Origin: Streptomyces sp. CA-210063
Lineage (GTDB): Bacteria > Actinomycetota > Actinomycetes > Streptomycetales > Streptomycetaceae
Assembly: GCF_024612015.1 (NCBI RefSeq)
Contig: NZ_CP102512.1
Span: 9,548,001-9,612,000, forward strand
Direction of reading: 5' to 3'
Length of the DNA: 64,000 nucleotides
Below are positions 1-64,000 of this stretch, piece after piece. Positions within the stretch are counted from its first letter, which is position 1, and the number at the start of each line of letters is the position of its first letter. The position numbers and the translations under genes were made by a program. The notes below the pieces were generated by a model, which saw only the letters and a program-made list of their open reading frames with translations, was not told the origin of the DNA and searched no databases.

Positions 1-1
1 C

Positions 2-256
2 ACGGCCTCCGGCGTGGTGCTGCCGCTGCTGGCGGGCAGCGGGGTCCACCCGGAGATGATGGTGCTCGCCGTCGCCTGCGGTTCCATCGCCTGCTCCCAT
101 GTCAACGACCCCGGATTCTGGCTGTTCAAGGAGTACTTCAACCTCTCCGTCATCGAAGCGATCAAGGTCCGTACCAGCTATACGACCGTGCTCGCGATCC
201 TCGGCCTGGGCGGTGTCCTGGCGGCCGAGTGGGCCCTCGACGTCCTCAGCCTGTAA
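2..256 (+). CDS. GntP-family gluconate/sugar-acid permease, C-terminal part (5' end outside window)
   Basis: Reading frame open from base 2 to the TAA at 254-256, giving the last 84 residues of an integral membrane transporter. The visible motif SHVNDPGFWLFKEY followed by a hydrophobic last helix is characteristic of the GntP gluconate:H+ symporter family, which imports gluconate or related sugar acids across the cytoplasmic membrane. The start lies upstream of the window, so total length cannot be judged. It is followed after about 36 bp by glucarate dehydratase on the same strand, which fits a sugar-acid uptake and catabolism operon. Family assignment is good; exact substrate (gluconate versus glucarate/galactarate) is inference from the neighbour. 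Confidence 0.85.
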   Translation, partial: TASGVVLPLLAGSGVHPEMMVLAVACGSIACSHVNDPGFWLFKEYFNLSVIEAIKVRTSYTTVLAILGLGGVLAAEWALDVLSL

Positions 257-292
257 CCCGACTCATCCATGACACAAGGGACTTGGACCAGC

Positions 293-1624
293 ATGAGCAG
301 TCAGCCGACCGTCACCGAGTACGCCGTCTACCCTGTCGCCGGCCGCGACTGCATGGAGCTGAACCTCTCCGGCGCCCACGGCCCGTACTTCACCCGCAAC
401 GTCGTCGTCCTCAAGGACTCCGAGGGCCGTACGGGACTGGGGGAGGTGCCCGGCGGCGAGAAGATCACGCAGACGCTCCGCGACGCCGGACCCCTCGTCC
501 TCGGGGCGAAGGTGGGCGACTACAAGCGCGTCCTCCGCGAGATCGGCGACCGTTTCGCCGACCGCGACGCCGGCGGCCGGGGCGCCCAGACCTTCGACCT
601 GCGGACCACCGTCCATACCGTCACCGCCGTCGAGTCGGCGCTGCTCGACCTCCTCGGCCAGCACCTCGACGTGCCCGTGGCGGCGCTCTTGGGCGACGGG
701 CAACAGCGGGATTCCGTACGGGTGTTGGGCTACCTCTTCTACGTCGGCGACCCCGACCGGACCGATCTGGAGTACGTCCGCGAACCCGACGTGGACGCGG
801 AGTGGCACCGGATCCGACACGAGGAGGCCCTGACCCCGGAGGCGATCGTCCGCCAGGCCGAGGCGGTCTACGACCTCTACGGCTTCCGGGACTTCAAGCT
901 CAAGGGAGGCGTCCTGGAAGGCGCGGAGGAGGTCAAGGCCGTACGGGCGCTGAAGACCCGCTTCCCCGAGGCCCGCATCACCCTCGACCCGAACGGCGCC
1001 TGGTCGCTGCGCGAGGCGATCGAGCTGTGCCGGCCCCTGGTCGGCACGCTCGCCTACGCCGAGGACCCCTGCGGAGCCGAGGGCGGCTACTCGGGACGGG
1101 AGATCCTCGCCGAGTTCCGCCGCGCCACCGGCCTGCCCACCGCGACCAACATGATCGCCACCGACTGGCGTCAGATGGCCCACGCCCTGACCCTCCAGTC
1201 GGTCTCCATCCCGCTGGCCGACCCGCACTTCTGGACCATGCAGGGTTCCGTGCGTGTGGCGCAGCTGTGCAACGCGATGGGGCTGACCTGGGGCTGCCAC
1301 TCCAACAACCACTTCGACATCTCCCTGGCCATGGTGACCCACTGCGGCGCCGCGGCCCCGGGCGAGTACAACGCCCTGGACACGCACTGGATCTGGCAGG
1401 AAGGGCTGGAACGGCTCACCGTCGACCCACCGCGCATCGTGGGCGGTGAGATCGCCGTCCCTGACGCCCCGGGCCTCGGCGTCCAGCTCGACATGGACCG
1501 CCTCCTCGCCGCCCATGACCTCTACCGGGAGAAGGCGTTGGGGGCGCGCGACGATGCCGTCACCATGCAATTCCTGATCCCCGACTGGGAGTTCGACAGC
1601 AAGCGCCCCTGCCTGGTGCGGTAG
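293..1624 (+). CDS. gudD: Glucarate dehydratase (enolase superfamily)
   Basis: Predicted to dehydrate D-glucarate (and L-idarate) to 5-keto-4-deoxy-D-glucarate in the cytoplasm. The protein shows the GlucD hallmarks: KLKGG (K202/K204, the KxK catalytic base motif), DPNGAW and EDPCG metal-ligand segments, ATNM, and HSNNHFDIS carrying the catalytic His. Length of 443 residues matches the family. An upstream in-frame ATG at 269 would add 8 residues, but AAGGGA at 275-280 precedes the ATG at 293, so I prefer 293. It directly follows the GntP-type permease, so the pair probably forms a sugar-acid utilisation unit. Regulation is not visible because the operon begins outside the window. Confidence 0.93.
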
Positions 1625-1740
1625 GCCCCCGGATCACCTGGATCCGCGCCTGGCGGGGTGACCGTACGAACTCCGTACCCGTGGTGGCATAGTGGGGCCG
1701 CGGACAGCGACTTGTCGGGCGGTCGATCGGAGAGCGGCGG

Positions 1741-2955
1741 ATGCCGAGTGGGCTCATCGCGCTGGCACTCGGCGGGTTCGGCATCGGTCTGACGGAGTTC
1801 CTGATCGCCGGGCTGCTTCCCCAGGTGGCGACCAGTTTCGCCGTGTCCGAGGCGGCGGCGGGATGGCTGATCTCCGGATACGCCCTGAGTGTCGCGATCG
1901 GCGCGATCGCGCTGACGGCGGCGACGGCGCGGCTGCCGCGCAAGGGCGTCCTGGTCGGCCTGGTGGCGTTGTTCGTCATCGGCAACCTGTTGTCGGCGGT
2001 TGCGCCGAACTATCAGGTGATGCTGCTCGGGCGGATCGTCGCGGCGCTGTGCCACGGTTCGTTCTTCGGGATCGGCTCGCTGGTCGCCCGCGGCCTGGTC
2101 GCGCCGGAGAAGAAGTCCCGCGCGGTGGCCGTCATGTTCGCCGGGCTCACGCTCGCGAACGTGCTGGGCGTACCGTTCGGCGCGCTGGTCGGTGAACGCT
2201 GGGGCTGGAGAGCGGCCTTCTGGGCGGTCACCGCGATCGGTGTGCTCGCGCTGGCGGGCATCGTCGCCCTCGTCCCCGACGACGCGGGAGCGACGCGGAC
2301 GGCGACAGCGCCGGGCCGCTCCGGTCCGCCGCCGCCCACCGGCTTGCGGGCGCAGTTCCGTGCGTTCCGCTCCTGGCAGGTCTGGCTCACCCTGACGGCC
2401 ACCGCGCTCGGCTACGGCGGCATGTTCGGCGCGTTCAGCTATATCGCCTACACGTTCACCGAGGTCGGCGGCTTCTCCTCGGCGGATGTGGCCTGGTTGC
2501 TGATGGTGTACGGCGTCGGCCTCGTCGTCGGGAACCTGGTCGGCGGGCGAGCGGCCGACCACGACCGTGACCGCGCCCTGGTCCTCGCCCTCCTCGGACT
2601 CACCGTCACCCTGGCCGCGTTCGGCCTGCTGGCCGGCAGCGCCGTCGCGTCGGTGATCCTGGTGTTCCTGATGGGAGTGACCGGGTTCGCCAGTGTGCCC
2701 GGCCTGATCACCCGCGTCACCGACCACGCCCACGGCGCGGCACTGGCCGCCAGCGCCAACGTGTCCGCGTCCAACATCGGCAACGCCCTCGGCGCCTGGC
2801 TCGGCGGCCTGGCCATCACGGCGGGCCTCGGCTACACCGCGCCCCTCTACGTCGGCGCGGCCATCACCCTGACCTCCGTCATCGTCATGGCCGTCGCCGC
2901 ACACCACGCCAGGTCACCGTCCGTCGCGACGCTGACGAAGGCGGAGAGCCCGTAG
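1741..2955 (+). CDS. MFS transporter, DHA1 family (AraJ/Cmx-like)
   Basis: A 404-residue integral membrane protein with about 12 hydrophobic segments, a motif-A-like ARLPRKG loop after the second helix and the helix-4/5 region GRIVAALCHGSFFGIGS typical of the DHA1 drug/arabinose-efflux MFS branch. It probably exports a small hydrophobic compound or sugar by proton antiport; chloramphenicol-type exporters belong to the same branch but substrate cannot be read from sequence. A GGAG-type ribosome site lies just upstream of the ATG. It is separated by 116 bp from gudD and by 137 bp from cobL and seems to be a single gene. Confidence 0.85.
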   Translation: MPSGLIALALGGFGIGLTEFLIAGLLPQVATSFAVSEAAAGWLISGYALSVAIGAIALTAATARLPRKGVLVGLVALFVIGNLLSAVAPNYQVMLLGRIVAALCHGSFFGIGSLVARGLVAPEKKSRAVAVMFAGLTLANVLGVPFGALVGERWGWRAAFWAVTAIGVLALAGIVALVPDDAGATRTATAPGRSGPPPPTGLRAQFRAFRSWQVWLTLTATALGYGGMFGAFSYIAYTFTEVGGFSSADVAWLLMVYGVGLVVGNLVGGRAADHDRDRALVLALLGLTVTLAAFGLLAGSAVASVILVFLMGVTGFASVPGLITRVTDHAHGAALAASANVSASNIGNALGAWLGGLAITAGLGYTAPLYVGAAITLTSVIVMAVAAHHARSPSVATLTKAESP

Positions 2956-3092
2956 GAGGACGTCGCACGTCACGCGGCCGACCCGATGCGTACCCGAGCG
3001 GTGTGGACGGGAGGTCGGCCAGTAGAGTGCGCCCCTGTTGTCTCCGGGAGAGGCGACCCCAGTACCGTCCCCGAAATCCGAGGTAGCGAAGA

Positions 3093-4355
3093 GTGACCCC
3101 CGCACGACCAGGACCGACTCCCGCCGTCACCGTCGTCGGGATCGGAGCCGACGGCTGGGGCGGACTCCCCGACACCTCCCGTACGGCCCTGCGCGACGCC
3201 GAGGTCCTGCTCGGGGGCCCGCGCCAACTGGACCTGCTGCCGCCGGAGTGCGCGGGGGAGCGGATCGCCTGGCCCTCGCCCCTGCGCCCCGCCGTCCCCG
3301 GCCTGCTCGCCGCGCACGCCGGCCGCCGGATCGCCGTACTGGCCAGCGGGGACCCCATGTTCTACGGCATCGGCCGCGCCCTCGCCGAGGAGACGGACGC
3401 CCTGCGCGTCCTGCCGCACCCCTCCTCCGTCTCCTACGCCGCCGCCCGCCTCGGCTGGCCGCTGGAGGACGTCGAGATCGTCACCCTCGTCGGGCGGCCC
3501 ACCGCCCGGCTCGTCGCCGCCCTGCACGACGGTCGACGGCTGCTCGTGCTGAGCGCGGATGCCGACACCCCCGGCGAGGTCGCCGCCCTGCTGCGGGACC
3601 GAGGCTTCGGGCCGAGCCGGATGCGGGTCCTCGAACAGCTCGGCGGGGAGAAGGAACGTACGAGCGACGAGAGCACCGCCGACGACTGGGGGCGGGCGCA
3701 GCCGCCCGGCGACCCGCTCAACATCGTCGCCGTCGAGTGCCGCCGAGCCCCGGACGCGCTCCGGCTCGGCGCCGTGCCGGGGCTCCCGGACGAGGCGTAC
3801 GAACACGACGGGCAGCTCACCAAGCGGTATGTGCGCGCCGCCACCTTGGGTGCGCTCGCCCCGGCGCCCGGCGAGCTGCTGTGGGACATCGGCGGCGGGT
3901 CGGGCTCGATCGCGATCGAGTGGATGCGGACGCACCCCTCCTGCCGGGCGATCACCGTCGAACGCGATCCGGTGCGGGCCGAGCGCATCACCCGCAACGC
4001 CGAACGGCTCGGCGTGCCCGGGCTGCGGGTCGTCACCGGTGCCGCGCCCGCCGTCCTGGCCGAACTGCCGCCGCCCGACGCCGTGTTCGTCGGCGGCGGA
4101 CTCACCGCGCCCGGCCTCCTCGACGCCTGCTGGGAGGCGCTGCCCGGCGGCGGACGGCTGGTCGCCAACACCGTGACGCTGGAGTCCGAGGCGCTGCTCG
4201 CCAACGCCCACCGACGGTGGGGCGGTGAGCTGGTGCGGCTCGCGGTGGCGCACGCCGTGCCCGTGGGCGGCTTCACCGGGTGGCGGCAGGCGATGCCGGT
4301 GACCCAGTGGGCCGTACAGAAAACCATCGACCCCGTTCCAGGAGCAGACAGATGA
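3093..4355 (+). CDS. cobL: Precorrin-6Y C5,15-methyltransferase (decarboxylating), CbiE-CbiT fusion
   Basis: Catalyses SAM-dependent methylation at C-5 and C-15 with decarboxylation of the acetate side chain in corrin synthesis. Residues ~8-205 are the CbiE tetrapyrrole-methylase domain (VVGIGADGWGG, LASGDPMFYG); residues ~235-400 are the CbiT Rossmann methyltransferase domain with the SAM-binding motif LLWDIGGGSGSIAIEW. The 420-residue length matches fused CobL. The start is GTG at 3093. The stop overlaps the start of cobM in an ATGA quartet, so the two are translationally coupled. No riboswitch is seen in the 137 bp upstream. Confidence 0.95.
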   Translation: MTPARPGPTPAVTVVGIGADGWGGLPDTSRTALRDAEVLLGGPRQLDLLPPECAGERIAWPSPLRPAVPGLLAAHAGRRIAVLASGDPMFYGIGRALAEETDALRVLPHPSSVSYAAARLGWPLEDVEIVTLVGRPTARLVAALHDGRRLLVLSADADTPGEVAALLRDRGFGPSRMRVLEQLGGEKERTSDESTADDWGRAQPPGDPLNIVAVECRRAPDALRLGAVPGLPDEAYEHDGQLTKRYVRAATLGALAPAPGELLWDIGGGSGSIAIEWMRTHPSCRAITVERDPVRAERITRNAERLGVPGLRVVTGAAPAVLAELPPPDAVFVGGGLTAPGLLDACWEALPGGGRLVANTVTLESEALLANAHRRWGGELVRLAVAHAVPVGGFTGWRQAMPVTQWAVQKTIDPVPGADR

Positions 4356-5101
4356 CCGTGTACTTCATCGGCGCCGGCCCCGGCGCCGCCGACCTGATCA
4401 CGGTCCGCGGCGCCCGTACGCTCGCCGCCTGCCAGGTCTGCCTGTACGCGGGCAGCCTGGTCCCGCGCGAACTGCTGGCCGAATGCCCGCCGGACGCCCG
4501 ACTGGTGGACACCGCCCAGCTCAACCTGGACGAGATCACCGCCGAGCTGGTGCGCGCGCACGAGGAGGGGCACGACGTGGCCCGGCTGCACTCCGGGGAC
4601 CCGTCCGTGTTCAGCGCGGTCGCCGAGCAGATGCGGCGGCTGGACACGGCCGGCGTGCCGTACGAGGTGGTGCCGGGCGTGCCCGCCTTCGCCGCCGCGG
4701 CGGCCTCCCTGAAGCGGGAGCTGACCGTGCCGACCGTCGGCCAGACCGTCATCCTCACCCGGATCGCCAACCGTGCCACCGCCATGCCCGAGGGTGAGGA
4801 CCTGGCCACGCTCGGGCGTAGCGGCGCCCTGATCGTGCTGCACCTGGCCGCCAAGTACGTGGACCGTGTGGTCGGGGAACTGCTCCCGCACTACGGCGCC
4901 GACTGCCCCGTCGCGGTCGTCGCCTACGCCTCCCGGCCCGACGAGCTGATCATCCGGGGCACGCTGGAGGAGATCGCCGGGAAGGTGAAGGAGGCGGGTG
5001 TGCTGCGCACGGCTGTGATCATGGTCGGCCGAACGTTGGGTGCGCGGCAGTTTCGGGACAGCCACCTGTACTCGGCGGAGCGGGAGCGGCACGGTTGCTG
5101 A
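4352..5101 (+). CDS. cobM: Precorrin-4 C11-methyltransferase
   Basis: A 249-residue tetrapyrrole methylase that transfers a methyl group from SAM to C-11 of precorrin-4. N-terminal FIGAGPGAADLIT and the central HSGDPSVFSA loop are the SAM-binding signatures; VPGVPAFAAAAA follows. The ATG at 4352 is preceded by GGAG and overlaps the cobL stop by four bases, giving translational coupling. The frame is open upstream to 4280 but that part lies inside cobL and is not coding. A long inverted repeat follows the stop. Confidence 0.95.
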   Translation: MTVYFIGAGPGAADLITVRGARTLAACQVCLYAGSLVPRELLAECPPDARLVDTAQLNLDEITAELVRAHEEGHDVARLHSGDPSVFSAVAEQMRRLDTAGVPYEVVPGVPAFAAAAASLKRELTVPTVGQTVILTRIANRATAMPEGEDLATLGRSGALIVLHLAAKYVDRVVGELLPHYGADCPVAVVAYASRPDELIIRGTLEEIAGKVKEAGVLRTAVIMVGRTLGARQFRDSHLYSAERERHGC

Positions 5102-5141
5102 TGCGCGGGGTTCGTTGTCGGCTGCGGGTGGGTGGGGGCTT

Positions 5142-5263
5142 CTCGCGCAGTTCCCCGCGCCCCTAAAAAACAGGCCCCTGCGGGCCTGAAGACGACGGCC
5201 CTGCGGGCCTGAAAAGCACGGGGCGCAGCCCCTGCTTTTCAGGGGCGCGGGGAACTGCGCGAG
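5142..5263. repeat. Perfect 23-bp inverted repeat with nested hairpins, terminator-like
   Basis: Bases 5142-5164 and 5241-5263 are perfect reverse complements (CTCGCGCAGTTCCCCGCGCC...). Between the arms are an A-run (5165-5170), two direct copies of a GGCCCCTGCGGGCCTGAA-like element (about 5173-5212) and an inner hairpin around GGGGCGCAGCCCC flanked by AAAAGC and GCTTTT. It lies between cobM and the B12 riboswitch, so it could terminate cobM transcription. The arm sequence looks like a widely dispersed Streptomyces intergenic repeat, which is recollection rather than something shown here. Confidence 0.85.
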
Positions 5264-5324
5264 CAACCACACACCACCCGCAGTCGCCAACGCACCCAAA
5301 CCGACCGGGCTCGAAGGCGCCATC

Positions 5325-5475
5325 GCACCCGGTGTTACGCTGCCACCGCCTCCCGCGGGGGAAGCCGGTGAGAGTCCGGCGCTGACCCGCAACGGTGTGT
5401 GCGACGGCCGGACAGTCCGTCGCGCGAGCCCGATCGCCCGTGGGTGGTGCGACCCGTTGACTGCTCGCCGTGGAC
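5325..5475 (+). promoter_or_regulatory. Cobalamin (B12) riboswitch upstream of the btuCDF-type operon
   Basis: The B12-box core GAAGCCGGTGAGAGTCCGGC at 5361-5380, followed by GCTGACCCGCAACGGT, and the 3' AGCCCGATCGCCCG segment near 5426-5440, match the conserved cobalamin riboswitch. It sits about 90 bp before the GTG of the FecCD permease on the same strand. Adenosylcobalamin binding is expected to reduce expression of the importer. Boundaries are approximate because peripheral helices vary. Confidence 0.92.
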
Positions 5476-5566
5476 TGCGAGAGGGGACCGCACGGCCGGC
5501 GCGTCGTACGGACCGTTCCTCGACCGACGTCCACCAGGCGGCCCCAGGCGAAGGACCGCCCCGACC

Positions 5567-6622
5567 GTGCGCCGCAGCCCCGCCCCCAGCCGAATACCCC
5601 TGCCCCCGTTGATAGTCGGCATCGGGTCGCTTCTGCTGCTGTCGCTCGTCGGCGGCACCGGTCTGGGAGCCGCCGGGATCGGCTGGGCGGACGTCCTCCG
5701 GTTCCTGTGGGCCGGGCTCACCGGTGGCACCGTGCACGCCGGGGACGTCGCCTCGTACACCATCGTCTGGGAGATCCGGCTGCCCCGGGTCCTGCTCGGT
5801 GCCGTCGTCGGGGCGGGGCTCGCGGCCGTCGGCGTGGCCGTGCAGGCGATCGTGCGCAACGCGCTCGCCGATCCGTTCGTCCTGGGCATCTCCTCGGGCG
5901 CGGCGGTGGGCGCCAACGCGGTCATCCTGCTCGGCGCGTTCGCCGGGCTCGGGGTCTGGGCGCTGTCCGTGTCGGCGTTCGTCTCGGCGCTCGCGGCCAT
6001 GGCCCTGGTGTACGCCGTGGCCCGGTCGCCGCACGGGCTGACCCCGCTGCGGCTGATCCTGACCGGCACGGCACTGGCGTACGGCTTCGAAGCGGTCACC
6101 ACGGTCATGGTGTTCGGCGCGGCCCGCGGCGAGGCGGCCCGGTCGGCGCTGATGTGGCTGCTGGGCAGTCTGGGCGGGGCGACCTGGGCGCAGGTGCCGC
6201 TCGTCGCCGTGACCGTGGCGGCCGGGTGGGCGTGGCTGCGGTGGCGGGCCGAATCGCTCAACGCCCTCGCCATGGGCGACGAGACCTCGGCCGCGCTCGG
6301 CATCCGCCCGGCGCGGCTGCGCCGGGAGCTGTTCCTCGTCACCGCCGCCGTGACCGGGACGGTGGTCGCGGTCAGCGGGGCCATCGGGTTCGTCGGGCTG
6401 ATGGTGCCGCACATCGTGCGGATGCTGGTCGGCGCCGACCACCGCCGGGTGCTCATGGTGGCCCCGCTCGTCGGCGCCGTGCTGCTGGTGTGGGCGGATG
6501 TGCTGTCCAGGCTGCTGCTCGCCCCCGCCGAACTGCCCGTCGGAGTGATCACCGCCGTGGTGGGCGTGCCCGCCTTCCTGCTGCTGATGCGGCGCGGCGG
6601 CTACGCGTTCGGAGGCCGCTGA
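5567..6622 (+). CDS. btuC: FecCD-family ABC permease, probable cobalamin/corrinoid importer
   Basis: A 351-residue polytopic membrane protein of the FecCD/BtuC type: LRLPRVLLGAVVG-like segment (residues ~65-77), VGLMVPHIVRMLVGADHR near residue 280, about ten hydrophobic helices. It forms the channel of a type II importer with the ATPase and binding protein that follow. I place the start at GTG 5567, preceded by AAGGAC; the frame is open to 5399 but that part lies within the riboswitch. Family members also move siderophores, but the riboswitch makes corrinoid the likely cargo. Confidence 0.9.
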   Translation: MRRSPAPSRIPLPPLIVGIGSLLLLSLVGGTGLGAAGIGWADVLRFLWAGLTGGTVHAGDVASYTIVWEIRLPRVLLGAVVGAGLAAVGVAVQAIVRNALADPFVLGISSGAAVGANAVILLGAFAGLGVWALSVSAFVSALAAMALVYAVARSPHGLTPLRLILTGTALAYGFEAVTTVMVFGAARGEAARSALMWLLGSLGGATWAQVPLVAVTVAAGWAWLRWRAESLNALAMGDETSAALGIRPARLRRELFLVTAAVTGTVVAVSGAIGFVGLMVPHIVRMLVGADHRRVLMVAPLVGAVLLVWADVLSRLLLAPAELPVGVITAVVGVPAFLLLMRRGGYAFGGR

Positions 6623-6664
6623 TGGCGGGCGGCCCGCTCGTCCCGGCCGGAACCAGGAGGGCCC

Positions 6665-7432
6665 GTGCGGCTTGACATCGAGGATGTGACGGTCGAGGCC
6701 GCCGGGGCCAGGATCGTCGACGACGTCCGACTCACCGTCGACAGCGGGGCGTTCGTCGGGCTCGTCGGCCCCAACGGCAGCGGCAAGTCGACGCTCCTGC
6801 GCTGTGTGTACCGGGCGCTGCGCCCGGCCGCCGGCGTGGTGCGGCTGGACGGGGACGACGCGCACGCCATGCCGCCCCGGGCCGCCGCCCGGGTGCTGGC
6901 CGCGCTGCCGCAGGAGTCGTCGGCCGAGTTCGACTTCACGGTCGCCGAGGTGGTCGCCATGGGGCGGCTGCCGCACCGGGACCGGACGGCCGCCTCCGAC
7001 GCGGAGATCCGCGCGCGGGCCATGGACAGGACCGGGGTGGGGCATCTCGCCGACCGGGGGTTCCTGGCCCTGTCCGGCGGCGAGAAGCAGCGCGTCCTGA
7101 TCGCCCGTGCCCTCGCCCAGCAGCCCAAGGTGCTCGTCCTCGACGAACCCACCAACCACCTCGACATCGCCCACCAGTTGGACGTGCTGTCCCTGGTGCG
7201 CGACAGCGGCGTCACCGTGCTCGCCGCCCTGCACGACCTCAATCTCGCCGCCGCGCACTGCGACGTCCTGTACGTGATCGCGGGCGGCCGGATCGTCGAC
7301 TCGGGCCCGCCCCACGACGTCCTCCGACCGGCCCTGCTCGCCGAGGTGTTCGGGGTCCGCGCACATCCCGTACGGCATCCGGAGACCGGCGCCGTCCAAC
7401 TCCTGTTCGACCTGCTTCCGCCCACGACCTGA
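6665..7432 (+). CDS. btuD: ABC transporter ATP-binding protein (BtuD/FepC type)
   Basis: A 255-residue importer ATPase with Walker A GPNGSGKST (residues ~36-44), Q-loop ALPQESSAEF, signature LSGGEKQRV, Walker B VLVLDEP with the following TNHLD, and the switch His in LHDLN. It powers the adjacent FecCD permease from the cytoplasmic face. GTG start at 6665 is preceded by AGGAGG. It lies 42 bp after the permease and 8 bp before the binding protein, so the three are one operon under the upstream B12 riboswitch. Confidence 0.93.
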   Translation: MRLDIEDVTVEAAGARIVDDVRLTVDSGAFVGLVGPNGSGKSTLLRCVYRALRPAAGVVRLDGDDAHAMPPRAAARVLAALPQESSAEFDFTVAEVVAMGRLPHRDRTAASDAEIRARAMDRTGVGHLADRGFLALSGGEKQRVLIARALAQQPKVLVLDEPTNHLDIAHQLDVLSLVRDSGVTVLAALHDLNLAAAHCDVLYVIAGGRIVDSGPPHDVLRPALLAEVFGVRAHPVRHPETGAVQLLFDLLPPTT

Positions 7433-7440
7433 GGACCCCC

Positions 7441-8436
7441 ATGCGCAAGCTGCTCGCCGCCGCACTGTGTCTCGCCGCGACCGCCACCGGATGCGGCGCG
7501 ACCGTCGAGCCGCCCGGAGACGCCACGTCCTCCCAGAAGGCGGTCACCCTCACCAACTGCGGCCGGAAGGTGACGTTCGACCAGGTCCCCGAGCGCGTGG
7601 TCACCAACGACGTCGGGATCACCGAGCTGATGTTCGCCCTCGGCCTGGAGGACCGCATGGCCGGGTTCGCCATGCCCGACGACAAGGGCGATCTGAGCGG
7701 TGTGCCGTGGAAGGACGGCTACGACAAGGTGACATGGCTGTCGAAGGACCAGCTCACCAAGGAGAACGTCCTCGACGCCAGAGCCGACCTCGTCTTCGCG
7801 GGCTGGAACTACGGCTTCCGCGAGGACGCCGGTTTCACCCCCGACGCCCTGAAGAAGCTCGGCATCCCCTCGTACATCCTCACCGAGTCCTGCCGCAACG
7901 GCCGGACCGAGACCTCGCGCGGCATCATGCCGCCCCTGGACGCCCTGTACACCGACCTCACCAACCTCGGGAAGCTGTTCGGCGTCGAGAAACGGGCGGC
8001 CACGCTGATCGCCGACTTCAAGAAGCGGATCGCCGGCGTCAGGGCCGAGGCACCCGCGAAGAAGCCCACGGTCTTCCTCTACGACAGCGGCCAGGACCAG
8101 CCCTTCACCTCCGGCCGCTACGCCGCCCCCGAGCAGATCATCACCGAGGCCGGCGGGGTCAACGTCATGCACGACGTCGAGGACTCCTGGACCACGGTCG
8201 GCTGGGAGAGCGTCGTCGAGCGGGACCCGGACACCATCGTGATCTGCGACTACGGGGACGTGAGCGCCGAGCGGAAGAAGGAGTTCCTGCTCTCCTACGC
8301 CCCGCTGCGCGACGTCTCCGCGATCAGGCACCAGCGGATCTTCGTCCTCGACTACGTCGACCTGGTCGAGAGCCCCCGCAACCCGTCGGCCGTCGCCCGT
8401 CTCGGCGCCTACCTTCGGACGGTGTCGGAGAGTTAG
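7441..8436 (+). CDS. btuF: Corrinoid ABC transporter substrate-binding lipoprotein
   Basis: A 331-residue secreted lipoprotein. The N-terminus has a short positive region, a hydrophobic stretch and a lipobox ending ATGC, so Cys20 should be lipid-anchored to the outer face of the membrane. The rest is a TroA/BtuF-like periplasmic-binding fold. It is the last gene of the riboswitch-led importer operon. Its stop (8434-8436) overlaps the stop of cbiD on the opposite strand. Role as corrinoid receptor is inferred from the riboswitch and neighbours; siderophore-binding relatives have similar sequences. Confidence 0.88.
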   Translation: MRKLLAAALCLAATATGCGATVEPPGDATSSQKAVTLTNCGRKVTFDQVPERVVTNDVGITELMFALGLEDRMAGFAMPDDKGDLSGVPWKDGYDKVTWLSKDQLTKENVLDARADLVFAGWNYGFREDAGFTPDALKKLGIPSYILTESCRNGRTETSRGIMPPLDALYTDLTNLGKLFGVEKRAATLIADFKKRIAGVRAEAPAKKPTVFLYDSGQDQPFTSGRYAAPEQIITEAGGVNVMHDVEDSWTTVGWESVVERDPDTIVICDYGDVSAERKKEFLLSYAPLRDVSAIRHQRIFVLDYVDLVESPRNPSAVARLGAYLRTVSES

Positions 8437-9584
8437 CGGACCGTGCTGCGTCCCACGATCGTGCCCGCCCGGTCGACGCAGATGACGTCGACCGCGACGG
8501 GCGCACCGCGCAGCACGGCCAGGGCCTCGTCGCGGGCCGCCGTCGCCACCAGGTCACCGAGTGGCACCCCGGCCGCCCCGCACAACTGGAGCGCGGCGAG
8601 CCCGGTGTTGGCGTCGGCCACCTCGGCGGCCAGCGCCTCGCTCGCGCCGCCGCGCCGGGCCAGTTCGGCGAGGAAGCCCTTGTCGACCTGGGAGCGGGCG
8701 GAGTGCAGGTCGAGATGGCCGGCGGCGAGCTTGGAGAGCTTGGCGAAGCCACCGCAGATCGTCAGCCGGTCCACGGGATGCCTGCGGACGTACTTCAGCA
8801 CCGCGCCCGCGAAGTCGCCCATGTCCAGCAGCGCGTCCTCGGGCAGGTCGTACGCGGCGACGACCGTCTTCTCCGACGTCGACCCCGTGCACCCGGCGAC
8901 ATGGGTGCGCCCGGCCGCCCGGGCCACGTCCACGCCCCGCCGGATGGAGTCGATCCACGCCGAGCACGAGTAGGGGACCACGATCCCGGTGGTGCCCAGG
9001 ATGGACAGACCGCCGAGGATGCCGAGCCGGGGGTTCCAGGTGGAGCGGGCGATCTCCTCGCCGTGGTCCACGGAGACGGTGATCTCGACATCGCCGGTGC
9101 CCCCGTGGCGTGCGGCGACCTCGGCGACGTGGTCCCGCATCATCTGCCGGGGGACCGGGTTCACGGCCGGTTCGCCGACGGGCAGGGGCAGGCCCGGGCG
9201 GGTGATCGTCCCGACGCCGGGACCGGCCCTGAACACCACCCCGGCCCCGGCGGGCAGCCGCCGTACCGTGGCCCGGACCAGCGCCCCGTGCGTGACGTCC
9301 GGATCGTCTCCCGCGTCCTTCACGATCCCCGCCATCGCGCTCCCGCCGGTCAGCTCCTCGGCCGCGAGCGCGAACGACGGGGTCTGCCCCTTCGGCAACG
9401 TGATGGTCACCGGGTCGGGGAACTCGCCGGTCAGCAGGGCGGTGTACGCGGCTGTCGTGGCCGCCGTCGCACAGGCGCCGGTGGTCCAGCCGGGCCGCAG
9501 ACCGGTGTGCTTGAGTTGGGCCGCACGACCGCCCTTCGCCGCACCGGCGGCCCCACCCGCGCCTTGCTCTGCACCACTGCTCAT
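8433..9584 (-). CDS. cbiD: Cobalt-precorrin-5B C1-methyltransferase
   Basis: 383 residues, assigned from RPGWTTGACATAA near residue 30, STWNPRLGILGG, GTTGIVVPYSCSAW and the C-terminal CGGFAKLSKLAAGH. CbiD methylates C-1 of the ring-contracted corrin intermediate. In the textbook anaerobic route it is the counterpart of CobF. ATG at 9584 is in the 20-bp space shared with the divergent cobK; the stop overlaps btuF convergently. The gene stands alone on its strand. Its presence with oxygen-type CobG and CobN shows a mixed pathway. Confidence 0.95.
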   Translation of the reverse strand: MSSGAEQGAGGAAGAAKGGRAAQLKHTGLRPGWTTGACATAATTAAYTALLTGEFPDPVTITLPKGQTPSFALAAEELTGGSAMAGIVKDAGDDPDVTHGALVRATVRRLPAGAGVVFRAGPGVGTITRPGLPLPVGEPAVNPVPRQMMRDHVAEVAARHGGTGDVEITVSVDHGEEIARSTWNPRLGILGGLSILGTTGIVVPYSCSAWIDSIRRGVDVARAAGRTHVAGCTGSTSEKTVVAAYDLPEDALLDMGDFAGAVLKYVRRHPVDRLTICGGFAKLSKLAAGHLDLHSARSQVDKGFLAELARRGGASEALAAEVADANTGLAALQLCGAAGVPLGDLVATAARDEALAVLRGAPVAVDVICVDRAGTIVGRSTVR

Positions 9585-9602
9585 GAACGGACCCGGACTT
9601 CC

Positions 9603-10349
9603 ATGCGCGTACTGATACTCGGCGGAACCACGGAGGCCCGCCGCCTGGCCGAACTGCTGCACGACACCCCTGGCCTGCGGCTGACCAGCTCCCTCGCCGG
9701 ACGCGTCGCCAGCCCTCGGCTGCCCCCGGGCGAGGTCCGCGTCGGCGGCTTCGGCGGGGCCGAGGGACTGGCCGCCTGGCTGCGCGAGCACGGGGTGGAC
9801 GCGCTCATCGACGCCACCCACCCTTTCGCCGGGACCATGAGTTTCCACGCGGCACGGGCGGCCGCCGCCACCCATGTTCCCCTGCTCGCGCTGCGCCGCC
9901 CCGGCTGGGTCCCGGCAGACGGCGACGACTGGCACGACGCGGCCTCCCTGGAGGAGGCCGCGAAGCTGCTGCCCGCGCTCGGCCGGCGCGTCTTCCTCAC
10001 CACCGGGCGCATGGGCCTGGCCGCGTTCGCCGCCCTGGACGACCTGTGGTTCCTCGTCCGGTCCGTCGACGCACCCGAGGCCCCGCACCCGGCCCGTATG
10101 GAGGTGCTGCTCGACCGCGGCCCCTTCAGCCTCGACGGGGAACGCGAGCTGATGCGCCGCCACCGCGTCGACGTCGTCGTGACGAAGGACAGCGGGGGAG
10201 CCGCCACCGCGCCGAAGCTGACGGCGGCCCGTGAGGCCGGGCTGCCCGTCGTCGTGGTGCGCAGGCCGCCCGTGCCCGAGGGCGTCCCCGTGGTGGCGGA
10301 TCCCGAGGCGGCGGCCCGCTGGGTCGAAGAGCGTCTCACGGCCCGCTGA
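9603..10349 (+). CDS. cobK: Precorrin-6A reductase
   Basis: A 248-residue CobK/CbiJ enzyme that reduces precorrin-6A with NADPH. Family signs are LILGGTTEARRLAE at the N-terminus, DATHPFAGTMS near residue 75, TTGR near residue 140 and VTKDSGG near residue 195. The ATG at 9603 lies only 18 bp from the divergent cbiD start, so the two starts share a tiny control region. Downstream it converges on cobIJ. Confidence 0.95.
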   Translation: MRVLILGGTTEARRLAELLHDTPGLRLTSSLAGRVASPRLPPGEVRVGGFGGAEGLAAWLREHGVDALIDATHPFAGTMSFHAARAAAATHVPLLALRRPGWVPADGDDWHDAASLEEAAKLLPALGRRVFLTTGRMGLAAFAALDDLWFLVRSVDAPEAPHPARMEVLLDRGPFSLDGERELMRRHRVDVVVTKDSGGAATAPKLTAAREAGLPVVVVRRPPVPEGVPVVADPEAAARWVEERLTAR

Positions 10350-10366
10350 ACCCCGGCAGCCGCCGG

Positions 10367-11857
10367 TCACCCCTCCGGATAACGGCGCGGTGTCCAGACG
10401 ATCTCCTCGCCGTTCCCGCGCCGTACGGCCCGGGTCTGCGAGGAGCCGACCAGCAGGATGGTCCGCATGTCGACCTCGGCCGGGTCCAGGTCGGCCAGCC
10501 GTACGATCCGGACGCGCTCGCCGGAGCCGCCCACGTCCCGGGCGACCACGACCGGGGTGTCCGGCGCCCGGTGCTCCAGCAGCAGCTCGCGCGCCTTGCC
10601 CACCTGCCAGGTGCGGCTGCGCGAACCGGGGTTGTACAGGGCCAGCACCAGATCCGCCGAGGCCGCCGCGCGCAGCCGCTCGGCGATGACCTCCCACGGC
10701 TTGAGCCGGTCGGAGAGCGACAGGGCCGCGTAGTCGTGGCCGAGCGGGGCGCCCGCACGGGCGGCGGCCGCGTTGGCGGCGGTCACACCCGGCAGCACCC
10801 GCACCGGCACGTCCGCGTACTCCTTCTGCGAGGCGACCTCCAGGACGGCCGTCGCCATGGCGAAGACCCCCGGGTCGCCGCCGGAGACGACCGCGACCCG
10901 CCGCCCGCGCCGGGCCAGATCGAGGGCGAACTCGGCGCGCTCCGACTCGACCCGGTTGTCCGAGCCGTGCCGGACCTGGCCCGCGCGCCGAGGCACCCGG
11001 TCCAGATAGGTCGTGTAACCGACCAGGTCGTCGGCGGCGGCGAGCGCACCCCGCGTCTCGGGCGTCAGCCACAGCGGACCGGCCGGACCGGTACCGACCA
11101 CGACCACCTCGCCCCGCTCCCGCGCCTCGGGCCGCTCCGCGTCGACCCGGCTGGGCAGCACGGCCACCGCGAAGTACGGCACCGACTCCGCGTCCACGTC
11201 CGCCAGTTCGGCGACCCGCTCCCCGGCCATGGTGGCCCGTTCGACATACCGCGCCTCGCCCAGCCGCCCCGAACCCTCCAGCGCGCTCCGCACCTTGGTG
11301 AAGGTCCGACCCAGCTTCATCACCACGGCCGCGTCCGTCGAGGCGAGCCGCGCGGTCAGCTCCTCCTCGGGCAGGGTGCCCGGCAGGATGGTCAGCACCT
11401 CCTCGCCCTCGGCGAGCGGGGTGCCGAGCCGGGCCGCCGCGGCGGACACGGACGTGACACCGGGGATCACCTCGGTGTCGTAGCGGCCGGTGAGCCGCTT
11501 GTGCATGTGCATGTAGGAGCCGTAGAAGAGCGGATCGCCCTCGGCGAGGACCGCGACCGTACGCCCCCCGTCGAGGTGCACGGCCAGCCGGGCCGACGCC
11601 TCCGCGTAGAACTCCTCCATCGCGCCCTTGTAACCGCCCGGATGGTCGGTGGTCTCCGTCGTGACCGGGTAGACCAGCCGCTCCTCGATGTGGTCGGCGC
11701 GGATGTGCTTCGCCGCGATCGAGCGGGCGATGGAACGGCCGTGGCGGGCGCTGTGGTACGCGATCACGTCCGCCTCGGCGATGACCTCGACGGCCCGTAC
11801 GGTCATCAGGGACGGGTCACCGGGGCCGAGCCCCACCCCGTACAGCTTGCCGCTCAC
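10367..11857 (-). CDS. cobIJ: Precorrin-2 C20-methyltransferase / precorrin-3B C17-methyltransferase fusion
   Basis: A 496-residue fusion of two tetrapyrrole methylases. Residues ~1-235 are CobI ([32 protein letters not shown]); residues ~245-490 are CobJ ([36 protein letters not shown]). The two steps flank the CobG reaction. GTG start at 11857 overlaps the cobH stop in a GTGA quartet, so translation is coupled. CobI-CobJ fusion is common in actinobacteria. Confidence 0.95.
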
Positions 11858-12516
11858 TCTTCCTCACTAGCGATCGCGTTGAGCGCGGCGGCGGCGATGG
11901 CACTGCCGCCACGACGGCCGCGTACGACGATGTGCTCCAGCCCCGACGGGTGCGCGGCCAGGGCCTCCTTGGACTCGGCGGCGCCGACGAAGCCGACCGG
12001 GACGCCGATGACGGCGGCGGGCCGGGGCGCGCCCTCCTCGATCATCTCCAGGAGCCGGAAGAGGGCGGTGGGCGCGTTGCCGACGGCGACGACGGAACCC
12101 TCCAGCCGGTCCCGCCACAGTTCGAGGGCGGCGGCGCTGCGCGTGGTGCCGAGCTTCGCCGCCAGCTCGGGGACGGCCGGGTCGGAGAGCGTGCAGAGCA
12201 CGTCGTTGCCGGCGGGCAGCCGCTTGCGGGTGACTCCGCTGGCCACCATCTGGACGTCGGTGAAGATGGGCGCGCCGGCGCGCAGGGCCTCGCGGGCGCG
12301 GGCCACCACGTCGGGCGTGTACCCCAAGTCCCGTACGAGGTCGACCATTCCGCAGGCGTGGATCATCCGGACCGCGACCTGGCTGACGTCGGCGGGCAGG
12401 GCCGCGAGGTCCGCCTCCGCGCGGATGGTGGCGAAGGACTGGCGGTAGATGGCCGGGCCGTCCTTCTCGTAGTCGTACGTGGTCACGGTGGTCTTCTCGC
12501 TGCTCTCGGTCGTCAT
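11854..12516 (-). CDS. cobH: Precorrin-8X methylmutase
   Basis: About 220 residues; catalyses the 1,5-methyl shift that turns precorrin-8X into hydrogenobyrinate. The catalytic His is in [11 protein letters not shown], and [17 protein letters not shown] and [13 protein letters not shown] are family motifs. The start is uncertain. ATG 12516 and ATG 12531 both lie in or at the edge of a 15-bp tandem repeat and neither has a good ribosome site; an internal GTG before TTYDYEKDG is also possible. The 3' end overlaps cobIJ by four bases. Confidence 0.93.
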
Positions 12517-12586
12517 GCGGCTGTCGTTCATGCGGCTGTCGTTCGTGTGGCTGTCGTTCGTGTGGCTGTCGTTCGTGCGGCTCGTG
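12515..12586. repeat. 15-bp tandem repeat between cobG and cobH
   Basis: Four full copies of a 15-bp unit of the form RTGYGGCTGTCGTTC at 12515-12529, 12530-12544, 12545-12559 and 12560-12574, followed by a degraded partial copy. It fills the space between the cobG stop and the cobH start and contributes one of the alternative cobH ATG codons. The repeat replaces a normal Shine-Dalgarno context, so copy-number change could affect cobH translation. Confidence 0.9.
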
Positions 12587-12607
12587 GGGGCGTTCCGTTC
12601 ATGGGGC

Positions 12608-13978
12608 TCATGCGGTGATCGCCGCCAGGGCGGTGGCGAGTCGGGAGGGGTCGGCCATGGGCGCGGTCCGCGGGTCCTGGCCGGGAGCGGTGAGGGAGAG
12701 CTGATAGCCGCCGCCCTCGACGGCGACGACGTCGATCCGTTCGCCCCGGGGGTGACCGCAGCGGCGTTCGCACCCGGACCAGTACAGGGGGAGGCCGGCG
12801 CGCCCGGCCGCGGCGAGGCTCTCGGTCGCGTCCGCCCGTACGTCCGCGAGGGACTTGGCGCATCCGGGCCGTCCGATGCAGGCGCCGACGCGGAGCCAGG
12901 GGGAGGCGGGGTCGGTGACGAGGCCGGTGGCGGAGAGCCGGGCGAGCGCGTCGGCCGCCTGCTCGGCGTCCAGGCCCGGCGCGGGCACGACGATGCCGCG
13001 CCAGGGGGTCAGCCGCAGTTCACCGGCGGGGTCCAGGGACGCCACCTGCGTCAACTCCCGCCACTGGAGGGCCGAGAGCCGGCCGAGCGGGGCGTGTACG
13101 GAGAGGGCCGCGCCGACGAGCCCGGGCGGTGGTCCGTCGTCGGTGGCCGACTCGACACTGGCCGGCCCGACACCGGCCGGCCCGACACTGGCCGGCCCGA
13201 CACCGGCCGGCCCGACACCGGCCGTGCCGGCGGCGTCGATGCCGTCGGCCGCCAGGCGGCGGCGGACCATCTGCGTCAACTCCCCCTTGGAGAGCGGGAG
13301 TTCAGTGACCCGCCAGGCCCGGGTGCCGCTCTCCCGCACCGCCTCCAGGAAGGTCTCGGCCGCCGCGAGCGCGGCGCGGGGCGCCTCCTCGCCGGGCACC
13401 AGCAGGGCTTCGCCGGCCGTTCCGAGGCTCAGCAGCGCGGCGCCGTGCTCGGCCGCCCGTACGGTCACATCGGCGCCGAGCCCGGCCACGTCCCCGCGCC
13501 CGTCGTCGAGTGCGAACAGGAACCGGCCCGACAACGCCCGCGCCCCGTCGCTCGCGCAGAGGGCCGCGTCGAGGGCCGACAACCAGGGCCGTACGTCGCG
13601 CAGGCCATGCCCGTCGAGGCCGGACAAGGGGGAGGCGACGATGTTGCGGACCCGTTCGTGCGCGGGGGAGGGGAGCAGCCCGGCCGCGTCCAGGGACTCG
13701 GCCAGTTCCGCCCCGCAGCCGTCCGCAAGCCCCCGCAGCTGCACATTGCCGCGCGAGGTGAGATGCAGGTCGCCGTCACCGAGCCGCCGCGCCGCCTCCG
13801 CGAGCGCCTCGGCCTGGCGGACGGTCAGGACGCCGCCCGGGATCCGTACGCGGGCCAACGCCCCGTCGTCCGCGGTGTGCAGCCGGAGCGTCCCCGGGCA
13901 GGCGTCACCGCGGTCTCGTGGGGCCGCTGTGGCCTGGGAGGATGAACGGAGGGCAGCCATGGACATGGCGGCGAGCAT
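12608..13978 (-). CDS. cobG: Precorrin-3B synthase (CobG-like nitrite/sulphite reductase family)
   Basis: About 456 residues with two ferredoxin-like half repeats. N-terminal [19 protein letters not shown] and [11 protein letters not shown] are siroheme-reductase-family motifs. C-terminal CIGRPGC and [10 protein letters not shown] supply the four Cys for a [4Fe-4S] cluster. CobG hydroxylates precorrin-3A with O2 to allow ring contraction. A low-complexity [10 protein letters not shown] stretch (15-bp DNA repeats, 13156-13224) links the two halves. Several in-frame ATGs (13960, 13966, 13978, 13990) make the start uncertain. It is the first gene of the minus-strand cobG-cobH-cobIJ group. Confidence 0.9.
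13156..13224. repeat. 15-bp tandem repeat inside cobG
   Basis: Unit CAYYGGCCGGCCCGA is repeated 4.6 times (13156, 13171, 13186, 13201, 13216). It is in frame and encodes repeats of [10 protein letters not shown] in the linker between the two halves of CobG, so copy-number change would lengthen the linker without breaking the frame. Confidence 0.9.
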
Positions 13979-14059
13979 ACCTACCGTCATCACGGCTGTA
14001 TGCCCCGCCCTTTTGAGGCGCCCCTTACTATGCTGCGTGGTGGATCATCCGGTCCACCG

Positions 14060-14195
14060 ACGCCACGACGGCGACAGGGGAGGAAGCCCGGTGTGAGTCC
14101 GGCGCGGTCCCGCCACTGTGAGCCCGTCCCCAGGGGTCGGGCGAGCCAGGAACTCCCTTCCCCGACGCCCGGTCCCGGCCGAGCAGGGGAGACTT
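14060..14195 (+). promoter_or_regulatory. Cobalamin (B12) riboswitch upstream of cobN
   Basis: The core GGAAGCCCGGTGTGAGTCCG near 14081-14100, CGCGGTCCCGCCACTGTGAGCCC, and GAGCCAGGAACTC near 14142-14154 are classic B12-riboswitch elements. It precedes cobN on the same strand by about 50 bp and lies in the space divergent from cobG. B12 is expected to repress cobN. Edges are approximate. Confidence 0.93.
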
Positions 14196-14245
14196 TCGAT
14201 CCGACACCGCCCGGGGCGCGGACCCCGAGGAAGGCCCACCGCCAC

Positions 14246-17200
14246 ATGATCCTGCTCCTGTCGACGTCCGACACCGATCTGCTCAGCGCCCGAGCGGCCA
14301 CCGGCCCGGTCCCGTACCGGTTCGCCAACCCCTCCCGCCTGGTCCTCGACGACCTCCCCGCCCTCCTCGACGGCGTCGACCTGGTCGTCGTACGTCTCCT
14401 CGGCGGCATCCGGGCCTGGCAGGACGGCCTGGACCTGTTGCTCGCCGACGGCCGCCCGGTCGTCGTCCTCACCGGTGAACAGGCGCCCGACGCCCAGCTG
14501 ATGGCCGCCTCCACCGTCCCCATCGGCATCGCGGCCGAGTCCCACGCCTACCTCGCGCACGGCGGCCCGGCCAACCTGGAGCAGCTCGCCCGCTTCCTCT
14601 CCGACACGGTCCTGCTCACCGGCCACGGCTTCGAGGCGCCCACGCCCGCCCCCACCTGGGGGCCGCTGGAGCGCACGCCCGGCGACGGCGTCGACGGCCC
14701 GACCGTCGCCGTGCTCTACTACCGCGCCCACCACATGAGCGGCAACACCGCTTTCGTCGGCGCCCTGTGCGACGCGATCGAGGACGCGGGCGCCCGTGCC
14801 CTTCCGCTGTACGTGGCCTCCCTGCGCGCCCCCGAGCCCGAGCTGATCGAGGAACTCCGCTCCGCGGACGTGATCATCACCACTGTCCTGGCCGCGGGCG
14901 GCACCAAGCCCGCCGAGGCGTCGGCCGGCGGTGACGACGAGTCCTGGGACGCGGGCGCCCTGACCGGCCTCGACGTCCCCATCCTCCAGGCGCTCTGCCT
15001 CACCTCCTCCCGGGCCGACTGGGACGCGAGCGACGAAGGTGTCTCCCCGCTCGACGCGGCCAGCCAGATCGCCGTACCCGAGTTCGACGGTCGTCTGATC
15101 ACCGTCCCGTTCTCCTTCAAGGAGATCGACGCCGACGGCCTCCCGGCGTACGTCGCGGACCCCGAGCGGGCCGCCCGTGTCGCCGGGATCGCCGTACGCC
15201 ACGCGCGACTTCGCCACATCCCGGCCGCCGACAAGCGCCTCGCGCTCGTGCTCTCCGCCTACCCGACCAAGCACTCCCGCATCGGCAACGCGGTCGGCCT
15301 GGACACACCGGCGAGCGCGGTAGCTCTCCTGCGCCGACTCCGGGAAGAGGGCTACGACTTCGGGGACACAGATGTGCCCGGTCTGGCGTCCGGCGACGGC
15401 GACGAGCTGATCCGCGCCCTCATCGAGGCGGGAGGCCACGACCAGGACTGGCTCACCGAGGAGCAGCTGGCCCGCAACCCGGTCCGCATAGCGGCCGCCG
15501 ACTACCGCCGCTGGTTCGCCACCCTCCCCGAGGAACTGCGTACCGCCGTGGAGGAGCACTGGGGCCCGGCGCCCGGCGAGATGTTCGTCGACCGCAGCCG
15601 CAACCCGGAGGGCGACATCGTCCTCGCGGCCCTGCGCTTCGGCAATCTGCTGATCCTCATCCAGCCCCCGCGCGGCTTCGGTGAGAACCCGATCGCGATC
15701 TACCACGATCCGGACCTCCCGCCCTCCCACCACTACCTGGCCGCCTACCGCTGGATCGCCGCCCGCACCGAGGACGGGGGGTTCGGCGCCGACGCGATGA
15801 TCCACCTCGGCAAGCACGGCAACCTGGAGTGGCTGCCCGGCAAGAACGCCGGTCTGTCCGCCGCCTGCGGCCCCGACGCAGCCCTCGGCGACCTCCCCCT
15901 GATCTACCCCTTCCTGGTCAACGACCCGGGCGAGGGCACCCAGGCCAAGCGCCGCGTCCACGCCACCCTCGTCGACCACCTGGTCCCGCCGATGGCCCGC
16001 GCGGACTCCTACGGTGACATCGCGCGTCTTGAGCAACTGCTCGACGAGTACGCCCAGATCTCCTCCATGGACCCGGCGAAGCTCCCGGCGATCCGCGCGC
16101 AGATCTGGACCCTCATCCAGGCCGCCAAACTCGACCACGACCTCGGCCTCGCCGACCGCCCGGAGGACGACGGCTTCGACGACTTCCTCCTCCATGTCGA
16201 CGGCTGGCTCTGCGAGGTCAAGGACGCCCAGATCCGCGACGGTCTGCACGTCCTCGGCACCCCGCCCACCGGCGACGACCACGTCAACCTCGTCCTCGCC
16301 ATCCTCCGCGCCCGCCAGATCTGGGGCGGCGCCACCGCGCTGCCCGGCCTGCGGGAGGCCCTGGGCCTCGACGAGTCCGCGGCGACCCGTACGACCGCCG
16401 ACGAGGCGGAGGCGAAGGCCCGCGCCCTCGTCCAGGAGATGGAGGACGCGGGCTGGGACCCGGCCGCCGTCCCCACCGAGCACGGCGAACAGGTCGCCGC
16501 CATCCTGGAGTTCGCGGCCCGCGAGGTCGTGCCGCGCCTGGCCGCGACCACCGCCGAACTCGACCACACCGTCCACGCCCTGGCCGGCGGCTTCGTCCCC
16601 GCGGGCCCCTCGGGATCACCCCTGCGGGGACTCGTCAACGTCCTCCCGACCGGCCGCAACTTCTACTCCGTCGACCCCAAGGCCGTCCCCTCCCGCCTCG
16701 CCTGGGAGACCGGCCAGGCGCTCGCGGACTCCCTGCTGGAGCGCTACCGCACGGACAACGGCGAGTGGCCCACGTCCGTCGGGCTGTCGTTGTGGGGCAC
16801 GAGTGCCATGCGCACGGCCGGCGACGACGTGGCCGAGGCCCTCGCCCTGCTCGGCGTCCGCCCGGTCTGGGACGACGCCTCGCGCCGTGTGACCGGCCTG
16901 GAGCCCATCCCCTACGAGGAGTTGGGCCGCCCCCGCATCGACGTGACCCTGCGCATCTCCGGCTTCTTCCGCGACGCCTTCCCGCACACCATCGGGCTGC
17001 TGGACGACGCCGTACGCCTGGCCGCGTCCCTGGACGAACCGGCCTCGGTCAACCACGTACGGGCCCACGTCCAGGCCGACCTGTCGGCGCACGGCGACGA
17101 ACGCCGGGCCACCACCCGGATCTTCGGCTCCCGCCCCGGCACGTACGGCGCCGGTCTGCTCCAGTTCATCGACTCCCGCGACTGGCGCACCGACGCCGAC

Positions 17201-17836
17201 CTCGCCGAGGTCTACACGGTGTGGGGCGGCTACGCCTACGGCCGTGAACTCGACGGCCGCCCGGCCCGCGAGGAGATGGAGACGGCGTACAAGCGGATCG
17301 AGGTCGCCGCCAAGAACACGGACACCCGCGAGCACGACATCGCCGACTCGGACGACTACTTCCAGTACCACGGCGGCATGGTGGCCACCGTCCGGGCCCT
17401 GCGCGGCACGGCCCCCGAGGCGTACATCGGTGACTCCACCCGCCCCGAGACGGTCCGCACCCGGACCCTCGTCGAGGAGACGTCCAGGGTCTTCCGCGCC
17501 CGCGTCGTCAACCCCAAGTGGATCGAGGCGATGCGCCGCCACGGCTACAAGGGCGCCTTCGAACTCGCCGCCACCGTGGACTACCTGTTCGGCTACGACG
17601 CCACCACCGGCGTGGTCGCCGACTGGATGTACGACAAACTCACCGAGACCTACGTCCTGGACCCCGCCAACCGCGAGTTCCTCCAGCAGGCCAACCCCTG
17701 GGCCCTGCACGGCATCGCCGAGCGACTGCTGGAGGCGGAGTCGCGCGGGATGTGGGAGAAGCCCGACCCGGCGGTGCTGGAGGGGCTGCGGCAGGTGTAC
17801 CTGGAGACGGAGGGGGACCTGGAGGGCGACGGCTGA
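14246..17836 (+). CDS. cobN: Cobaltochelatase subunit CobN
   Basis: A 1196-residue magnesium-chelatase-H-like protein that inserts cobalt into hydrogenobyrinate a,c-diamide with ATP, together with CobS/CobT or ChlI/ChlD-type partners encoded elsewhere. Family segments include SAYPTKHSRIGNAVGLDTPAS-type motif near residue 340, MIHLGKHGNLEWLPGK near 515, and GMVATVRALRG near 1045. The ATG at 14246 follows GAGGAAGG. Length matches the family. The B12 riboswitch upstream should control it. It converges on the APC permease with only 25 bp between stops. Confidence 0.97.
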   Translation: MILLLSTSDTDLLSARAATGPVPYRFANPSRLVLDDLPALLDGVDLVVVRLLGGIRAWQDGLDLLLADGRPVVVLTGEQAPDAQLMAASTVPIGIAAESHAYLAHGGPANLEQLARFLSDTVLLTGHGFEAPTPAPTWGPLERTPGDGVDGPTVAVLYYRAHHMSGNTAFVGALCDAIEDAGARALPLYVASLRAPEPELIEELRSADVIITTVLAAGGTKPAEASAGGDDESWDAGALTGLDVPILQALCLTSSRADWDASDEGVSPLDAASQIAVPEFDGRLITVPFSFKEIDADGLPAYVADPERAARVAGIAVRHARLRHIPAADKRLALVLSAYPTKHSRIGNAVGLDTPASAVALLRRLREEGYDFGDTDVPGLASGDGDELIRALIEAGGHDQDWLTEEQLARNPVRIAAADYRRWFATLPEELRTAVEEHWGPAPGEMFVDRSRNPEGDIVLAALRFGNLLILIQPPRGFGENPIAIYHDPDLPPSHHYLAAYRWIAARTEDGGFGADAMIHLGKHGNLEWLPGKNAGLSAACGPDAALGDLPLIYPFLVNDPGEGTQAKRRVHATLVDHLVPPMARADSYGDIARLEQLLDEYAQISSMDPAKLPAIRAQIWTLIQAAKLDHDLGLADRPEDDGFDDFLLHVDGWLCEVKDAQIRDGLHVLGTPPTGDDHVNLVLAILRARQIWGGATALPGLREALGLDESAATRTTADEAEAKARALVQEMEDAGWDPAAVPTEHGEQVAAILEFAAREVVPRLAATTAELDHTVHALAGGFVPAGPSGSPLRGLVNVLPTGRNFYSVDPKAVPSRLAWETGQALADSLLERYRTDNGEWPTSVGLSLWGTSAMRTAGDDVAEALALLGVRPVWDDASRRVTGLEPIPYEELGRPRIDVTLRISGFFRDAFPHTIGLLDDAVRLAASLDEPASVNHVRAHVQADLSAHGDERRATTRIFGSRPGTYGAGLLQFIDSRDWRTDADLAEVYTVWGGYAYGRELDGRPAREEMETAYKRIEVAAKNTDTREHDIADSDDYFQYHGGMVATVRALRGTAPEAYIGDSTRPETVRTRTLVEETSRVFRARVVNPKWIEAMRRHGYKGAFELAATVDYLFGYDATTGVVADWMYDKLTETYVLDPANREFLQQANPWALHGIAERLLEAESRGMWEKPDPAVLEGLRQVYLETEGDLEGDG

Positions 17837-17861
17837 CGGACCCGTGGCCGACCGCGCGCGC

Positions 17862-19835
17862 TCAGCCCACGTGCACGCGAGGGCGTCGCTCGCGGTCGGC
17901 TTCGGCTTCCCTCAGTACCTCTCGGGTGACCGGGGCGACCTCGCCCTGGCCGAAGAGGAAGAAGCGGAGGAAGTTCGCGAAGGGGTTGCCCTCGGTCCAC
18001 TCGAAGTAGATGTGGGGGAGGGAGCCGGTCGAGTCCCGGACGTGCAGGAGCAGGGCGGCCAGGGCGTTGGGGACCGAGGAGGATTCCAGGGTCAGCACGC
18101 GGTAGCGGTCGTGCATCACTTCGCCCCGGACCGTCAGACCCGCCTCGAACTCCGAGGGGTCCGTGACGGTCACCTCGACGAAGACGAAGTCCTCGGCCGT
18201 GGGGACGTCGTTGTCGTGGCGGATCTGTTCGATCTTCTCGCGGTACTCGGCGATGTCCCGGTTGTCGGGCTCGTTGGCGATGAAGCGGATACGGCGGCTG
18301 GCGATGTCGCGGACGAAACGCTCGGCCATCGGGTCGAGGTCGACGCTCGTCACCCGGAGTTCGAAGGCCCGGGCGAGGCGGGAGAGAAGCGAGATGAGGA
18401 TGATGCCCGCGATGAAGCAGGCGCCGATCTTCACGCCGTCGGGCCGTTCGATGACATTGAGGACCGTCGTGTAGAGGAAGACCGCCGAGATCACGGCGAA
18501 GGCGATCGTCCAGCCCCGTTGGCGGGCCTGCCGCGCGGCTATCGTCACCGCGATCGCCGCCGAGCTGATCAGGACCAGGACGCCCGTCGCGTACGCGCCG
18601 CCCTGCGCGTCGACGTCCGCGTCGAAGATCCAGGTGACGAGGAAGCCGACGAGGGTGAAGACGATGACCATGGGGCGGACCGCGCGGGCCCAGTGCGGGG
18701 CCATCCCGTAGCGGGGCAGGTAACGGGGCATGAGGTTGAGCAGACCGGCCATGGCGGAGGCGCCGGCGAACCAGAGGATGGCGATCGTCGAGACGTCGTA
18801 GACCGTGCCGAAGGCGTTGCCCAGGTAGTCGTGGGCGAGATAGGCGAGCGCGCGGCCGTTGGCTTCGCCGCCGTCCTCGAACTCCTTCTCCGGGATGAGG
18901 AGGGTGGTGATGAAGCTGGTGCTGACCAGGAAGACGCTCATGATCACGGCAGCGGCCGTCAGGAGCTTCTTCGTTCCCCGGATGCGGCCCTTCGGATCCT
19001 GCTCGGTGTCGCCCGGGTCGCCCTCCACATGCGGCATGACCGCCACGCCCGTCTCGAAGCCGGACAGGCCGAGCGCGAGCTTCGGGAAGACCAGGAGAGC
19101 CACACCGATCATGGCCAGAACGTTTCCGTGCTCGGCGGTCAGCGCCGTCGACCAGTCCGTGATGACGTGACCCTCGGTGATCACATGCCACAGGCCCACG
19201 GCCACGACGACGACGTTCAGGGCGAGGTAGGAGCCCACCAGGGCCACCGCGACGCCGATCGCCTCCAGGAAGCCCTTGAGGAACACCGCGCCGAGCAGGG
19301 CGATCAGGATGAGGGTGATCAGGAGCTGTTTGTCGTGCAGGACGTCGGTCAGATGGGGGTTCTCCACGAGGTGGGTGGAGGCGTCCGCGGCCGAGAGGGT
19401 GATGGTGATCAGGAAGTCGGTCGCCGCGAAACCCAGCAGGGTGAGGACGAAGAGCTTGCCCTTCCAGAACGTCAGCAGGCGTTCCAGCATGGAGATCGAG
19501 CCCTGGCCGTGCGGGCTCTCCTCGGCCACGCGCCGGTAGACGGGGAGTGCGCCGGCGAGGGTGACGATCACGAGGACGATGGTCGCCACGGGGGAGAGCA
19601 GACCGGCGGCGAGCGCGGCGATGCCCGGCTGGTAGCCGAGGGTGGAGAAGTAGTCGACGCCGGTCAGGCACATCACCCGCCACCAGGACTGGCCCTTGTG
19701 GGCCGGCTCCGCGGCCGGTTCCGGCCGGCGCTTAGCGGTCCGTCCGGCCTTGCCCATGTCGGACAGGCCTTCCAGCATCCACGTCCGCAGACGGCCGGCC
19801 GAGGGGCTCGTCCGGGTGTGCTCCGTGGTGGCCAA
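17862..19835 (-). CDS. APC-superfamily amino-acid permease with C-terminal cytosolic domain
   Basis: About 657 residues. The first 470 residues hold some 12 membrane helices of the APC type ([15 protein letters not shown] in helix 1, [13 protein letters not shown]). The last 180 residues are soluble ([22 protein letters not shown]). I choose TTG 19835 as start because AGGAGC lies 6 bases before it; the frame continues up to an ATG at 19925 without a better ribosome site. Substrate is not evident. It might be an amino-acid or cation transporter; the soluble tail suggests regulation of the channel part. Confidence 0.85.
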
Positions 19836-20027
19836 GGGTGAGCTCCTGACGTGCGGTGATACGAACGGTTCCGGCCATCGGGGGACCGCTGCATCAGCGT
19901 AAGCAAGGAGTGGTGTGTGGGCCATGGAAAGTGGGGCGGGGCGGCGTCAAGACCTCGTTAAGACCTGCGGGCTCCCCGTCGACGCCCGTGCGGTCGTCCG
20001 TCCGCTCCGCTTCCGGCGTTCGCGAGG

Positions 20028-20249
20028 TCAGACCTGATGCGGAGCGAAGAGCTCCAGATGGCCGCAGGCGCGACAGCGGTAGGCGTCTATCTGGAAGCGG
20101 GGGCGGCCAAAGCGCTTGGCCCCGCCCAGGACGCCTCGCTCCAGGGGCCCGGGGATCCACCGCGCGTATCCCCGGGAACTCTCACCGGCGTCCTCGACGA
20201 ATCCCGGCTCCAGGTCGAAGCCCTGGCACTGCGAACACTTGATCTCCAT
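20028..20249 (-). CDS. Small zinc-ribbon protein
   Basis: A 73-residue protein with two CxxC knuckles: CSQC near residue 5 and CRAC near residue 62, followed by GHLELFAP. This is a zinc-ribbon arrangement similar to small DUF6487-like proteins. The frame is open further upstream to 20342 but MEIKCSQC is the natural N-terminus because the first knuckle follows at once. Function unknown. It stands between the APC permease and the SpoIIE phosphatase on the same strand. Confidence 0.7.
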   Translation of the reverse strand: MEIKCSQCQGFDLEPGFVEDAGESSRGYARWIPGPLERGVLGGAKRFGRPRFQIDAYRCRACGHLELFAPHQV

Positions 20250-20338
20250 ACCGGCACTGTAGAAGGGAAGCGGGCAGTCGATGCCCGGCATCGGTAACGG
20301 GAGTGCTGCGATTCGCCGTCGTCTCGGGGCGGTCACGG

Positions 20339-21505
20339 TCATGCCCGATCCGGCGCGGGTGCCGCCGCGGGAACGGCGGGCTTGCGGAGCAGGAGCAGTG
20401 CCGCGTCGTCGTGGAGTCGGCCTCCCACATGCGCCAGCAGTTCGTCGTGGAGCGCCGTGAGGGTGCGCGCCGGTTCGTCGGACACATGCCGTGCCAGCCT
20501 GTCGGCGAGCGGGTAGAACTCACGGGCGCGGTCGCGGGCCTCCGTGACGCCGTCGGTGTAGAGGAGCAGCTGATCGTCGTCGGCGAAGGGCAGCACCTGG
20601 AGGGCGGGGGTCTCGCCCGTGAGGGCGCGCAGCCCGAGCGGCGGTGCCGGACGGTCGGACTCCACGGGTACGACTCCGGATCCGCGCACCAGCAGCGGTG
20701 GCGTGTGCCCGCAATTGACCACTTCCAGCAGGTCCGGCCGGGCGTGTCCGGCGACCACGGCGGTGACGAAGTCGTCGCAGCGGAGGTTGCGCGCCAGACT
20801 CCGCTCGATCCTGTCGACGACGGCGAGAAGATCGGGCTCCTCGTAGGCCGCCTCACGGAAGACCCCCAGCACCAGAGCGGCGATCCCCACCGCAGGCAGC
20901 CCCTTGCCGCGCACATCGCCGACGATCAGCCGAACCCCGTACGGGGTCGGCACGAGGGCGTAGAGATCCCCGCCGATCCGGGCCTCCGCGGCCGCGGCGC
21001 TGTAGCGGACGGCCACCTGGAACGGGCCGACGGTCGCCGGTACGGGCTGGAGCAGCGCGTGCTGGGCGGCCTCGGCGACGGAGCGGACGGCCGCGAGCAC
21101 CCGCTCGCGACGCCCGCGCAGCGCGCTGGCCAGGCCACTCGCCAGGGTGACGGCCACCAGGGCGGACAGTACGGCCGCCAGCTCGCGGACCGGCTCGCCG
21201 TCACGGATGCCCAGCGTCGCGCCCAGCAGGCCGGCGAGCAGACCGACACAGAGCACTCCGCGCGGGCCGCTCGTGGTGGCGGCCAGCGCGGGTCCGGCGG
21301 CGAGCAGCGGCAGCCAGGTCAGCCCGGCTCCGCCGAGGAGGTCGACGGCCACGATGACGGAAACGATCAGCACCGGCAGTACGGGCGTACCGGAGGCCAG
21401 CTGCGTGGCGAGGCGCTTCAGTGCCCCCGTCCCTGGGGCAGCCACGTCTTTCCTGGGCGGCCGGATCGGCCGGTGGTCGTCACCGTGCTCTCGCGTGTGA
21501 CTCAT
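20339..21505 (-). CDS. Membrane-anchored SpoIIE/PP2C-type serine phosphatase
   Basis: 388 residues. Residues ~40-125 carry 3-4 hydrophobic helices; residues ~150-380 are a SpoIIE/RsbU-type PP2C domain with GGDLYAL, VGDVRGKGLPAVG, CGHTPPLL, LLLYTDGVTEARD and LHDDAALLLL, which supply the metal-binding Asp residues. Such enzymes dephosphorylate anti-anti-sigma factors and so release sigma factors. No sensor domain beyond the membrane part is visible. A similar gene lies at 57697-58821. The partner anti-sigma system is not in the window. Confidence 0.9.
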   Translation of the reverse strand: MSHTREHGDDHRPIRPPRKDVAAPGTGALKRLATQLASGTPVLPVLIVSVIVAVDLLGGAGLTWLPLLAAGPALAATTSGPRGVLCVGLLAGLLGATLGIRDGEPVRELAAVLSALVAVTLASGLASALRGRRERVLAAVRSVAEAAQHALLQPVPATVGPFQVAVRYSAAAAEARIGGDLYALVPTPYGVRLIVGDVRGKGLPAVGIAALVLGVFREAAYEEPDLLAVVDRIERSLARNLRCDDFVTAVVAGHARPDLLEVVNCGHTPPLLVRGSGVVPVESDRPAPPLGLRALTGETPALQVLPFADDDQLLLYTDGVTEARDRAREFYPLADRLARHVSDEPARTLTALHDELLAHVGGRLHDDAALLLLRKPAVPAAAPAPDRA

Positions 21506-21607
21506 GTTTCGCCCGCAGTCCTCACCTGTGCGTGGAGCATGCGCTCCGGGAAATGTCCGTTTGGTCCAGGAAAGGGGATGGGTGTGGGCGCCACAAGGAC
21601 ACGATTT

Positions 21608-22372
21608 TCAGATAGTGAGCGACAGGCCCCTGGTCACGCGGCTCGCGGTCGGGAGCAGCCGCTCCCGGACCTCCTGGAGACGGGAGAGCCGGTCGGCCCG
21701 CAGTGAGACGCCGAGCGAGCCGAGTGTGTCCCCGCTGTACACGGGCACCGCCATGCAGACCGTGCCGAGGGCGTACTCCTCCAGGTCCGTGACGGCCGGC
21801 GCCACGGGCGAGGAGTCCAGGCGCCGCAGCAGCTCCGGAGCGTCGGTGATGGTCCGTGGCGTGAGATCGGTCAGATGGTGCCGGGAGAGGTAGTCCTTGC
21901 GGGACTCCTCGTCCAGCTCGCGCAGCACCGACTTGCCCAGCGCGGTGGCGTGCCCGGCGTCCTCGAATCCCACCCAGAGGTCGACCCGGGGTGCCCGGGC
22001 GTTGTCCACGATCTCGGCGACCCGGATCTCGCCGTCCTCGTAGAAGGTGAGGTAGGCGGCGGTCGTGAGCTCGTCCCGCAGCGCGGCGAGCGTGGGGCGG
22101 ACCCGGCTGAGCAGTGCCTGGCCGCGGCCGGTGGTGTGGAGCGTCTGCACCTTGTCGCCCAGGACGAACCCGCCGTCGTCCAGTTTCCGCAGATAGCCGT
22201 CGTGGACCAGGGTCCGCAGCAGGTGATAGGCGGTGGCCAGGGGCAGCCCCGTCTCCCGGGCCAGCTGCTTCGCCGGCGCGCCGTTCTCGTGGGCGCTCAC
22301 CGCCTCCAGCAGGCGGAAGGCCCGCTGCACGGACGTGATGAGCGTGGGGCCGGGGCCGTCTTGCGCAGCCAT
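21608..22372 (-). CDS. IclR-family transcriptional regulator
   Basis: 254 residues: an N-terminal winged HTH (ITSVQRAFRLLEAV, GLPLATAYHLLRTLV at residues ~12-70) and a C-terminal IclR effector-binding domain (residues ~85-250; HATALGKSVL, LEEYALGTVCMAVPVY). IclR regulators usually bind small organic acids and control adjacent catabolic genes. The direct neighbours here are a phosphatase and a secreted glycosidase, so the target is not clear. Confidence 0.92.
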   Translation of the reverse strand: MAAQDGPGPTLITSVQRAFRLLEAVSAHENGAPAKQLARETGLPLATAYHLLRTLVHDGYLRKLDDGGFVLGDKVQTLHTTGRGQALLSRVRPTLAALRDELTTAAYLTFYEDGEIRVAEIVDNARAPRVDLWVGFEDAGHATALGKSVLRELDEESRKDYLSRHHLTDLTPRTITDAPELLRRLDSSPVAPAVTDLEEYALGTVCMAVPVYSGDTLGSLGVSLRADRLSRLQEVRERLLPTASRVTRGLSLTI

Positions 22373-22440
22373 ACAACCAGCGTGCGCCGGGCGCGCGACA
22401 CGGGCAAGCTCCGCCCTTCACGGGCGTACGCCCAGGACGA

Positions 22441-23346
22441 TCACTTCCACCCGTACGCGTAGGCGGCGACCCATGTGATGTCGAGCTGGGCGCTGCTGCC
22501 CGGGGCGGCGCCCGGCCCCTGCAGGGCGCTCTCGTTCTGCAGCACCCAGGACAGGGGCTGGTCGGGCACCTCGCGGGTGTCGTGCCCCACCTGTCGGCCG
22601 TCCACGAAGAACCGTACGTGTCCGGGCGTCCACTCCGTCGAGACGGTGTGCCACCGCGTCCAGTCGTCACTGCCAGGGAAGTAGCCCTGCTCGCCTCCGC
22701 CGCACGGATGGTGGAAGGCGGTGAGGTCGCCGGTCCACTCGCCCTCGGGATGGTCCATCTCGCATCCCCCGCCGTAGTGCAGCCAGGCGGACTTGTAGCC
22801 CGGCGCGAGCTTCGTCACCTTGATACGGGCGCTGTACTTGCCGTACTTCATCTGCATGACGGCACGCGGTACCACAGCGGCAGCGTGCACGGGGCCGCCG
22901 TCGGCGGGCCGCCACATCCGGATGTACATCCTGCCGTCGCCGTTCTCCGCAGGGCCCACGCTCACCGTGTCCTCCGGGTGGTAGACACCCACGACCTCCC
23001 GGCCCCGGTCATTGGCCGTGTCGCGCCAACCGGTGGGGTAGGCCCACCAGTTGTCGCGGTACGTCCCGCGCAGGCCGCCGCAGTACGCGCCGGACGTGTC
23101 GACCCGGTGGTCGCAGTCGCTGAACGCGCCCAGCGGCACCCGGTCGCCGTCGAAGTCCTCCGCGAGGACCTGCCAGAACGGCCCGCAGTCGCCGCGGGGC
23201 AGTTCGGTGCCCACGGCACGGCAGGCGTCGGCCGACACGGGCGCGCCCTCGGCACGAGGGACACCGAGGAGCACGGCCAGGAGCATCAGACTCGTGGGCG
23301 CCAGCAGTGCGCGTCCACGACGTTTCGGTGCCGCGTGCGAACCCAT
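22441..23346 (-). CDS. Secreted GH16-type glycoside hydrolase
   Basis: 301 residues with an N-terminal signal peptide (Lys/Arg region, hydrophobic core, cleavage after about residue 35 near AEGA). The mature domain has a GH16-like jelly roll with the catalytic motif EMDHPE (ExDxxE: nucleophile and acid/base Glu), preceded by KSAWLHYGGGC. GH16 enzymes cleave beta-1,3/1,4 glucans or galactans; specificity is not readable. The ATG at 23346 follows AGGAGGG closely. The longer open frame upstream to 24060 overlaps the divergent SDR and is not coding. Confidence 0.82.
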   Translation of the reverse strand: MGSHAAPKRRGRALLAPTSLMLLAVLLGVPRAEGAPVSADACRAVGTELPRGDCGPFWQVLAEDFDGDRVPLGAFSDCDHRVDTSGAYCGGLRGTYRDNWWAYPTGWRDTANDRGREVVGVYHPEDTVSVGPAENGDGRMYIRMWRPADGGPVHAAAVVPRAVMQMKYGKYSARIKVTKLAPGYKSAWLHYGGGCEMDHPEGEWTGDLTAFHHPCGGGEQGYFPGSDDWTRWHTVSTEWTPGHVRFFVDGRQVGHDTREVPDQPLSWVLQNESALQGPGAAPGSSAQLDITWVAAYAYGWK

Positions 23347-23530
23347 CGGAAAGGCCCTCCTGTCCACTGCGGGATGTGTGGTGCGAGGGAGCATCCTCAC
23401 CGGGCGACCGGTACAGCGCCATCCCCGCGACGGGCCGCCTTCCGGACTGCCGGAATCCGCCGCGCGCCGTACGAGATCGTCAGCGGTCGCAGAGGTGACT
23501 CGGTGGTTTCGGGTACTCGGGCGGTGACGA

Positions 23531-23551
23531 GCCGGACCTGAGGTGTCCGGC
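23531..23551. promoter_or_regulatory. Inverted repeat in the SDR leader
   Basis: GCCGGAC (23531-23537) and GTCCGGC (23545-23551) form a perfect 7-bp inverted repeat with a 7-base loop, just before the ribosome site of the SDR gene. A GGGTAC hexamer lies at 23511-23516, but no matching GNNT element is correctly spaced before it. It may be an operator or a short leader hairpin. Confidence 0.4.
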
Positions 23552-23577
23552 ACGGGGCACGACCGAGGAGGTACGTG

Positions 23578-24570
23578 ATGCGGCAGCGGGAACAGGTGGT
23601 GGTGGTGACGGGGGCGTCCAGCGGGATCGGCCGGGCCACGGCCGAGGCCTTCGCGCGCAAAGGGTGCGCCGTCGTGCTGGCCGCGCGCCGGGAGGAGGCC
23701 CTGGAGGCGACCGCACAGAAGTGCGAGAAGCATCGCGGGGCCCGGACACTGGTCGTGCCGACCGACACGACGGACGCCAAGGCGGTCGACGACCTGGCGA
23801 GGCGGGCCGTGGAGGAGTTCGGCCGGATCGACGTGTGGGTCAACAACGCGGCCGTCAACGCCTTCGGCCGCTTCGAGGACGTACCGCTGGAGGACTTCCG
23901 CAAGGTCCTGGACGTCAACGTGATGGGGTACGTGCACGGAGCGCGGGCGGCTCTGCGGGTCATGCGCGAGCAGGGGCGACGCGGCACGCTGATCAACATC
24001 TCGTCCATCGCGGGCGCCGTCGCCCAGCCGTACAGCCACCCGTACAGCATGTCGAAACACGCCATCCAGGGGCTCGGGTCGAGCCTCCGGCAGCAGCTAC
24101 GGGTGGAGGGGCTCAGGGACATCCGGGTGTGCACCGTCATGCCCGCGACCATCGACACCCCACACTTCGAACAGGCGGCCAATTTCACCGGGCGCAAGGT
24201 GCTCGCCATGCCGCCCGTCTACAGCCCCGAGCGGGTCGCCCGGGCTGTCGTGGACCTGGCCCGTCACCCACACCGTGAGGTGGTGGTCGGCCCCGCGGGC
24301 CGGGCCCTGGTGCGCCGGTCGCGGAAGCACCCCGCCCTCGCGGAGCGGGTGATGGCGCGGCAGACCGACAGGACCCATCTGTCCCACGACGAGGCGGCCC
24401 CGGCCACCCATGGAGCGCTGCACGTACCGGCTCCCGGGGAAGGTGCGGTGCACGGCGGCTGGGGCGGCCGGCGGCGCACGGCGATGCGCAGGACGGCCGT
24501 CGTCACGCTGGCGGGAGCGGGCCTGGCCGCCGCCGGGCGCCGGATCAGTCGGAAGGCGGTCGCTGCCTGA
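23578..24570 (+). CDS. SDR-family oxidoreductase with C-terminal extension
   Basis: 330 residues. A classical short-chain dehydrogenase core has the NAD(P) motif TGASSGIG (residues 11-18), VNNAAV, the NIS(S) catalytic Ser segment and YSMSK catalytic Tyr/Lys near residue 160. About 70 extra residues follow, ending in a hydrophobic stretch (TAVVTLAGAGLAAAG) that may anchor the enzyme to the membrane. ATG at 23578 is 6 bases from AGGAGG; a GTG directly upstream (23575) is less likely. Substrate unknown. A strong hairpin follows the gene. Confidence 0.88.
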   Translation: MRQREQVVVVTGASSGIGRATAEAFARKGCAVVLAARREEALEATAQKCEKHRGARTLVVPTDTTDAKAVDDLARRAVEEFGRIDVWVNNAAVNAFGRFEDVPLEDFRKVLDVNVMGYVHGARAALRVMREQGRRGTLINISSIAGAVAQPYSHPYSMSKHAIQGLGSSLRQQLRVEGLRDIRVCTVMPATIDTPHFEQAANFTGRKVLAMPPVYSPERVARAVVDLARHPHREVVVGPAGRALVRRSRKHPALAERVMARQTDRTHLSHDEAAPATHGALHVPAPGEGAVHGGWGGRRRTAMRRTAVVTLAGAGLAAAGRRISRKAVAA

Positions 24571-24583
24571 CCGGCCCCGTCCC

Positions 24584-24611
24584 GGGTGCGGGCCCGAAGG
24601 GACCCGCACCC
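24584..24611 (+). terminator. Hairpin terminator after the SDR gene
   Basis: GGGTGCGGG (24584-24592) pairs perfectly with CCCGCACCC (24603-24611) around a 10-base loop, starting 14 bp after the SDR stop. There is no U-tract, which is usual for Streptomyces. Confidence 0.75.
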
Positions 24612-24853
24612 GTCACTCACCCGGAGCCTGGCCCGGTGGTCGTCACTGGGCCGCTCGCCCCGACGCACGGGCCGCGTCGGTACGCGGGCGAGGCCCGTGA
24701 GCGAACGGTCGACGAGCGGGGGCGACGACTCTGATGCATGCGCACCCGAGTGCCCGCCCGGCTGCACCGGCAACGCGGCCGTGCACCTGCCCGGAGCGCG
24801 CGCGTCATCGTGGTCTACCGGGTACCCAGGCGCGGACCCGGGCCGGTGGGGGA

Positions 24854-25045
24854 GTGGCCCAGCAGGAAAAGGAGCTGTACGCGGCACCGCCGCCCGGCAC
24901 CGACTTCACCGTCGGCGATCTGCGCACCGGTGCCCAACTGATGTATTACGGCGGCGACCTGGTGGAAATCGGCCTCGCCCTCACCTTGGCCGTCCAGTGG
25001 TACGCACGGCGTCACGCGTCGCGTCTGGGGCGGAGGCGGGCGGGT
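24854..25045 (+). pseudogene. Probable C-terminal remnant of a CtaG-like cytochrome c oxidase assembly protein
   Basis: The frame here encodes VAQQEKELYAAPPP, then GAQLMYYGGDLVEIGLALT and LAVQWYARR. The second piece looks like the final membrane helix and Arg-rich tail of actinobacterial CtaG-type (Caa3_CtaG) proteins. No upstream helices or a plausible start are found between 24612 and 24853, and the frame runs into unrelated sequence after about 25045. I read it as the surviving 3' end of a deleted gene. The assignment rests on my memory of the family's C-terminus. A second oxidase fragment lies 2.6 kb downstream. Confidence 0.45.
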
Positions 25046-25069
25046 ATCCCGGCGCGGTCCGGTTCGTTC

Positions 25070-25789
25070 TCACGGTGGACATGCGCATGGCCAGTACGGC
25101 CGTGCGCCGGCGCACGGCGGGCGATCGGGTGGTGGTCTGCTCGTTCGTCGGCTGCGGCCGGTCCGCGCCACCGTCGTGACGACCCGTGTGACGGCGGGTT
25201 TCCGGGGCACCGAACCGAACCCGAAGCGGACAGGAGGATCGACGGGTGTCAGCGCACCGAGGTCGTCGCCTTCGAAGGTCGCCGCGACCGCGCGGATGGG
25301 CCGCAGATCCCGTGCGCCGTACCACTCGCGGCGACCGGAGCCCGCACTGCCACGGGTGCGTACGCCGGTCAGCAGCAACCGGGCGGGAAAGTCGGTCAGC
25401 GTGGCCCACGCCGGGCGGCGGGCGAGTGCGCCGGGGACAACGCGCAGTCCTAGCCCCAGGGGTCCACGCCGACCGGTGCTGAAGCGCAGGTCCAGTGACC
25501 CGGCCCGCACGGTCCAGGTCCCCGCGCCGAGGCTCACGTCGACCGGCACGACACGGACCGTGTCGAAGACGTAGACGCCGGCGATGAAGTCCGCCGTCTC
25601 ACCCGTGGGAGCCAACAGCACCCGCTGCCCGTTCGCCAGTTCGATCATCACGTCGCTGAACGGCCCGAACGGCGATCTCTCCCAGTGCCCGAGCACGATG
25701 CGGGTGCCGGAAGAAGTACCCATCCCGGCGATCCAGCCTTCGAAAAGCAGACGCGCGGGGCGATCCGCGTCGCTGCGTTTCCGGCTCAT
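25070..25789 (-). CDS. Conserved hypothetical protein
   Basis: 239 residues; I do not recognise a named domain. The body is rich in beta-strand-like segments (FEGWIAGMGTSSGTRIVLGHW, SDVMIELANGQRVLLAPTGE) and has no signal peptide or membrane helix. The last ~40 residues are Arg/Pro-rich and look unlike the rest, so the true C-terminus may have been near residue 200 before a frameshift or deletion that also affected the facing CtaG-like remnant. ATG at 25789 lies after a weak GGAACC site. Confidence 0.6.
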   Translation of the reverse strand: MSRKRSDADRPARLLFEGWIAGMGTSSGTRIVLGHWERSPFGPFSDVMIELANGQRVLLAPTGETADFIAGVYVFDTVRVVPVDVSLGAGTWTVRAGSLDLRFSTGRRGPLGLGLRVVPGALARRPAWATLTDFPARLLLTGVRTRGSAGSGRREWYGARDLRPIRAVAATFEGDDLGALTPVDPPVRFGFGSVPRKPAVTRVVTTVARTGRSRRTSRPPPDRPPCAGARPYWPCACPP

Positions 25790-25980
25790 CACTGGTTCCG
25801 TTCGCTCTCCGGACGGGGCCGGGAGAAGCCGCGGCGCACATGCGCCGGTCAGAGGCTCCTCCAGCATGTCCCCAGTGGCGACGTGCGACGGCCGGGGCTC
25901 GTGCCGGTGTGCGAGTCCCCGGCCGTCGCCTGGGAAAACGTAGGTGTCACACCCCGGGAACCCGGTACTCCGCACGGAAG

Positions 25981-26016
25981 CACGTATGGCACGTATGGCA
26001 CGCATGGCACGCATGA
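25981..26016. repeat. 9-bp tandem repeat in the DUF5709 leader
   Basis: Four copies of CACGYATGG/A (25981, 25990, 25999, 26008) lie 24 bp upstream of the DUF5709 start. If translated from an upstream start they would encode ARM repeats, but the good ribosome site is downstream. They are probably untranslated. The upstream 25944-25968 segment (GTGT-N15-CGGTAC) is a one-mismatch match to a SigB-type promoter. Confidence 0.75.
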
Positions 26017-26039
26017 GTCGACCGTCTCCGGAGGCGAGT

Positions 26040-26528
26040 ATGAGTGACGAGAACATGGCGGACGACGTCTACCAGCCCACCGGCAGCAACGAGGACCAGG
26101 AGGACGCCGCCCCCCTGGATCTCCAGGACGCGGTGGACGAGCGCACCTACGACGACATGCTGGACGAGGGCTACTCGCCGCCGGAGAAGCCGCTGGGGGT
26201 CGCCAAGAGCGGGACCACGGCGGCCGAGCAGCACGAGGGGGAGTCGCTGGACGACAGGCTGCGACAGGAGGTTGCCGACGTGGACGTACCGGCGGGGGAC
26301 GGTGTCGGTGACCTGCCCGGCGGCGAGGGCGAACCACTCGACCCGGAGGCCGGCTCGGAACGCGCCGGTCGCCTGGTCGCACCGGACGAGGGCGCTCGAA
26401 CGGACACCACGAAGGAACTCGTCGCCGAGGACGAGGGCATCGACGGCGGAGCGGCGGGCGCGGAGGAGGCCGCGATGCACGTCGTCCCCGAGGAGCGACT
26501 GCCCTCGCCGGGCGAGCGGGAGGACTGA
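26040..26528 (+). CDS. DUF5709-family acidic protein
   Basis: 162 residues, very acidic and probably disordered. Motifs DERTYDDMLDEGYSPPEKP and ESLDDRLRQEVADV are the DUF5709 signature found in actinobacteria. No catalytic motif is visible; function unknown. ATG at 26040 is 5 bases after GGAGG. The longer open frame beginning at 25944 would add the repeat-encoded ARM stretch and is not favoured. A hairpin terminator follows. The company of SPW, hemerythrin and SigB-type promoters suggests a stress role. Confidence 0.85.
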   Translation: MSDENMADDVYQPTGSNEDQEDAAPLDLQDAVDERTYDDMLDEGYSPPEKPLGVAKSGTTAAEQHEGESLDDRLRQEVADVDVPAGDGVGDLPGGEGEPLDPEAGSERAGRLVAPDEGARTDTTKELVAEDEGIDGGAAGAEEAAMHVVPEERLPSPGERED

Positions 26529-26569
26529 CACCCGCACCGGGGCGGGGCTCCGCCGGGGTCTGATGGAAG

Positions 26570-26601
26570 ACGGCGGCCCGGCCCGGAAGCCGGGTCGCCG
26601 T
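26570..26601. terminator. Bidirectional hairpin terminator after the DUF5709 gene
   Basis: ACGGCGGCCCGGC (26570-26582) pairs with GCCGGGTCGCCGT (26589-26601) with one mismatch around CCGGAA. It lies 41 bp after the DUF5709 stop and 8 bp from the end of the facing 25-codon ORF, so it could serve both. Confidence 0.7.
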
Positions 26602-26608
26602 CCGCTCG

Positions 26609-26686
26609 TCAGCCTTCTTTGCCCATGGCCTTGCGCACCGCGTCCTTGGTGCGGCCCATGAGTGCGGCGACCGGCCCGAGTGCCAT
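26609..26686 (-). CDS. Candidate 25-residue cationic small protein
   Basis: ATG at 26686 follows AGGAG with 8-base spacing and opens 25 codons ending in TGA. The peptide contains MALGPVAALMG then RTKDAVRKAMGKEG: a short hydrophobic half followed by a Lys/Arg-rich half. It faces the DUF5709 gene across a shared hairpin. Evidence is only the ribosome site and context; it could also be the 3' end of a decayed gene. Confidence 0.35.
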   Translation of the reverse strand: MALGPVAALMGRTKDAVRKAMGKEG

Positions 26687-26777
26687 GTTCGCCGCTCCTG
26701 GCCCGACGCGCGGGTGGGGACGCCGAGGGGCCGTTCGGCTGCATCCGAGCGCGATGGCATATGTCCGATATCTACGG

Positions 26778-26800
26778 GTTTGAGGCCACATGCTGGGTAC
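26778..26800 (+). promoter_or_regulatory. SigB-type stress promoter for the SPW gene
   Basis: GTTT (26778-26781), a 13-base spacer and GGGTAC (26795-26800) match the Streptomyces SigB-family consensus GNNT-N14-16-GGGTAC except for one base of spacing. It ends 56 bp before the SPW ATG. Confidence 0.7.
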
Positions 26801-26856
26801 CCGGGGTTCATCCACCGGGGACGCGCGGATCGTGGCCCCTGACGAAGGAGGCGGGC

Positions 26857-27330
26857 ATGACCGAGAGGACCCAGACCACCCTGGAGTCGCATCCGGACAT
26901 CCTGGAGATGCGGGAGCGCCACGCCCGGGCCGAGCGGGCGGCCTCCACCCAGCAGGGGCAGGCCGTCGAGGCGCTGGCCCTTGTCACCGGCCTGTACCTG
27001 GCCGCATCGCCCTGGATCGCGGGCTTCAGTGATTTCGGCACCCTGGCCATCAACAACCTGATCACCGGTATCGCCTACGCACTCCTGCTCAGCGGCTTCG
27101 GCCACGCCTACGAGCGCACGCACGCCAGGGCGTGGGCGGCCGCGATGGTCGGAGTCTGGACCATCGTCGCGCCCTGGGTGGTCGCGGGGAACGTGGACAC
27201 CACGCGCACCGTCGTCAACAACATCATCGTCGGCGCTGTGGCGTTGCTGCTCGCGCTGGCCGCCAGCGCGGCGGCGAACAAGACCGACAGGGGCGGCGGC
27301 CGTGGCCGCTCCGCCCGAACGGGACGCTGA
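26857..27330 (+). CDS. SPW repeat membrane protein
   Basis: 157 residues with an N-terminal cytosolic part and four hydrophobic helices. Two copies of the SPW-type motif are visible: LAASPWIAGFSD near residue 50 and TIVAPWVVAGN near residue 105. Such proteins are small integral membrane proteins of unknown function. ATG at 26857 follows AAGGAGG. A SigB-type promoter lies upstream and a perfect hairpin downstream, so it is monocistronic. Confidence 0.9.
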   Translation: MTERTQTTLESHPDILEMRERHARAERAASTQQGQAVEALALVTGLYLAASPWIAGFSDFGTLAINNLITGIAYALLLSGFGHAYERTHARAWAAAMVGVWTIVAPWVVAGNVDTTRTVVNNIIVGAVALLLALAASAAANKTDRGGGRGRSARTGR

Positions 27331-27353
27331 CACCACGGGAACACGCCCCACGG

Positions 27354-27378
27354 GCCCGAGGCCACACCGGCCTCGGGC
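27354..27378 (+). terminator. Hairpin terminator after the SPW gene
   Basis: GCCCGAGGCC (27354-27363) and GGCCTCGGGC (27369-27378) form a perfect 10-bp stem with a 5-base loop, 24 bp after the stop. The following 250 bp up to 27630 show no gene that I can support. Confidence 0.85.
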
Positions 27379-27629
27379 TCGGCCTGGGCCACGGCGGTGC
27401 GATGCAGCGGGCGCCCGCTGCCCGAGCGGCCTGTGTCTTGGGATGTCCTATGACGGACCTGATCCCGTGGGCCTGCGTTCGCGGACCTCAGCCAGGTGGT
27501 GATCCACCCGGTCTCCCGTTCAAGGCGCCTCCCTTCGTGGTAGAGGCGGGTACCCCTGGGCCGACGTTCCTGCTCCGTGCCGAGGACCACCGCCGACCGC
27601 GTCGACGGTGGTTTCTCCTCGGACGTCGC

Positions 27630-27890
27630 TCACAGTTTGCGTGGCTCGTCGTTCCCGGCCGGATCGGTGATCTCGATGCCCGCCGGGATGAAGCCCCGCT
27701 GCCCCTTGTCGGCCAGCCCTCGCAGGTGCTCCTGGTAGCGCTCCGGGGAGACGGCCTTGACGTTGAAGAGCATCCGGGCGTGGTCGACGCAACCGGAGAC
27801 GGTCGCCAGGACCAGGACCGCGGTCAGCGCCTGCGGCAGCCTTCGACGCATCGGACGTCGCGGCGATCGGTCACAGCCGTTGGGACTCAC
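27630..27890 (-). CDS. Small lipoprotein carrying a fragment of cytochrome c oxidase subunit II
   Basis: 86 residues from GTG 27890, which follows GGAAGG with 6-base spacing; ATG 27851 is an alternative. After an Arg-rich start comes a hydrophobic signal (ALTAVLVLATVSGC) with lipobox VSGC. Directly after the lipid Cys is VDHARMLFNVKAVSPERYQEHL and KGQRGFIPAGIE, which resembles the C-terminal end of actinobacterial CoxB just after the CuA centre. Only one Cys, the His and the Met of the CuA ligand set are kept. It cannot be an oxidase subunit. It is either a remnant given a start or a new small lipoprotein. Confidence 0.6.
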   Translation of the reverse strand: MSPNGCDRSPRRPMRRRLPQALTAVLVLATVSGCVDHARMLFNVKAVSPERYQEHLRGLADKGQRGFIPAGIEITDPAGNDEPRKL

Positions 27891-28050
27891 GTAGTGCCTT
27901 CCGGGAATCTGCCCGCGGATCGGAGGTCGCCCGCGGCCGTCGCACTGGTCGGTCACCGGCCCTCAGGCGGGCACAAGGTATGGATCGTTATGCGGACAAA
28001 ACGCTACTGAGGTGTATGCAGGGAGAGTGCCCAACGCGCCGCCGAACGCG

Positions 28051-30855
28051 CTACTCGGCGATGTGCCGCTGGATCCAGTCGGCGGCGGCCCGGCGGAAGA
28101 TCCTCCGGCTGTCCGCGCGCAGGAAGTCATGGCCCTCGTCGCGCAGCATCAGCAGTTCGGCCTCGAGACCGCGCTCGCGTGCCGCGCGTACGAACTGCTC
28201 GGATTCGCCGAGCGGCACATTGGTGTCGTGCTCACCGTGGACGGCGAGGAGCGGCACGCGCAGCGCGTCGACACGGGTCATCGGGGACAGCGCGTGCAGC
28301 AGTTCACGGTCGTGCTCCGGGTGGCCGTACTTGTGGGCGGCCGATTCCGCGATCCACGGCTCGGTGCCGGCGTAGAAGGTCGCGAAGTCGGACATGCCGC
28401 AGGCCGCGACGCCGGTGCGGAAGAGCTCCGGGTGCCACACGAGGGAGGCCATCACCAGGTAGCCGCCGTACGAGCGGCCCATGACGGCCAGCCGACGCGG
28501 ATCGGCGAGTCCGGCCACGACGACGTGGGCCGCGCAGTCGGCGACGTCCTCGATCGCGGCGAACCGTCCCGTGCCGAGGTCGGCGTCGACGAACGACCGG
28601 CCGTGCCCCGAGGAGCCGCGCACGTCCGGTGCGAAGACATCCAGGCCACGGCCCAGCAACTCGTGGTAGAGCGGGTTGAACACCGGCCGTTCCTGCTCCT
28701 CCGGCCCGCCGTGCAGATGGATCACGCAGGGCGCCGGCTCCCGGGGGCCACGGCCCGGCGCCCGGTAGTACCAGCCGCTCAGCGGCAGTCCGTCACGTGC
28801 CGTCAACCGCAGCGGTACGGGCCGCACGGGCGGACGGCCCGGCGGGACGGCGTCCTCGTCGCGGGACGACCACTCGGTGCGCAGCGCGGCGCCTTCGGGG
28901 AACCACCACACACCGGGGCGGCGCCGCGACCCGGACAGGGCCAGCACCAGTCCCGACCGGCCGTCGACGTGCGGGATGCGCGTCACCACCTCGTGCGGAA
29001 GCGGGACCCCGCGCGCCGGACCCACCGGACCCACCTGAGTGTCCCCAGCGGATGCCGTCGTGACGGCGGTGATCTCCAGCTCACTGGCTCCGCGCACGTT
29101 CCAGGCCAGGGCCGCGGTGTGCCCGTCGTGGCCGAACGCCAGCAGTTCCAGGCCGCAGTCGTCGCGCTCCGCGGCGACGGTCAGCCTCAGCTGCTCCCCT
29201 CCGGAATCCAGGCGGACGGCGAACAGCGCGGCGAACTCGCGTGCCGCGTCGCTCCGCAGCCACAGCGTCGTGGCGTCCGGGGAGAACCGGCCGATCCAGG
29301 GATCTCCGTCGGCGACGCGTAGGGCGAAGGTGGTCCGCAGGTCGGTGGTGCGCACGACGAGCGCCTCGCGGCGGCCGCGTGGCCCCCGGCGCAGCAGCGC
29401 CAGCCGTCCGTCCCGGCTGATGTCGCACACGCGCAGGGTGGCGGCGCCGCGTTCGACCGCCAGCAGGGCCGGCGCCGCCACGCCCAGGGGGTCGACGAGG
29501 TAGGCGGCCAGCCCTCCACCGGGCGACCCCTCGGGGGCCAGCCCGCCGCCGGGCGACCCCTCGGGGGCCAGCCTTCCGCCGGGCGACCCCTCGGGGGGCA
29601 GCCCGCCTCCAGGCGTACCGACGGCGGCCGGTCCTTCGGTGGCTGTCCCGTCGAGGGTCAGCCCGCCGCCGGGCGACCCCTCGGGGGCCAGCCTTCCGCC
29701 GGGCGACCCCTCGGGGGCCAGCCTTCCGCCGGGCGACCCCTCGGGGGGCAGCCCGCCTCCGGGCGTCCCGACGGCGGCCGGTCCTTCGTCGGGTGTTCCC
29801 TTGGGGGCCCCTTCGGTGGCCGTCCCGTTGAGGGTCAGCCCGCTCCCGGGTGTCGCGTCGGTGGCTGGTCCTCCGGCGGGGGTCGTCCCCTTGGGGGCTC
29901 CTTCGGCGGCCGTCCCGTCGAGGGCCAGCCCACCCCCTGGCGGCCCGTCGGCGCCCGATCCTCCGCCGGGCCTCCCCTCCGGGGCCGGCCCTCTGCCGGG
30001 CCTCCCCTCCGGGGCCGGCCCTCCGCCTTCTCCCTCGGGAGCACCAGGGCCCCCCGCGCTCCGGCTGAACTCGTCGGCGGCGGTGACTGTTTCGGTGGGG
30101 GTGTCCTCCAGGGGGTGGGACGGCCTGCTCTCGGGTGTGTCCGCCGGCAGCGGAGTGTGGATGGTCCCCGGGGCGCGGGTGGCGGGATCGGCGTCGCCGT
30201 GGTGTGGGCCGCCCAGCAGTACGGCCCGGCCGTCCCGGGTGGCCCAGCCCGCTGGGCGGGGGGCGGTGTACGTGTGCGGGTCGGCGAGGCCGGGCTCCGC
30301 ATGGGCGGGCCCTTCCTCGGTGTCGGCACCGCCCGGCGTGAGAACCGGCTCGGCGACGGTGACGGCGACCGCCGAGCCGTCGTGCTGCCAGCAGCCCAGG
30401 TACGCGGAGCTGCCGGGCTCGGCGCCGGCGAGAACGCGTCGCCCGGTCCCGTCAGGGCGTACGCACAGCACCCGGGTGTGTTCGCCGCCTCCCGGGGCCG
30501 TGGTGTAGGCGATCCAGCGGCCGTCCGGCGACCAGGCCACCTCCTTGACCGGGTGCGGGTCGGCGTCGAGGAGATGGACCTCGTGCCCGTCGACGGGGCC
30601 GGTCCACAGCTGCGGCACCCCGCTGCGGTCGCAGATGAACGCGACGTACCTGCCGCTCGGGTCCACCGACGGATACCAGCAGCCATGGGACCTCAGCGGC
30701 TGCGGTGTGTCCAGCGGCCCGCTGGTGTCGGGCAGCGGGACCGGCACCGGAGCCATGGGGGCCGGCATCGGAGTGGTGGCCGTCCCGGCCAGGCCGCCGG
30801 CCGACCCGGCCGTCACCGTGGAGACGGTGCCGTGATTCTCGGGCCGCCACGGCAC
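28051..30855 (-). CDS. S9-family (prolyl-oligopeptidase-type) peptidase with a repeat insert
   Basis: About 934 residues. The N-terminal half is a PD40/WD40-like propeller (HGCWYPSVDPSGRYVAFI, EVAWSPDGRWIAYTT). The C-terminal 250 residues are an alpha/beta-hydrolase with GRSYGGY (Ser795), GEHDTNVP (Asp877) and DEGHDFL (His910). Residues ~275-447 are a Gly/Pro-rich run of PEGSPGGGLA repeats inserted in the propeller, coded by 30-bp DNA repeats. No signal peptide, so cytoplasmic. The start is uncertain; GTG 30855 is chosen because the open frame further up runs into the amidotransferase gene. It probably cleaves small peptides or acyl-amino acids and may turn over the product of the upstream enzymes. 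Confidence 0.85.
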   Translation of the reverse strand: MPWRPENHGTVSTVTAGSAGGLAGTATTPMPAPMAPVPVPLPDTSGPLDTPQPLRSHGCWYPSVDPSGRYVAFICDRSGVPQLWTGPVDGHEVHLLDADPHPVKEVAWSPDGRWIAYTTAPGGGEHTRVLCVRPDGTGRRVLAGAEPGSSAYLGCWQHDGSAVAVTVAEPVLTPGGADTEEGPAHAEPGLADPHTYTAPRPAGWATRDGRAVLLGGPHHGDADPATRAPGTIHTPLPADTPESRPSHPLEDTPTETVTAADEFSRSAGGPGAPEGEGGGPAPEGRPGRGPAPEGRPGGGSGADGPPGGGLALDGTAAEGAPKGTTPAGGPATDATPGSGLTLNGTATEGAPKGTPDEGPAAVGTPGGGLPPEGSPGGRLAPEGSPGGRLAPEGSPGGGLTLDGTATEGPAAVGTPGGGLPPEGSPGGRLAPEGSPGGGLAPEGSPGGGLAAYLVDPLGVAAPALLAVERGAATLRVCDISRDGRLALLRRGPRGRREALVVRTTDLRTTFALRVADGDPWIGRFSPDATTLWLRSDAAREFAALFAVRLDSGGEQLRLTVAAERDDCGLELLAFGHDGHTAALAWNVRGASELEITAVTTASAGDTQVGPVGPARGVPLPHEVVTRIPHVDGRSGLVLALSGSRRRPGVWWFPEGAALRTEWSSRDEDAVPPGRPPVRPVPLRLTARDGLPLSGWYYRAPGRGPREPAPCVIHLHGGPEEQERPVFNPLYHELLGRGLDVFAPDVRGSSGHGRSFVDADLGTGRFAAIEDVADCAAHVVVAGLADPRRLAVMGRSYGGYLVMASLVWHPELFRTGVAACGMSDFATFYAGTEPWIAESAAHKYGHPEHDRELLHALSPMTRVDALRVPLLAVHGEHDTNVPLGESEQFVRAARERGLEAELLMLRDEGHDFLRADSRRIFRRAAADWIQRHIAE
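29515..30030. repeat. 30-bp tandem repeat array (VNTR) inside the S9 peptidase
   Basis: Six near-identical 30-bp units occur at 29521, 29551, 29581, 29671, 29701 and 29731. A 60-bp diverged block (29611-29670) sits between the triplets and its 5' half recurs at 29761. More degenerate copies run to about 30030. All spacings are multiples of 30, so the frame is preserved. Units encode decapeptides of the PEGSPGGGLA type. Confidence 0.93.
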
Positions 30856-30938
30856 CCCGTCGACGACGCCTTCGCCCGTGAGCGGGCGTGGCGAGGCCGC
30901 CGTCGCCGGGCGCGGTGGGTGGGTCCCCTGCGCCCCGG

Positions 30939-32723
30939 TCAGCCGATTCCGTGCGTTTGCAGCCATATCTCCAGCAAAGCTACCTGCCACAGCTCGTTCG
31001 CCCCACGCCTGGTGCGGTGCTCGTCCGGCGCCGACAGCAGCCCGGCCACGTACGCGTCCTGGAAGACGCCCCGTGATCTGGCCTCGGGCGCCGACAGAGC
31101 CTCACGGACCCGCCCCAGGACGGGGCCCGCCATGTGCTTGACGGCCGGGACCGGGAAATAGCCCTTCGGCCGGTCCACGACCTCCCTGGGCAGGATCCGG
31201 CGGCCGGCGGCCTTGAGGACTCCCTTGCCGCCGTCGGCGAGTTTCCACTGCGGTGGGCAGGCGGCGGCCAGTTCCACGAGATCGTGGTCGAGGAACGGGA
31301 CGCGGGCCTCCAGGCCCCAGTCCATGGTCATGTTGTCGAGGCGCTTGACCGGATCGTCGACGAGCATCACCTCGGCGTCGAGCCGCAGCGCCGCGTCGAG
31401 AGCGGTCTCGGCGCCCGGGCGCGCCATGTGCTCCCGCACGAAGCGGCCGGACACGTCGTGATCGGGCAGCAGGTCCGGCTCCAGGATCCTCTTGAGGTCG
31501 GTGTGCGGCCGGTCGAAGTACGTCTCGGCGTACGCCTCCGGTGCCCGCTCCCTCGGGACGGCGGCCATCTCCGGGTACCAGTGGTAGCCGGCGAGGACCT
31601 CGTCGGCGCCCTGGCCGCTCTGGACGACCTTCACCTCCTTCGCCACCTGCTCCGACAGCAGATGGAAGGCGACCACGTCATGGCTGGTCATCGGCTCGCT
31701 CATCGCCTCGATCGCCGCGTCCAGCGCCGTGGACACCCGGTCCGAGGGCACCATCAGCTGGTGGTGGTCCGTGCCGAAGTGCCGGGCGACCAGGTCGGAG
31801 TAGCGGAACTCGTCGCCCTCCTCGCCGCCCTCGGACTCGAATCCCACGCTGAACGTCGCGAGATCGCGCTGCCCCTCGTCGGCCAGCAGCGCCACGATCA
31901 GGCTGGAGTCGAGGCCGCCCGACAGGAGAACGCCGACCGGTACGTCGGCGACCATGCGCCGGCGGACGGCGGTGCGCAGCGCGCCCAGCATCGCGTCCCG
32001 CCAGTCGTCCGCGCCCAGGTCCGCGCAGTCGTCCCGGCGCGTGTACGACGGCTGCCAGTACCGGATGTCGCGGTGGCGGCCGTCCGGCTCCACGACGCGT
32101 ACGGTTGCCGCGGGCAGCTTGCGTACGCCGGTGAGGACGGTGCGCGGGGCGGCCACCGTGGCATGCCAGCTCATGTACTGGTGCAACGCGACCGGGTCGA
32201 GCGAGGTGTCGACGCCGCCGCCCGCCAGGAGGGCCGGCAGCGAGGAGGCGAAACGCAGCCGTCCCGGCGTCCGAGCCAGGTACAGCGGCTTGATGCCCAG
32301 CCGGTCACGGGCCAGGACCAGCCGCCCGGTGTCCTGCTCGACGATGGCGAAGGCGAACATGCCGTAGAAGCGGTCGACACAGGCGGTTCCCCACTGCTGG
32401 TACGCCTTGAGCACCACCTCGGTGTCGGAGCCGGAGAAGAAGCGGTGGCCGAGACCGCTCAGCTCCGCACGCAGCCCCTTGTAGTTGTAGACGCAGCCGT
32501 TGAAGACACCGGCGATCCGCCCCGCGGAGTCGCTCATCGGCTGCGCCCCGCACTCGGACAGATCGATGATCTTCAGTCGGCGGTGCCCCAGCGCCACGGC
32601 GCCCTGCGACCACAGGCCCCTGCCGTCCGGTCCCCGGGCGGCCAGCCGGTCGGTCATGCGCTCGACGGCCGCCAGGTCCGGCCGTCCCCCGTCGAAACAG
32701 ATCTCTCCGCTGAGACCGCACAT
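30939..32723 (-). CDS. asnB: Glutamine-dependent asparagine-synthetase-like amidotransferase (NAGGN AsnO type)
   Basis: 594 residues. MCGLSGE at the start gives the glutaminase nucleophile Cys2 and is followed by RGPDGRG and FNGCVYNYKGL; residues ~215-590 are the ATP-PPase synthetase domain with LLSGGLDSS and SGQGADE. The sequence is much closer in feel to N-acetylglutaminylglutamine amidotransferases, which amidate a dipeptide osmolyte, than to housekeeping AsnB; this is from memory of the family. ATG 32723 overlaps the TGA of a 36-codon ORF by one base. The S9 peptidase follows 84 bp downstream. Likely to amidate a small glutamate-containing compound. Confidence 0.9.
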   Translation of the reverse strand: MCGLSGEICFDGGRPDLAAVERMTDRLAARGPDGRGLWSQGAVALGHRRLKIIDLSECGAQPMSDSAGRIAGVFNGCVYNYKGLRAELSGLGHRFFSGSDTEVVLKAYQQWGTACVDRFYGMFAFAIVEQDTGRLVLARDRLGIKPLYLARTPGRLRFASSLPALLAGGGVDTSLDPVALHQYMSWHATVAAPRTVLTGVRKLPAATVRVVEPDGRHRDIRYWQPSYTRRDDCADLGADDWRDAMLGALRTAVRRRMVADVPVGVLLSGGLDSSLIVALLADEGQRDLATFSVGFESEGGEEGDEFRYSDLVARHFGTDHHQLMVPSDRVSTALDAAIEAMSEPMTSHDVVAFHLLSEQVAKEVKVVQSGQGADEVLAGYHWYPEMAAVPRERAPEAYAETYFDRPHTDLKRILEPDLLPDHDVSGRFVREHMARPGAETALDAALRLDAEVMLVDDPVKRLDNMTMDWGLEARVPFLDHDLVELAAACPPQWKLADGGKGVLKAAGRRILPREVVDRPKGYFPVPAVKHMAGPVLGRVREALSAPEARSRGVFQDAYVAGLLSAPDEHRTRRGANELWQVALLEIWLQTHGIG

Positions 32724-32833
32724 CAGGCGACACCCCCTCGCAGGGGGCCGGGGCCGGCCGTGCTCGGAGGCGGGGCCTTGAGCGAGCACGAGCCGGTCCG
32801 ATCCGCGTGCGTATCGGTATTGCTGCTGGACAT
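32723..32833 (-). CDS. Candidate 36-residue microprotein translationally coupled to the amidotransferase
   Basis: ATG at 32833 is preceded by AAGGAG with about 10-base spacing, the best ribosome site in this stretch. The 36 codons end in TGA, whose last base is the first base of the amidotransferase ATG (TGATG), the geometry of translational coupling. The peptide begins MSSSNTDTHADRTGSC and continues SLKAPPPS...GPGPLRGGV; it has one Cys and one Lys, no signal peptide and no helix. It could be a leader that sets amidotransferase translation, or a substrate/partner of the neighbouring enzymes. No known family recognised. Confidence 0.6.
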   Translation of the reverse strand: MSSSNTDTHADRTGSCSLKAPPPSTAGPGPLRGGVA

Positions 32834-32869
32834 GCGAGCCACTCTCCTTGATCACAGCAGGCCCTGCCC

Positions 32870-32916
32870 CCACGGCGCGGACGGCGGCTTCCCCGTCCGG
32901 GTTCTCCGCGCCGTGG
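32870..32916 (-). promoter_or_regulatory. 12-bp perfect hairpin between the GCS2 ligase and the 36-codon ORF
   Basis: CCACGGCGCGGA (32870-32881) and TCCGCGCCGTGG (32905-32916) are perfect reverse complements around a 23-base loop. The hairpin begins about 50 bp after the GCS2 stop and ends about 37 bp before the small ORF on the transcribed (minus) strand. It could be a partial terminator, an attenuator or an RNA-processing site that sets different levels of ligase and amidotransferase. Confidence 0.65.
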
Positions 32917-32969
32917 CGCCCTGTCGCGGGGCGACGGCCGGCGCCTGCCTTTTCGCACGGCCGCGCGGG

Positions 32970-34139
32970 TCAGCCGCCGACGGTTTCCACCGCGTACGGC
33001 GCCGGGGTCCCCGCAGCGACGGGTCGGCGCACGGCTCCTTGGGCGGGGCTCCGCCCGTGCTCGCCACGGGTCTCGGCGACCATCGTCTCGACGCAGGCGA
33101 GCAGGCCCTGCGACTCGGCGACCCCGCGCAGGCGGTGGGCCGCGCTGCCCCGAGCCAGCGCCTCTTCCATCAGTACGCGTACGGCGTCCCAGTCGCCGAA
33201 GGCTTCCAAGGTCGGGCGCAGCCGCCGGAGCATGGCGCGCAGGACGGTGGGAGCGGGCGCGGCGAGACGGTCGACCGGGTCGACGAGGGTGCCCTCAAGA
33301 CCCGCGCGGGCCGCCCGCCAGACCGCCGCCCGGAACCATTCGTGCCTGCCGTCACAACCCCGCCCCGGCCGCTCCAGCCGGACCCGCGCCTCCTCGACCA
33401 GAGCGCGGAACAGCCCGGCGACGAGCACGACCGTCTCGATGCGCGGGCAGGCGTCGCAGATGCGCAGCTCCAGGGTCTGCTGGTGGTCGGACGGCCGTAC
33501 GTCGTAATAGATCATGCCCCGGTCGCTGATCACGCCGGAGCTGATCAGATCCTCGACCGCGGCGTCGTAGTCGGCGGCTCGGGCGAAGCAGCCGACCGGC
33601 CCCGAGGTGGGCCAGCGCTGCCACAGCATGGTGCGCCAGCTGGCGTATCCGGTGTCCGTGCCGAGCCAGAACGGTGAGCTGGCGGACAGAGCCAGCAGCG
33701 GGGGCAGCCACGGCGAGACGGCGCACATGATCCGGACGGCCGTGTCACGATCGGGAACGTCGACATGGACCTGCGCGCTGCACACGAGATGCTCGTCGGC
33801 GACCTGTCGGTATTCCTCGACCATGTGCCGGTAGCGGGAACCGGCGGTGGCGTCACCGGGCGTGAGCCGCGCGAACGGCACGGTCCCGGCCGCGACGACG
33901 GCCAGCCCGAGCGGGGAGGCCGCCGCGTCCAGCCGCCGCCGTGCCCCGGCCAGATCGGCGTGCAGGGAGTCCAGCGAGGCGTGCACCCGGCTGTTCCACT
34001 CCACGGCCGACCGCTGCAGCTCGGGCTTGAACTCGCAGCCGCGCAGCCGACCGAGAACCGCACCGGCGCTCGGGACGAGCCGCCCGCTCTCCGCGTCCAG
34101 AACATGGAATTCTTCCTCTACGCCTACACGAACGGTCAC
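32970..34139 (-). CDS. GCS2-type carboxylate-amine ligase (YbdK family)
   Basis: 389 residues. The start MTVRVGVEEEFHVLD is the GCS2 ATP/Mg site signature; EFKPELQRSAVEWNS, AAGTVPFARL, SAQVHVDVPD, YYDVRPSDHQQTLELRICD follow in the usual order. The family forms ATP-dependent amide bonds to the gamma-carboxylate of glutamate or similar acids; many members have unknown substrates. GTG 34139 follows GGGAGAGG. About 45 Arg/Ala/Pro-rich residues trail the conserved domain. First gene of the minus-strand locus with the small ORF, amidotransferase and S9 peptidase, which suggests synthesis and turnover of a small glutamate-based peptide. Confidence 0.9.
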   Translation of the reverse strand: MTVRVGVEEEFHVLDAESGRLVPSAGAVLGRLRGCEFKPELQRSAVEWNSRVHASLDSLHADLAGARRRLDAAASPLGLAVVAAGTVPFARLTPGDATAGSRYRHMVEEYRQVADEHLVCSAQVHVDVPDRDTAVRIMCAVSPWLPPLLALSASSPFWLGTDTGYASWRTMLWQRWPTSGPVGCFARAADYDAAVEDLISSGVISDRGMIYYDVRPSDHQQTLELRICDACPRIETVVLVAGLFRALVEEARVRLERPGRGCDGRHEWFRAAVWRAARAGLEGTLVDPVDRLAAPAPTVLRAMLRRLRPTLEAFGDWDAVRVLMEEALARGSAAHRLRGVAESQGLLACVETMVAETRGEHGRSPAQGAVRRPVAAGTPAPYAVETVGG

Positions 34140-34280
34140 GGCCTCTCCCTCATCCGTACCCGAGATCGCCCGCCGGGCCGAAGACCTGCGACGACCGCTG
34201 CGCAGTGCGAGTTCCCGGCAAACACATAAATAAGCCGCATTTGTTACATCCACTGCCGAGGAATCGCACAAACGTGCCAG

Positions 34281-34304
34281 GCTTTGAGTGCCGGGCGGGG
34301 GTAC
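34281..34304 (+). promoter_or_regulatory. SigB-type stress promoter for the decarboxylase-family gene
   Basis: GCTT (34281-34284), a 14-base spacer and GGGTAC (34299-34304) match the SigB consensus GNNT-N14-16-GGGTAC. It ends 42 bp before the ATG at 34347. An AT-rich patch (34222-34250) in the divergent region may hold the opposite promoter. Confidence 0.75.
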
Positions 34305-34346
34305 TCGTAGGTACCCGTACGAGCGGGAGATTCCCGGGAGGTGGGC

Positions 34347-35810
34347 ATGGACCACTCACGTGTGCCCGTGCTGGAGGCATTGCAGGAGTTCCGGCGGCGC
34401 GGAGACGTGGCGTACGGCCCGCCGGGCCACAAACAGGGCCGTGGCGTGGACCCACGGGTGGCGGAGATCCTCGGGGCTGATGTGTTCCGCTCGGACGTCC
34501 TCTCGCTCAACGGCCTCGACGACCGCCGGCAGTCCCGGGGCGTCCTGAACGAGGCCCAGGAGCTGATGGCCGACGCGGTCGGCGCCGAGCAGGCGTTCTT
34601 CTCCACGTGCGGGAGTTCCCTGTCGGTGAAGACCGCGATGCTGGCCGTGGCGGGCCCCGGCGAGAAGCTGCTGCTGTCGCGCAACGCGCACAAGTCGGTG
34701 ATCGCGGCCGTGGTCGTCAACGGCGTCGAACCGATCTGGGTGCACCCCGAGTTCGACACCGAGCGGCACCTCGCCCACCCGCCGGAACCCGACGACGTAC
34801 GCCGCCGGTTGCGGGAACACCCGGACGCCAAGGGCATGTTGCTGATCACGCCCGTCGACTGGGGCACCTGCGCCGACGTCCGGGGCGTGGCCCGGGTGTG
34901 CCACGAGTTCGGCGTCCCCCTCCTCGTGGACGAGGCATGGGGCGCCCACCTTCCCTTCCACCCCGGGCTGCCCGCCTGGGGCATGGACGCCGAGGCCGAC
35001 CTGGTGGTCACCAGCGTCCACAAGATGGGCGGCGCCATCGAACAGAGTTCCGTCTTCCACCTCCAGTACGACCGAGTGTCGCCGGAGGTCCTCAAACAGC
35101 GGGAGGACCTGCTCGGTACCACCAGCGCCTCCACCCTGGTGTACGCCTCCCTCGACGGCTGGCGCCGCCAGATGGTCGAGCAGGGGCACGAGCTGCTGGA
35201 CGCCGCGCTGCACCGCGCCGAACGGATCCGTACCGCGGCCGGCGATCTGCCGGGCCTGCGGCCCATGGGCCGGGAGGTCGTCGAGGAGGGACTCGCCGCC
35301 GACTTCGACCCCTTGAAGATCGTGATCGACGTACGGGAGCTGGGCATCAGCGGTATGCAGGCGGCCGAATGGCTGCGGGTCGAGCGCCACGTGGACGTCG
35401 GCGGCTCCGACACCTGCCGTATCAGCGCCTCGATCACCCACGCCGACGACGACGAGACCGAGAAGATCCTGCTGGACGCGCTGAACGCGCTCGTCGACGG
35501 CGCCGACTCCATCGAACGGCAGTCGGCGGTCCACCTGCCCGAGCCCTCGGACCTGGAGCTGGAACAGGCCATGGTGCCGCGCGAGGCGTTCTTCGCGGAG
35601 GTGGAGCATGTGCCCGCCGAGCGGGCGGCGGGCCGTATCGCGGCGGAGATGATCAGTCCCTACCCGCCGGGTGTCCCCGCGATCGCCCCCGGAGAAGTGA
35701 TCACCGACGCCGTCCTCGACCACCTCCGCAGCGGTGCCGAGCACGGCGTCCTCATCCCGGACGCGGCGGACTCCTCGATCCGGACCCTGCGGGTGGTGGC
35801 GCGCCACTGA
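34347..35810 (+). CDS. Orn/Lys/Arg decarboxylase-family PLP enzyme
   Basis: 487 residues of the fold-type I PLP family. YGPPGHKQG (residues ~20-28) is the substrate-loop signature, ADVFRSDVL and STCGSSLSVKTAML form the cofactor site, VDEAWGAHLPFH carries the PLP-binding Asp, and TSVHKMGGAIEQSS the Schiff-base Lys. A C-terminal domain (residues ~395-487) has PYPPGVPAIAPGE. It probably decarboxylates ornithine, lysine or arginine to a polyamine precursor. GGGAGGTG precedes the ATG. Divergent from the GCS2 ligase and preceded by a SigB-type promoter, so polyamine formation under stress is plausible. Confidence 0.9.
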   Translation: MDHSRVPVLEALQEFRRRGDVAYGPPGHKQGRGVDPRVAEILGADVFRSDVLSLNGLDDRRQSRGVLNEAQELMADAVGAEQAFFSTCGSSLSVKTAMLAVAGPGEKLLLSRNAHKSVIAAVVVNGVEPIWVHPEFDTERHLAHPPEPDDVRRRLREHPDAKGMLLITPVDWGTCADVRGVARVCHEFGVPLLVDEAWGAHLPFHPGLPAWGMDAEADLVVTSVHKMGGAIEQSSVFHLQYDRVSPEVLKQREDLLGTTSASTLVYASLDGWRRQMVEQGHELLDAALHRAERIRTAAGDLPGLRPMGREVVEEGLAADFDPLKIVIDVRELGISGMQAAEWLRVERHVDVGGSDTCRISASITHADDDETEKILLDALNALVDGADSIERQSAVHLPEPSDLELEQAMVPREAFFAEVEHVPAERAAGRIAAEMISPYPPGVPAIAPGEVITDAVLDHLRSGAEHGVLIPDAADSSIRTLRVVARH

Positions 35811-35836
35811 GGACCCCGGATGCGGTCGTCCGGTGC

Positions 35837-36346
35837 TCAGTCGCGGGCTTCGTGCCGCCCGCTCCCGGACTCCTCGGGCCCGGACTCCTCGGGCGACTCC
35901 TCGGGATCGCGCTGCATGGGGCCCCACTCACCCTCCTGGCAGGCCACCGTCGCCTGGGCCTCTTCGATGACCGCCTCGTCGATCCACGCGATGGGCTCCA
36001 CGTCACCGAGCAGGGGCTCGTTGTCGGGACCCCTGCCCTCGATCCGGCCGCGCAGGACCCACGGGCGGACCCCCGGGCCCTTCTCACGCGGAAGGTGCGA
36101 GTAGTCGTACAGCCGGCGGGCCACCCAGAGCTCGAGCGGCCGGTCCTTCCACCAGGGCTCCAGATCGAGCGGATTGGCGGACAGCCCCGGCAGTCGTACG
36201 CCCGTGAGGCCGTCCCTGCTCGCCGCGCGGTCCTGATCGCCCGCGGGACCGTGCGACCAGCGCACATGGAGGCCGGGGGCGCGCCGCACCAGGGCCGCCA
36301 GGTCACCGAGGGACCGCAGGACGGGGAGTTCCTCCAGGGTGCTCAT
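35837..36346 (-). CDS. DUF6098-like hypothetical protein
   Basis: 169 residues. LHVRWSHGPAGDQ, GLSANPLDLEPWW and RPWVLRGRIEGRGPDNEPLL are conserved-looking blocks that I associate with DUF6098 proteins in Streptomyces, followed by an acidic tail of PEESGPEES repeats. No membrane helix or signal. Function unknown. It faces the decarboxylase-family gene convergently with a 26-bp gap. Confidence 0.7.
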   Translation of the reverse strand: MSTLEELPVLRSLGDLAALVRRAPGLHVRWSHGPAGDQDRAASRDGLTGVRLPGLSANPLDLEPWWKDRPLELWVARRLYDYSHLPREKGPGVRPWVLRGRIEGRGPDNEPLLGDVEPIAWIDEAVIEEAQATVACQEGEWGPMQRDPEESPEESGPEESGSGRHEARD

Positions 36347-36442
36347 GGCATGTCGCCCCTTTCCCGGCTGTCGCATCCGGCCGACCGCACCCGCCGATGT
36401 CGGCGCTCGCCTCGGCAGGGTCGTCCGCGGCGACGTCGGACA

Positions 36443-36637
36443 TCAGCGCCGGCCGTCGCTCCCTTCGCCGTCTCCGGCATCTCCGCCTTCGTCCTCCGCC
36501 TCGTCCCGCTCGCCTTCGGCCTGCGAGGGTGTGGTGCGGGGCGCCTGGTCGGGGTCCTCGGTGGGAGTCGCTCGCCGCTCGGGACCGGTGTCGGGGGCCC
36601 GCTCGCCCTCTGCCTGGGACGGTGTCTGCTCGCTCAT
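36443..36637 (-). CDS. Small acidic hypothetical protein, coupled to the upstream gene
   Basis: 64 residues, highly charged and probably disordered, with an internal duplication of the motif TPSQAEGER (residues ~5-13 and ~40-48). ATG 36637 overlaps the stop of the upstream helical protein in an ATGA quartet, and GGGAG lies 7 bases upstream, which supports translation. No function recognised. Confidence 0.6.
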   Translation of the reverse strand: MSEQTPSQAEGERAPDTGPERRATPTEDPDQAPRTTPSQAEGERDEAEDEGGDAGDGEGSDGRR

Positions 36638-37146
36638 CGTGATGCTCCCGAGGTCGCTCGATCGGGCGTTCGGAACGTGGTCGTGACCTGCCGCAGGTGG
36701 AGTTCCTCCAGGGTCTGAAGCTGTCGCTGGGCACGTCGGAGGAGGTCGTCGAGCAGGTGTGCGTCGAGACGTTCCTCGCTGTCGCAGAGCCGCCGCAGGG
36801 TCTGCCAGCACGCGAGCTTGCCCGCCACTCCCACCCGCAGCATCTCCAGTTCGATCACGGTGCTGAGCGGGGAGCGGTGCACCAGCCGGCCGTTCGCCTT
36901 CAGCCGGCCCAGTTTCTCGGCCGCCCAGCCCACGGAGACCTTGTAGCGACGAGCCGGGACGTCCAGCTGCCGCATCAGGTGGGCCAGGCTGCGCCGGTCC
37001 TGAGCGATCTCGGTGGCGACCTCCTCCACGGCCGGACCGAACTCCGTACCGCGGCAGGACCGTGCCAGATGGCGTGACCGGTCGACGCCCGCGGTGGCCC
37101 CGGCCAGATGGTCGTTGAGGTAGATGCCGAGCAGGTTCGCGTCCAT
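36634..37146 (-). CDS. Helical hypothetical protein (ferritin-like appearance)
   Basis: 170 residues, almost entirely amphipathic helices (LLGIYLNDHLAGATAG, GPAVEEVATEIAQDRRSLAHLMRQLDV, RLDAHLLDDLLRRAQRQL). The pattern looks like a four-helix ferritin-like bundle, but I cannot see a full set of metal ligands. ATG 37146 follows AAGGGGAC. A SigB-type promoter lies upstream, and the acidic small protein is coupled downstream. Probably a stress-response protein; the exact role is unknown. Confidence 0.75.
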   Translation of the reverse strand: MDANLLGIYLNDHLAGATAGVDRSRHLARSCRGTEFGPAVEEVATEIAQDRRSLAHLMRQLDVPARRYKVSVGWAAEKLGRLKANGRLVHRSPLSTVIELEMLRVGVAGKLACWQTLRRLCDSEERLDAHLLDDLLRRAQRQLQTLEELHLRQVTTTFRTPDRATSGASR

Positions 37147-37291
37147 GTCCGTCCCCTTGCCGGAGGTGGTCCGAGAGGTGCCGGAGGGCGTTCGGTCACT
37201 CATCGCCCGGGTGTGTCGCCCGAGCCGGAACTCGCGGCCCTTTCGGGCATCCCGGCTCCCCGTCGTGGTCGTCGATCATGCCCCGCTGCGA

Positions 37292-37315
37292 GTACCCGAC
37301 GATCCCCGAGGCAAC
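37292..37315 (-). promoter_or_regulatory. SigB-type stress promoter for the helical protein pair
   Basis: On the minus strand GTTG (37315-37312), a 14-base spacer and GGGTAC (37297-37292) match the SigB consensus. It lies about 145 bp before the ATG at 37146. Confidence 0.65.
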
Positions 37316-37396
37316 ACGTGCGACGGCGGGGCAGCCAACCGGTCCGGTGTGCGCGGCGGGAGCGGACGGAACGGAGGTGTCCGTCGGAGACGGGTG

Positions 37397-38278
37397 TCAT
37401 CGCACTCCTTCGTCGATCAGGTCCTGAACAGCCCGGACCACGTGCTCGGGAGTGATCCGGTGCGGACCGCCGTCCCCGCCGGTGCCGTCCCGGTCGCCCA
37501 GCAGAACCCTGGGCACGCCGTACGGCGCCGCGCGCTCGGCGGGCAGGACGGGGCAGGAGAGCGAGACGACGGGGGTGCCGGTGGCAGCCGCCAGGTGCGC
37601 CGGGCCCGGTGCACCGGCGACGACCACATCGGCGGCGCGCAGCACACCGGCCAGTGTCCGCGCGTCCGTACGGCCCCCGAGATCGACGGCCGTGTCACCG
37701 CTGATCCGCCGGGTCGACGCCCGCTCGGCGGGCCCGCCGGTGACGACGACCCGATGGCCGGCGTCCGCGAGAGCGGCGACCGTCTCCGCACAGCACTCGG
37801 CGGCCGCGCCGCCTTCCGGCGCGTCCGGCCCGGGCTGCACGACCACGTACGGGCCGTTTCCGGTGAGGCCGGTCGTGTCGGGGGTCGGCACCACGCGCAG
37901 CCGGCCGTCGTCTCCTGCCCTTCGGCGAAGGCCCAGCGCGGCGCAGTCGTCCGCGACCCGCCGTATCCCCGCGCTGCGCAGCAGGTCCACGAACGGCGCG
38001 GGACCGCGGCCGTCCGGACCGAGGACGAGAGCGAGGTCGTACGCACCGTCCCGCAGGGTGCCCACCATGCTGTCGGGGCCGTCCTCGTCCGTAGCGGGCG
38101 GACCGCCGTCGTCCCAGGGCAGGACGGAGTCGACGTGGGGCAGCAGGCGGGCCGCCGGGACGCCCTCGGGGCGACACAGCACCGTCACGGACGCGGCCCT
38201 CGTCGCGACGGTCCGCACGGCGGGACCGGCCAGGAGGACGCCGCCGAAACCGTCCGGGCACACGACCAGCGCCTTCAC
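37397..38278 (-). CDS. GT9-family glycosyltransferase (heptosyltransferase-like)
   Basis: 293 residues, short for GT9. GGVLLAGPAVRTVA at the N-terminus and VVVTGGPAE, AADVVVAGAPGPAHLAAATGTPVVSL in the C-terminal half are the donor-binding motifs of ADP-heptose:LPS heptosyltransferases. The GTG start overlaps the stop of the upstream epimerase (GTGA). A longer paralogue lies at 46467-47612. In an LPS-free organism the acceptor is unknown. The partner epimerase is scrambled, so this pair may be decaying. Confidence 0.82.
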   Translation of the reverse strand: MKALVVCPDGFGGVLLAGPAVRTVATRAASVTVLCRPEGVPAARLLPHVDSVLPWDDGGPPATDEDGPDSMVGTLRDGAYDLALVLGPDGRGPAPFVDLLRSAGIRRVADDCAALGLRRRAGDDGRLRVVPTPDTTGLTGNGPYVVVQPGPDAPEGGAAAECCAETVAALADAGHRVVVTGGPAERASTRRISGDTAVDLGGRTDARTLAGVLRAADVVVAGAPGPAHLAAATGTPVVSLSCPVLPAERAAPYGVPRVLLGDRDGTGGDGGPHRITPEHVVRAVQDLIDEGVR

Positions 38279-39354
38279 GGCGCCCCCTCCCCTCGGACGT
38301 CCGTCCCCGGGGCGCTGGACGGGGACGTGCGGGTGAAGTGGGCGACGGTCCGCTCCAGGCCCTCCCGCCACGACACCCTCGGGTTCCAGCCGAACAACTT
38401 CCGGACCCAGGTGGTGTCGGGCACGCGGCGCCCCGCCTCGCCGGCGGGGCGGTCGACGAAGCACACCGTCGAGTCCGAGCCGGTCAGCTCGATCACCCGA
38501 CGGGCGAGGAGTAGGACGCTCGTCTCCTCGTCCTCGCCGCCGCCCATGTTGACCGGGCGCACGGACCGCGAGGCCGCCACCAGCAGCACGCCCTCGACCG
38601 TGTCGTCGACGAAGCACAGCGACCGCGTCTGCCGGCCGTCGCCCGCGACGGTCAGCGGTTCACCGGCCAGGGCCTGCCGGACGAAGGTGGACACCACCCG
38701 GCCGTCGTCGGCCCGCATCCGGGGACCGTACGTGCTGAACACCCGGACGATCCCCGCGTCGGCCCCCTCGGCGCCCGCATACGCGGTGACCAGCGCCTCG
38801 GAGAACCGCTGGTGCCCGCATACGCGGTGACCAGCGCCTCGGAGAACCGCTGGGCCTCCTCGTACGCGCAGCGCGGGCCGACCGGGTCCACGTCGCCGAC
38901 GTCGTCCTCCCGCTGCGGATGCGCGCGCGGACGGCCGTAGACGGCCGACGAGGATCCCAGCAGGAACCGCGCGCCGTCCCGGCAGGCCACCGCCAGGGCG
39001 TTGCGGGTGCCGAGGCTGCCGGCCTCCAGCGTCTGAAGGGGAAGGCGACGGCGGTCGGCGGGCGCGGCGGGACCGGCGAAGTGGAGGACCAGGTCGTACG
39101 GGCAGTCCGTCGAGCACGTCCGGCGAACGGGGGTCGGCCACGTCGTGTTCGAGGAGACGGAACCCCGGCCTGTTCAGGAGAGGGGCGACGTTGTCCGCCG
39201 AACCCCTCGAGAAGTTGTCGACGCAGTCGACCGCGGCGCCGTGCTCCAGCAGGCGTTCGCACAGGTGGGAGCCGAGGAAGCCGGCGCCGCCGGTGACCAG
39301 GGCGCGGTCCCAGGCGGGCCGGGTCGGAGCGGTGAAGCTGATGGGGGTCGTCAT
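38275..39354 (-). pseudogene. NAD-dependent epimerase/dehydratase with two compensating frameshifts
   Basis: N-terminal residues ~1-83 ([18 protein letters not shown]) and the C-terminal ~150 residues (VRVFSTYGPRM, TVAGDGRQTRSLCFVDD) are in one frame and align with the intact epimerase at 51128-52111. The middle ~95 codons are normal only in another frame ([11 protein letters not shown]...SSSAVYG). The shift happens near 39105 (+1) and is undone by a 41-bp direct duplication (38773-38853), in total +42. The open frame therefore reads through, but the product lacks the active-site region. Even in the restored frame the catalytic YxxxK is CAYEEAQ (Lys to Gln). ATG 39354 follows GGGAGG. Confidence 0.8.
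38773..38853. repeat. 41-bp tandem duplication in the epimerase pseudogene
   Basis: The segment starting GCCCGCATACGCGGTGACCA at 38773 recurs at 38814 with 41-bp offset, ending in GAGAACCGCTGG both times. The copies differ by at most the junction base, so the event looks recent. 41 is not a multiple of 3. Confidence 0.92.
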
Positions 39355-39864
39355 GTGCACCTCCCTTTCGGCGGACTTTCGGCGTGGGTTTCCGGCAGGG
39401 CGTCCTGGCGGCCGAGGCACCGGTGCCCCCGGCGGACCACTCCCACGCCCGGCCGTCCGGTGCGGCGGGGCGACAGGGGACGGGGACGGCGTCGTCGGCC
39501 GCGCGGGTCGGACGCGGTGTTGCGGGCGTCACCCGGGCGGGGGCGCCTCCCCGGCGTGGCGAGTGCTGTGAGGAAGCCCACCTGGTCGGGCAAGTACGTG
39601 TGGCACAGGGGGGAGTTGACCGAACGGTCGAGCGAGGGTGCGGCGGTGTCGAAATGACTCGCCCGCCGCGTCTGCCACGATGGGCGTCGCCGTGCCCAAG
39701 GGTGCGCCCACGCCGCAGCCGTCGTGGGACGCCGACCCGGTGGCACCGCCTCCGGAGCGATCCGGTGGAGCGGCCGCGCAGCGACGCCGGCGTTCCGACA
39801 TCCCGCCGATGCGCCCTCGTCCGTCCGTGCCCGAGTCCCCGGCCCCCTCTCCGAGTAGCTCACT
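39355..39864. other. Gene-free interval between divergent epimerase and MFS genes
   Basis: About 510 bp that must hold the promoters of both divergent genes. I see no coding sequence with a ribosome site, no strong inverted repeat and no SigB-type match that I would defend. Confidence 0.5.
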
Positions 39865-41301
39865 TTGCCTTCTTCTTCCACGGGCCGCGTGCCCGCCCCC
39901 GTCCCTGCCCCCGCGTCCTCGCGTGTCGCCGCCCCCGCGGACGCTTCGCGTTCGCCCTGGCGGTCCCTGAAGTACCCCAGCATGCGCTGGTGGTCCCTCG
40001 CGAACTTCCTGTCCAACGCGGGGACCTGGATGCAGCTCACGGTGCAGAACCTTCTGGTCCTGCAGATCACCGGCTCCGCCGCCGCGACCGGGCTGTCCAT
40101 CTCCGTCCAGGCCGCTCCCGCGTTGCTCGTGAGCCTCCTGGGCGGCGCTGCCGTGGACCGCTGGCCCCGCAAGGTGACGGCTGCCGTCAGCCAGGCCCTG
40201 CTGGGCGGGGTGGCGTTCGTGACCGCCGTCCTCGTCGCGCTGGACCGGCTCGACCTGACCGCGCTGATGGTGCTGGCCGCCGTGACCGGGCTCGTCGCGA
40301 CGGTCGACGGCCCCGCCTGCGCGCTCCTCGGCAACGATCTGGTCCGCAAGGAGGACGTGCCGTCCGCCATCGGTGTGGGCTCGCTGGTGCACAGCGCGGG
40401 ACGGCTAGCCGGGGCCGGGCTCGCCGGCGTGACCGTCGCGTTCCTCGGCACGGCCGCCGCGTACACCGCCAACGGACTGTCGTTCCTGTTCGTCGCCTCG
40501 GTCATTCCGTTCCTCCGTCCGGTGCGCGAGGTGCCACAGGGCGCCGGGACCGCCACGGCCGCCGTTCCCGCCCAGCGGGGGGCCGAGCCGAAGGCCGGGA
40601 GCTCGGACATGACGGTGCGTCAGGGGCTCGCCTTCTTCGCGCGCCGGCCCCGCCTGGTCGCGCTGGCCGGGATCACCGGGATCAGCGCGGTGTTCGGGCG
40701 GAACTACGGGCTCACCCTGGCCGTGCTCGTCACCGGGCCTCTCGCGGGCGGCGCCGGGGCGTTCGGCACGGTCTCGACCGTGCTCGCCGTGGGCGGCATC
40801 CTCGGCGCGGTCGTCGGCGCCCGGCTGCGCAGGCCGTCGGTACGGCTGGTCGGCCTGCTGGCGGCCGGGGGAGCCCTGCTCCAGGTGGTGGCCGGGTTCT
40901 CCCCGTCGCTCACCGTGCTGCTGGTGCTCGTCCTGCCGATGGCCGTGTTGGAATCCGTCTCCGACACCGCGGGCACCACCGTCCTGCAGACCGATCCGCC
41001 CGCCCACCTCCGGGGCCGGGTGCTCGGCGTCTGGGGCAGCATCAGCACGGTCTGGGGGCTCGGCGGGCCCCCGGTACTCGGTCTGCTGATGGAGCTGGCC
41101 GGGGCGCGCGGCGCCCTCGCGACCGGCGGCCTCGTCGTCGCGGGCGCCATCGGAGCCGGCTTCGCCCTCCGCGGCCGCCGGACCACACCGCCGGAGGCCC
41201 TGGACGTGGAGGAGCACGGGGTGCGGGACCTCGCCCCCGACGCGGCGGTCGTCGCAACACACGACGCCGTGAAGCGACCGGGGCTGAGCACCGCCGCCTG
41301 A
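39865..41301 (+). CDS. MFS transporter (MFS_3 / enterobactin-exporter-like)
   Basis: 478 residues with about 12 membrane helices. NFLSNAGTWMQLTVQNLLVLQITGSA at residues ~50-75 and LLGGAAVDRWPRKV (motif A) place it in the EntS-like MFS_3 group; ALGPACALLGNDLV-like and HLRGRVLGVWGSI segments agree. It probably exports a small molecule. Start TTG 39865 has no clear ribosome site; GTG 39889 is an alternative. It lies between the two glycosyl gene groups and may export their product or be unrelated. Confidence 0.85.
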   Translation: MPSSSTGRVPAPVPAPASSRVAAPADASRSPWRSLKYPSMRWWSLANFLSNAGTWMQLTVQNLLVLQITGSAAATGLSISVQAAPALLVSLLGGAAVDRWPRKVTAAVSQALLGGVAFVTAVLVALDRLDLTALMVLAAVTGLVATVDGPACALLGNDLVRKEDVPSAIGVGSLVHSAGRLAGAGLAGVTVAFLGTAAAYTANGLSFLFVASVIPFLRPVREVPQGAGTATAAVPAQRGAEPKAGSSDMTVRQGLAFFARRPRLVALAGITGISAVFGRNYGLTLAVLVTGPLAGGAGAFGTVSTVLAVGGILGAVVGARLRRPSVRLVGLLAAGGALLQVVAGFSPSLTVLLVLVLPMAVLESVSDTAGTTVLQTDPPAHLRGRVLGVWGSISTVWGLGGPPVLGLLMELAGARGALATGGLVVAGAIGAGFALRGRRTTPPEALDVEEHGVRDLAPDAAVVATHDAVKRPGLSTAA

Positions 41302-41627
41302 ACCTCCCGACCCCGACCCCGGCCCCGGCCCCGACCTCGATACCCGGGGCCCAGCCACGCCGGGCAGCGGGCCGGACCCGCGTCCGGTGGTGGACCGGGG
41401 GGCACCGAGGGCCCTCCGGTCGGCGGAGTCCGGGCGGCTTGTCGGCCGGGGTGTGAGGCGGGCCGTGCATCGACGGGCCGTTGCCGTGCGGATCCACCGC
41501 GAGGTCGGGCGGGAGCCGGTCCCGTCGAGCTCCACCGGCACCGCGCGCCCGGCGGCGGCGGACGTCGGCGGCAGCCGGCCCACCAAGCCGGTCGCCGCCA
41601 CCGCCGGCCGTGCGGGCGCGGCGCCCG

Positions 41628-41800
41628 GCGAGCACGATCTCGTGACGGGACAGTCGTCGTCGCAGGGGTCGCGATGCGGGCGCGGCGAGCGCGATCTCGT
41701 GACGGGACAGTCGTCGTCGCAGGGCCGTGACGTGGGCGCGGCGAGCACGATCTCGTGACGGGACAGTCGTCGTCGCAGGGCTCGCGACGTGGGCGCGGCA
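41628..41800. repeat. Triple 56/57-bp tandem repeat in a convergent intergenic region
   Basis: Copies start at 41628, 41685 and 41741. Each contains GCGAGCRCGATCTCGTGACG and GGACAGTCGTCGTCGCAGGG. In the outer copies CACGATCTCGTG is a 12-bp near-palindrome. The gene-free interval 41302-41925 also has a short GACCCCGGCCCC-rich run (41309-41340). I see no gene in the interval. Confidence 0.93.
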
Positions 41801-41925
41801 GTGCGCAGGCCGCCGAGCACGAGCGCGCGGAGCACCAGCGCCCGCGGATGTCCCTCCGCGCCCTCGCCCCGCCCTGGACGGACTCTCATGCGTGCGCTCC
41901 CGTCCGGTGTCGTGGCGGATCACGG

Positions 41926-43425
41926 TCACCGGCCCCGGGGCTTCGAGGGGCCGATCGGTACGGCGGCCCGTGCCGCCCGGCGGGCGAGCAGGGTGGTCGA
42001 GCGACCGTCGAGGTACGGCAGGACGACCGCCTGGCCGCCCCACGCGCGCAGCACCTCCGCCTCGGGGAGGTCCTGGACGGCGTAGTCGCCGCCCTTGACC
42101 CAGACGTCGGGCCGCAGCCGCCGCAGCAGCGCCTCGGGCGTGTCCTCCTCGAAGACCACGACCGCGTCGACGCTGCCGAGGGCCGCGAGCACCCGGGCAC
42201 GGTCGGCCTGCGGGGTGAGCGGCCGGTCAGGGCCCTTGCGGCGGGCGAGGGACGCGTCCGAGTTGAGGCACACGATCAGACAGTCGCCGATGCGCCGGGC
42301 GCTCTCCAGCAGGCCCACATGGCCGGCGTGCAGCAGGTCGAAGCAGCCGCCGGTGGCCACCACCGTGCCGCCGCGCGCCCGCACCCGCTCCGCCAGCGCG
42401 AACGCGTCGCCACCCGGCTCCTCGACCGGCTGGGCCGCGCGTTCCGCGCACCACAGCGCCGGGTTGCCCGCGCCGCCCGCCGCGACGAACGCGGCGGCCT
42501 CGGCGACCGCCCGCTGGACGGCCTCCTCCGGGAGCGCGCCCTCCGCGAGCGCCGCGACCGTCGCGGCCGCGAAGCAGTCGCCCGCACCGCACGGATCGCC
42601 GACGGCCCGGTAGGGCGCCGGGACCAGCATCGGCGTGCCGCCGCCGGCCCCGGTCAGCAGCGCGCCCCGCTCGCCCAGCGTCACGGCCACCCCCGCCGCC
42701 CGCCAGCGGTCGGCCAGTTCGGCGCCCCGCTCGGCGTACGCGCGCAGCGAGGCGTCCTCGCCTGCGGGCAGGGCAGGCGCCCGGGTCGGGGCTTCCCCCG
42801 CGCGCCGGCTCTGGGCCTGTGTGATGTCCGGGCGCGTCGATGTCTCCCCGCCGGGGCACAGGACCCGCGTCTCGGCCGCGTTCGGCGTGACGAGCCGCGC
42901 GCCGGGGACGGGAGCGCCGCCCTTGGGGTGGGGGTCCCACACCAGGGGCGTCCGGGGAGCGACGGCCGCCAGGAGATCCCGTACGGCGTCCGCCGTGCGT
43001 CGGCCGTAGTCGGCGACCAGGACCGCGGCGGCCCCCTCCAGCGCCTCCCGCACGGCCGCGTCCGGTGTGCCGGGCGTGCCACCGCCCCGGTCCATCCGGA
43101 CGACGGGGCGGCCGCCCGCGAGGACCCGGGTCTTCACCGGGAGGGTGCCGTCCAGGGGCAGTTCGACGAGCCGGACCCGGCCGCCCAGCTCCCGGCGCAC
43201 GACGTCGCCGGCCTCGTCGTCGCCCAGCGCGGTCACCAGCAGCACGTCACGACCGTCCCCGGCCGCCAGCGCGGCGGCGAGTCCGGCGCCGCCCGGGCGG
43301 CACCGGCTGCCGGTGACGTCCACGACGGGCGCGGGCGCGTCCGGGGACAACCGGGTGGCCGTGCCCTCGATGTCCTCGTCGAGCAGAGTGTCCCCGACGA
43401 CCACGAGCGGCCCGCGCCCGGTCAT
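41926..43425 (-). CDS. hldE: Bifunctional heptose-phosphate kinase / nucleotidyltransferase (HldE-like)
   Basis: 499 residues. N-terminal ~315 residues are a PfkB-type sugar kinase (GGAGLAAALAAGDG, GDPCGAGDCFAAA with the catalytic GAGD Asp). C-terminal ~150 residues are a cytidylyltransferase-fold domain with GGCFDLLHAGHVGLLE (HxGH motif) and the downstream KGGDYAV. This order is that of HldE, which phosphorylates D-glycero-D-manno-heptose 7-phosphate at C-1 and adenylylates the 1-phosphate. A ~30-residue Ala/Arg-rich insert lies in the kinase domain. ATG 43425 overlaps the gmhA stop (ATGA). Last gene of the minus-strand operon. Confidence 0.9.
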   Translation of the reverse strand: MTGRGPLVVVGDTLLDEDIEGTATRLSPDAPAPVVDVTGSRCRPGGAGLAAALAAGDGRDVLLVTALGDDEAGDVVRRELGGRVRLVELPLDGTLPVKTRVLAGGRPVVRMDRGGGTPGTPDAAVREALEGAAAVLVADYGRRTADAVRDLLAAVAPRTPLVWDPHPKGGAPVPGARLVTPNAAETRVLCPGGETSTRPDITQAQSRRAGEAPTRAPALPAGEDASLRAYAERGAELADRWRAAGVAVTLGERGALLTGAGGGTPMLVPAPYRAVGDPCGAGDCFAAATVAALAEGALPEEAVQRAVAEAAAFVAAGGAGNPALWCAERAAQPVEEPGGDAFALAERVRARGGTVVATGGCFDLLHAGHVGLLESARRIGDCLIVCLNSDASLARRKGPDRPLTPQADRARVLAALGSVDAVVVFEEDTPEALLRRLRPDVWVKGGDYAVQDLPEAEVLRAWGGQAVVLPYLDGRSTTLLARRAARAAVPIGPSKPRGR

Positions 43426-44081
43426 GACACCCTCCCCCGGGCCGGTACCGGACGACGGGTCCCGGCGCCGACGGCGGATCCGAGCGGTGGCTCGGCGAGG
43501 GCGGCGTCGAAGCACTCGCACAGCAGGTGCACCGCGACCAGGTGGGCCTCCTGGACGGTCGCCGTGCTGTCGGCGTCGATGGCCAGCGTCTCGTCGGCGG
43601 CGTCGGCCAGCGGATTGGGCGAGGGCCCGGTCATCGCCCAGACCCGCAGGCCCGCCCGGCGGCCCGTGACGGCCGCGGTGATCAGGTTGGCGCTGCGGCC
43701 GGACGTGGACAGCAGCAGAAGCAGATCTCCGGGGCGGCCGTGGGCGGAGACCTGCCGGGCGAAGACATGGTCGAAGCCGTAGTCGTTGCCGATCGCCGTC
43801 ACGCTGGAGGTCTCCGCGTGCAGGGCGATCGCCGAGTACGCCGGCCGTTCCTGCCGGTAGCGGCCCACCAGTTCGGCGGTCAGGTGCTGGGCCTGGGCGG
43901 CGCTGCCGCCGTTGCCCGCCGCGAGCAGTCTGCCGCCGGTCGCCAGGACGCCGGCGAGCAGGCCGCCCCACTCGGCGATCCGGCCGAGGCTGTCGCGGCG
44001 GAGCCGGCCGAGGGTCTGTTCCAGGGACCGGCAGTGCAGGTGCGCGGCGTCCAGTACGGGGGTCGTGGGGAATTCAGCCAT
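43422..44081 (-). CDS. gmhA: Sedoheptulose-7-phosphate isomerase (GmhA-like SIS protein)
   Basis: 219 residues. AAGNGGSAAQAQHLTAELVGRY (residues ~55-75) and LLLLSTSGRSANLI are the GmhA SIS-domain motifs, and AMTGPSPNPLA, TATVQEAHLVAVHLLCE complete the active site. The enzyme turns sedoheptulose 7-phosphate into D-glycero-D-manno-heptose 7-phosphate. The stop overlaps the hldE start. A 158-bp gap with a 26-bp tandem repeat separates it from the upstream glycosyltransferase, so it may have its own promoter. Confidence 0.9.
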   Translation of the reverse strand: MAEFPTTPVLDAAHLHCRSLEQTLGRLRRDSLGRIAEWGGLLAGVLATGGRLLAAGNGGSAAQAQHLTAELVGRYRQERPAYSAIALHAETSSVTAIGNDYGFDHVFARQVSAHGRPGDLLLLLSTSGRSANLITAAVTGRRAGLRVWAMTGPSPNPLADAADETLAIDADSTATVQEAHLVAVHLLCECFDAALAEPPLGSAVGAGTRRPVPARGRVS

Positions 44082-44174
44082 GGTGATCGGGTGCGCCGCG
44101 TCACGGGGACGGCGGCCTGACCCGCACCTCCTTCGGACCTCGGGGATTCGCGGTCCCGGTGCCGTGGCCGGCGA

Positions 44175-44242
44175 AGTGCCGGGACTGTGGGACACGGCGG
44201 AGTACCGGGACTGTCGGGCACGGCGGAGTGCCGGGACGGTCA
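44175..44242. repeat. 26-bp tandem repeat at the 3' end of the GT4 gene
   Basis: AGTRCCGGGACTGTSGGRCACGGCGG occurs at 44175-44200 and 44201-44226, with a partial third copy at 44227-44242 that overlaps the stop of the glycosyltransferase gene. It fills half of the gap before gmhA. Confidence 0.85.
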
Positions 44243-45508
44243 GACCACGCCGGTCATGGCGGGCCGGGCGTCGACGACCTCCTCGTACGCCGCCTCGGTC
44301 GCCGCGGCGACGCGGTCCCAGCAGTAGCGGCGCAGCACGCGACGGCGGCCGGTCTCCCCGCAGGCCGCGCGGGCCGCGGGGCCGGCGAGGAGTTCGCCCA
44401 CGGCGCGCGCGAGCGACCCCGGGTCGCGCGGCGGCACCAGCCGCCCGGTGCCCGGGTCGGCGACCGTGTCGAGCTGCCCGCCCACCGCGCTGGCGACCAC
44501 CGGCCGGCCGCAGGCCATCGCCTCCAGCGGGACGATGCCGAACGGCTCGTAGTCCGCGGGGCACACCACCACGTCGGCGCCGCGCAGCAGCGGCGGCACC
44601 TCCTGGCTGGGCACCCCGCCGGTGAAGCGGACCCGGTCCGCCACCCCCGCCTCGTCGGCGAGGGCGCGCAGCCTGCGGACCTCCGGGTCGTCGTCGAGCC
44701 GGTCCGCCGGGGGGCCGCCGGCCACCACGAGTTCGACGTCGGGCAGCAGGGCGAGGGCGGCGACCGCGACGCCCGCGCCCTTGCGCGGGACCAGCCGCCC
44801 CAGCTGCAGGATCCGGTGGGGGAGGGATCCACGCGCCATGGCGGGGCCGCGCGGGGTGAACAGGTCGGTGTCCACCCCGCAGGGCACGATCGTGGCCTGA
44901 CCGGCCGGCACGCCCATGCGGGCGAGTTCGTCGACCTCGTCGCGGCAGGTGGCGATGATCCGGTCGCAGCCGAGACCCACGTTCCGCTCCAGCGCGATGC
45001 GCGCGGGCGGGCTCGTGTCGGCGAGCTGCTGGTGCCGTCGCTTCACCGCGCCCAGCGCGTGGTACGTGTGCAGCAGCGGCAGCCCCAGCTCGCGGGCGGC
45101 ACGCAGGGAGGCGACACCCGACATCCAGAAGTGCGAGTGCACCACGTCCGGCGGCCGCTCCCGCCACACGCGGACCAGATGGCGTGCGAAGTCCCCCATG
45201 TACGGCAGGAGTTCGTCCTTCGGAACCTGCTCCGGCGGGCCGGCGGGCACATGGTGCACCTCCACCCCGGCACGCATGCGCACCCGGTCCGGCAGGTCCG
45301 GCGCGTCGCGGCGGGTGTACACGGTCACCTCGTGGCCCCGGTCGGCCAGGGTGCAGGCGAGCGCGGCGACGTGGACGTTCTGCCCGCCCGCGTCCACTCC
45401 GCCGAGGACGGCGAGGGGGCTCGCGTGCTCCGAGACCAGTGCGATCGACCGGGGGCGCGGAGCGGGGGTGACGCTGCCGAGCCGGAAAGGGGTGAGGATC
45501 GAGTTCAT
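44240..45508 (-). CDS. GT4-family glycosyltransferase
   Basis: 422 residues with two Rossmann domains. GGVDAGGQNVHVAALACTLADRGHEVTVYTRRD (residues ~37-70), DVVHSHFWMSG, and in the C-terminal domain GRLVPRKGAGVAVAAL and EPFGIVPLEAMACGRPVVAS (EX7E) are GT4 hallmarks, close to sucrose-synthase/MshA-like enzymes. It uses an NDP-sugar donor of unknown identity. ATG 45508 overlaps the stop of the preceding gene (ATGA). Confidence 0.9.
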   Translation of the reverse strand: MNSILTPFRLGSVTPAPRPRSIALVSEHASPLAVLGGVDAGGQNVHVAALACTLADRGHEVTVYTRRDAPDLPDRVRMRAGVEVHHVPAGPPEQVPKDELLPYMGDFARHLVRVWRERPPDVVHSHFWMSGVASLRAARELGLPLLHTYHALGAVKRRHQQLADTSPPARIALERNVGLGCDRIIATCRDEVDELARMGVPAGQATIVPCGVDTDLFTPRGPAMARGSLPHRILQLGRLVPRKGAGVAVAALALLPDVELVVAGGPPADRLDDDPEVRRLRALADEAGVADRVRFTGGVPSQEVPPLLRGADVVVCPADYEPFGIVPLEAMACGRPVVASAVGGQLDTVADPGTGRLVPPRDPGSLARAVGELLAGPAARAACGETGRRRVLRRYCWDRVAAATEAAYEEVVDARPAMTGVV

Positions 45509-46470
45509 GAGCGCGCCTCCGTCATCACACGCTCCCAGTCGTCCAGGAAGCGCTTGAGCCCGTAGCGTTCGAGGGCCGCCTGCCGGGCGCGCGCACCGTC
45601 GGCGGCCGCCGCTGCGGGGTCCTCCAGATAGAGGCGTGCGGCCCGGGCCAGCACCTCGGGCCGGGTGGACAGGGTGCCGGCGCCCGGCGGGACCGCCTCG
45701 ACGGCCTCGGTGGTGGCGAGGGCCACGACCGGCATGCCCAGATGCATCGCCTCCAGCAGGGAGAGCCCGAGCGACGTCCAGCGCACCGGGTGCAGATACA
45801 GGCGGCGTTCGGCCAGGGCGGCGTGCAGCTCGTGCTGCGGCAGGTCGGCGCCGCGACAGCGTTCCTCCGGCAGGCCGAGCCGCGCGGCGAGCCCCTCGGT
45901 GCGCATGCCGAACACGTCCAGAGGGGCGGCGTCGGCGAGGGCGGGCAACAGGTCGGTGCCGGTGTGACGGCCGCGCCGCACCGGCTCGTTGACCACGACG
46001 GCCGCGCGCGCGAGCCGCCCGGTGTACTGATGGCCCGGGTCGACGATGCCGTGCTCGATCACCTCGGTGCGGGTGGAGCCGCAGTCCCAGAACAGCCGGT
46101 TGAAGTGGGTGACATGAACGAGCGTCAGGTCGTCGCGGTCGGCGAACGGGTGCCGGGTGTTCGGGACGTCGCCGTCCGGGGCGTTGTGCTCCAGATGGAC
46201 GGCGGGTACGTCGCGCCCGGGACGGCGACCGCCCAGCCATCGCTCGGCGAGCTCCAGTTCGTGCGGCCGTTGCAGGATCACCAGGTCCACCGGTGTCTCC
46301 CGCAGCTCCTCGGGCGTCACCTCGCGCACCGAGGCCGGCCAGGAGAACGTACGGGCCCGGCCGAGGCCGTCCGGCCCGCGGTCCGGCGTGACCGGAACGA
46401 GGTAGGTGTGCGGGCCCTGCACGAAGGCCGTGGTCCAGGAGCCGTGCACGTGCCACAGCAGGATGTTCAT
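45505..46470 (-). CDS. Glycosyltransferase (GT1/GT4-like)
   Basis: 321 residues. NILLWHVHGSWTTAFVQG at the start, VHLEHNAPDGDVPNTRHPF in the middle and HPVRWTSLGLSLLEAMHLGMPVVAL near residue 240 (EX7E-like donor site) support a GT-B glycosyltransferase. ATG 46470 follows GAGGAG and overlaps the stop of the GT9 gene by four bases. Donor and acceptor unknown. Confidence 0.85.
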   Translation of the reverse strand: MNILLWHVHGSWTTAFVQGPHTYLVPVTPDRGPDGLGRARTFSWPASVREVTPEELRETPVDLVILQRPHELELAERWLGGRRPGRDVPAVHLEHNAPDGDVPNTRHPFADRDDLTLVHVTHFNRLFWDCGSTRTEVIEHGIVDPGHQYTGRLARAAVVVNEPVRRGRHTGTDLLPALADAAPLDVFGMRTEGLAARLGLPEERCRGADLPQHELHAALAERRLYLHPVRWTSLGLSLLEAMHLGMPVVALATTEAVEAVPPGAGTLSTRPEVLARAARLYLEDPAAAAADGARARQAALERYGLKRFLDDWERVMTEARS

Positions 46471-47612
46471 ACGGTCGCTCCTCGTTCGGTCGCTCCTCGT
46501 TCCGTCGCGAGGCCGCGACCCGGCCCGTACGCCGGGCCGGCGGTGGGGCCCCACGGGTCGGGTCGGGCGGTCCGGCCGCCGTCGTGATCGGTGAGGCCGC
46601 CGAGGGCCGCGACGGCCGCGAGGACCTGCCCGTCGCCGATCCCGTCGAGGCAGGGGTGCCCGGCCACCGGGCAGCTCCGGGCCCGGCTCCCGGCACACGC
46701 GGCGTCCTGGTCCCCGAGCAGGACGTGCGGCACGCCGTACGGGCCCCAGCACTCGGCCGGCACCACCGGGGCGAACAGACAGACGACGGGGGTGCCCACC
46801 GCGGCGGCCAGATGCGTCGGCCCGGTGTTGCCGACGACGACCACGCGCGCCCCGGCGAGGACTCCGGCCAGCTGCCGCAGGTCGGTGACCCCGCCCAGGT
46901 CCAGCGCGTGCCCGCCCGCCACGTACGAGGTGAGGTCGCGCTCGCCCCGGCCCCCGGTCACCACCACCCGGTGGCCCGCGGCGGACAGGGCGGCGGCGGC
47001 CCGTGCCGCACGGTCCGGGCTCCACGCGCGGGCCGGCACCGCGGCGCCCGGGTGGAGCACGACGTACGGCTCAGGGCCGGTCAGGTGCGCGGTGTCCGGC
47101 GGCGGCTGCACCCGCAGCGCCCCGTCGTCGCCGGGAGGCAGCGCGAATCCCGCGTCGCGCGCCAGATCCAGGGCGGCCAGGGCCTCGTGACGGTGGGCCC
47201 GCCGGTGGTGGCGCAGGTCGAGCAGGGCGCCCGGGTAGTCCTCGCTGTCCGCGGCGGTCCAGCCGACCCCGGCCAGCTTCAGCAGCAGCGCGACCGGCAG
47301 CGGGCTCTGGTGGTACGACACCAGCACCAGCGCGCGGTCGAAGCGCCGGGCCGACAACTCCTGGACCAACCGGTCCGTCACGGCCCGCGACAGCGGCGGC
47401 GGCTCCAGACCCACCCACGGGGCGTCGTACTCGATCACCTCGTCCACGCCCGGCAGCAGGCGCCCGGCCGCGACTCCCCGGGGGCCGCACAACAGCGCGG
47501 TGTGGGAGGAACCCTCGGCCACCGCGCGGACGGCGGGACCCGCCAGCAACACGTCACCGGCGCTGTCTAGGCGGACGACGAGGGTGCGGGGGAGAGGGGT
47601 GGCCGTACTCAT
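46467..47612 (-). CDS. GT9-family glycosyltransferase (ADP-heptose heptosyltransferase-like)
   Basis: 381 residues. RLDSAGDVLLAGPAVRAVA at the N-terminus, VVLHPGAAVPARAWSPDRAARAA and GNTGPTHLAAAVGTPVVCLFAPVVP are WaaC/WaaF-type heptosyltransferase motifs. With gmhA, gmhB and hldE in the same operon, ADP-heptose is a credible donor. The last ~30 residues are low-complexity (ATERGATERGAT, 15-bp DNA repeat). ATGA overlaps at both ends show tight translational coupling. Confidence 0.9.
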   Translation of the reverse strand: MSTATPLPRTLVVRLDSAGDVLLAGPAVRAVAEGSSHTALLCGPRGVAAGRLLPGVDEVIEYDAPWVGLEPPPLSRAVTDRLVQELSARRFDRALVLVSYHQSPLPVALLLKLAGVGWTAADSEDYPGALLDLRHHRRAHRHEALAALDLARDAGFALPPGDDGALRVQPPPDTAHLTGPEPYVVLHPGAAVPARAWSPDRAARAAAALSAAGHRVVVTGGRGERDLTSYVAGGHALDLGGVTDLRQLAGVLAGARVVVVGNTGPTHLAAAVGTPVVCLFAPVVPAECWGPYGVPHVLLGDQDAACAGSRARSCPVAGHPCLDGIGDGQVLAAVAALGGLTDHDGGRTARPDPWGPTAGPAYGPGRGLATERGATERGATV

Positions 47613-48238
47613 CGCCGGCCTCCCGCGGTCGCCACGTCGGGCCGGTCGGCACCGGTCCCGGGGCCCAGCACCAGCCGCACCGCCCCCAGCAGGTCGTCGG
47701 CCACGCGGTCGGCGGCGGCGATCTCCGCGCGCCGGGTCACGGGAGTCGGCACCAGCACCCCGCGCGCGCCCGCTCCACGGGCCGCGGCCAGGTCGGCGCC
47801 GATGTCCCCGATGACGACGGCGCGCCGGGCCCGTACGCCGAGCCGGTCGCAGGCGGCGAGCACCAGACCCGGGGCTGGCTTGCGGCACGGGCACCCGTCG
47901 TCCGGCCCGTGCGGGCACACCGCCCAGATGTCGAACGGGCCGAGCAGGTCCTCCACCCGCCGCCGTACGGCGTCCACCTGACGGTATGTCAGCAGCCCCC
48001 GGGCGACGCCCGGCTGGTTGCTCACGACGCCGACCGGGACGCCCCGCTCGCGCACGGCCGCGACGGCCTCCCGGGCCGACGGCATGGGCTCGACCCGCCC
48101 GGGGTCGCCGTTGTAGGGCACGTCGGCCACCAGCGTGCCGTCCCGGTCGAAGAGGACGGCCTCCGGGACGCCCGTCCCGACCCCGCCCGCCACCGGTGTG
48201 GGCGAGCCGAACAGCCAGGGCGCCAGGACGCCGGTCAT
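47609..48238 (-). CDS. gmhB: HAD-family phosphatase, GmhB-like (heptose bisphosphatase)
   Basis: 209 residues. VLFDRDGTLVADVPYNGDP (DxDGT nucleophile Asp), VSNQPGVARG, and the Cys/His zinc loop CPHGPDDGCPCRKPAPG identify the D-glycero-D-manno-heptose-1,7-bisphosphate 7-phosphatase/histidinol-phosphatase group. It would remove the 7-phosphate between the two HldE steps. Coupled to neighbours on both sides by ATGA overlaps. Confidence 0.9.
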   Translation of the reverse strand: MTGVLAPWLFGSPTPVAGGVGTGVPEAVLFDRDGTLVADVPYNGDPGRVEPMPSAREAVAAVRERGVPVGVVSNQPGVARGLLTYRQVDAVRRRVEDLLGPFDIWAVCPHGPDDGCPCRKPAPGLVLAACDRLGVRARRAVVIGDIGADLAAARGAGARGVLVPTPVTRRAEIAAADRVADDLLGAVRLVLGPGTGADRPDVATAGGRR

Positions 48239-49338
48239 GACCGCACCCCTTCCTCAACTTCCTCAACGGCCACGCGTACCGAGGGCGCGGCCGGCCGGAA
48301 CGCCGCCGTCCCCCGGTGCGCGAACTGTCCGCGCAGCCGGTGCCAGGTGGCGGCGGGCGGTATGACCACGCTGGTCAGCGCCATGGCGACGATCTCGTCC
48401 CGCGTACGCGGCCCCGGCGTGATCCGGGCCACCGCGAACTCGGCCGTGCCCGCCAGCCAGCCGGCGGCGCAGAGCGCGGCGGCGCGTGGCCGCCCGAGGA
48501 CGGCGCAGGTCAGGGAGGCCGCGGCGAGCGCGGTCACCGCCAGATGCCCGGGCAGGCGCCCCCGTGGCGCCCCGGCCCGCTCCCACCAGTCCCGGCCGTG
48601 CCGCCGCGTCATCAGCACGTCGTCGGCGTTGCCCGCCTGCAGCCGTACGGAGACCCAGCGGTCCGCCGGACGCACGGGGTGCCGCGTGCGGCGGTCCCCG
48701 GCGGTCAGTGTCCAGCCGGCGCCCAGCACGCGCAGCGCGAGGTCCGCGTCCTCCCGGAAGGCCCGCCGAAAGCGCTCGTCGAAGCCGTCCACGGCCTCCA
48801 GCGCCTCCCTGCGGTACGCCATGTCGGCGGTGATCCACCGGGCCGTTGCCAGCCCCGCCGTGTTGCGCTCCCAGTCCGTGGGCCGCCGCCCCGCCGGAAG
48901 CGGTACCTCGATCCGGGCGGTGACCCCGGCGCTGTCGGGCGGCGCGGTGGCCAGGTCCAGGGCGAGGTCGTCCGCCCAGGACGGCCCGGGCACCACGTCG
49001 TCGTCGAGGAAGACGATCCAGGGCACCCGGCCGGCCGCCCGCCACCCGGTGTTGCGTGCGGCGGCCGGTCCCTCGGCGCGTCCCTTCACCAGGGTCGTGA
49101 CGTCCCGCAGGGACGGGGGGATCTCCGGGGCGAGCGGCGCGCCGTCCGGCTCCGGGTGGTCGTCGACGACGACCACCCGGACCGGCATCGGTCCCTCGGA
49201 CCGGGCCAGTGCCTGCAGACACGCCCGCAGACTCGGACGCCCGAGCGTCGGGACCACCACGGCGTACGCGCCGCTCCCGTCACCGGAGCCCGTCCGGTCG
49301 TCGGGGTGCGCGTGCCGCTGCCGGGTGACGTCGCTCAT
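48235..49338 (-). CDS. GT2-family glycosyltransferase with C-terminal membrane helices
   Basis: 367 residues. AVVVPTLGRPSLRACLQAL (residues ~27-45), VVVDDHPEPDG, FLDDDVVPGPSW (DxD-like) and GFDERFRRAFREDADLALR are the GT-A GT2 motifs. Residues ~280-340 include hydrophobic segments that could associate with the membrane. It uses a nucleotide sugar; acceptor unknown. Starts and ends in ATGA overlaps with the carbamoyltransferase and phosphatase genes. Confidence 0.88.
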   Translation of the reverse strand: MSDVTRQRHAHPDDRTGSGDGSGAYAVVVPTLGRPSLRACLQALARSEGPMPVRVVVVDDHPEPDGAPLAPEIPPSLRDVTTLVKGRAEGPAAARNTGWRAAGRVPWIVFLDDDVVPGPSWADDLALDLATAPPDSAGVTARIEVPLPAGRRPTDWERNTAGLATARWITADMAYRREALEAVDGFDERFRRAFREDADLALRVLGAGWTLTAGDRRTRHPVRPADRWVSVRLQAGNADDVLMTRRHGRDWWERAGAPRGRLPGHLAVTALAAASLTCAVLGRPRAAALCAAGWLAGTAEFAVARITPGPRTRDEIVAMALTSVVIPPAATWHRLRGQFAHRGTAAFRPAAPSVRVAVEEVEEGVRS

Positions 49339-50999
49339 CGGGCCGCTCCCTCGCCGCCGGTGCCGAAGAGGCCCTGCCGCCGCACCGCGTACGGGCCGAT
49401 CGCCAGCAGGTCGACCGGGGACGAACCGAAGCACTCCAGCGCGTCCCGGGGATCGTCGACCATGGGCCGACCCGCCGTGTTCAGGCTGGTGTTGACCACC
49501 ACGGGCAGTCCGGTCAGCTCCTCGAAGGCGCCGAGCACGCGGGCCACCAGCGGTTCCCGGCCGGCGTCCACGGTCTGGATCCGGGCCGTCCCGTCGACAT
49601 GCACGACGGCGGGTATCCGCTCACGCCACTCGGGCGCCACGTCATGCACGAACAGCATGTACGGACTCGGCAGCGGGCCGTCGAAGATCTCCCCGGCCCG
49701 GTCGGCGAGGACCATCGGCGCGACCGGCCGGAACTGCTCGCGGCCCTTGACGTCGTTGAGCCGTTCCAGATTGCCCGCGTGCCCGGGGTGGGCGAGCAGG
49801 GAGCGGTGGCCGAGCGCCCTCGGCCCGTACTCGGAGCGGCCCTGGAACCAGGCGACGATGTCGTTGTCCGCCAGCGACCGGGCCACGGTCGCGGCGATGT
49901 CCGCCGGCCGCTCGAAGGGCACGCCCGCCGTCTTCAGCCAGGCCCCGAGTTCGGCGTCCGACCAGTCCCGGCCCAGATCCGCGCCCGGCATGGGCTCCGG
50001 CTCCTCGCCCTCGGCCGCGGCGAGCAGCAGCGCGCCGCCCAGCGCCGTCCCGGCGTCACCGGCGGCCGGCTGCACCCACACCCGGGAGAAGGGGCCTTCG
50101 CGGGCGATCCGGGAGTTGGCGACACAGTTCAGGGCGACGCCTCCGGCGAGGGTCAGCGTGCTGTCGTGGGTCCTCCCGTGCAGCCAGCGCACGAGGTCGA
50201 GCAGGGTCTCCTCCAGGACCGCCTGGGCACTGGCCGCGACATCGGCGTGCTCCCGCGTCCACGGCTCGTCCGGGCCGCGTGGCGGGCAGAGTTCGTGCCA
50301 GGGCACGCCCGTGGCACGGAACCCGCCGTCGCCGGTGGGGTGTACGTGACGACGCAGCTCGGGCAGCATGCGCGGGGTGCCGTGCGAGGCGAGGGCCATC
50401 ACCTTGAACTCGTCGGAGGAGCGCAGGAACCCCAGGTGCTCGGTCAGCTCCTCGTACACCAGCCCGAGGGAATGGGGCAGTTCCTGCGCGTACAGGGGTT
50501 CCAGCCGGTCGCCGACGCGGTGCGCGGCCAGATGGGAGGCGCGTTCGCCGCGGCCGTCCAGCACCAGAACGGAGGAGTTCCCGGCATCCGGCGCGCCGAA
50601 CGCGCTCGACGCGGCGTGGGCCATGTGGTGCGGTACGAAGCGGACGATGCCGGGGTCGAGTCCGGGCAGGGCCGACTCCAGGAACCCCGGGGCCTCGCGC
50701 GCGTACGTCTGCCGCAGGTGGTCCCACGGGTCGTCGAGGCCCATGTCCTGTGCGGGCCGGGCGAGTTGGGGGTCGTAGGAGTAGGTGACCGCGTCGAGGT
50801 CCTGGGGGCGCAGTCCCGCCCGGGTCAGACACCAGGCGGCGGCCTTCTCCGGCACCTCCCAGGCGGCGAACGGCACCGGCCGCTTGCCGTGCTTGCGCCG
50901 GGAGAACCGCTCCTCCTCGGCGGCGGCGACGGTACGGCCGTCGATCACGAGCGCGGCGGCGGGGTCGTGGAACAGCGCGTTGATTCCGAGAATGCGCAT
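49335..50999 (-). CDS. NodU/CmcH-family carbamoyltransferase
   Basis: 554 residues. MRILGINALFHDPAAAL, AAEEERFSRRKH, HHMAHAASSAFGAP (N-terminal Kae1-like domain) and GRSEYGPRALGHRSLLAHP, FVNTSLN-type segment VVVNTSLNTAGRPMV (C-terminal domain) are the family landmarks. These enzymes transfer a carbamoyl group from carbamoyl phosphate to a sugar or metabolite hydroxyl via carbamoyl-AMP. It lies 128 bp after the epimerase and is coupled to GT2. Suggests that the glycan or metabolite is carbamoylated. Confidence 0.92.
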   Translation of the reverse strand: MRILGINALFHDPAAALVIDGRTVAAAEEERFSRRKHGKRPVPFAAWEVPEKAAAWCLTRAGLRPQDLDAVTYSYDPQLARPAQDMGLDDPWDHLRQTYAREAPGFLESALPGLDPGIVRFVPHHMAHAASSAFGAPDAGNSSVLVLDGRGERASHLAAHRVGDRLEPLYAQELPHSLGLVYEELTEHLGFLRSSDEFKVMALASHGTPRMLPELRRHVHPTGDGGFRATGVPWHELCPPRGPDEPWTREHADVAASAQAVLEETLLDLVRWLHGRTHDSTLTLAGGVALNCVANSRIAREGPFSRVWVQPAAGDAGTALGGALLLAAAEGEEPEPMPGADLGRDWSDAELGAWLKTAGVPFERPADIAATVARSLADNDIVAWFQGRSEYGPRALGHRSLLAHPGHAGNLERLNDVKGREQFRPVAPMVLADRAGEIFDGPLPSPYMLFVHDVAPEWRERIPAVVHVDGTARIQTVDAGREPLVARVLGAFEELTGLPVVVNTSLNTAGRPMVDDPRDALECFGSSPVDLLAIGPYAVRRQGLFGTGGEGAAR

Positions 51000-51127
51000 C
51001 AGGACGGAACCTTTCGGCGAGGGGATGACGCCGGTGCCGGAGCGCGGTGAAGGCCGACGGGACGATCCGGTACCGGGCGCGCGAAGGGCCGACGGGGGCG
51101 ATCGGGTGCCGGTGCTCGGGCCGGGGA

Positions 51128-52111
51128 TCAGCGCGGCGGGGGCGCCGCCGCGTGCTCCGCCTCGGCGCGGAACCAGGCGATCGTGCGGCGCAGCCCTTCC
51201 ACGGGCGTCACCCGCGGTTCCCAGCCGAGCTTGTCGTGGGCGAGAGTGATGTCCGGACACCGCAACGCCGGGTCGTCGGTGGGGCGTTCGACGAAGCGGA
51301 TCTCGGAGTCGGACCCGGTGAGGTCGATGACCAGGCGGGCCAGGTCGAGCATGGTGATCTCGCCGGGGTTGCCGATGTTCACCGGGCCGCGCATGCCGTG
51401 GGCCGCCGCCGCGAGCACACCGCGCACGGTGTCGTCGACGTAGCACAGCGAGCGGGTCTGCCGCCCGTCCCCGGTGACCGTGAGGGGCTCGCCGGCGAGC
51501 GCCTGCCGGACGAACGTCGGTACCGCGCGGCCGTCGTGACCCCGCATCCGCGGGCCGTAGGTGTTGAACAGACGCACGATGCCGGTGTCGGTCCCCTTCG
51601 CGTCGGCGTGGGCGGTGGTCAGCGCCTCGCCGAAACGCTTGGCCTCGTCGTACACACTCCGTGGTCCGACGGGGTTCACATGGCCCCAGTAGCGTTCGTC
51701 CTGCGGATTCTGCTGAGGGTCTCCGTACACCTCGGACGTGGAGGCGAGCAGGAAGCGGGCTCCGGACGCGTGGGCGAGTTCCAGGGCGTGACGTGTTCCC
51801 AGGCTGCCGGTGTCCATCGTGTGCAGGGGCAGGCGGAGATAGTCGGCGGGGGACGCGGGGGACGCGAAGTGCAGGACCAGGTCGGGGGACCGCTCCACCG
51901 GGATGCCCTCCGAGACGTCGGCCCGCAGCATGGTGAATCCAGGACGGTCCATGAGCGCGGCGACGTTGTCGAGACGGCCGGTACTGAGGTCGTCGACGCA
52001 CGTGACGTCCACACCCGAGTCCAGCAGTTCCGTACACAAGTGCGAACCGACGAAACCCGCACCGCCGGTGACGACTGCGTGCTGCCAGTTCGGTGAGAAG
52101 ACGGTGGTCAT
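51128..52111 (-). CDS. NAD-dependent nucleotide-sugar epimerase/dehydratase (SDR)
   Basis: 327 residues. VTGGAGFVGSHLCTELLD (NAD-binding GxxGxxG, residues ~14-30), LVLHFASPASPADYL, STSEVYGDP and YDEAKRFGE (catalytic Tyr and Lys) are typical of UDP-glucuronate decarboxylase/UDP-sugar epimerase-like extended SDRs. ATG 52111 follows AGGAG at 6-base spacing. It is the first gene of the minus-strand glycan operon. It is the intact counterpart of the frameshifted gene at 38275-39354. Confidence 0.92.
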   Translation of the reverse strand: MTTVFSPNWQHAVVTGGAGFVGSHLCTELLDSGVDVTCVDDLSTGRLDNVAALMDRPGFTMLRADVSEGIPVERSPDLVLHFASPASPADYLRLPLHTMDTGSLGTRHALELAHASGARFLLASTSEVYGDPQQNPQDERYWGHVNPVGPRSVYDEAKRFGEALTTAHADAKGTDTGIVRLFNTYGPRMRGHDGRAVPTFVRQALAGEPLTVTGDGRQTRSLCYVDDTVRGVLAAAAHGMRGPVNIGNPGEITMLDLARLVIDLTGSDSEIRFVERPTDDPALRCPDITLAHDKLGWEPRVTPVEGLRRTIAWFRAEAEHAAAPPPR

Positions 52112-52713
52112 GGCGATCTCCTCCGTACGCGGTGACGGCGCAGCGCTTCCTGGGCGGGCCGGGCATGGCGGCGCGCCGCTTCAGGCGGCTCACGGGGATC
52201 AGTGGTCCGGCGCGGGGTCTTGCGGGACCGGTCACCACGACGCTGTGGTGGAGGCCCCCGGGCAAGGTCGCCCAGCGCGGGACGGGCGATGAACGCCAGG
52301 GCGGTGAAGAGCCCCGGTGTGGCTCCCCCGCATCGCTGTCGGAACGATGGCTGGATGCGCACCGCCGGCGGAGGACGCCCGAGAAACGAGTTTCACATGT
52401 ACTGGTCTCGCTCGCGACCGGTGAGGCTCTGTGGCCCTCGGTCACGTTGCTGACGCCGTCGCATGACTGTCATGCGCACCGAAGTTCCTACGGGACCGTG
52501 ACTCATGCAGACGAGTTCCGTCCGGTCGCCGGAGTGAGCGGGCGAGCCGCGTGGCTGGGCCGTTCGTGGGTACTTGGGGCCGCGTCCGAGGACATCGGCC
52601 GGAACCGTCGGCGAGGAGTCGGCGCAGGCCACAGGAGCGGCCGTGCCCCGGTCGGTCGGGTCCGGCCGGACGGCCCTCCGTGGCGTCAATGCCTCGTATG
52701 CGGGGGCCGAGGC
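52112..52713. other. Gene-free divergent interval
   Basis: About 600 bp between the epimerase and hemerythrin genes. It must carry the promoter of the glycan operon. I see no open frame with a ribosome site and no strong repeat. Confidence 0.5.
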
Positions 52714-52738
52714 GTTTCACTGGCCCCCGCAAGGGTGC
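52714..52738 (+). promoter_or_regulatory. Possible SigB-type promoter for the hemerythrin gene
   Basis: GTTT (52714-52717), a 15-base spacer and GGGTGC (52733-52738) match the SigB pattern with one mismatch in the -10. It lies 44 bp before the ATG at 52783. Confidence 0.45.
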
Positions 52739-52782
52739 CCGCCGGGACGAACGGCCGGGAGCAGCAGGAGAGGAGCAAGGAC

Positions 52783-53346
52783 ATGGGACACGGCGGAGAC
52801 GTCATCGCTGAACTGACCAGGGATCACGAGGAAGTGGAGGAGATGTTCGGCGAGATCGAGGCACTGCCCTCCGGTGACCCCCAGCGCAAGCAGTACGCGG
52901 ACAAGGTCACCATCGAACTGGTGCGTCACTCGGTCGCCGAGGAGGCCTACCTCTACCCGGCGGTCCGCGAGCACGTCGCGGACGGTGACATGGTCGCCGA
53001 CCGGGAACTCGAGGACCACGCCCAGGCCGAGCGCACCATGAAGGACCTGGAGCGGTGCGAGGCCGACGACCCCGAGTTCGACCGGCTGATCACCCGGCTG
53101 ATGAGCGAGATCCGTTCGCACATCCAGGACGAGGAGGACAACCTCTTTCCCCGACTGCGCGAGTCCTGTTCGGCGGACGTCCTCAACGGCCTCGGCGAGA
53201 AGGTCCGCACGGCCAAGAAGACGGCGCCGACCCGGCCCCACCCGGCGGCCCCGGACACCCCTCCGGCCAACAAGCTGCTCGCCCCCGGCATGGGCCTCGT
53301 CGACCGGATGCGCGACGCGCTGACCGGCCGCGGAAAGGGCGACTGA
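52783..53346 (+). CDS. Hemerythrin-domain protein
   Basis: 187 residues. Residues ~5-150 form a hemerythrin-like four-helix bundle with His and Glu/Asp ligands in ELTRDHEEVEEMFGEIE, LVRHSVAEEAYLYPAV, LEDHAQAERTM and SHIQDEEDNLFP. The C-terminus is Pro/Ala-rich, ending in LVDRMRDALTGR. It probably binds a di-iron centre and senses or handles oxygen or NO. A string of AGGAG-type sites precedes the ATG. A strong hairpin follows. Confidence 0.92.
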   Translation: MGHGGDVIAELTRDHEEVEEMFGEIEALPSGDPQRKQYADKVTIELVRHSVAEEAYLYPAVREHVADGDMVADRELEDHAQAERTMKDLERCEADDPEFDRLITRLMSEIRSHIQDEEDNLFPRLRESCSADVLNGLGEKVRTAKKTAPTRPHPAAPDTPPANKLLAPGMGLVDRMRDALTGRGKGD

Positions 53347-53399
53347 CACCCGGGCCGGGCACGGCGGCGGCCCGCGCTTCCGCGGGCCGGCCACGGCGA

Positions 53400-53441
53400 A
53401 AGGCCGGCAGAGGACAGTTCCGGCTGTCCCCTGCCGGCCTT
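53400..53441. terminator. Strong bidirectional hairpin terminator
   Basis: AAGGCCGGCAG (53400-53410) pairs perfectly with CTGCCGGCCTT (53431-53441), extended by GGACAG/CTGTCC inside with a small bulge and a TTCCGG loop. It lies between the hemerythrin gene and the facing 56-codon ORF. Confidence 0.88.
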
Positions 53442-53466
53442 CTCGGTCCCGTCCGCGGACCGAAGG

Positions 53467-53637
53467 TCAGTCGTCACCCCTGACGATGGTCTGCTCCGCC
53501 TCGGCCTCCGGCGTACGGCGGGCATTCCTGCCCGTGAGAGCGGGAAGGCACGTGCGTACGCCCTTCCCACGCCGGCGCCGGGCCTCCGCCCAGCCGCTCT
53601 CACGGACGACGAGTTTCTCGACGGTGTGCGTGCTCAC
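53467..53637 (-). CDS. Candidate 56-residue basic small protein
   Basis: GTG 53637 opens 56 codons to TGA 53467. The product is basic in the middle (SGWAEARRRRGKGVRTCLP) and acidic at the end (EAEAEQTIVRGDD), with good Streptomyces codon bias. A weak GAAAGAAG ribosome site precedes it. The strong hairpin 26 bp beyond its stop supports a real transcript end. No family recognised. Confidence 0.45.
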   Translation of the reverse strand: MSTHTVEKLVVRESGWAEARRRRGKGVRTCLPALTGRNARRTPEAEAEQTIVRGDD

Positions 53638-53794
53638 GACGGCTCATCTTCTTTCCGATCCCGGGGCCGGCCGTAGGCCCTTCGACGTGTGCGCCCTCGG
53701 GTTCCCAGCGACGGAGAGCCCAAACCGCGGTGCCACCGCGCCACTCCAGCGGCTTCAACACCATCTCCTCGACGGGGCCTTGCGCAGCCGGTCC

Positions 53795-54679
53795 TCAGGG
53801 CAGGGGCGTGCCGCCGGTGGCGTTGAGGATTTCCGCCGTGATGAAGCTCGCCCGCTCGGAGGCCAGGAACACGTAGGCGGGTGCCATTTCGGCGGGCTGG
53901 GCGGGCCGGCCCAGCGGTGCCCGCTTCCCGAACTCCTTCGTGTCCGGGAGCGTCGCCGGGATCAGCGGCGTCCATACGGGCCCCGGTGCCACCGCGTTGA
54001 CACGGATGCCGTCCGAGGCGACCATCTGCGCCAGCCCCTGGGTGAACGTCACGATCGCGCCCTTGGTCATGGCGTAGTCGAGAAGGTGCGGACTGGGCTT
54101 GTACGCCTGCACGGAGGTGGTGTTGATGATCGACCCACCCGCGGGGATGTGCGGCAGGGCCGTCCGGCACAGCCAGAACATGCCGTAGAGGTTGGTCCGT
54201 AGGACCCGGTCGAACTGCTCCGTGGAGATGGCCTCGATGCCGTCGGGCTGCGCCATCTGATAGGCGGCGTTGTTGACCAGCACGTCGATCCGGCCGAACT
54301 CGGCGACCGCCCGTTCGATCAGGGCACGGCACTGTTCCTCGTCGCGGACGTCGCAGGGGACGGCGACCGCCTTCCGTCCGGCGTCCTCGACGAGCCGGGC
54401 CGTCTCCCGGGCGTCCTCGGCCTCCTCCGGCAGATGGGAGAAGAGGACGTCCGCGCCCTCCCGGGCGTACGCCAGAGCAACCGCCCGGCCGATACCGGAG
54501 TCCCCGCCGGTCAGCACCGTCCTGCGGTCCTTGAGCAGCCCGCTGCCACGGTAGGAGTCCTCCCCGTGGTCGGGCGGCGGGTCCATGGGGCCGGTCCAGC
54601 CGGGATGCTCCTGGTCCTGCTGCGGAAAGTCCGGCTGGGGATGCCGCTCGACCGGGTTCTGCCGCTCGTCGTCGCTCAT
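53795..54679 (-). CDS. SDR-family oxidoreductase (general-stress YghA/GspA-type)
   Basis: 294 residues. A Pro/Gln-rich N-terminal tail (RHPQPDFPQQDQEHPGW) is followed by GSGLLKDRRTVLTGGDSGIGRAVA (NAD(P)-binding), VNNAAYQM, NTTSVQAY and YAMTKGA (catalytic Tyr/Lys). The tail plus TGGDSGIG motif is typical of the stress-induced SDR group. ATG 54679 follows AAGGA; a GTG at 54685 is less likely. A SigB-type promoter lies upstream. Substrate unknown. Confidence 0.92.
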   Translation of the reverse strand: MSDDERQNPVERHPQPDFPQQDQEHPGWTGPMDPPPDHGEDSYRGSGLLKDRRTVLTGGDSGIGRAVALAYAREGADVLFSHLPEEAEDARETARLVEDAGRKAVAVPCDVRDEEQCRALIERAVAEFGRIDVLVNNAAYQMAQPDGIEAISTEQFDRVLRTNLYGMFWLCRTALPHIPAGGSIINTTSVQAYKPSPHLLDYAMTKGAIVTFTQGLAQMVASDGIRVNAVAPGPVWTPLIPATLPDTKEFGKRAPLGRPAQPAEMAPAYVFLASERASFITAEILNATGGTPLP

Positions 54680-54742
54680 GAGCACGGTCCTTCGTCGCGT
54701 GGGTGCGTAAGGGGGCCCGGGCCTCCGTGTGACCCGCGCCGG

Positions 54743-54768
54743 GTACCCGCACCGATCTGCTTCTACGC
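54743..54768 (-). promoter_or_regulatory. SigB-type stress promoter for the SDR gene
   Basis: On the minus strand GCGT (54768-54765), a 16-base spacer and GGGTAC (54748-54743) match the SigB consensus. It ends about 64 bp before the ATG at 54679. The rest of 54680-55002 shows no gene. Confidence 0.65.
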
Positions 54769-55002
54769 GGTACTCGTGAGCCGGCCGGGAGCAGCGGGCG
54801 GGCCGTGAGGGCCCGGGCGACGCCGTGGAGGTCGGCGGCCATGGTGTCGTCGTCCTGAGGTGCGTCGTGCGGCGGAGGTGTGGGGAGGCGGGGGCGGGGG
54901 ACTTGATGTGCAGGTCGGGTCAGGCGGCGTTCCCCTGGGGGCCGGCCCGGCCAGGCTTCTCTGGTTCTGACAGCGTGCCGGAGGAGCCGTCCCCCGAGGT
55001 CG

Positions 55003-55689
55003 TCAGAGGCTGCCCTGCTCGCAGACGCGGCGGGCGACCTCGCGGAGCTTGATGTTGTTCTCCTGCGAGTAGCGGCGCAGCACGTCGAACGCCTCCGCCT
55101 CGGTGAGGTGGTGGCTGCCCATGAGGATGCCCATGGCCTCGCCGATCACATGGCGGGTGGTGAGGGCCCGCTCCAGCTGGGCGTGGGTCCGGGCGCTGGA
55201 GAAGGCGACCGCCGCGTGGGAGGCGAGCAGCCACCCGGCCAGCTCACTGACCTCGGTGAACGCGCCGGGCTCACGGGAGTAGAGGTTCAGGGCGCCGAGG
55301 TGCTCGTCCTCGGTGAACAGCAGGAAGCCCATCATGCTGCCCACGCCCAGCCGACGGGCCCGTGGGGCATAGGCGGGCCAGCGCGGCTGCTCACCGCAGA
55401 GGTCGGCGATGCGGAAGACCCGCTCTCCGTCCGAGCTGCGGGCGGCGTCGAAGCACGGCCCTTCGCTCAGCCGTTCCTGCAGCCGGTCGCTGTCGGCGAC
55501 CAGCCTGTCGGTGGGCGCGAGTGTCTCCACCGTCGTTCCGCGCAGCACGAGAATGCCGGCCGCGTCACAGCCCTCCACCAGTTCGGTGGCCGAGGCGGTG
55601 ATCCGCTCCAGCGTGGCCTCGACCGAACGCCGCGCCAGAAGATCCCGCGCCAATGACGCCATCTGCTGTGCGAACCGGTCCCAGTCCAC
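55003..55689 (-). CDS. GAF-ANTAR regulator
   Basis: 228 residues. Residues ~15-155 are a GAF-type sensor domain (DAAGILVLRG, GSMMGFLLFTEDEHLGALNLYS). Residues ~165-225 are an ANTAR RNA-binding domain (ALTTRHVIGEAMGILM, AFDVLRRYSQENNIKLREVA). ANTAR proteins bind paired hairpins in nascent RNA and prevent termination. Common in actinobacteria; target unknown. GTG start at 55689. Confidence 0.93.
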   Translation of the reverse strand: MDWDRFAQQMASLARDLLARRSVEATLERITASATELVEGCDAAGILVLRGTTVETLAPTDRLVADSDRLQERLSEGPCFDAARSSDGERVFRIADLCGEQPRWPAYAPRARRLGVGSMMGFLLFTEDEHLGALNLYSREPGAFTEVSELAGWLLASHAAVAFSSARTHAQLERALTTRHVIGEAMGILMGSHHLTEAEAFDVLRRYSQENNIKLREVARRVCEQGSL

Positions 55690-55845
55690 ACCGTCCTCCG
55701 CTTCACGCCGTCCGAGCAGGCCTCCTCCTCAGCCTCGCACGCGAGCGCCGTGGGGGCGGCCCCACAGCAGCCCCCACGTGGCCTCGGCGACGCGTCCGTC
55801 GCCGTGGCGTCCGGGGGTCTTCCGCCGCGGGGAGCGGCCACCAGG

Positions 55846-56250
55846 ATGTACAGCCCGCCGAGCCGGGCCACCGTCCGCTCGACCGCGTCGCGGCAGAACG
55901 CCTTTTCCTTGAGGTCGCCGGGCAGCAGCAGGCACCGTCGGCCCTGTTCCTCCACCTCGTGCCGCACCTGCTCCGCGTCCGCGCGCTCGTCCGGCAGATG
56001 GACGATGGCGACGTCGGCGCCCTCCCGGGCGTAGAGAAGGGCGGCCGCCCGGCCGATGCCGGAATCACCGCCGGTGATCAGCGCGATCTTGTCCTGGAGC
56101 TTTGCGGCGGCGCGGTACCGGCTCGCCCGGTGACGCGGCGCGGTGCGCATCTCGGCCTCCAGGCCGGCCGCCGTTGCCTGTCCGAGTCGTAGGGCGGGGC
56201 GGGCTCGGCGGTGACCTGCGGTTCGGGCTGTTCCTGCTGGGACTGCAAGG
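55846..56250 (-). pseudogene. Truncated and frameshifted SDR pseudogene
   Basis: KLQDKIALITGGDSGIGRAAALLYAREGADVAIVHL and GRRCLLLPGDLKEKAFCRDAVERTVARLGGLYILVA give the first ~115 residues of an SDR like the intact one at 53795-54679. The sequence then loses all similarity, with no VNNAA or YxxxK region. The N-terminal tail (QSQQEQPEPQVTAEPAP) lies in a different frame upstream of about 56180. So there is at least one frameshift and a 3' deletion ending near the GAF-ANTAR gene. Confidence 0.75.
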
Positions 56251-56435
56251 TGTGCCTCTCGCCGGTGCTCTCCACGGCCGGGCACGCCGGTGCCCGCCGC
56301 GCCGTGCCGGCACGCCTCGCGTCCCCCCCCCTGACGGCGGCCAAGCCCCGCCCGTCGACGGGCCGTCGAGGCACGGACGCCGTGAAGTCGCCGTCGGCGG
56401 GTGCGTCTCGTACCTGGCGTGGCACTTGGTGTGAC

Positions 56436-57596
56436 ATGGAGTGGACTGGCAGGGCGGTACGGGCGGTTCGGCGGCGCGGCGGGGCCGCCGCGCAGACGGT
56501 GCGGCGGGCGTGGACGGGGCCGGGCCGTGAGCGGGATCTGGTGGCGCAGGCCGGCAAGGCGGCGCTGGCGGCCTGGGTGGCGTGGGCGGTGGCGGGCTGG
56601 TGGCTCGCGGCGCCGATGGCGTTCGTGGCGCCCTGGGTGGCCGTCGTACTGGTGGAGTCGACGGTGTACCGGTCGATCGCGCACGGGCTGCAGCAGCTCG
56701 CGGCGATCGCCGTGGGCACGGTGGTGGCGACGGCGGTGGCGCTCGTGCTGGACAGCACGATCGTCACGATGGCCCTGGTCCTGCCGACGGTGCTGCTGCT
56801 GCTGGGGCAGTGGCAGCGCCTGGGCAGCCAGGGCGTCTACGCCGCCACCGGCGCCCTCTTCGTGCTGACCAGCGGACAGATCACCGTCGCCGCGTCGGCC
56901 GCCCGTATCGCGGAGGCGGTCTTCGGCGCGATGGTCGGCGTCGCCGTCAACGCGCTGATCCGCCCTCCCGTGTATCTGCGCGACACCCGCTCCGCGCTGG
57001 AGGACGCCGCCCGTGAGGCCGACGAGATCCTGGACGCGGTGGCCGACGGGCTGGCCGCCGGCGAGTGGGACGCGCACGAGGCCGGGGACTGGCACGAGCG
57101 CGCACTGCGGCTGGGCCGCCTGGTCGACCAGGCGCGGTCGGCGATCGGCTGGAGCCGGGAGAGCATGCGCGTCAACCCCCGGGGCCGCCGCAAGCACGCC
57201 GTCTCCCCGCCCGGCAAGGTGTACGCCGACGCGCTGGCCGTGCTCGACTACGTCGCCGTCCACACCGCGGGCGTGACCCGGACGGTGTGGGAGACCGCCG
57301 ACCACCGGGGGAAGGCGGCCCGGCCGAGCGCGGCCATCGCCCACCCGTACGCGGCCTTCCTGCGCCACACCGCCCGCGCCGTCCGGCTGTACAGCCGGAC
57401 CCGATTCGCCCCGAGCGGCCACGACGACTCCGCCGCGCGGGAACTCCGCGAGGCCGTCGGCGAACTCCACCGCACACTCGACGAGTTCCGCCGCCGGCTA
57501 CCGGGCGCCGTCTCGGACGACCCCGACGCACTGGTGACCTACGGAACGCTGCTGGCCCAGGCCCATCGCCTGGCCGATCAACTGGTCCAGGACTGA
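56436..57596 (+). CDS. FUSC-family aromatic-acid-exporter-like membrane protein
   Basis: 386 residues. Residues ~40-180 contain six hydrophobic helices (AALAAWVAWAVAGWWLAAPMAFVAPWVAVVL, GALFVLTSGQITVAASAARI, VFGAMVGVAVNALIRPP) of the FUSC/ArAE type. The rest is a helical cytosolic domain. Related proteins export aromatic acids or fusaric acid. ATG 56436 lacks an obvious ribosome site. The FUSC half-size suggests it acts as an oligomer. Confidence 0.85.
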   Translation: MEWTGRAVRAVRRRGGAAAQTVRRAWTGPGRERDLVAQAGKAALAAWVAWAVAGWWLAAPMAFVAPWVAVVLVESTVYRSIAHGLQQLAAIAVGTVVATAVALVLDSTIVTMALVLPTVLLLLGQWQRLGSQGVYAATGALFVLTSGQITVAASAARIAEAVFGAMVGVAVNALIRPPVYLRDTRSALEDAAREADEILDAVADGLAAGEWDAHEAGDWHERALRLGRLVDQARSAIGWSRESMRVNPRGRRKHAVSPPGKVYADALAVLDYVAVHTAGVTRTVWETADHRGKAARPSAAIAHPYAAFLRHTARAVRLYSRTRFAPSGHDDSAARELREAVGELHRTLDEFRRRLPGAVSDDPDALVTYGTLLAQAHRLADQLVQD

Positions 57597-57696
57597 CGCG
57601 AGACAGGTCGGTCACGGCGACGTTGTTGTCGGGGTTGTCGGGATCGCGACGGTGTGGGCGTTGCTGTCGTCGACGCTCTCCCCGTAGGCGGGCGCG

Positions 57697-58821
57697 TCAT
57701 GGGCGCGGGGTGCGACGGACCGTCAGGACGGCGACGTCGTCGTGCCGGCCGCCGCTGCCCGCGTACGCGAGGGCGTCCTCGTACAGGGCTCGGGGCAGCT
57801 CGGTGGGGGAGAGGTCGAGGTGTTCGGCCAGGCGTTCGTCGACCGGGTAGAACGTGCCGTCGGCGGCGCGGGTCTCGGTGAGGCCGTCGGTGCTCAGCAG
57901 CAGCGTCGCGCCGTCCGGGAACGGGAACCAGCCCACGGTCGTGGGTTCGAGGGCGAGTTCGGCGAGACCGAGCGGGACGCCGGAGTCCAGCGTGGCCGTG
58001 GTGACCGAGCCCTCGTGCAGCACATGCGGCAGGATGTGCCCGCAGTTGACGGCCTGCGCTTCCTCGGTCAACGCGTCGATGCCGAGGACGAGGGCGGTGA
58101 CGAAACGTTCGTCGTCGCCGGTGTGTTCGGCGTAGGAGTTGTGGCGGACCACGGCGGCGTCCAGGGCGTCGACGAGCGCGGTGAGCGTGGGCTCGCGGTG
58201 GGCCGCCTCACGGAAGGTGCCGATGACGGCGAACGCGGTGCCCACGGCGGCCAGCCCCTTCCCCTGGACGTCTCCGATCAGCACCCGGGTCCCCCAGGGC
58301 GAGGCCACGACGTCATAGATGTCGCCGCCGACGAGCCGGTCCTCCTGGAGAGGTTCGTAGACGCCGTTGACCAGCACGTCGTCGGTGAGCAGGGGGAGGG
58401 GGTGCAGGATGTGCCGCTGCATGGCCGCGGCCGTGGAGCGCAGCCGCACCATCTCGTGCTCGCGCCTGATCCGCCGGTGACAGGCGTACACCGAGGCCAC
58501 GCCCAGGGCGAGGGTGAGCAGGACCAGCAGGAGCCGGTCGAGCCACCGGTCCGCGTCGGCGTTCCGCACCACCGCGGTGGTCGTGACGACCAGCGTGGTC
58601 CACGTGGCGACGAACGCCGTCTGCCGGACCGTGCACAGCGCCGACGCCGTCCCCGGCAGGAACACCAGCAGCCCGAGGAGCCACACCTCGGACCCGGACA
58701 GCACCCCGAGAGCCTCCACCAGCGCCGTCACCGCCAGCACGCCGAGGACCAGTGGGGCGTTGCCCGGGGGCTCGATGGCCTCGAAGGGCTCGACGGGTCT
58801 CTTCCGGCGGCTACCGGCCAT
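57697..58821 (-). CDS. Membrane-anchored SpoIIE/PP2C-type serine phosphatase
   Basis: 374 residues. Residues ~20-115 carry about four membrane helices; residues ~140-370 are a PP2C/SpoIIE domain with GGDIYDVVA, IGDVQGKGLAAVG, NCGHILPHV, LLLSTDGLTETRA and RHDDVAVLTV. ATG 58821 follows GGGAG. It shares its architecture with the protein at 20339-21505. It probably dephosphorylates an anti-anti-sigma factor; partner not in the window. Confidence 0.9.
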   Translation of the reverse strand: MAGSRRKRPVEPFEAIEPPGNAPLVLGVLAVTALVEALGVLSGSEVWLLGLLVFLPGTASALCTVRQTAFVATWTTLVVTTTAVVRNADADRWLDRLLLVLLTLALGVASVYACHRRIRREHEMVRLRSTAAAMQRHILHPLPLLTDDVLVNGVYEPLQEDRLVGGDIYDVVASPWGTRVLIGDVQGKGLAAVGTAFAVIGTFREAAHREPTLTALVDALDAAVVRHNSYAEHTGDDERFVTALVLGIDALTEEAQAVNCGHILPHVLHEGSVTTATLDSGVPLGLAELALEPTTVGWFPFPDGATLLLSTDGLTETRAADGTFYPVDERLAEHLDLSPTELPRALYEDALAYAGSGGRHDDVAVLTVRRTPRP

Positions 58822-59165
58822 GCGAACTCCCGGGCTGATCGTGATCTCCCCGTACGGTATGCCGGGCCCCTCCACGTGCGAGAACCGCCCCGCCGGACCG
58901 AGCCACCGAGTGCCCGCTGTCGGGACTCGACGTGGATCTTCGGCCCGTCCCCCGCCCCGGCCGGGCGTTCACCGGCGAGTACGGGGCCCACCTCGTCGGG
59001 AACCCGTCGCCGAGCTCGTAGCGCTCACGGGTGTGCCCACAAGTCGGCTGCTCCCGGCGCCGCCGGGCCGTCCTCGCCGAGGTCTGTCGAGCTCTCGTAC
59101 GCCTGCGTATGCTTCATCGCGTTCCGGATCTCAGACCGCCGTACCGAATGTCGGAAGGCTCAAGG
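58822..59165. other. Gene-free divergent interval
   Basis: About 340 bp between the phosphatase and the dehydratase. A short open stretch near 58910-59020 has reasonable codon use but no start and no ribosome site, so I do not call it a gene. Promoters for both neighbours should lie here. Confidence 0.5.
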
Positions 59166-60878
59166 GTGACGCTCCGCAGCGCGCAGTGGTACGAGGGACA
59201 GGACCGCAACGCCTACATCCACCGGGCGTGGATGCGGCGGGGGGTGCCGGGTGACGCCTTCACCGGCCGGCCCCAGATCGCCATCGCCAACACCGCCTCG
59301 GACCTGACCCCTTGCAACGCGCATCTGAACGAGGTCGCGGCCTCGGTGCGCGACGGTGTGTACGAGGCGGGCGGCATCCCGCTGGACCTCCCGGTGGTGT
59401 CGCTGGGCGAGACACAGGTGCGGCCCACGGCCATGCTCTGGCGGAACATGGCGGCGATGGCCACGGAGGAGATGCTGCGGGCCAACCCCATCGACGGCGT
59501 CGTGCTGCTGGGCGGCTGCGACAAGACGATCCCGTCGCTGCTGATGGCGGCCGCCTCGGTGGACCTGCCCGCCGTGGTCGTGCCGGGCGGCCCGATGCTG
59601 ACCGGGACCTTCCGGGGCAAGCCCCTGGGCTGCGGCACCGATGTGTGGCGGCTGTCGGAGGAGGTCCGGGCGGGCACGCTCTCCCAGGAGCAGTTCACCC
59701 GCTCCGAGTCGGCGATGATCCGCAGCCGGGGGCACTGCAACACGATGGGGACCGCGTCGACGATGGCGCTGGTGGCCGAGGCGCTGGGCACCGTCGTCCC
59801 GGGCGTGGCCGGGACTCCCGCCCCCGACAGCCGCCTCCTCGAGGCCGCGCACCACACCGGCCGGCTGGCCGTGGACCTGGTGGGCGCCGACCGGCGGCCG
59901 GGCACCTTCCTCACCAAGGCGTCCTTCCACAACGCGATCGTGGCGCTCGCGGCCATCGGCGGCTCCACCAACGCGGTCGTCCATCTCCTCGCCATCGCCG
60001 GCCGCGCGGGCGTCGACCTGTCCCTCGACGACTTCGACCGCATCGGCTCCCGCGTACCCGTCCTCGTGGACCTCCAGCCCGCCGGGCGTTTCCTCATGGA
60101 GGACTTCCACCGCGCCGGAGGCCTGCTCGCCGTCCTGCGTGAGGTCCGCGACCTGCTCGACCCCGACGCGCTGACCGTGACCGGCAAGCCGCTGGTCGAC
60201 CACCTCGACGACGCGACCGTCTGGGACGCCGAGGTCATCCGCCCGCGCGCCGAACCACTGGTCGCCGAGGGCGGCATCGCCGTCCTGCGCGGCAACCTCG
60301 CCCCCGACGGCGCGCTCGTCAAACCGGCCGCCGCCTCCCCGCACCTCCTGCGCCACCGAGGGCGGGCCGTCGTCTTCGACTCCGTCGAGGACTTCCACGC
60401 CCGGATCGACGACCCGGACCTGGACGTCGACGCGGACTCCGTTCTCGTCCTGCGCGGCTGCGGCCCCAAGGGCTACCCGGGCATGCCCGAGGTCGCCAAC
60501 ATGCCCCTGCCGAAGAAACTCCTCGAACAGGGCGTCCGCGACATGGTCCGCGTCTGTGACGGCCGGATGAGCGGCACGGCGTACGGCACCGTCGTCCTGC
60601 ACGTGGCACCCGAGGCGGCGGCCGGCGGCCCCCTCGCCCTCCTGCGGACCGGCGACTTCATCGTCCTCGACGTCCAGGCCCGCCGCATCGACGTCGACGT
60701 ACCCGCCGACGAACTTGCCCGCCGGGAGCCGAACCGGGCCACGCTCGACGGCTTCGCCGACCCCCGACGCGGCTGGGAACGCCTCTACGTCGACCATGTC
60801 CTCCAGGCCGACACCGGCGCCGACCTCGACTTCCTCATCGGCTCCAGCGGCTCCCAGGTGAGCCGCGAATCGCACTGA
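59166..60878 (+). CDS. IlvD/Edd-family dehydratase, probably sugar-acid specific
   Basis: 570 residues. NTASDLTPCNAHLNEVA (first cluster Cys), GGCDKTIPSLLMAAAS (second Cys), RGHCNTMGTASTM (third Cys), GGSTNAVVHLLAIAGRAG and CDGRMSGTAYGT mark an iron-sulphur IlvD/Edd dehydratase. It resembles aldonate (arabinonate, xylonate, gluconate) dehydratases more than biosynthetic IlvD because it lies without other ilv genes and has a long C-terminus; this is inference. GTG 59166 follows GGAAGG; ATG 59148 in the same frame has no ribosome site. Confidence 0.9.
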   Translation: MTLRSAQWYEGQDRNAYIHRAWMRRGVPGDAFTGRPQIAIANTASDLTPCNAHLNEVAASVRDGVYEAGGIPLDLPVVSLGETQVRPTAMLWRNMAAMATEEMLRANPIDGVVLLGGCDKTIPSLLMAAASVDLPAVVVPGGPMLTGTFRGKPLGCGTDVWRLSEEVRAGTLSQEQFTRSESAMIRSRGHCNTMGTASTMALVAEALGTVVPGVAGTPAPDSRLLEAAHHTGRLAVDLVGADRRPGTFLTKASFHNAIVALAAIGGSTNAVVHLLAIAGRAGVDLSLDDFDRIGSRVPVLVDLQPAGRFLMEDFHRAGGLLAVLREVRDLLDPDALTVTGKPLVDHLDDATVWDAEVIRPRAEPLVAEGGIAVLRGNLAPDGALVKPAAASPHLLRHRGRAVVFDSVEDFHARIDDPDLDVDADSVLVLRGCGPKGYPGMPEVANMPLPKKLLEQGVRDMVRVCDGRMSGTAYGTVVLHVAPEAAAGGPLALLRTGDFIVLDVQARRIDVDVPADELARREPNRATLDGFADPRRGWERLYVDHVLQADTGADLDFLIGSSGSQVSRESH

Positions 60879-60886
60879 CGACGCCG

Positions 60887-61069
60887 GTGGGACGCCCCAC
60901 CGCCGGGCAGCGGTCCGGCGGGGACGCGGCCACGCCCTTGCGCAGGCTTTCGACGCTCGACCTCGCCGAACCGGTCGAGGATCCGTGGTGGCCGGCCCGG
61001 CTGGAGCCGGACGACGAGCGACTGCTGCGTGAGCTGCTGGGTGGGACGCGGGGCGAAGGGGACGCCTGA
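60887..61069 (+). CDS. Candidate 60-residue small protein
   Basis: GTG 60887 opens 60 codons directly after the dehydratase stop. The product has LSTLDLAEPVEDPWWPARL and DDERLLRELLGG, a plausible amphipathic end. No clear ribosome site and no family known. It may be coupled to the dehydratase or not translated at all. Confidence 0.35.
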   Translation: MGRPTAGQRSGGDAATPLRRLSTLDLAEPVEDPWWPARLEPDDERLLRELLGGTRGEGDA

Positions 61070-61114
61070 GGCCTGCCCGGGCGGGGTGAGACGAGTCGGA
61101 CGCCTGTACGTATA

Positions 61115-61130
61115 TCTACCTGGATGTAGA
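61115..61130. promoter_or_regulatory. TCTAC-N6-GTAGA palindrome in the LCP promoter region
   Basis: TCTAC (61115-61119) and GTAGA (61126-61130) form an inverted repeat within an AT-rich patch (GTATATCTACCTGGATGTAG) that stands out in this GC-rich DNA. It lies 80 bp before the LCP gene and could be a repressor operator over a promoter. Confidence 0.5.
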
Positions 61131-61209
61131 GTCCTGGGGTTCGGTGATCAAGTGCCGGACGCGCAGGGGGTAGTCGACCGGCCGGGTGCGGCCGAGGCGG
61201 GGGAGGCCG

Positions 61210-62598
61210 GTGAGTGGTACGGGAAGGCGGCGCGCGGGTGGCGGTGGCGGGGGGACGCGACTGACGCGGCGGGGCCGGACGGTGAGCTGGCTCGCGGGCA
61301 GCGCGGCCCTGCTCGTCCTCGGTGTCGGAGGTGTCGGTGCCTGGGTCTACAAGGACCTGGACAACAACATCACCGGCGCCGATGTCGACGGCAAGCTCGG
61401 CGGGGACCGCCCGGTCAATCTCAGCCCGGGCTCCAAGAACATCATGGTCGTCGGCTCGGACAGTCGGGACGGGGCGAACGCGCGGTACGGCGGCGACGGC
61501 CTGACCACCATGCAGTCGGACACGCTGATGGTGCTGCACGTCCCGGCGAACCGGGAGTGGGCGACCGTGGTGTCGTTCCCGCGTGACTCATGGGTCGAGA
61601 TATCCGCGTGCGACAAGGGGGACGGCAGCACCTCCAGTCCGCACCTGGCGAAGATCAACGAGGCGTTCGCGATCGGCGGTGCGAGCGGCGAGGTCGCCGG
61701 GGCCGCCGCCTGCTCGATCAGGACGGTCGAGGAGAACACCGGACTGCGCATAGACAGCTTCATGTCGGTCGACTTCCAGGGCTTCAAGGGGATGGTCGAC
61801 GCCCTGGACGGCATCGAGGTCTGCCCCGAGCAGGCCATCAAGGACAAGAAGGCCCGCCTCGACATGGAGGCCGGCTGTCAGACCGTCGAGGGCGAGAAGG
61901 CGCTCGGCTACGTACGGACCCGCTACGCCGTCGGCGACGGCTCCGACATCGGACGCATCGGACGCCAGCAGGAGTTCATGGAGGCCCTGGCCGCCAAGGC
62001 CAAGTCGAAGCTGACCAGCCCCACGTCGCTCTACGACTTCCTGCAGTCCGCCACCAAGTCCCTGACCACGGACGAGGACCTCGCCGGCATCGACCCGCTC
62101 TACGACCTCGCCTCCGAGCTCAAGGGCATCCCGAGCGACCGGCTGACCTTCCTGACGGTCCCCAACTACCCCCGCGAGGCGGACGTCCCCACCGACAAGG
62201 CCAACATCGTCTGGCAGTACCCGCAGGCCGCCGACCTGTTCACCTCCCTCGCCAAGGACAAGGAGGTCGACAAGAAGCGGCTGCAGGCACAGGCGAAGAA
62301 CGACCTGGTCTACGCGTCCGCCGTACGCGTCCAGGTCCTCAACGGCACCGGTGTCACCGGGCGAGCGGGCGCCGTCGCCGAGAAGCTGCGCGAGGCGGGC
62401 TTCACCGTCGTCGGCACGGGCAACGCGCCCGAGAACACCGACGAGACCACGGTCGCCTACCCGGCCGACCTCACCCAGCAGGCGAAGGTCCTCACCTCGC
62501 GGCTGCCCGACACCAGGGCCACGCGGTCCGCGGACGCCGCCGCGGGGGTCGTGACCCTGGTCGTGGGGCCGGACCTCGACCTGGAGGAACTGCGGTGA
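61210..62598 (+). CDS. LCP-family (LytR-CpsA-Psr) cell-wall glycopolymer transferase
   Basis: About 462 residues. A short cytosolic Arg/Gly-rich start, one membrane helix (residues ~25-47; LAGSAALLVLGVGGVGAWVY), an LCP domain (residues ~75-240; VVGSDSRDG, SDTLMVLHV, SFPRDSWVEI, IDSFMSVDFQGFKGMVDALDGIEV, ALGYVRTRY) and a C-terminal LytR_C domain (VRVQVLNGTGVTGRAGAVAEKL). LCP enzymes attach teichoic acids or other glycans to peptidoglycan outside the cell. GTG 61210 follows GGGAGG; GTG 61186 is an alternative. Confidence 0.93.
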   Translation: MSGTGRRRAGGGGGGTRLTRRGRTVSWLAGSAALLVLGVGGVGAWVYKDLDNNITGADVDGKLGGDRPVNLSPGSKNIMVVGSDSRDGANARYGGDGLTTMQSDTLMVLHVPANREWATVVSFPRDSWVEISACDKGDGSTSSPHLAKINEAFAIGGASGEVAGAAACSIRTVEENTGLRIDSFMSVDFQGFKGMVDALDGIEVCPEQAIKDKKARLDMEAGCQTVEGEKALGYVRTRYAVGDGSDIGRIGRQQEFMEALAAKAKSKLTSPTSLYDFLQSATKSLTTDEDLAGIDPLYDLASELKGIPSDRLTFLTVPNYPREADVPTDKANIVWQYPQAADLFTSLAKDKEVDKKRLQAQAKNDLVYASAVRVQVLNGTGVTGRAGAVAEKLREAGFTVVGTGNAPENTDETTVAYPADLTQQAKVLTSRLPDTRATRSADAAAGVVTLVVGPDLDLEELR

Positions 62599-62660
62599 CC
62601 TGACGGACCTGTCGGCCCGTCAGCCGCCGCCTCCTCCGCGGTGAGGCGCGGTCCGCGGGG

Positions 62661-63554
62661 TCAGCTGCCGGTGAGGGAGATGGCCACGTCCGTGATGTTC
62701 AGGGGGAACTTGGCCCTGGCGGGGTCGGGGTCCACGAGGGTGGCCTGTCCGGTGAAGACGTTGATGGTGTAGAGGGAGGGCGTGCCGGCTCCGGAGGGGG
62801 CGAGGGTGGCGAAGGCGGCGTTGTCGATCGTCTTGCCGCCGCTCAGGGTGCTGTAGATGTCCATGCCGGCGTTGATCTGGGCATCGATGCCGAGGTTGCC
62901 GGTCGCGGAGAGCGTGCCGTTGTTGGCCGGGGACTGGATGACGACCTGGTCGCTGGTCGTGTTGATGTCGAACAGGGTGGTCGCCGTGGTCCCGTCGAGG
63001 TCGTTGTTCGTGTAGGCGGCGGCGGAGACGCCCTTGGTCGTGCCCTCGATCGGCGGGGTGGTGAGGTTCAGGTCCTGGATGGTCGTGTGGTCGTTGAGGT
63101 TGTGCCGCAGGTTCTGGCCGTTGTCGCTGATCACGCGCAGCCGGTCGGCCGCCGGGTTGAAGTCGACGCCGAAGTTCGTGCCGTTCAGCGCGTACTGGAG
63201 CTGGGACACCTTGGTGACCACGACGTCCTGGGTGCCCGTCGGGATCTTGATCGTGTAGATGCCGCCCTTGTTGCCCACGCCGTACATCAGGCCGTTCTGC
63301 ACCCGGAAGTCGATGCCGATCAGGCCCGTGTCGCCGCTGAGGCCGGTGACGGCCCTGACCCAGTTGAGTACGTCCGGCCGGTCGGTCCAGAACGCGGCCA
63401 TCAGGGTGCCGTCACCGGTGATCCCGTAGGCACGCAGGCTGGGGGTGGCGGCGGGGGCGGCCGAACCGGTGCCCGGAGTGCCGAGCATGAGCGCCGTCGA
63501 CGTGGCCATGACCGCGACCGCCGCCATGATTCTCTTTCTCTTGTCCGCTTTCAT
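62661..63554 (-). CDS. Secreted DUF4394-domain protein
   Basis: 297 residues with a signal peptide (MKADKRKRIMAAVAVMATST, cleavage near GSAAPA, residue ~33). The mature part repeats beta-propeller-like blocks (LIGIDFRVQNGLMYGVGNKGGIYTI, GVDFNPAADRLRVISDNGQNLRHNL, NLGIDAQINAGMDIYS) typical of DUF4394. Exported; no enzymatic motif. ATG 63554 follows GGGAGGG. Function unknown; similar proteins are widespread in actinobacteria. Confidence 0.9.
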   Translation of the reverse strand: MKADKRKRIMAAVAVMATSTALMLGTPGTGSAAPAATPSLRAYGITGDGTLMAAFWTDRPDVLNWVRAVTGLSGDTGLIGIDFRVQNGLMYGVGNKGGIYTIKIPTGTQDVVVTKVSQLQYALNGTNFGVDFNPAADRLRVISDNGQNLRHNLNDHTTIQDLNLTTPPIEGTTKGVSAAAYTNNDLDGTTATTLFDINTTSDQVVIQSPANNGTLSATGNLGIDAQINAGMDIYSTLSGGKTIDNAAFATLAPSGAGTPSLYTINVFTGQATLVDPDPARAKFPLNITDVAISLTGS

Positions 63555-63827
63555 CGGAGTTTCCCTCCCGTTTGAGCGAGCGCCATTGTGGGGCGCATGT
63601 CTGAGAATTCCCGTACTTCCGCCCGCACTGATTTCCGGACCGTGCCGGAGCCGCGCCGGAATGATGTGCCGCCGTGTTCCCCCAACGGGCGTGTACGCGG
63701 TTCTCATTAAGGCCGTTTCACAGCTCCTCCACAAGCGGAAGTGGTGACGGGAACGCCCCGATCCGGGAATTTTGCGCACTGTGACAAAAGCCTGCTCGAC
63801 AGGGTTGACGCCGATTTATGCGGAGTG

Positions 63828-64000
63828 ATGAACGCCGTCCGGATCTCGCCTGTCGGCCGGTTCGTCCGGAATGACATGCTCGCGTCCATGGGGAGCCTCT
63901 TCGCCGAACTGGCCCGGCAGGCGTCGACCAACGCCCGCCGCGAGGTCGAGACGTACGAGCGTGAGATCCCGGAGTTCGGGTTCCTGGACAAGGACCCCCG
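63828..64000 (+). CDS. N-terminal part of a probable PucR-type transcriptional regulator (truncated by window end)
   Basis: ATG 63828 with GGAG 4 bases upstream opens a frame that runs off the window end after 57 codons. The segment LFAELARQASTNARREVETYEREIPEFGFLDKDPR resembles the N-terminus of actinobacterial PucR/helix-turn-helix regulators. A later ATG (63876) could be the start. Cannot be confirmed from this fragment. Confidence 0.5.
   Translation, partial: MNAVRISPVGRFVRNDMLASMGSLFAELARQASTNARREVETYEREIPEFGFLDKDP

Follow-up and report, generated by a model that had tools for sequence, protein, structure and literature searches.

The 64,000-nucleotide stretch of Streptomyces sp. CA-210063 DNA analysed here (the window) carries three minus-strand genes in the order GCS2, AsnO, S9 peptidase. 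GCS2 (32970..34139) encodes a YbdK-type carboxylate-amine ligase of 389 residues that matches PF04107 (177 bits) and TIGR02050. AsnO (30939..32723) encodes an NAGGN-type glutamine-dependent amidotransferase of 594 residues with Cys2 and the motifs SGGLDSS and GQGADE, matching TIGR03104, and the third gene (28051 to about 30990, the start codon being uncertain) encodes an S9 peptidase of the prolyl-oligopeptidase family (PF00326, 140 bits). A divergent gene of the Orn/Lys/Arg decarboxylase family (34341..35810, plus strand; PF01276, 192 bits) is an optional neighbour. For all four genes the profile scores agree with the identities given in the original prediction. Reading of the open frames also gives a 36-codon ORF (32723..32833, minus strand) that shares a TGATG overlap with the AsnO start, and a pattern search places a SigB-family-type promoter-like element before GCS2 (34211..34235, minus strand) and a SigB-like sequence 5' of the decarboxylase gene (34281..34304, plus strand).

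The ligase scores above the cut-off of the YbdK family model TIGR02050 (270.7 bits against 176.4) and falls 1.4 bits short of the narrower NF010041 (330.6 bits, with 332 needed). Its closest solved structure by sequence is YbdK 1r8g, and residues E8, E9, E10, H125, R169, D213, R215, E224 and R226 are invariant across seven aligned sequences. Structure prediction for GCS2 from its sequence alone gave a model of too low confidence (pLDDT 45), which was discarded. GCS2-type ligases couple carboxylates to amines; for the YbdK type we know of no settled physiological substrate. The S9 peptidase carries a repeat-rich stretch N-terminal to its catalytic domain, and its relatives include chains named acylaminoacyl-peptidase (5l8s, 1ve6). 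Asp and His motifs are present in all 46 AsnO-linked S9 proteins, a set chosen by its Ser motif, and a stricter His pattern is matched by 34 of them.

NAGGN is a salt-protecting dipeptide, and AsnO normally serves its synthesis. The window AsnO is a full member of TIGR03104 by profile search (942.6 bits, cut-off 570). We found AsnO in 33 of 150 sampled Streptomyces genomes, and the NAGGN synthetase Ngg, a GNAT/ATP-grasp protein (TIGR03103), was absent from all 33 at an E-value of 1e-30; in the window's genome the best TIGR03103 match reaches 30.5 bits against the 569 required. Outside Streptomyces, Ngg is present in 32 of 41 AsnO genomes of a phylum-wide sample. The M42 peptidase (TIGR03106) was absent at an E-value of 1e-40 from all 14 genomes tested that belong to the GCS2/S9-linked AsnO clade, the window's included, and the same search detected it in five of six Ngg-type genomes. 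The claim that both ligase and peptidase have been exchanged at this AsnO locus is thus borne out, with gene order kept across families, and the check on whether a separate ngg co-occurs finds none in the Streptomyces AsnO genomes.

The S9 gene accompanies AsnO closely, occurring in 32 of the 33 Streptomyces genomes with AsnO as against 1 of 117 without it (p = 2e-30). The corresponding figures for GCS2 are 21 of 33 and 4 of 117 (p = 1e-13), neither p value being corrected for relatedness. GCS2 lies directly 5' of AsnO in 20 of the 33 loci and is unlinked in one genome; its ortholog is missing from the other 12, which counts against reading the set as a variant of the NAGGN trio. These 12 genomes, the near-constant presence of S9 and the four genomes that hold GCS2 without AsnO would fit an arrangement in which AsnO works with S9 alone, GCS2 being a dispensable stress gene that stands next to them by chance, and an unlinked ligase supplies the AsnO substrate. 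We consider this unlikely: the 20 directly upstream GCS2 genes speak against it, as do the loci of other genera. Among 20 genomes from other genera of the class in which no Ngg passes the cut-off, 17 have GCS2 directly 5' of AsnO, either by itself or joined to a circularly permuted (CP) ATP-grasp domain; 12 of these 17 are such fusions with a second ligase domain. Loci L221-L223, which retain ligase and AsnO and lack S9, also speak against it. S9 lies downstream of AsnO in 16 of the 20. All three genes are present in S. violaceoruber NRRL S-981 (L194). The three loci with no GCS2 upstream of AsnO and the four that lack S9 were counted against the trio-variant reading. An apparent GCS2-AsnO fusion (L042) was dismissed as an artefact, the open frame crossing a run of N. 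The order is kept in several actinobacterial families, as the proposed check on its conservation had asked.

In the AsnO tree the GCS2/S9-linked rows form one 39-row clade with support of 99/98 and zero Ngg rows inside. The final tree retains 16 of the 32 Streptomyces rows; trees and conservation comparison leave out L100/G275 (internal stop) and also G027 (presumably through the length filter), the latter bringing Streptomyces to 32 of 33, and the partial AsnO genes G485 and G520 entered neither. Among the tree labels, L236 is scored as a fusion though its ATP-grasp domain is reduced to a 71-residue end, and G046 as S9 only though its S9 sits on another contig. A second Ngg-less group (f18), in which a GCS2-like protein and a CP-ATP-grasp protein precede asnO, falls outside the 39-row clade and groups with Ngg rows at 82/87. 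At six of nine f90 loci a GNAT acetyltransferase is encoded on its own next to the set, which matches the other half of Ngg. No homologue of it was found at the Streptomyces loci, which leaves N-acetylation there without explanation.

Conservation of the amidotransferase bears on what it may act upon. Comparing the 32 Streptomyces rows with 30 Ngg-linked rows, we found 197 of 594 positions near-invariant and common to both and only 12 that are group-specific; GQGADE occurs in 74 of 74 AsnO rows, with GDGSDE in the two outgroup rows listed. This conservation suggests that the substrates of the two groups probably resemble each other at the end that is amidated, and it points to a dipeptide-like substrate. 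Such a substrate is less readily reconciled with a new glutamyl-amine as product, for which GCS2 would couple glutamate with an amine (a polyamine supplied by the adjacent decarboxylase, for instance) and AsnO would amidate the carboxylate left free. The carboxylate-to-amine chemistry of the ligase family is in keeping with this scheme, as is the decarboxylase-family gene, which lies close to the operon at 6 of 33 Streptomyces loci, the window included, and at 3 of the 80 loci in the named sample. At 27 of the 33 Streptomyces loci no such gene was found nearby, and two of the six that have it (L066, L067) have no GCS2. We regard a glutamyl-amine as quite improbable, and the counts do not support the decarboxylase as a regular part of the locus.

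Nor does the 36-codon ORF, thought to be an inserted microprotein, hold up as a working part: it exists in the window, and its TGATG overlap with AsnO recurs in only 8 of 33 Streptomyces loci. Codon-position differences among the window and its two nearest relatives (5/5/7, 5/7/8 and 5/6/6) show no third-position bias, and at loci such as L043, L054, L057 and L058 the seemingly 'conserved' C-terminus comes from out-of-frame reading of the AsnO start. One of the four comparable pairs, L041/L042 (8/8/14), does lean to the third position, as would be expected if the ORF were a ribosomal peptide precursor modified by AsnO and GCS2 and cut by S9. Also in favour of such a precursor, AsnB-like enzymes act in lasso peptides, AsnO and S9 have NCBIfam matches below cut-off, and a paper on C-terminal-nitrile peptides contains the terms asnO and N-acetylglutaminylglutamine (PMC13060819). 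Across the loci, the ORF is conserved neither in length nor in sequence as a RiPP precursor would be, and this, together with the three unbiased pairs and the out-of-frame AsnO starts, led us to reject it as a peptide gene and to judge a ribosomal product highly implausible. The ORF is probably at most a non-conserved leader.

The element GCTTAT-N13-GGGAAC, 72-96 nt 5' of the GCS2 start and overlooked by the first reading, has the features of SigB-family promoters of Streptomyces as judged from sequence only (-35 GTTT or GNNT, -10 GGG[AT]A, spacing 12-14). The pattern is present in 14 of 26 GCS2 upstream regions, eight of these with GCTTAT itself, and in 4 of 284 controls (Fisher p = 4e-14); shuffled sequences give a mean of 0.3 of 26. 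It fits the promoters of SigB homologues described in PMC8346170. Counting against the trio-variant reading, 12 of the 26 GCS2 loci do not have the pattern, and a scan 5' of AsnO did not detect it at any of 12 loci where GCS2 is not adjacent and 450 bases could be scanned. A SigB-type promoter had been proposed for the decarboxylase gene; the sequence is there in the window, and the pattern was not found at that position in five other loci, so that the GCS2 element is the better conserved of the two.

Taken together, we find it fairly probable that the set GCS2-AsnO-S9 represents a modified NAGGN trio in which GCS2, with or without ATP-grasp, replaces Ngg, S9 replaces M42 and the product is a stress-induced dipeptide amide. 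Transcription of the set would begin at the SigB-family promoter. GCS2, elsewhere fused to the CP-ATP-grasp ligase domain, is proposed as the dipeptide-forming ligase standing in for Ngg and would join two Glu/Gln-type amino acids at the expense of ATP. AsnO would then transfer glutamine-derived ammonia to the C-terminal carboxylate, yielding an amidated dipeptide that would be NAGGN or resemble it closely. The S9 enzyme, which is of acylaminoacyl-peptidase type, is proposed as the turnover hydrolase that would degrade the compound once stress ends. We infer each of these reactions, the product with its N-acetyl group, the use of a sigma factor and the osmotic function. A bolder reading, which we hold to be doubtful, is that actinobacteria possess a second route to amidated dipeptide compatible solutes, based on GCS2/CP-ATP-grasp and put together around AsnO, with Ngg replaced, on two or more occasions; instead of NAGGN, Streptomyces would then make a new dipeptide amide that has no acetyl group or another linkage, gamma for example. 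If the trio-variant reading is right, AsnO proteins of Streptomyces and several other actinomycete families fall under the TIGR03104 name 'N-acetylglutaminylglutamine amidotransferase' with the partner enzyme absent, well-studied antibiotic producers would make an overlooked stress metabolite, and an osmolyte operon could swap ligase and peptidase yet retain its amidating enzyme. It would also offer a testable pathway for YbdK-type ligases, which to our knowledge have long been without a clear role.

A 2009 amidoligase survey by Iyer and co-workers reportedly covers both GCS2 and CP-ATP-grasp proteins and may already include neighbourhoods of this kind; asnO-ngg in S. meliloti was reportedly described in 2010. 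Our literature search, with subscription papers outside its reach, found no paper describing the GCS2-AsnO pairing. With the NAGGN trio asnO-ngg-M42 (TIGR03104, TIGR03103, TIGR03106; S. meliloti asnO-ngg, P. aeruginosa PA3459-PA3461) the window set shares an orthologous AsnO, an adjoining amide-forming ligase and peptidase, and stress-type regulation, the last by its promoter sequence alone; the turnover role suggested for S9 is also that proposed for the trio's peptidase. It differs in having GCS2 (often CP-ATP-grasp-fused) and S9 in place of Ngg and M42, in gene order and in its separate AsnO clade. PumK of Streptomyces, probably a GCS2 family member, offers a further parallel by description. 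It is the Gln-APU carboxylate-amine ligase of pseudouridimycin synthesis, attaching glutamine to an amine (PMC7955054), and its product name is of the kind given to GCS2 ligases. The 'asnO-ngg' locus of Frankia from Casuarina, as described in PMC5563000, has an AsnO over 60% identical to others, a gene for a peptidase placed between asnO and that for the ligase, and a ligase named Ngg despite a reported identity below 15%; this ligase may be of GCS2 or of ATP-grasp type. Finally, the window GCS2 belongs by sequence to the YbdK-family carboxylate-amine ligases (TIGR02050; 1r8g) and, unlike these generally, is of a type often partnered with AsnO and S9.

The window genome is a single 10.86-Mb contig, and in the window three minus-strand genes are transcribed in the order GCS2, AsnO, S9. 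GCS2 (32970-34139), a YbdK-type carboxylate-amine ligase, matches Pfam GCS2 at 177 bits and TIGR02050 at 271 bits (cut-off 176), and its closest solved structure by sequence is YbdK (1r8g). The amidotransferase AsnO (30939-32723) scores 943 bits against TIGR03104 (cut-off 570) and lies closest to the solved structures of a hydroxyamidotransferase (7ylz) and asparagine synthetase B (1ct9). For the S9 peptidase (28051 to about 30990; Peptidase_S9, 140 bits) the closest solved structures are S9 family peptidases, acylaminoacyl-peptidases among them. A 30-base tandem repeat at 29506-30027(-) within the S9 gene (17.5 copies, 69% matches), with a 150-base higher-order unit (1.9 copies, 95%), encodes a Gly/Pro-rich stretch of the protein.

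In the known NAGGN trio, as described in PMC8070244 and PMC5563000, the acetyltransferase/ATP-grasp protein Ngg builds the dipeptide, AsnO amidates it and a peptidase follows. The best score for Ngg (TIGR03103) in the window genome is 30.5 bits, far below the cut-off of 569, and no Ngg was found at E 1e-30 in the 33 of 150 same-genus genomes that have AsnO over cut-off. AsnO was present in 46 of 396 genomes of a phylum sample, 41 of them outside the genus; Ngg was detected at E 1e-30 in 32 of these 41, with 30 scoring over cut-off, adjoining asnO on one contig in 31 of the 32 as judged by coordinates. The M42 peptidase of the trio (TIGR03106, E 1e-40) was detected in five of six Ngg-type genomes and in none of 14 tested genomes of the GCS2/S9 clade, two of which are without GCS2 (G006, G117) and one without S9 at the locus (G619). 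Fourteen Ngg-type loci examined in the phylum sample gave no GCS2 match and at best one S9 match, of 39 bits.

The surroundings of AsnO were examined in all 32 other AsnO-positive genomes of the genus (n=33 with the window). GCS2 lies directly upstream in 20 of the 33 loci and an S9 match downstream in 32, partial in four (L042, L045, L052, L054); that of L045 (genome G061) is complete in a longer sequence of the same locus (L137). The sole exception, G046, has its S9 on another contig. Together with the missing Ngg and M42 genes, these counts bear out the original prediction that ligase and peptidase are both replaced beside AsnO, with no separate ngg accompanying the set. Genome-wide at E 1e-80, S9 was found in 33 of the 150 genomes, 32 of them with AsnO; of the mismatches, G099 has AsnO close to the end of a contig and no complete S9, whereas in G102 the S9 lies at a contig start. 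A GCS2 ortholog at the same threshold was found in 25 genomes, 21 with AsnO (unlinked in G017) and four without, and was not found in 12 of the 33 AsnO genomes. Co-occurrence with AsnO gave Fisher p values, uncorrected for relatedness of the genomes, of 2e-30 for S9 and 1e-13 for GCS2. Among the best 80 of 371 GCS2 loci, all from Streptomyces, AsnO adjoins GCS2 in 61, is absent in 15, and four loci end at contig ends. A second GCS2 paralogue, 36-40% identical, lies within 10 kb of AsnO at L046, L063, L071 and L137, and three of these four genomes are without an adjacent GCS2. The draft genome G142 (L131, L134-L136) has six GCS2 matches on separate contigs, two of them partial and some next to transposase-like genes identified by eye, which may reflect either a mixed assembly or multiplication of the gene.

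A similar arrangement extends to other genera. AsnO occurs in 106 of 394 genomes of a class sample, and the Ngg counts that follow come from 80 of these (95 of the 106 were tested in all). Ngg was over cut-off in 31 of the 80; G710, G772 and G798 showed a weaker match only, to its ATP-grasp part, family f90 (31 genomes) gave no match at all, and none of seven f89 genomes gave one over cut-off. Loci were examined in 20 of 43 non-genus genomes without Ngg over cut-off, and in 17 of them the gene immediately before AsnO encodes GCS2: in 12 it forms the N-terminal half of a fusion protein of 845-935 aa whose other half is a circularly permuted ATP-grasp domain (families f90, f82, f3, f109 and f5), and in five, all f89, it is a stand-alone gene. 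S9 follows AsnO in 16. GCS2 is missing at L236, where S9 remains together with the last 71 aa of the ATP-grasp domain; L237 has S9 only, and L231 neither. The order fusion, AsnO, S9 also occurs at two phylum-sample loci, L107 (domains by Pfam) and L117. The gene order is conserved within the genus and outside it. A 141-aa GNAT acetyltransferase adjoins the ligase-AsnO(-S9) set in six of nine f90 loci (L218-L223; opposite strand in L219) and resembles the acetyltransferase half of Ngg encoded on its own; a search for homologues of that protein found none at the Streptomyces loci.

A tree of 77 AsnO rows contains a 39-row clade (support 99/98) with no Ngg row, comprising 16 fusion loci (including the remnant L236), 15 with stand-alone GCS2 and eight with S9 only. 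Next to the clade come two Ngg rows and G796, a genome with neither (98/95). Rows of f89 and Streptomyces, with stand-alone GCS2 or with S9 only, form one group (84/87). G268, whose upstream GCS2 is 32% identical, sits on a long branch in no firm position. A second Ngg-less group, family f18, falls outside the clade and with Ngg rows (82/87). Its loci L111, L121, L125 and L127 carry a circularly permuted ATP-grasp gene upstream of AsnO, preceded by a GCS2-like gene in L121, L125 (genes in pieces, named by eye) and L127 (AsnO cut by a contig end); L111 has a DUF1028 protein downstream. The tree requires at least four changes between Ngg and other states. On a tree whose root is far away, the pairing of GCS2 and circularly permuted ATP-grasp with AsnO seems to have arisen at least twice, which would suggest that these ligases fill the same role as Ngg.

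When 32 AsnO rows from Streptomyces are compared with 30 linked to Ngg, 197 of 594 positions are shared and nearly invariant and only 12 are fixed differently, and GQGADE is present in all 74 AsnO rows (GDGSDE in the two outgroup rows compared). Such agreement suggests that both groups amidate a similar substrate end. The Asp and His motifs are present in all 46 AsnO-linked S9 proteins chosen by their Ser motif, and a stricter His pattern in 34 of them.

The small ORF at 32723-32833(-), originally predicted to be an inserted microprotein, was rejected as such. Its TGATG overlap with the AsnO start recurs in only 8 of 33 loci, three of the four pairs compared show no preference for any codon position in their differences (L041/L042 lean to third positions), and in other loci the last part of the ORF is simply the beginning of AsnO in a different frame. 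At most it could be a leader. The Orn/Lys/Arg decarboxylase-family gene (34341-35810(+)), divergent from GCS2 in the window, is found past the S9 gene, on its downstream side, at L058, L059, L065, L066 and L067 of the same genus; copies 86-89% identical lie downstream in L182, L183 and L198, among the best 80 GCS2 loci.

A SigB-family-like promoter pattern (G-N-TT-N13-17-GG[GA][TA]A[CT], within 250 bases upstream of GCS2) is found at 34211-34235 in the window. PMC8346170 gives the S. coelicolor SigB-homologue consensus and lists a SigB/SigF-dependent promoter with -10 GGGAAC. The pattern was present in 14 of 26 loci, eight with GCTTAT-N13-GGGAAC, against 4 of 284 regions preceding other genes of the same-genus loci (p 4e-14) and 0.3 of 26 on average in shuffled sequences; it was present in 31 of 79 of the best-80 sample, which overlaps the 26 loci, and the counts are not independent because the loci are related. 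In the 13 loci where AsnO has no GCS2 beside it, the pattern was not found upstream of AsnO (52 bases scanned in one). RsbQ hydrolase-, PAS-PP2C phosphatase- and STAS anti-anti-sigma-like genes, identified by eye, occur in the vicinity of the operon, or of a GCS2 standing alone, at L043, L044, L057, L060, L070 and L130. These neighbours fit SigB-type stress control; genes of these types are common in Streptomyces.

Most likely, a SigB-family factor would turn on the set, GCS2, or GCS2 with ATP-grasp, would make a Glu/Gln-type dipeptide, AsnO would amidate it and S9 would recycle the product. The 12 Streptomyces AsnO genomes without a GCS2 ortholog count against this mechanism, as does the acetylation step at Streptomyces loci, which it leaves unexplained. 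A candidate further case, by its published description, is the Frankia 'asnO-ngg' locus, which may be a comparable situation: in PMC5563000, AsnO is >60% and 'Ngg' <15% identical to known ones. There the peptidase gene lies between AsnO and the ligase gene.
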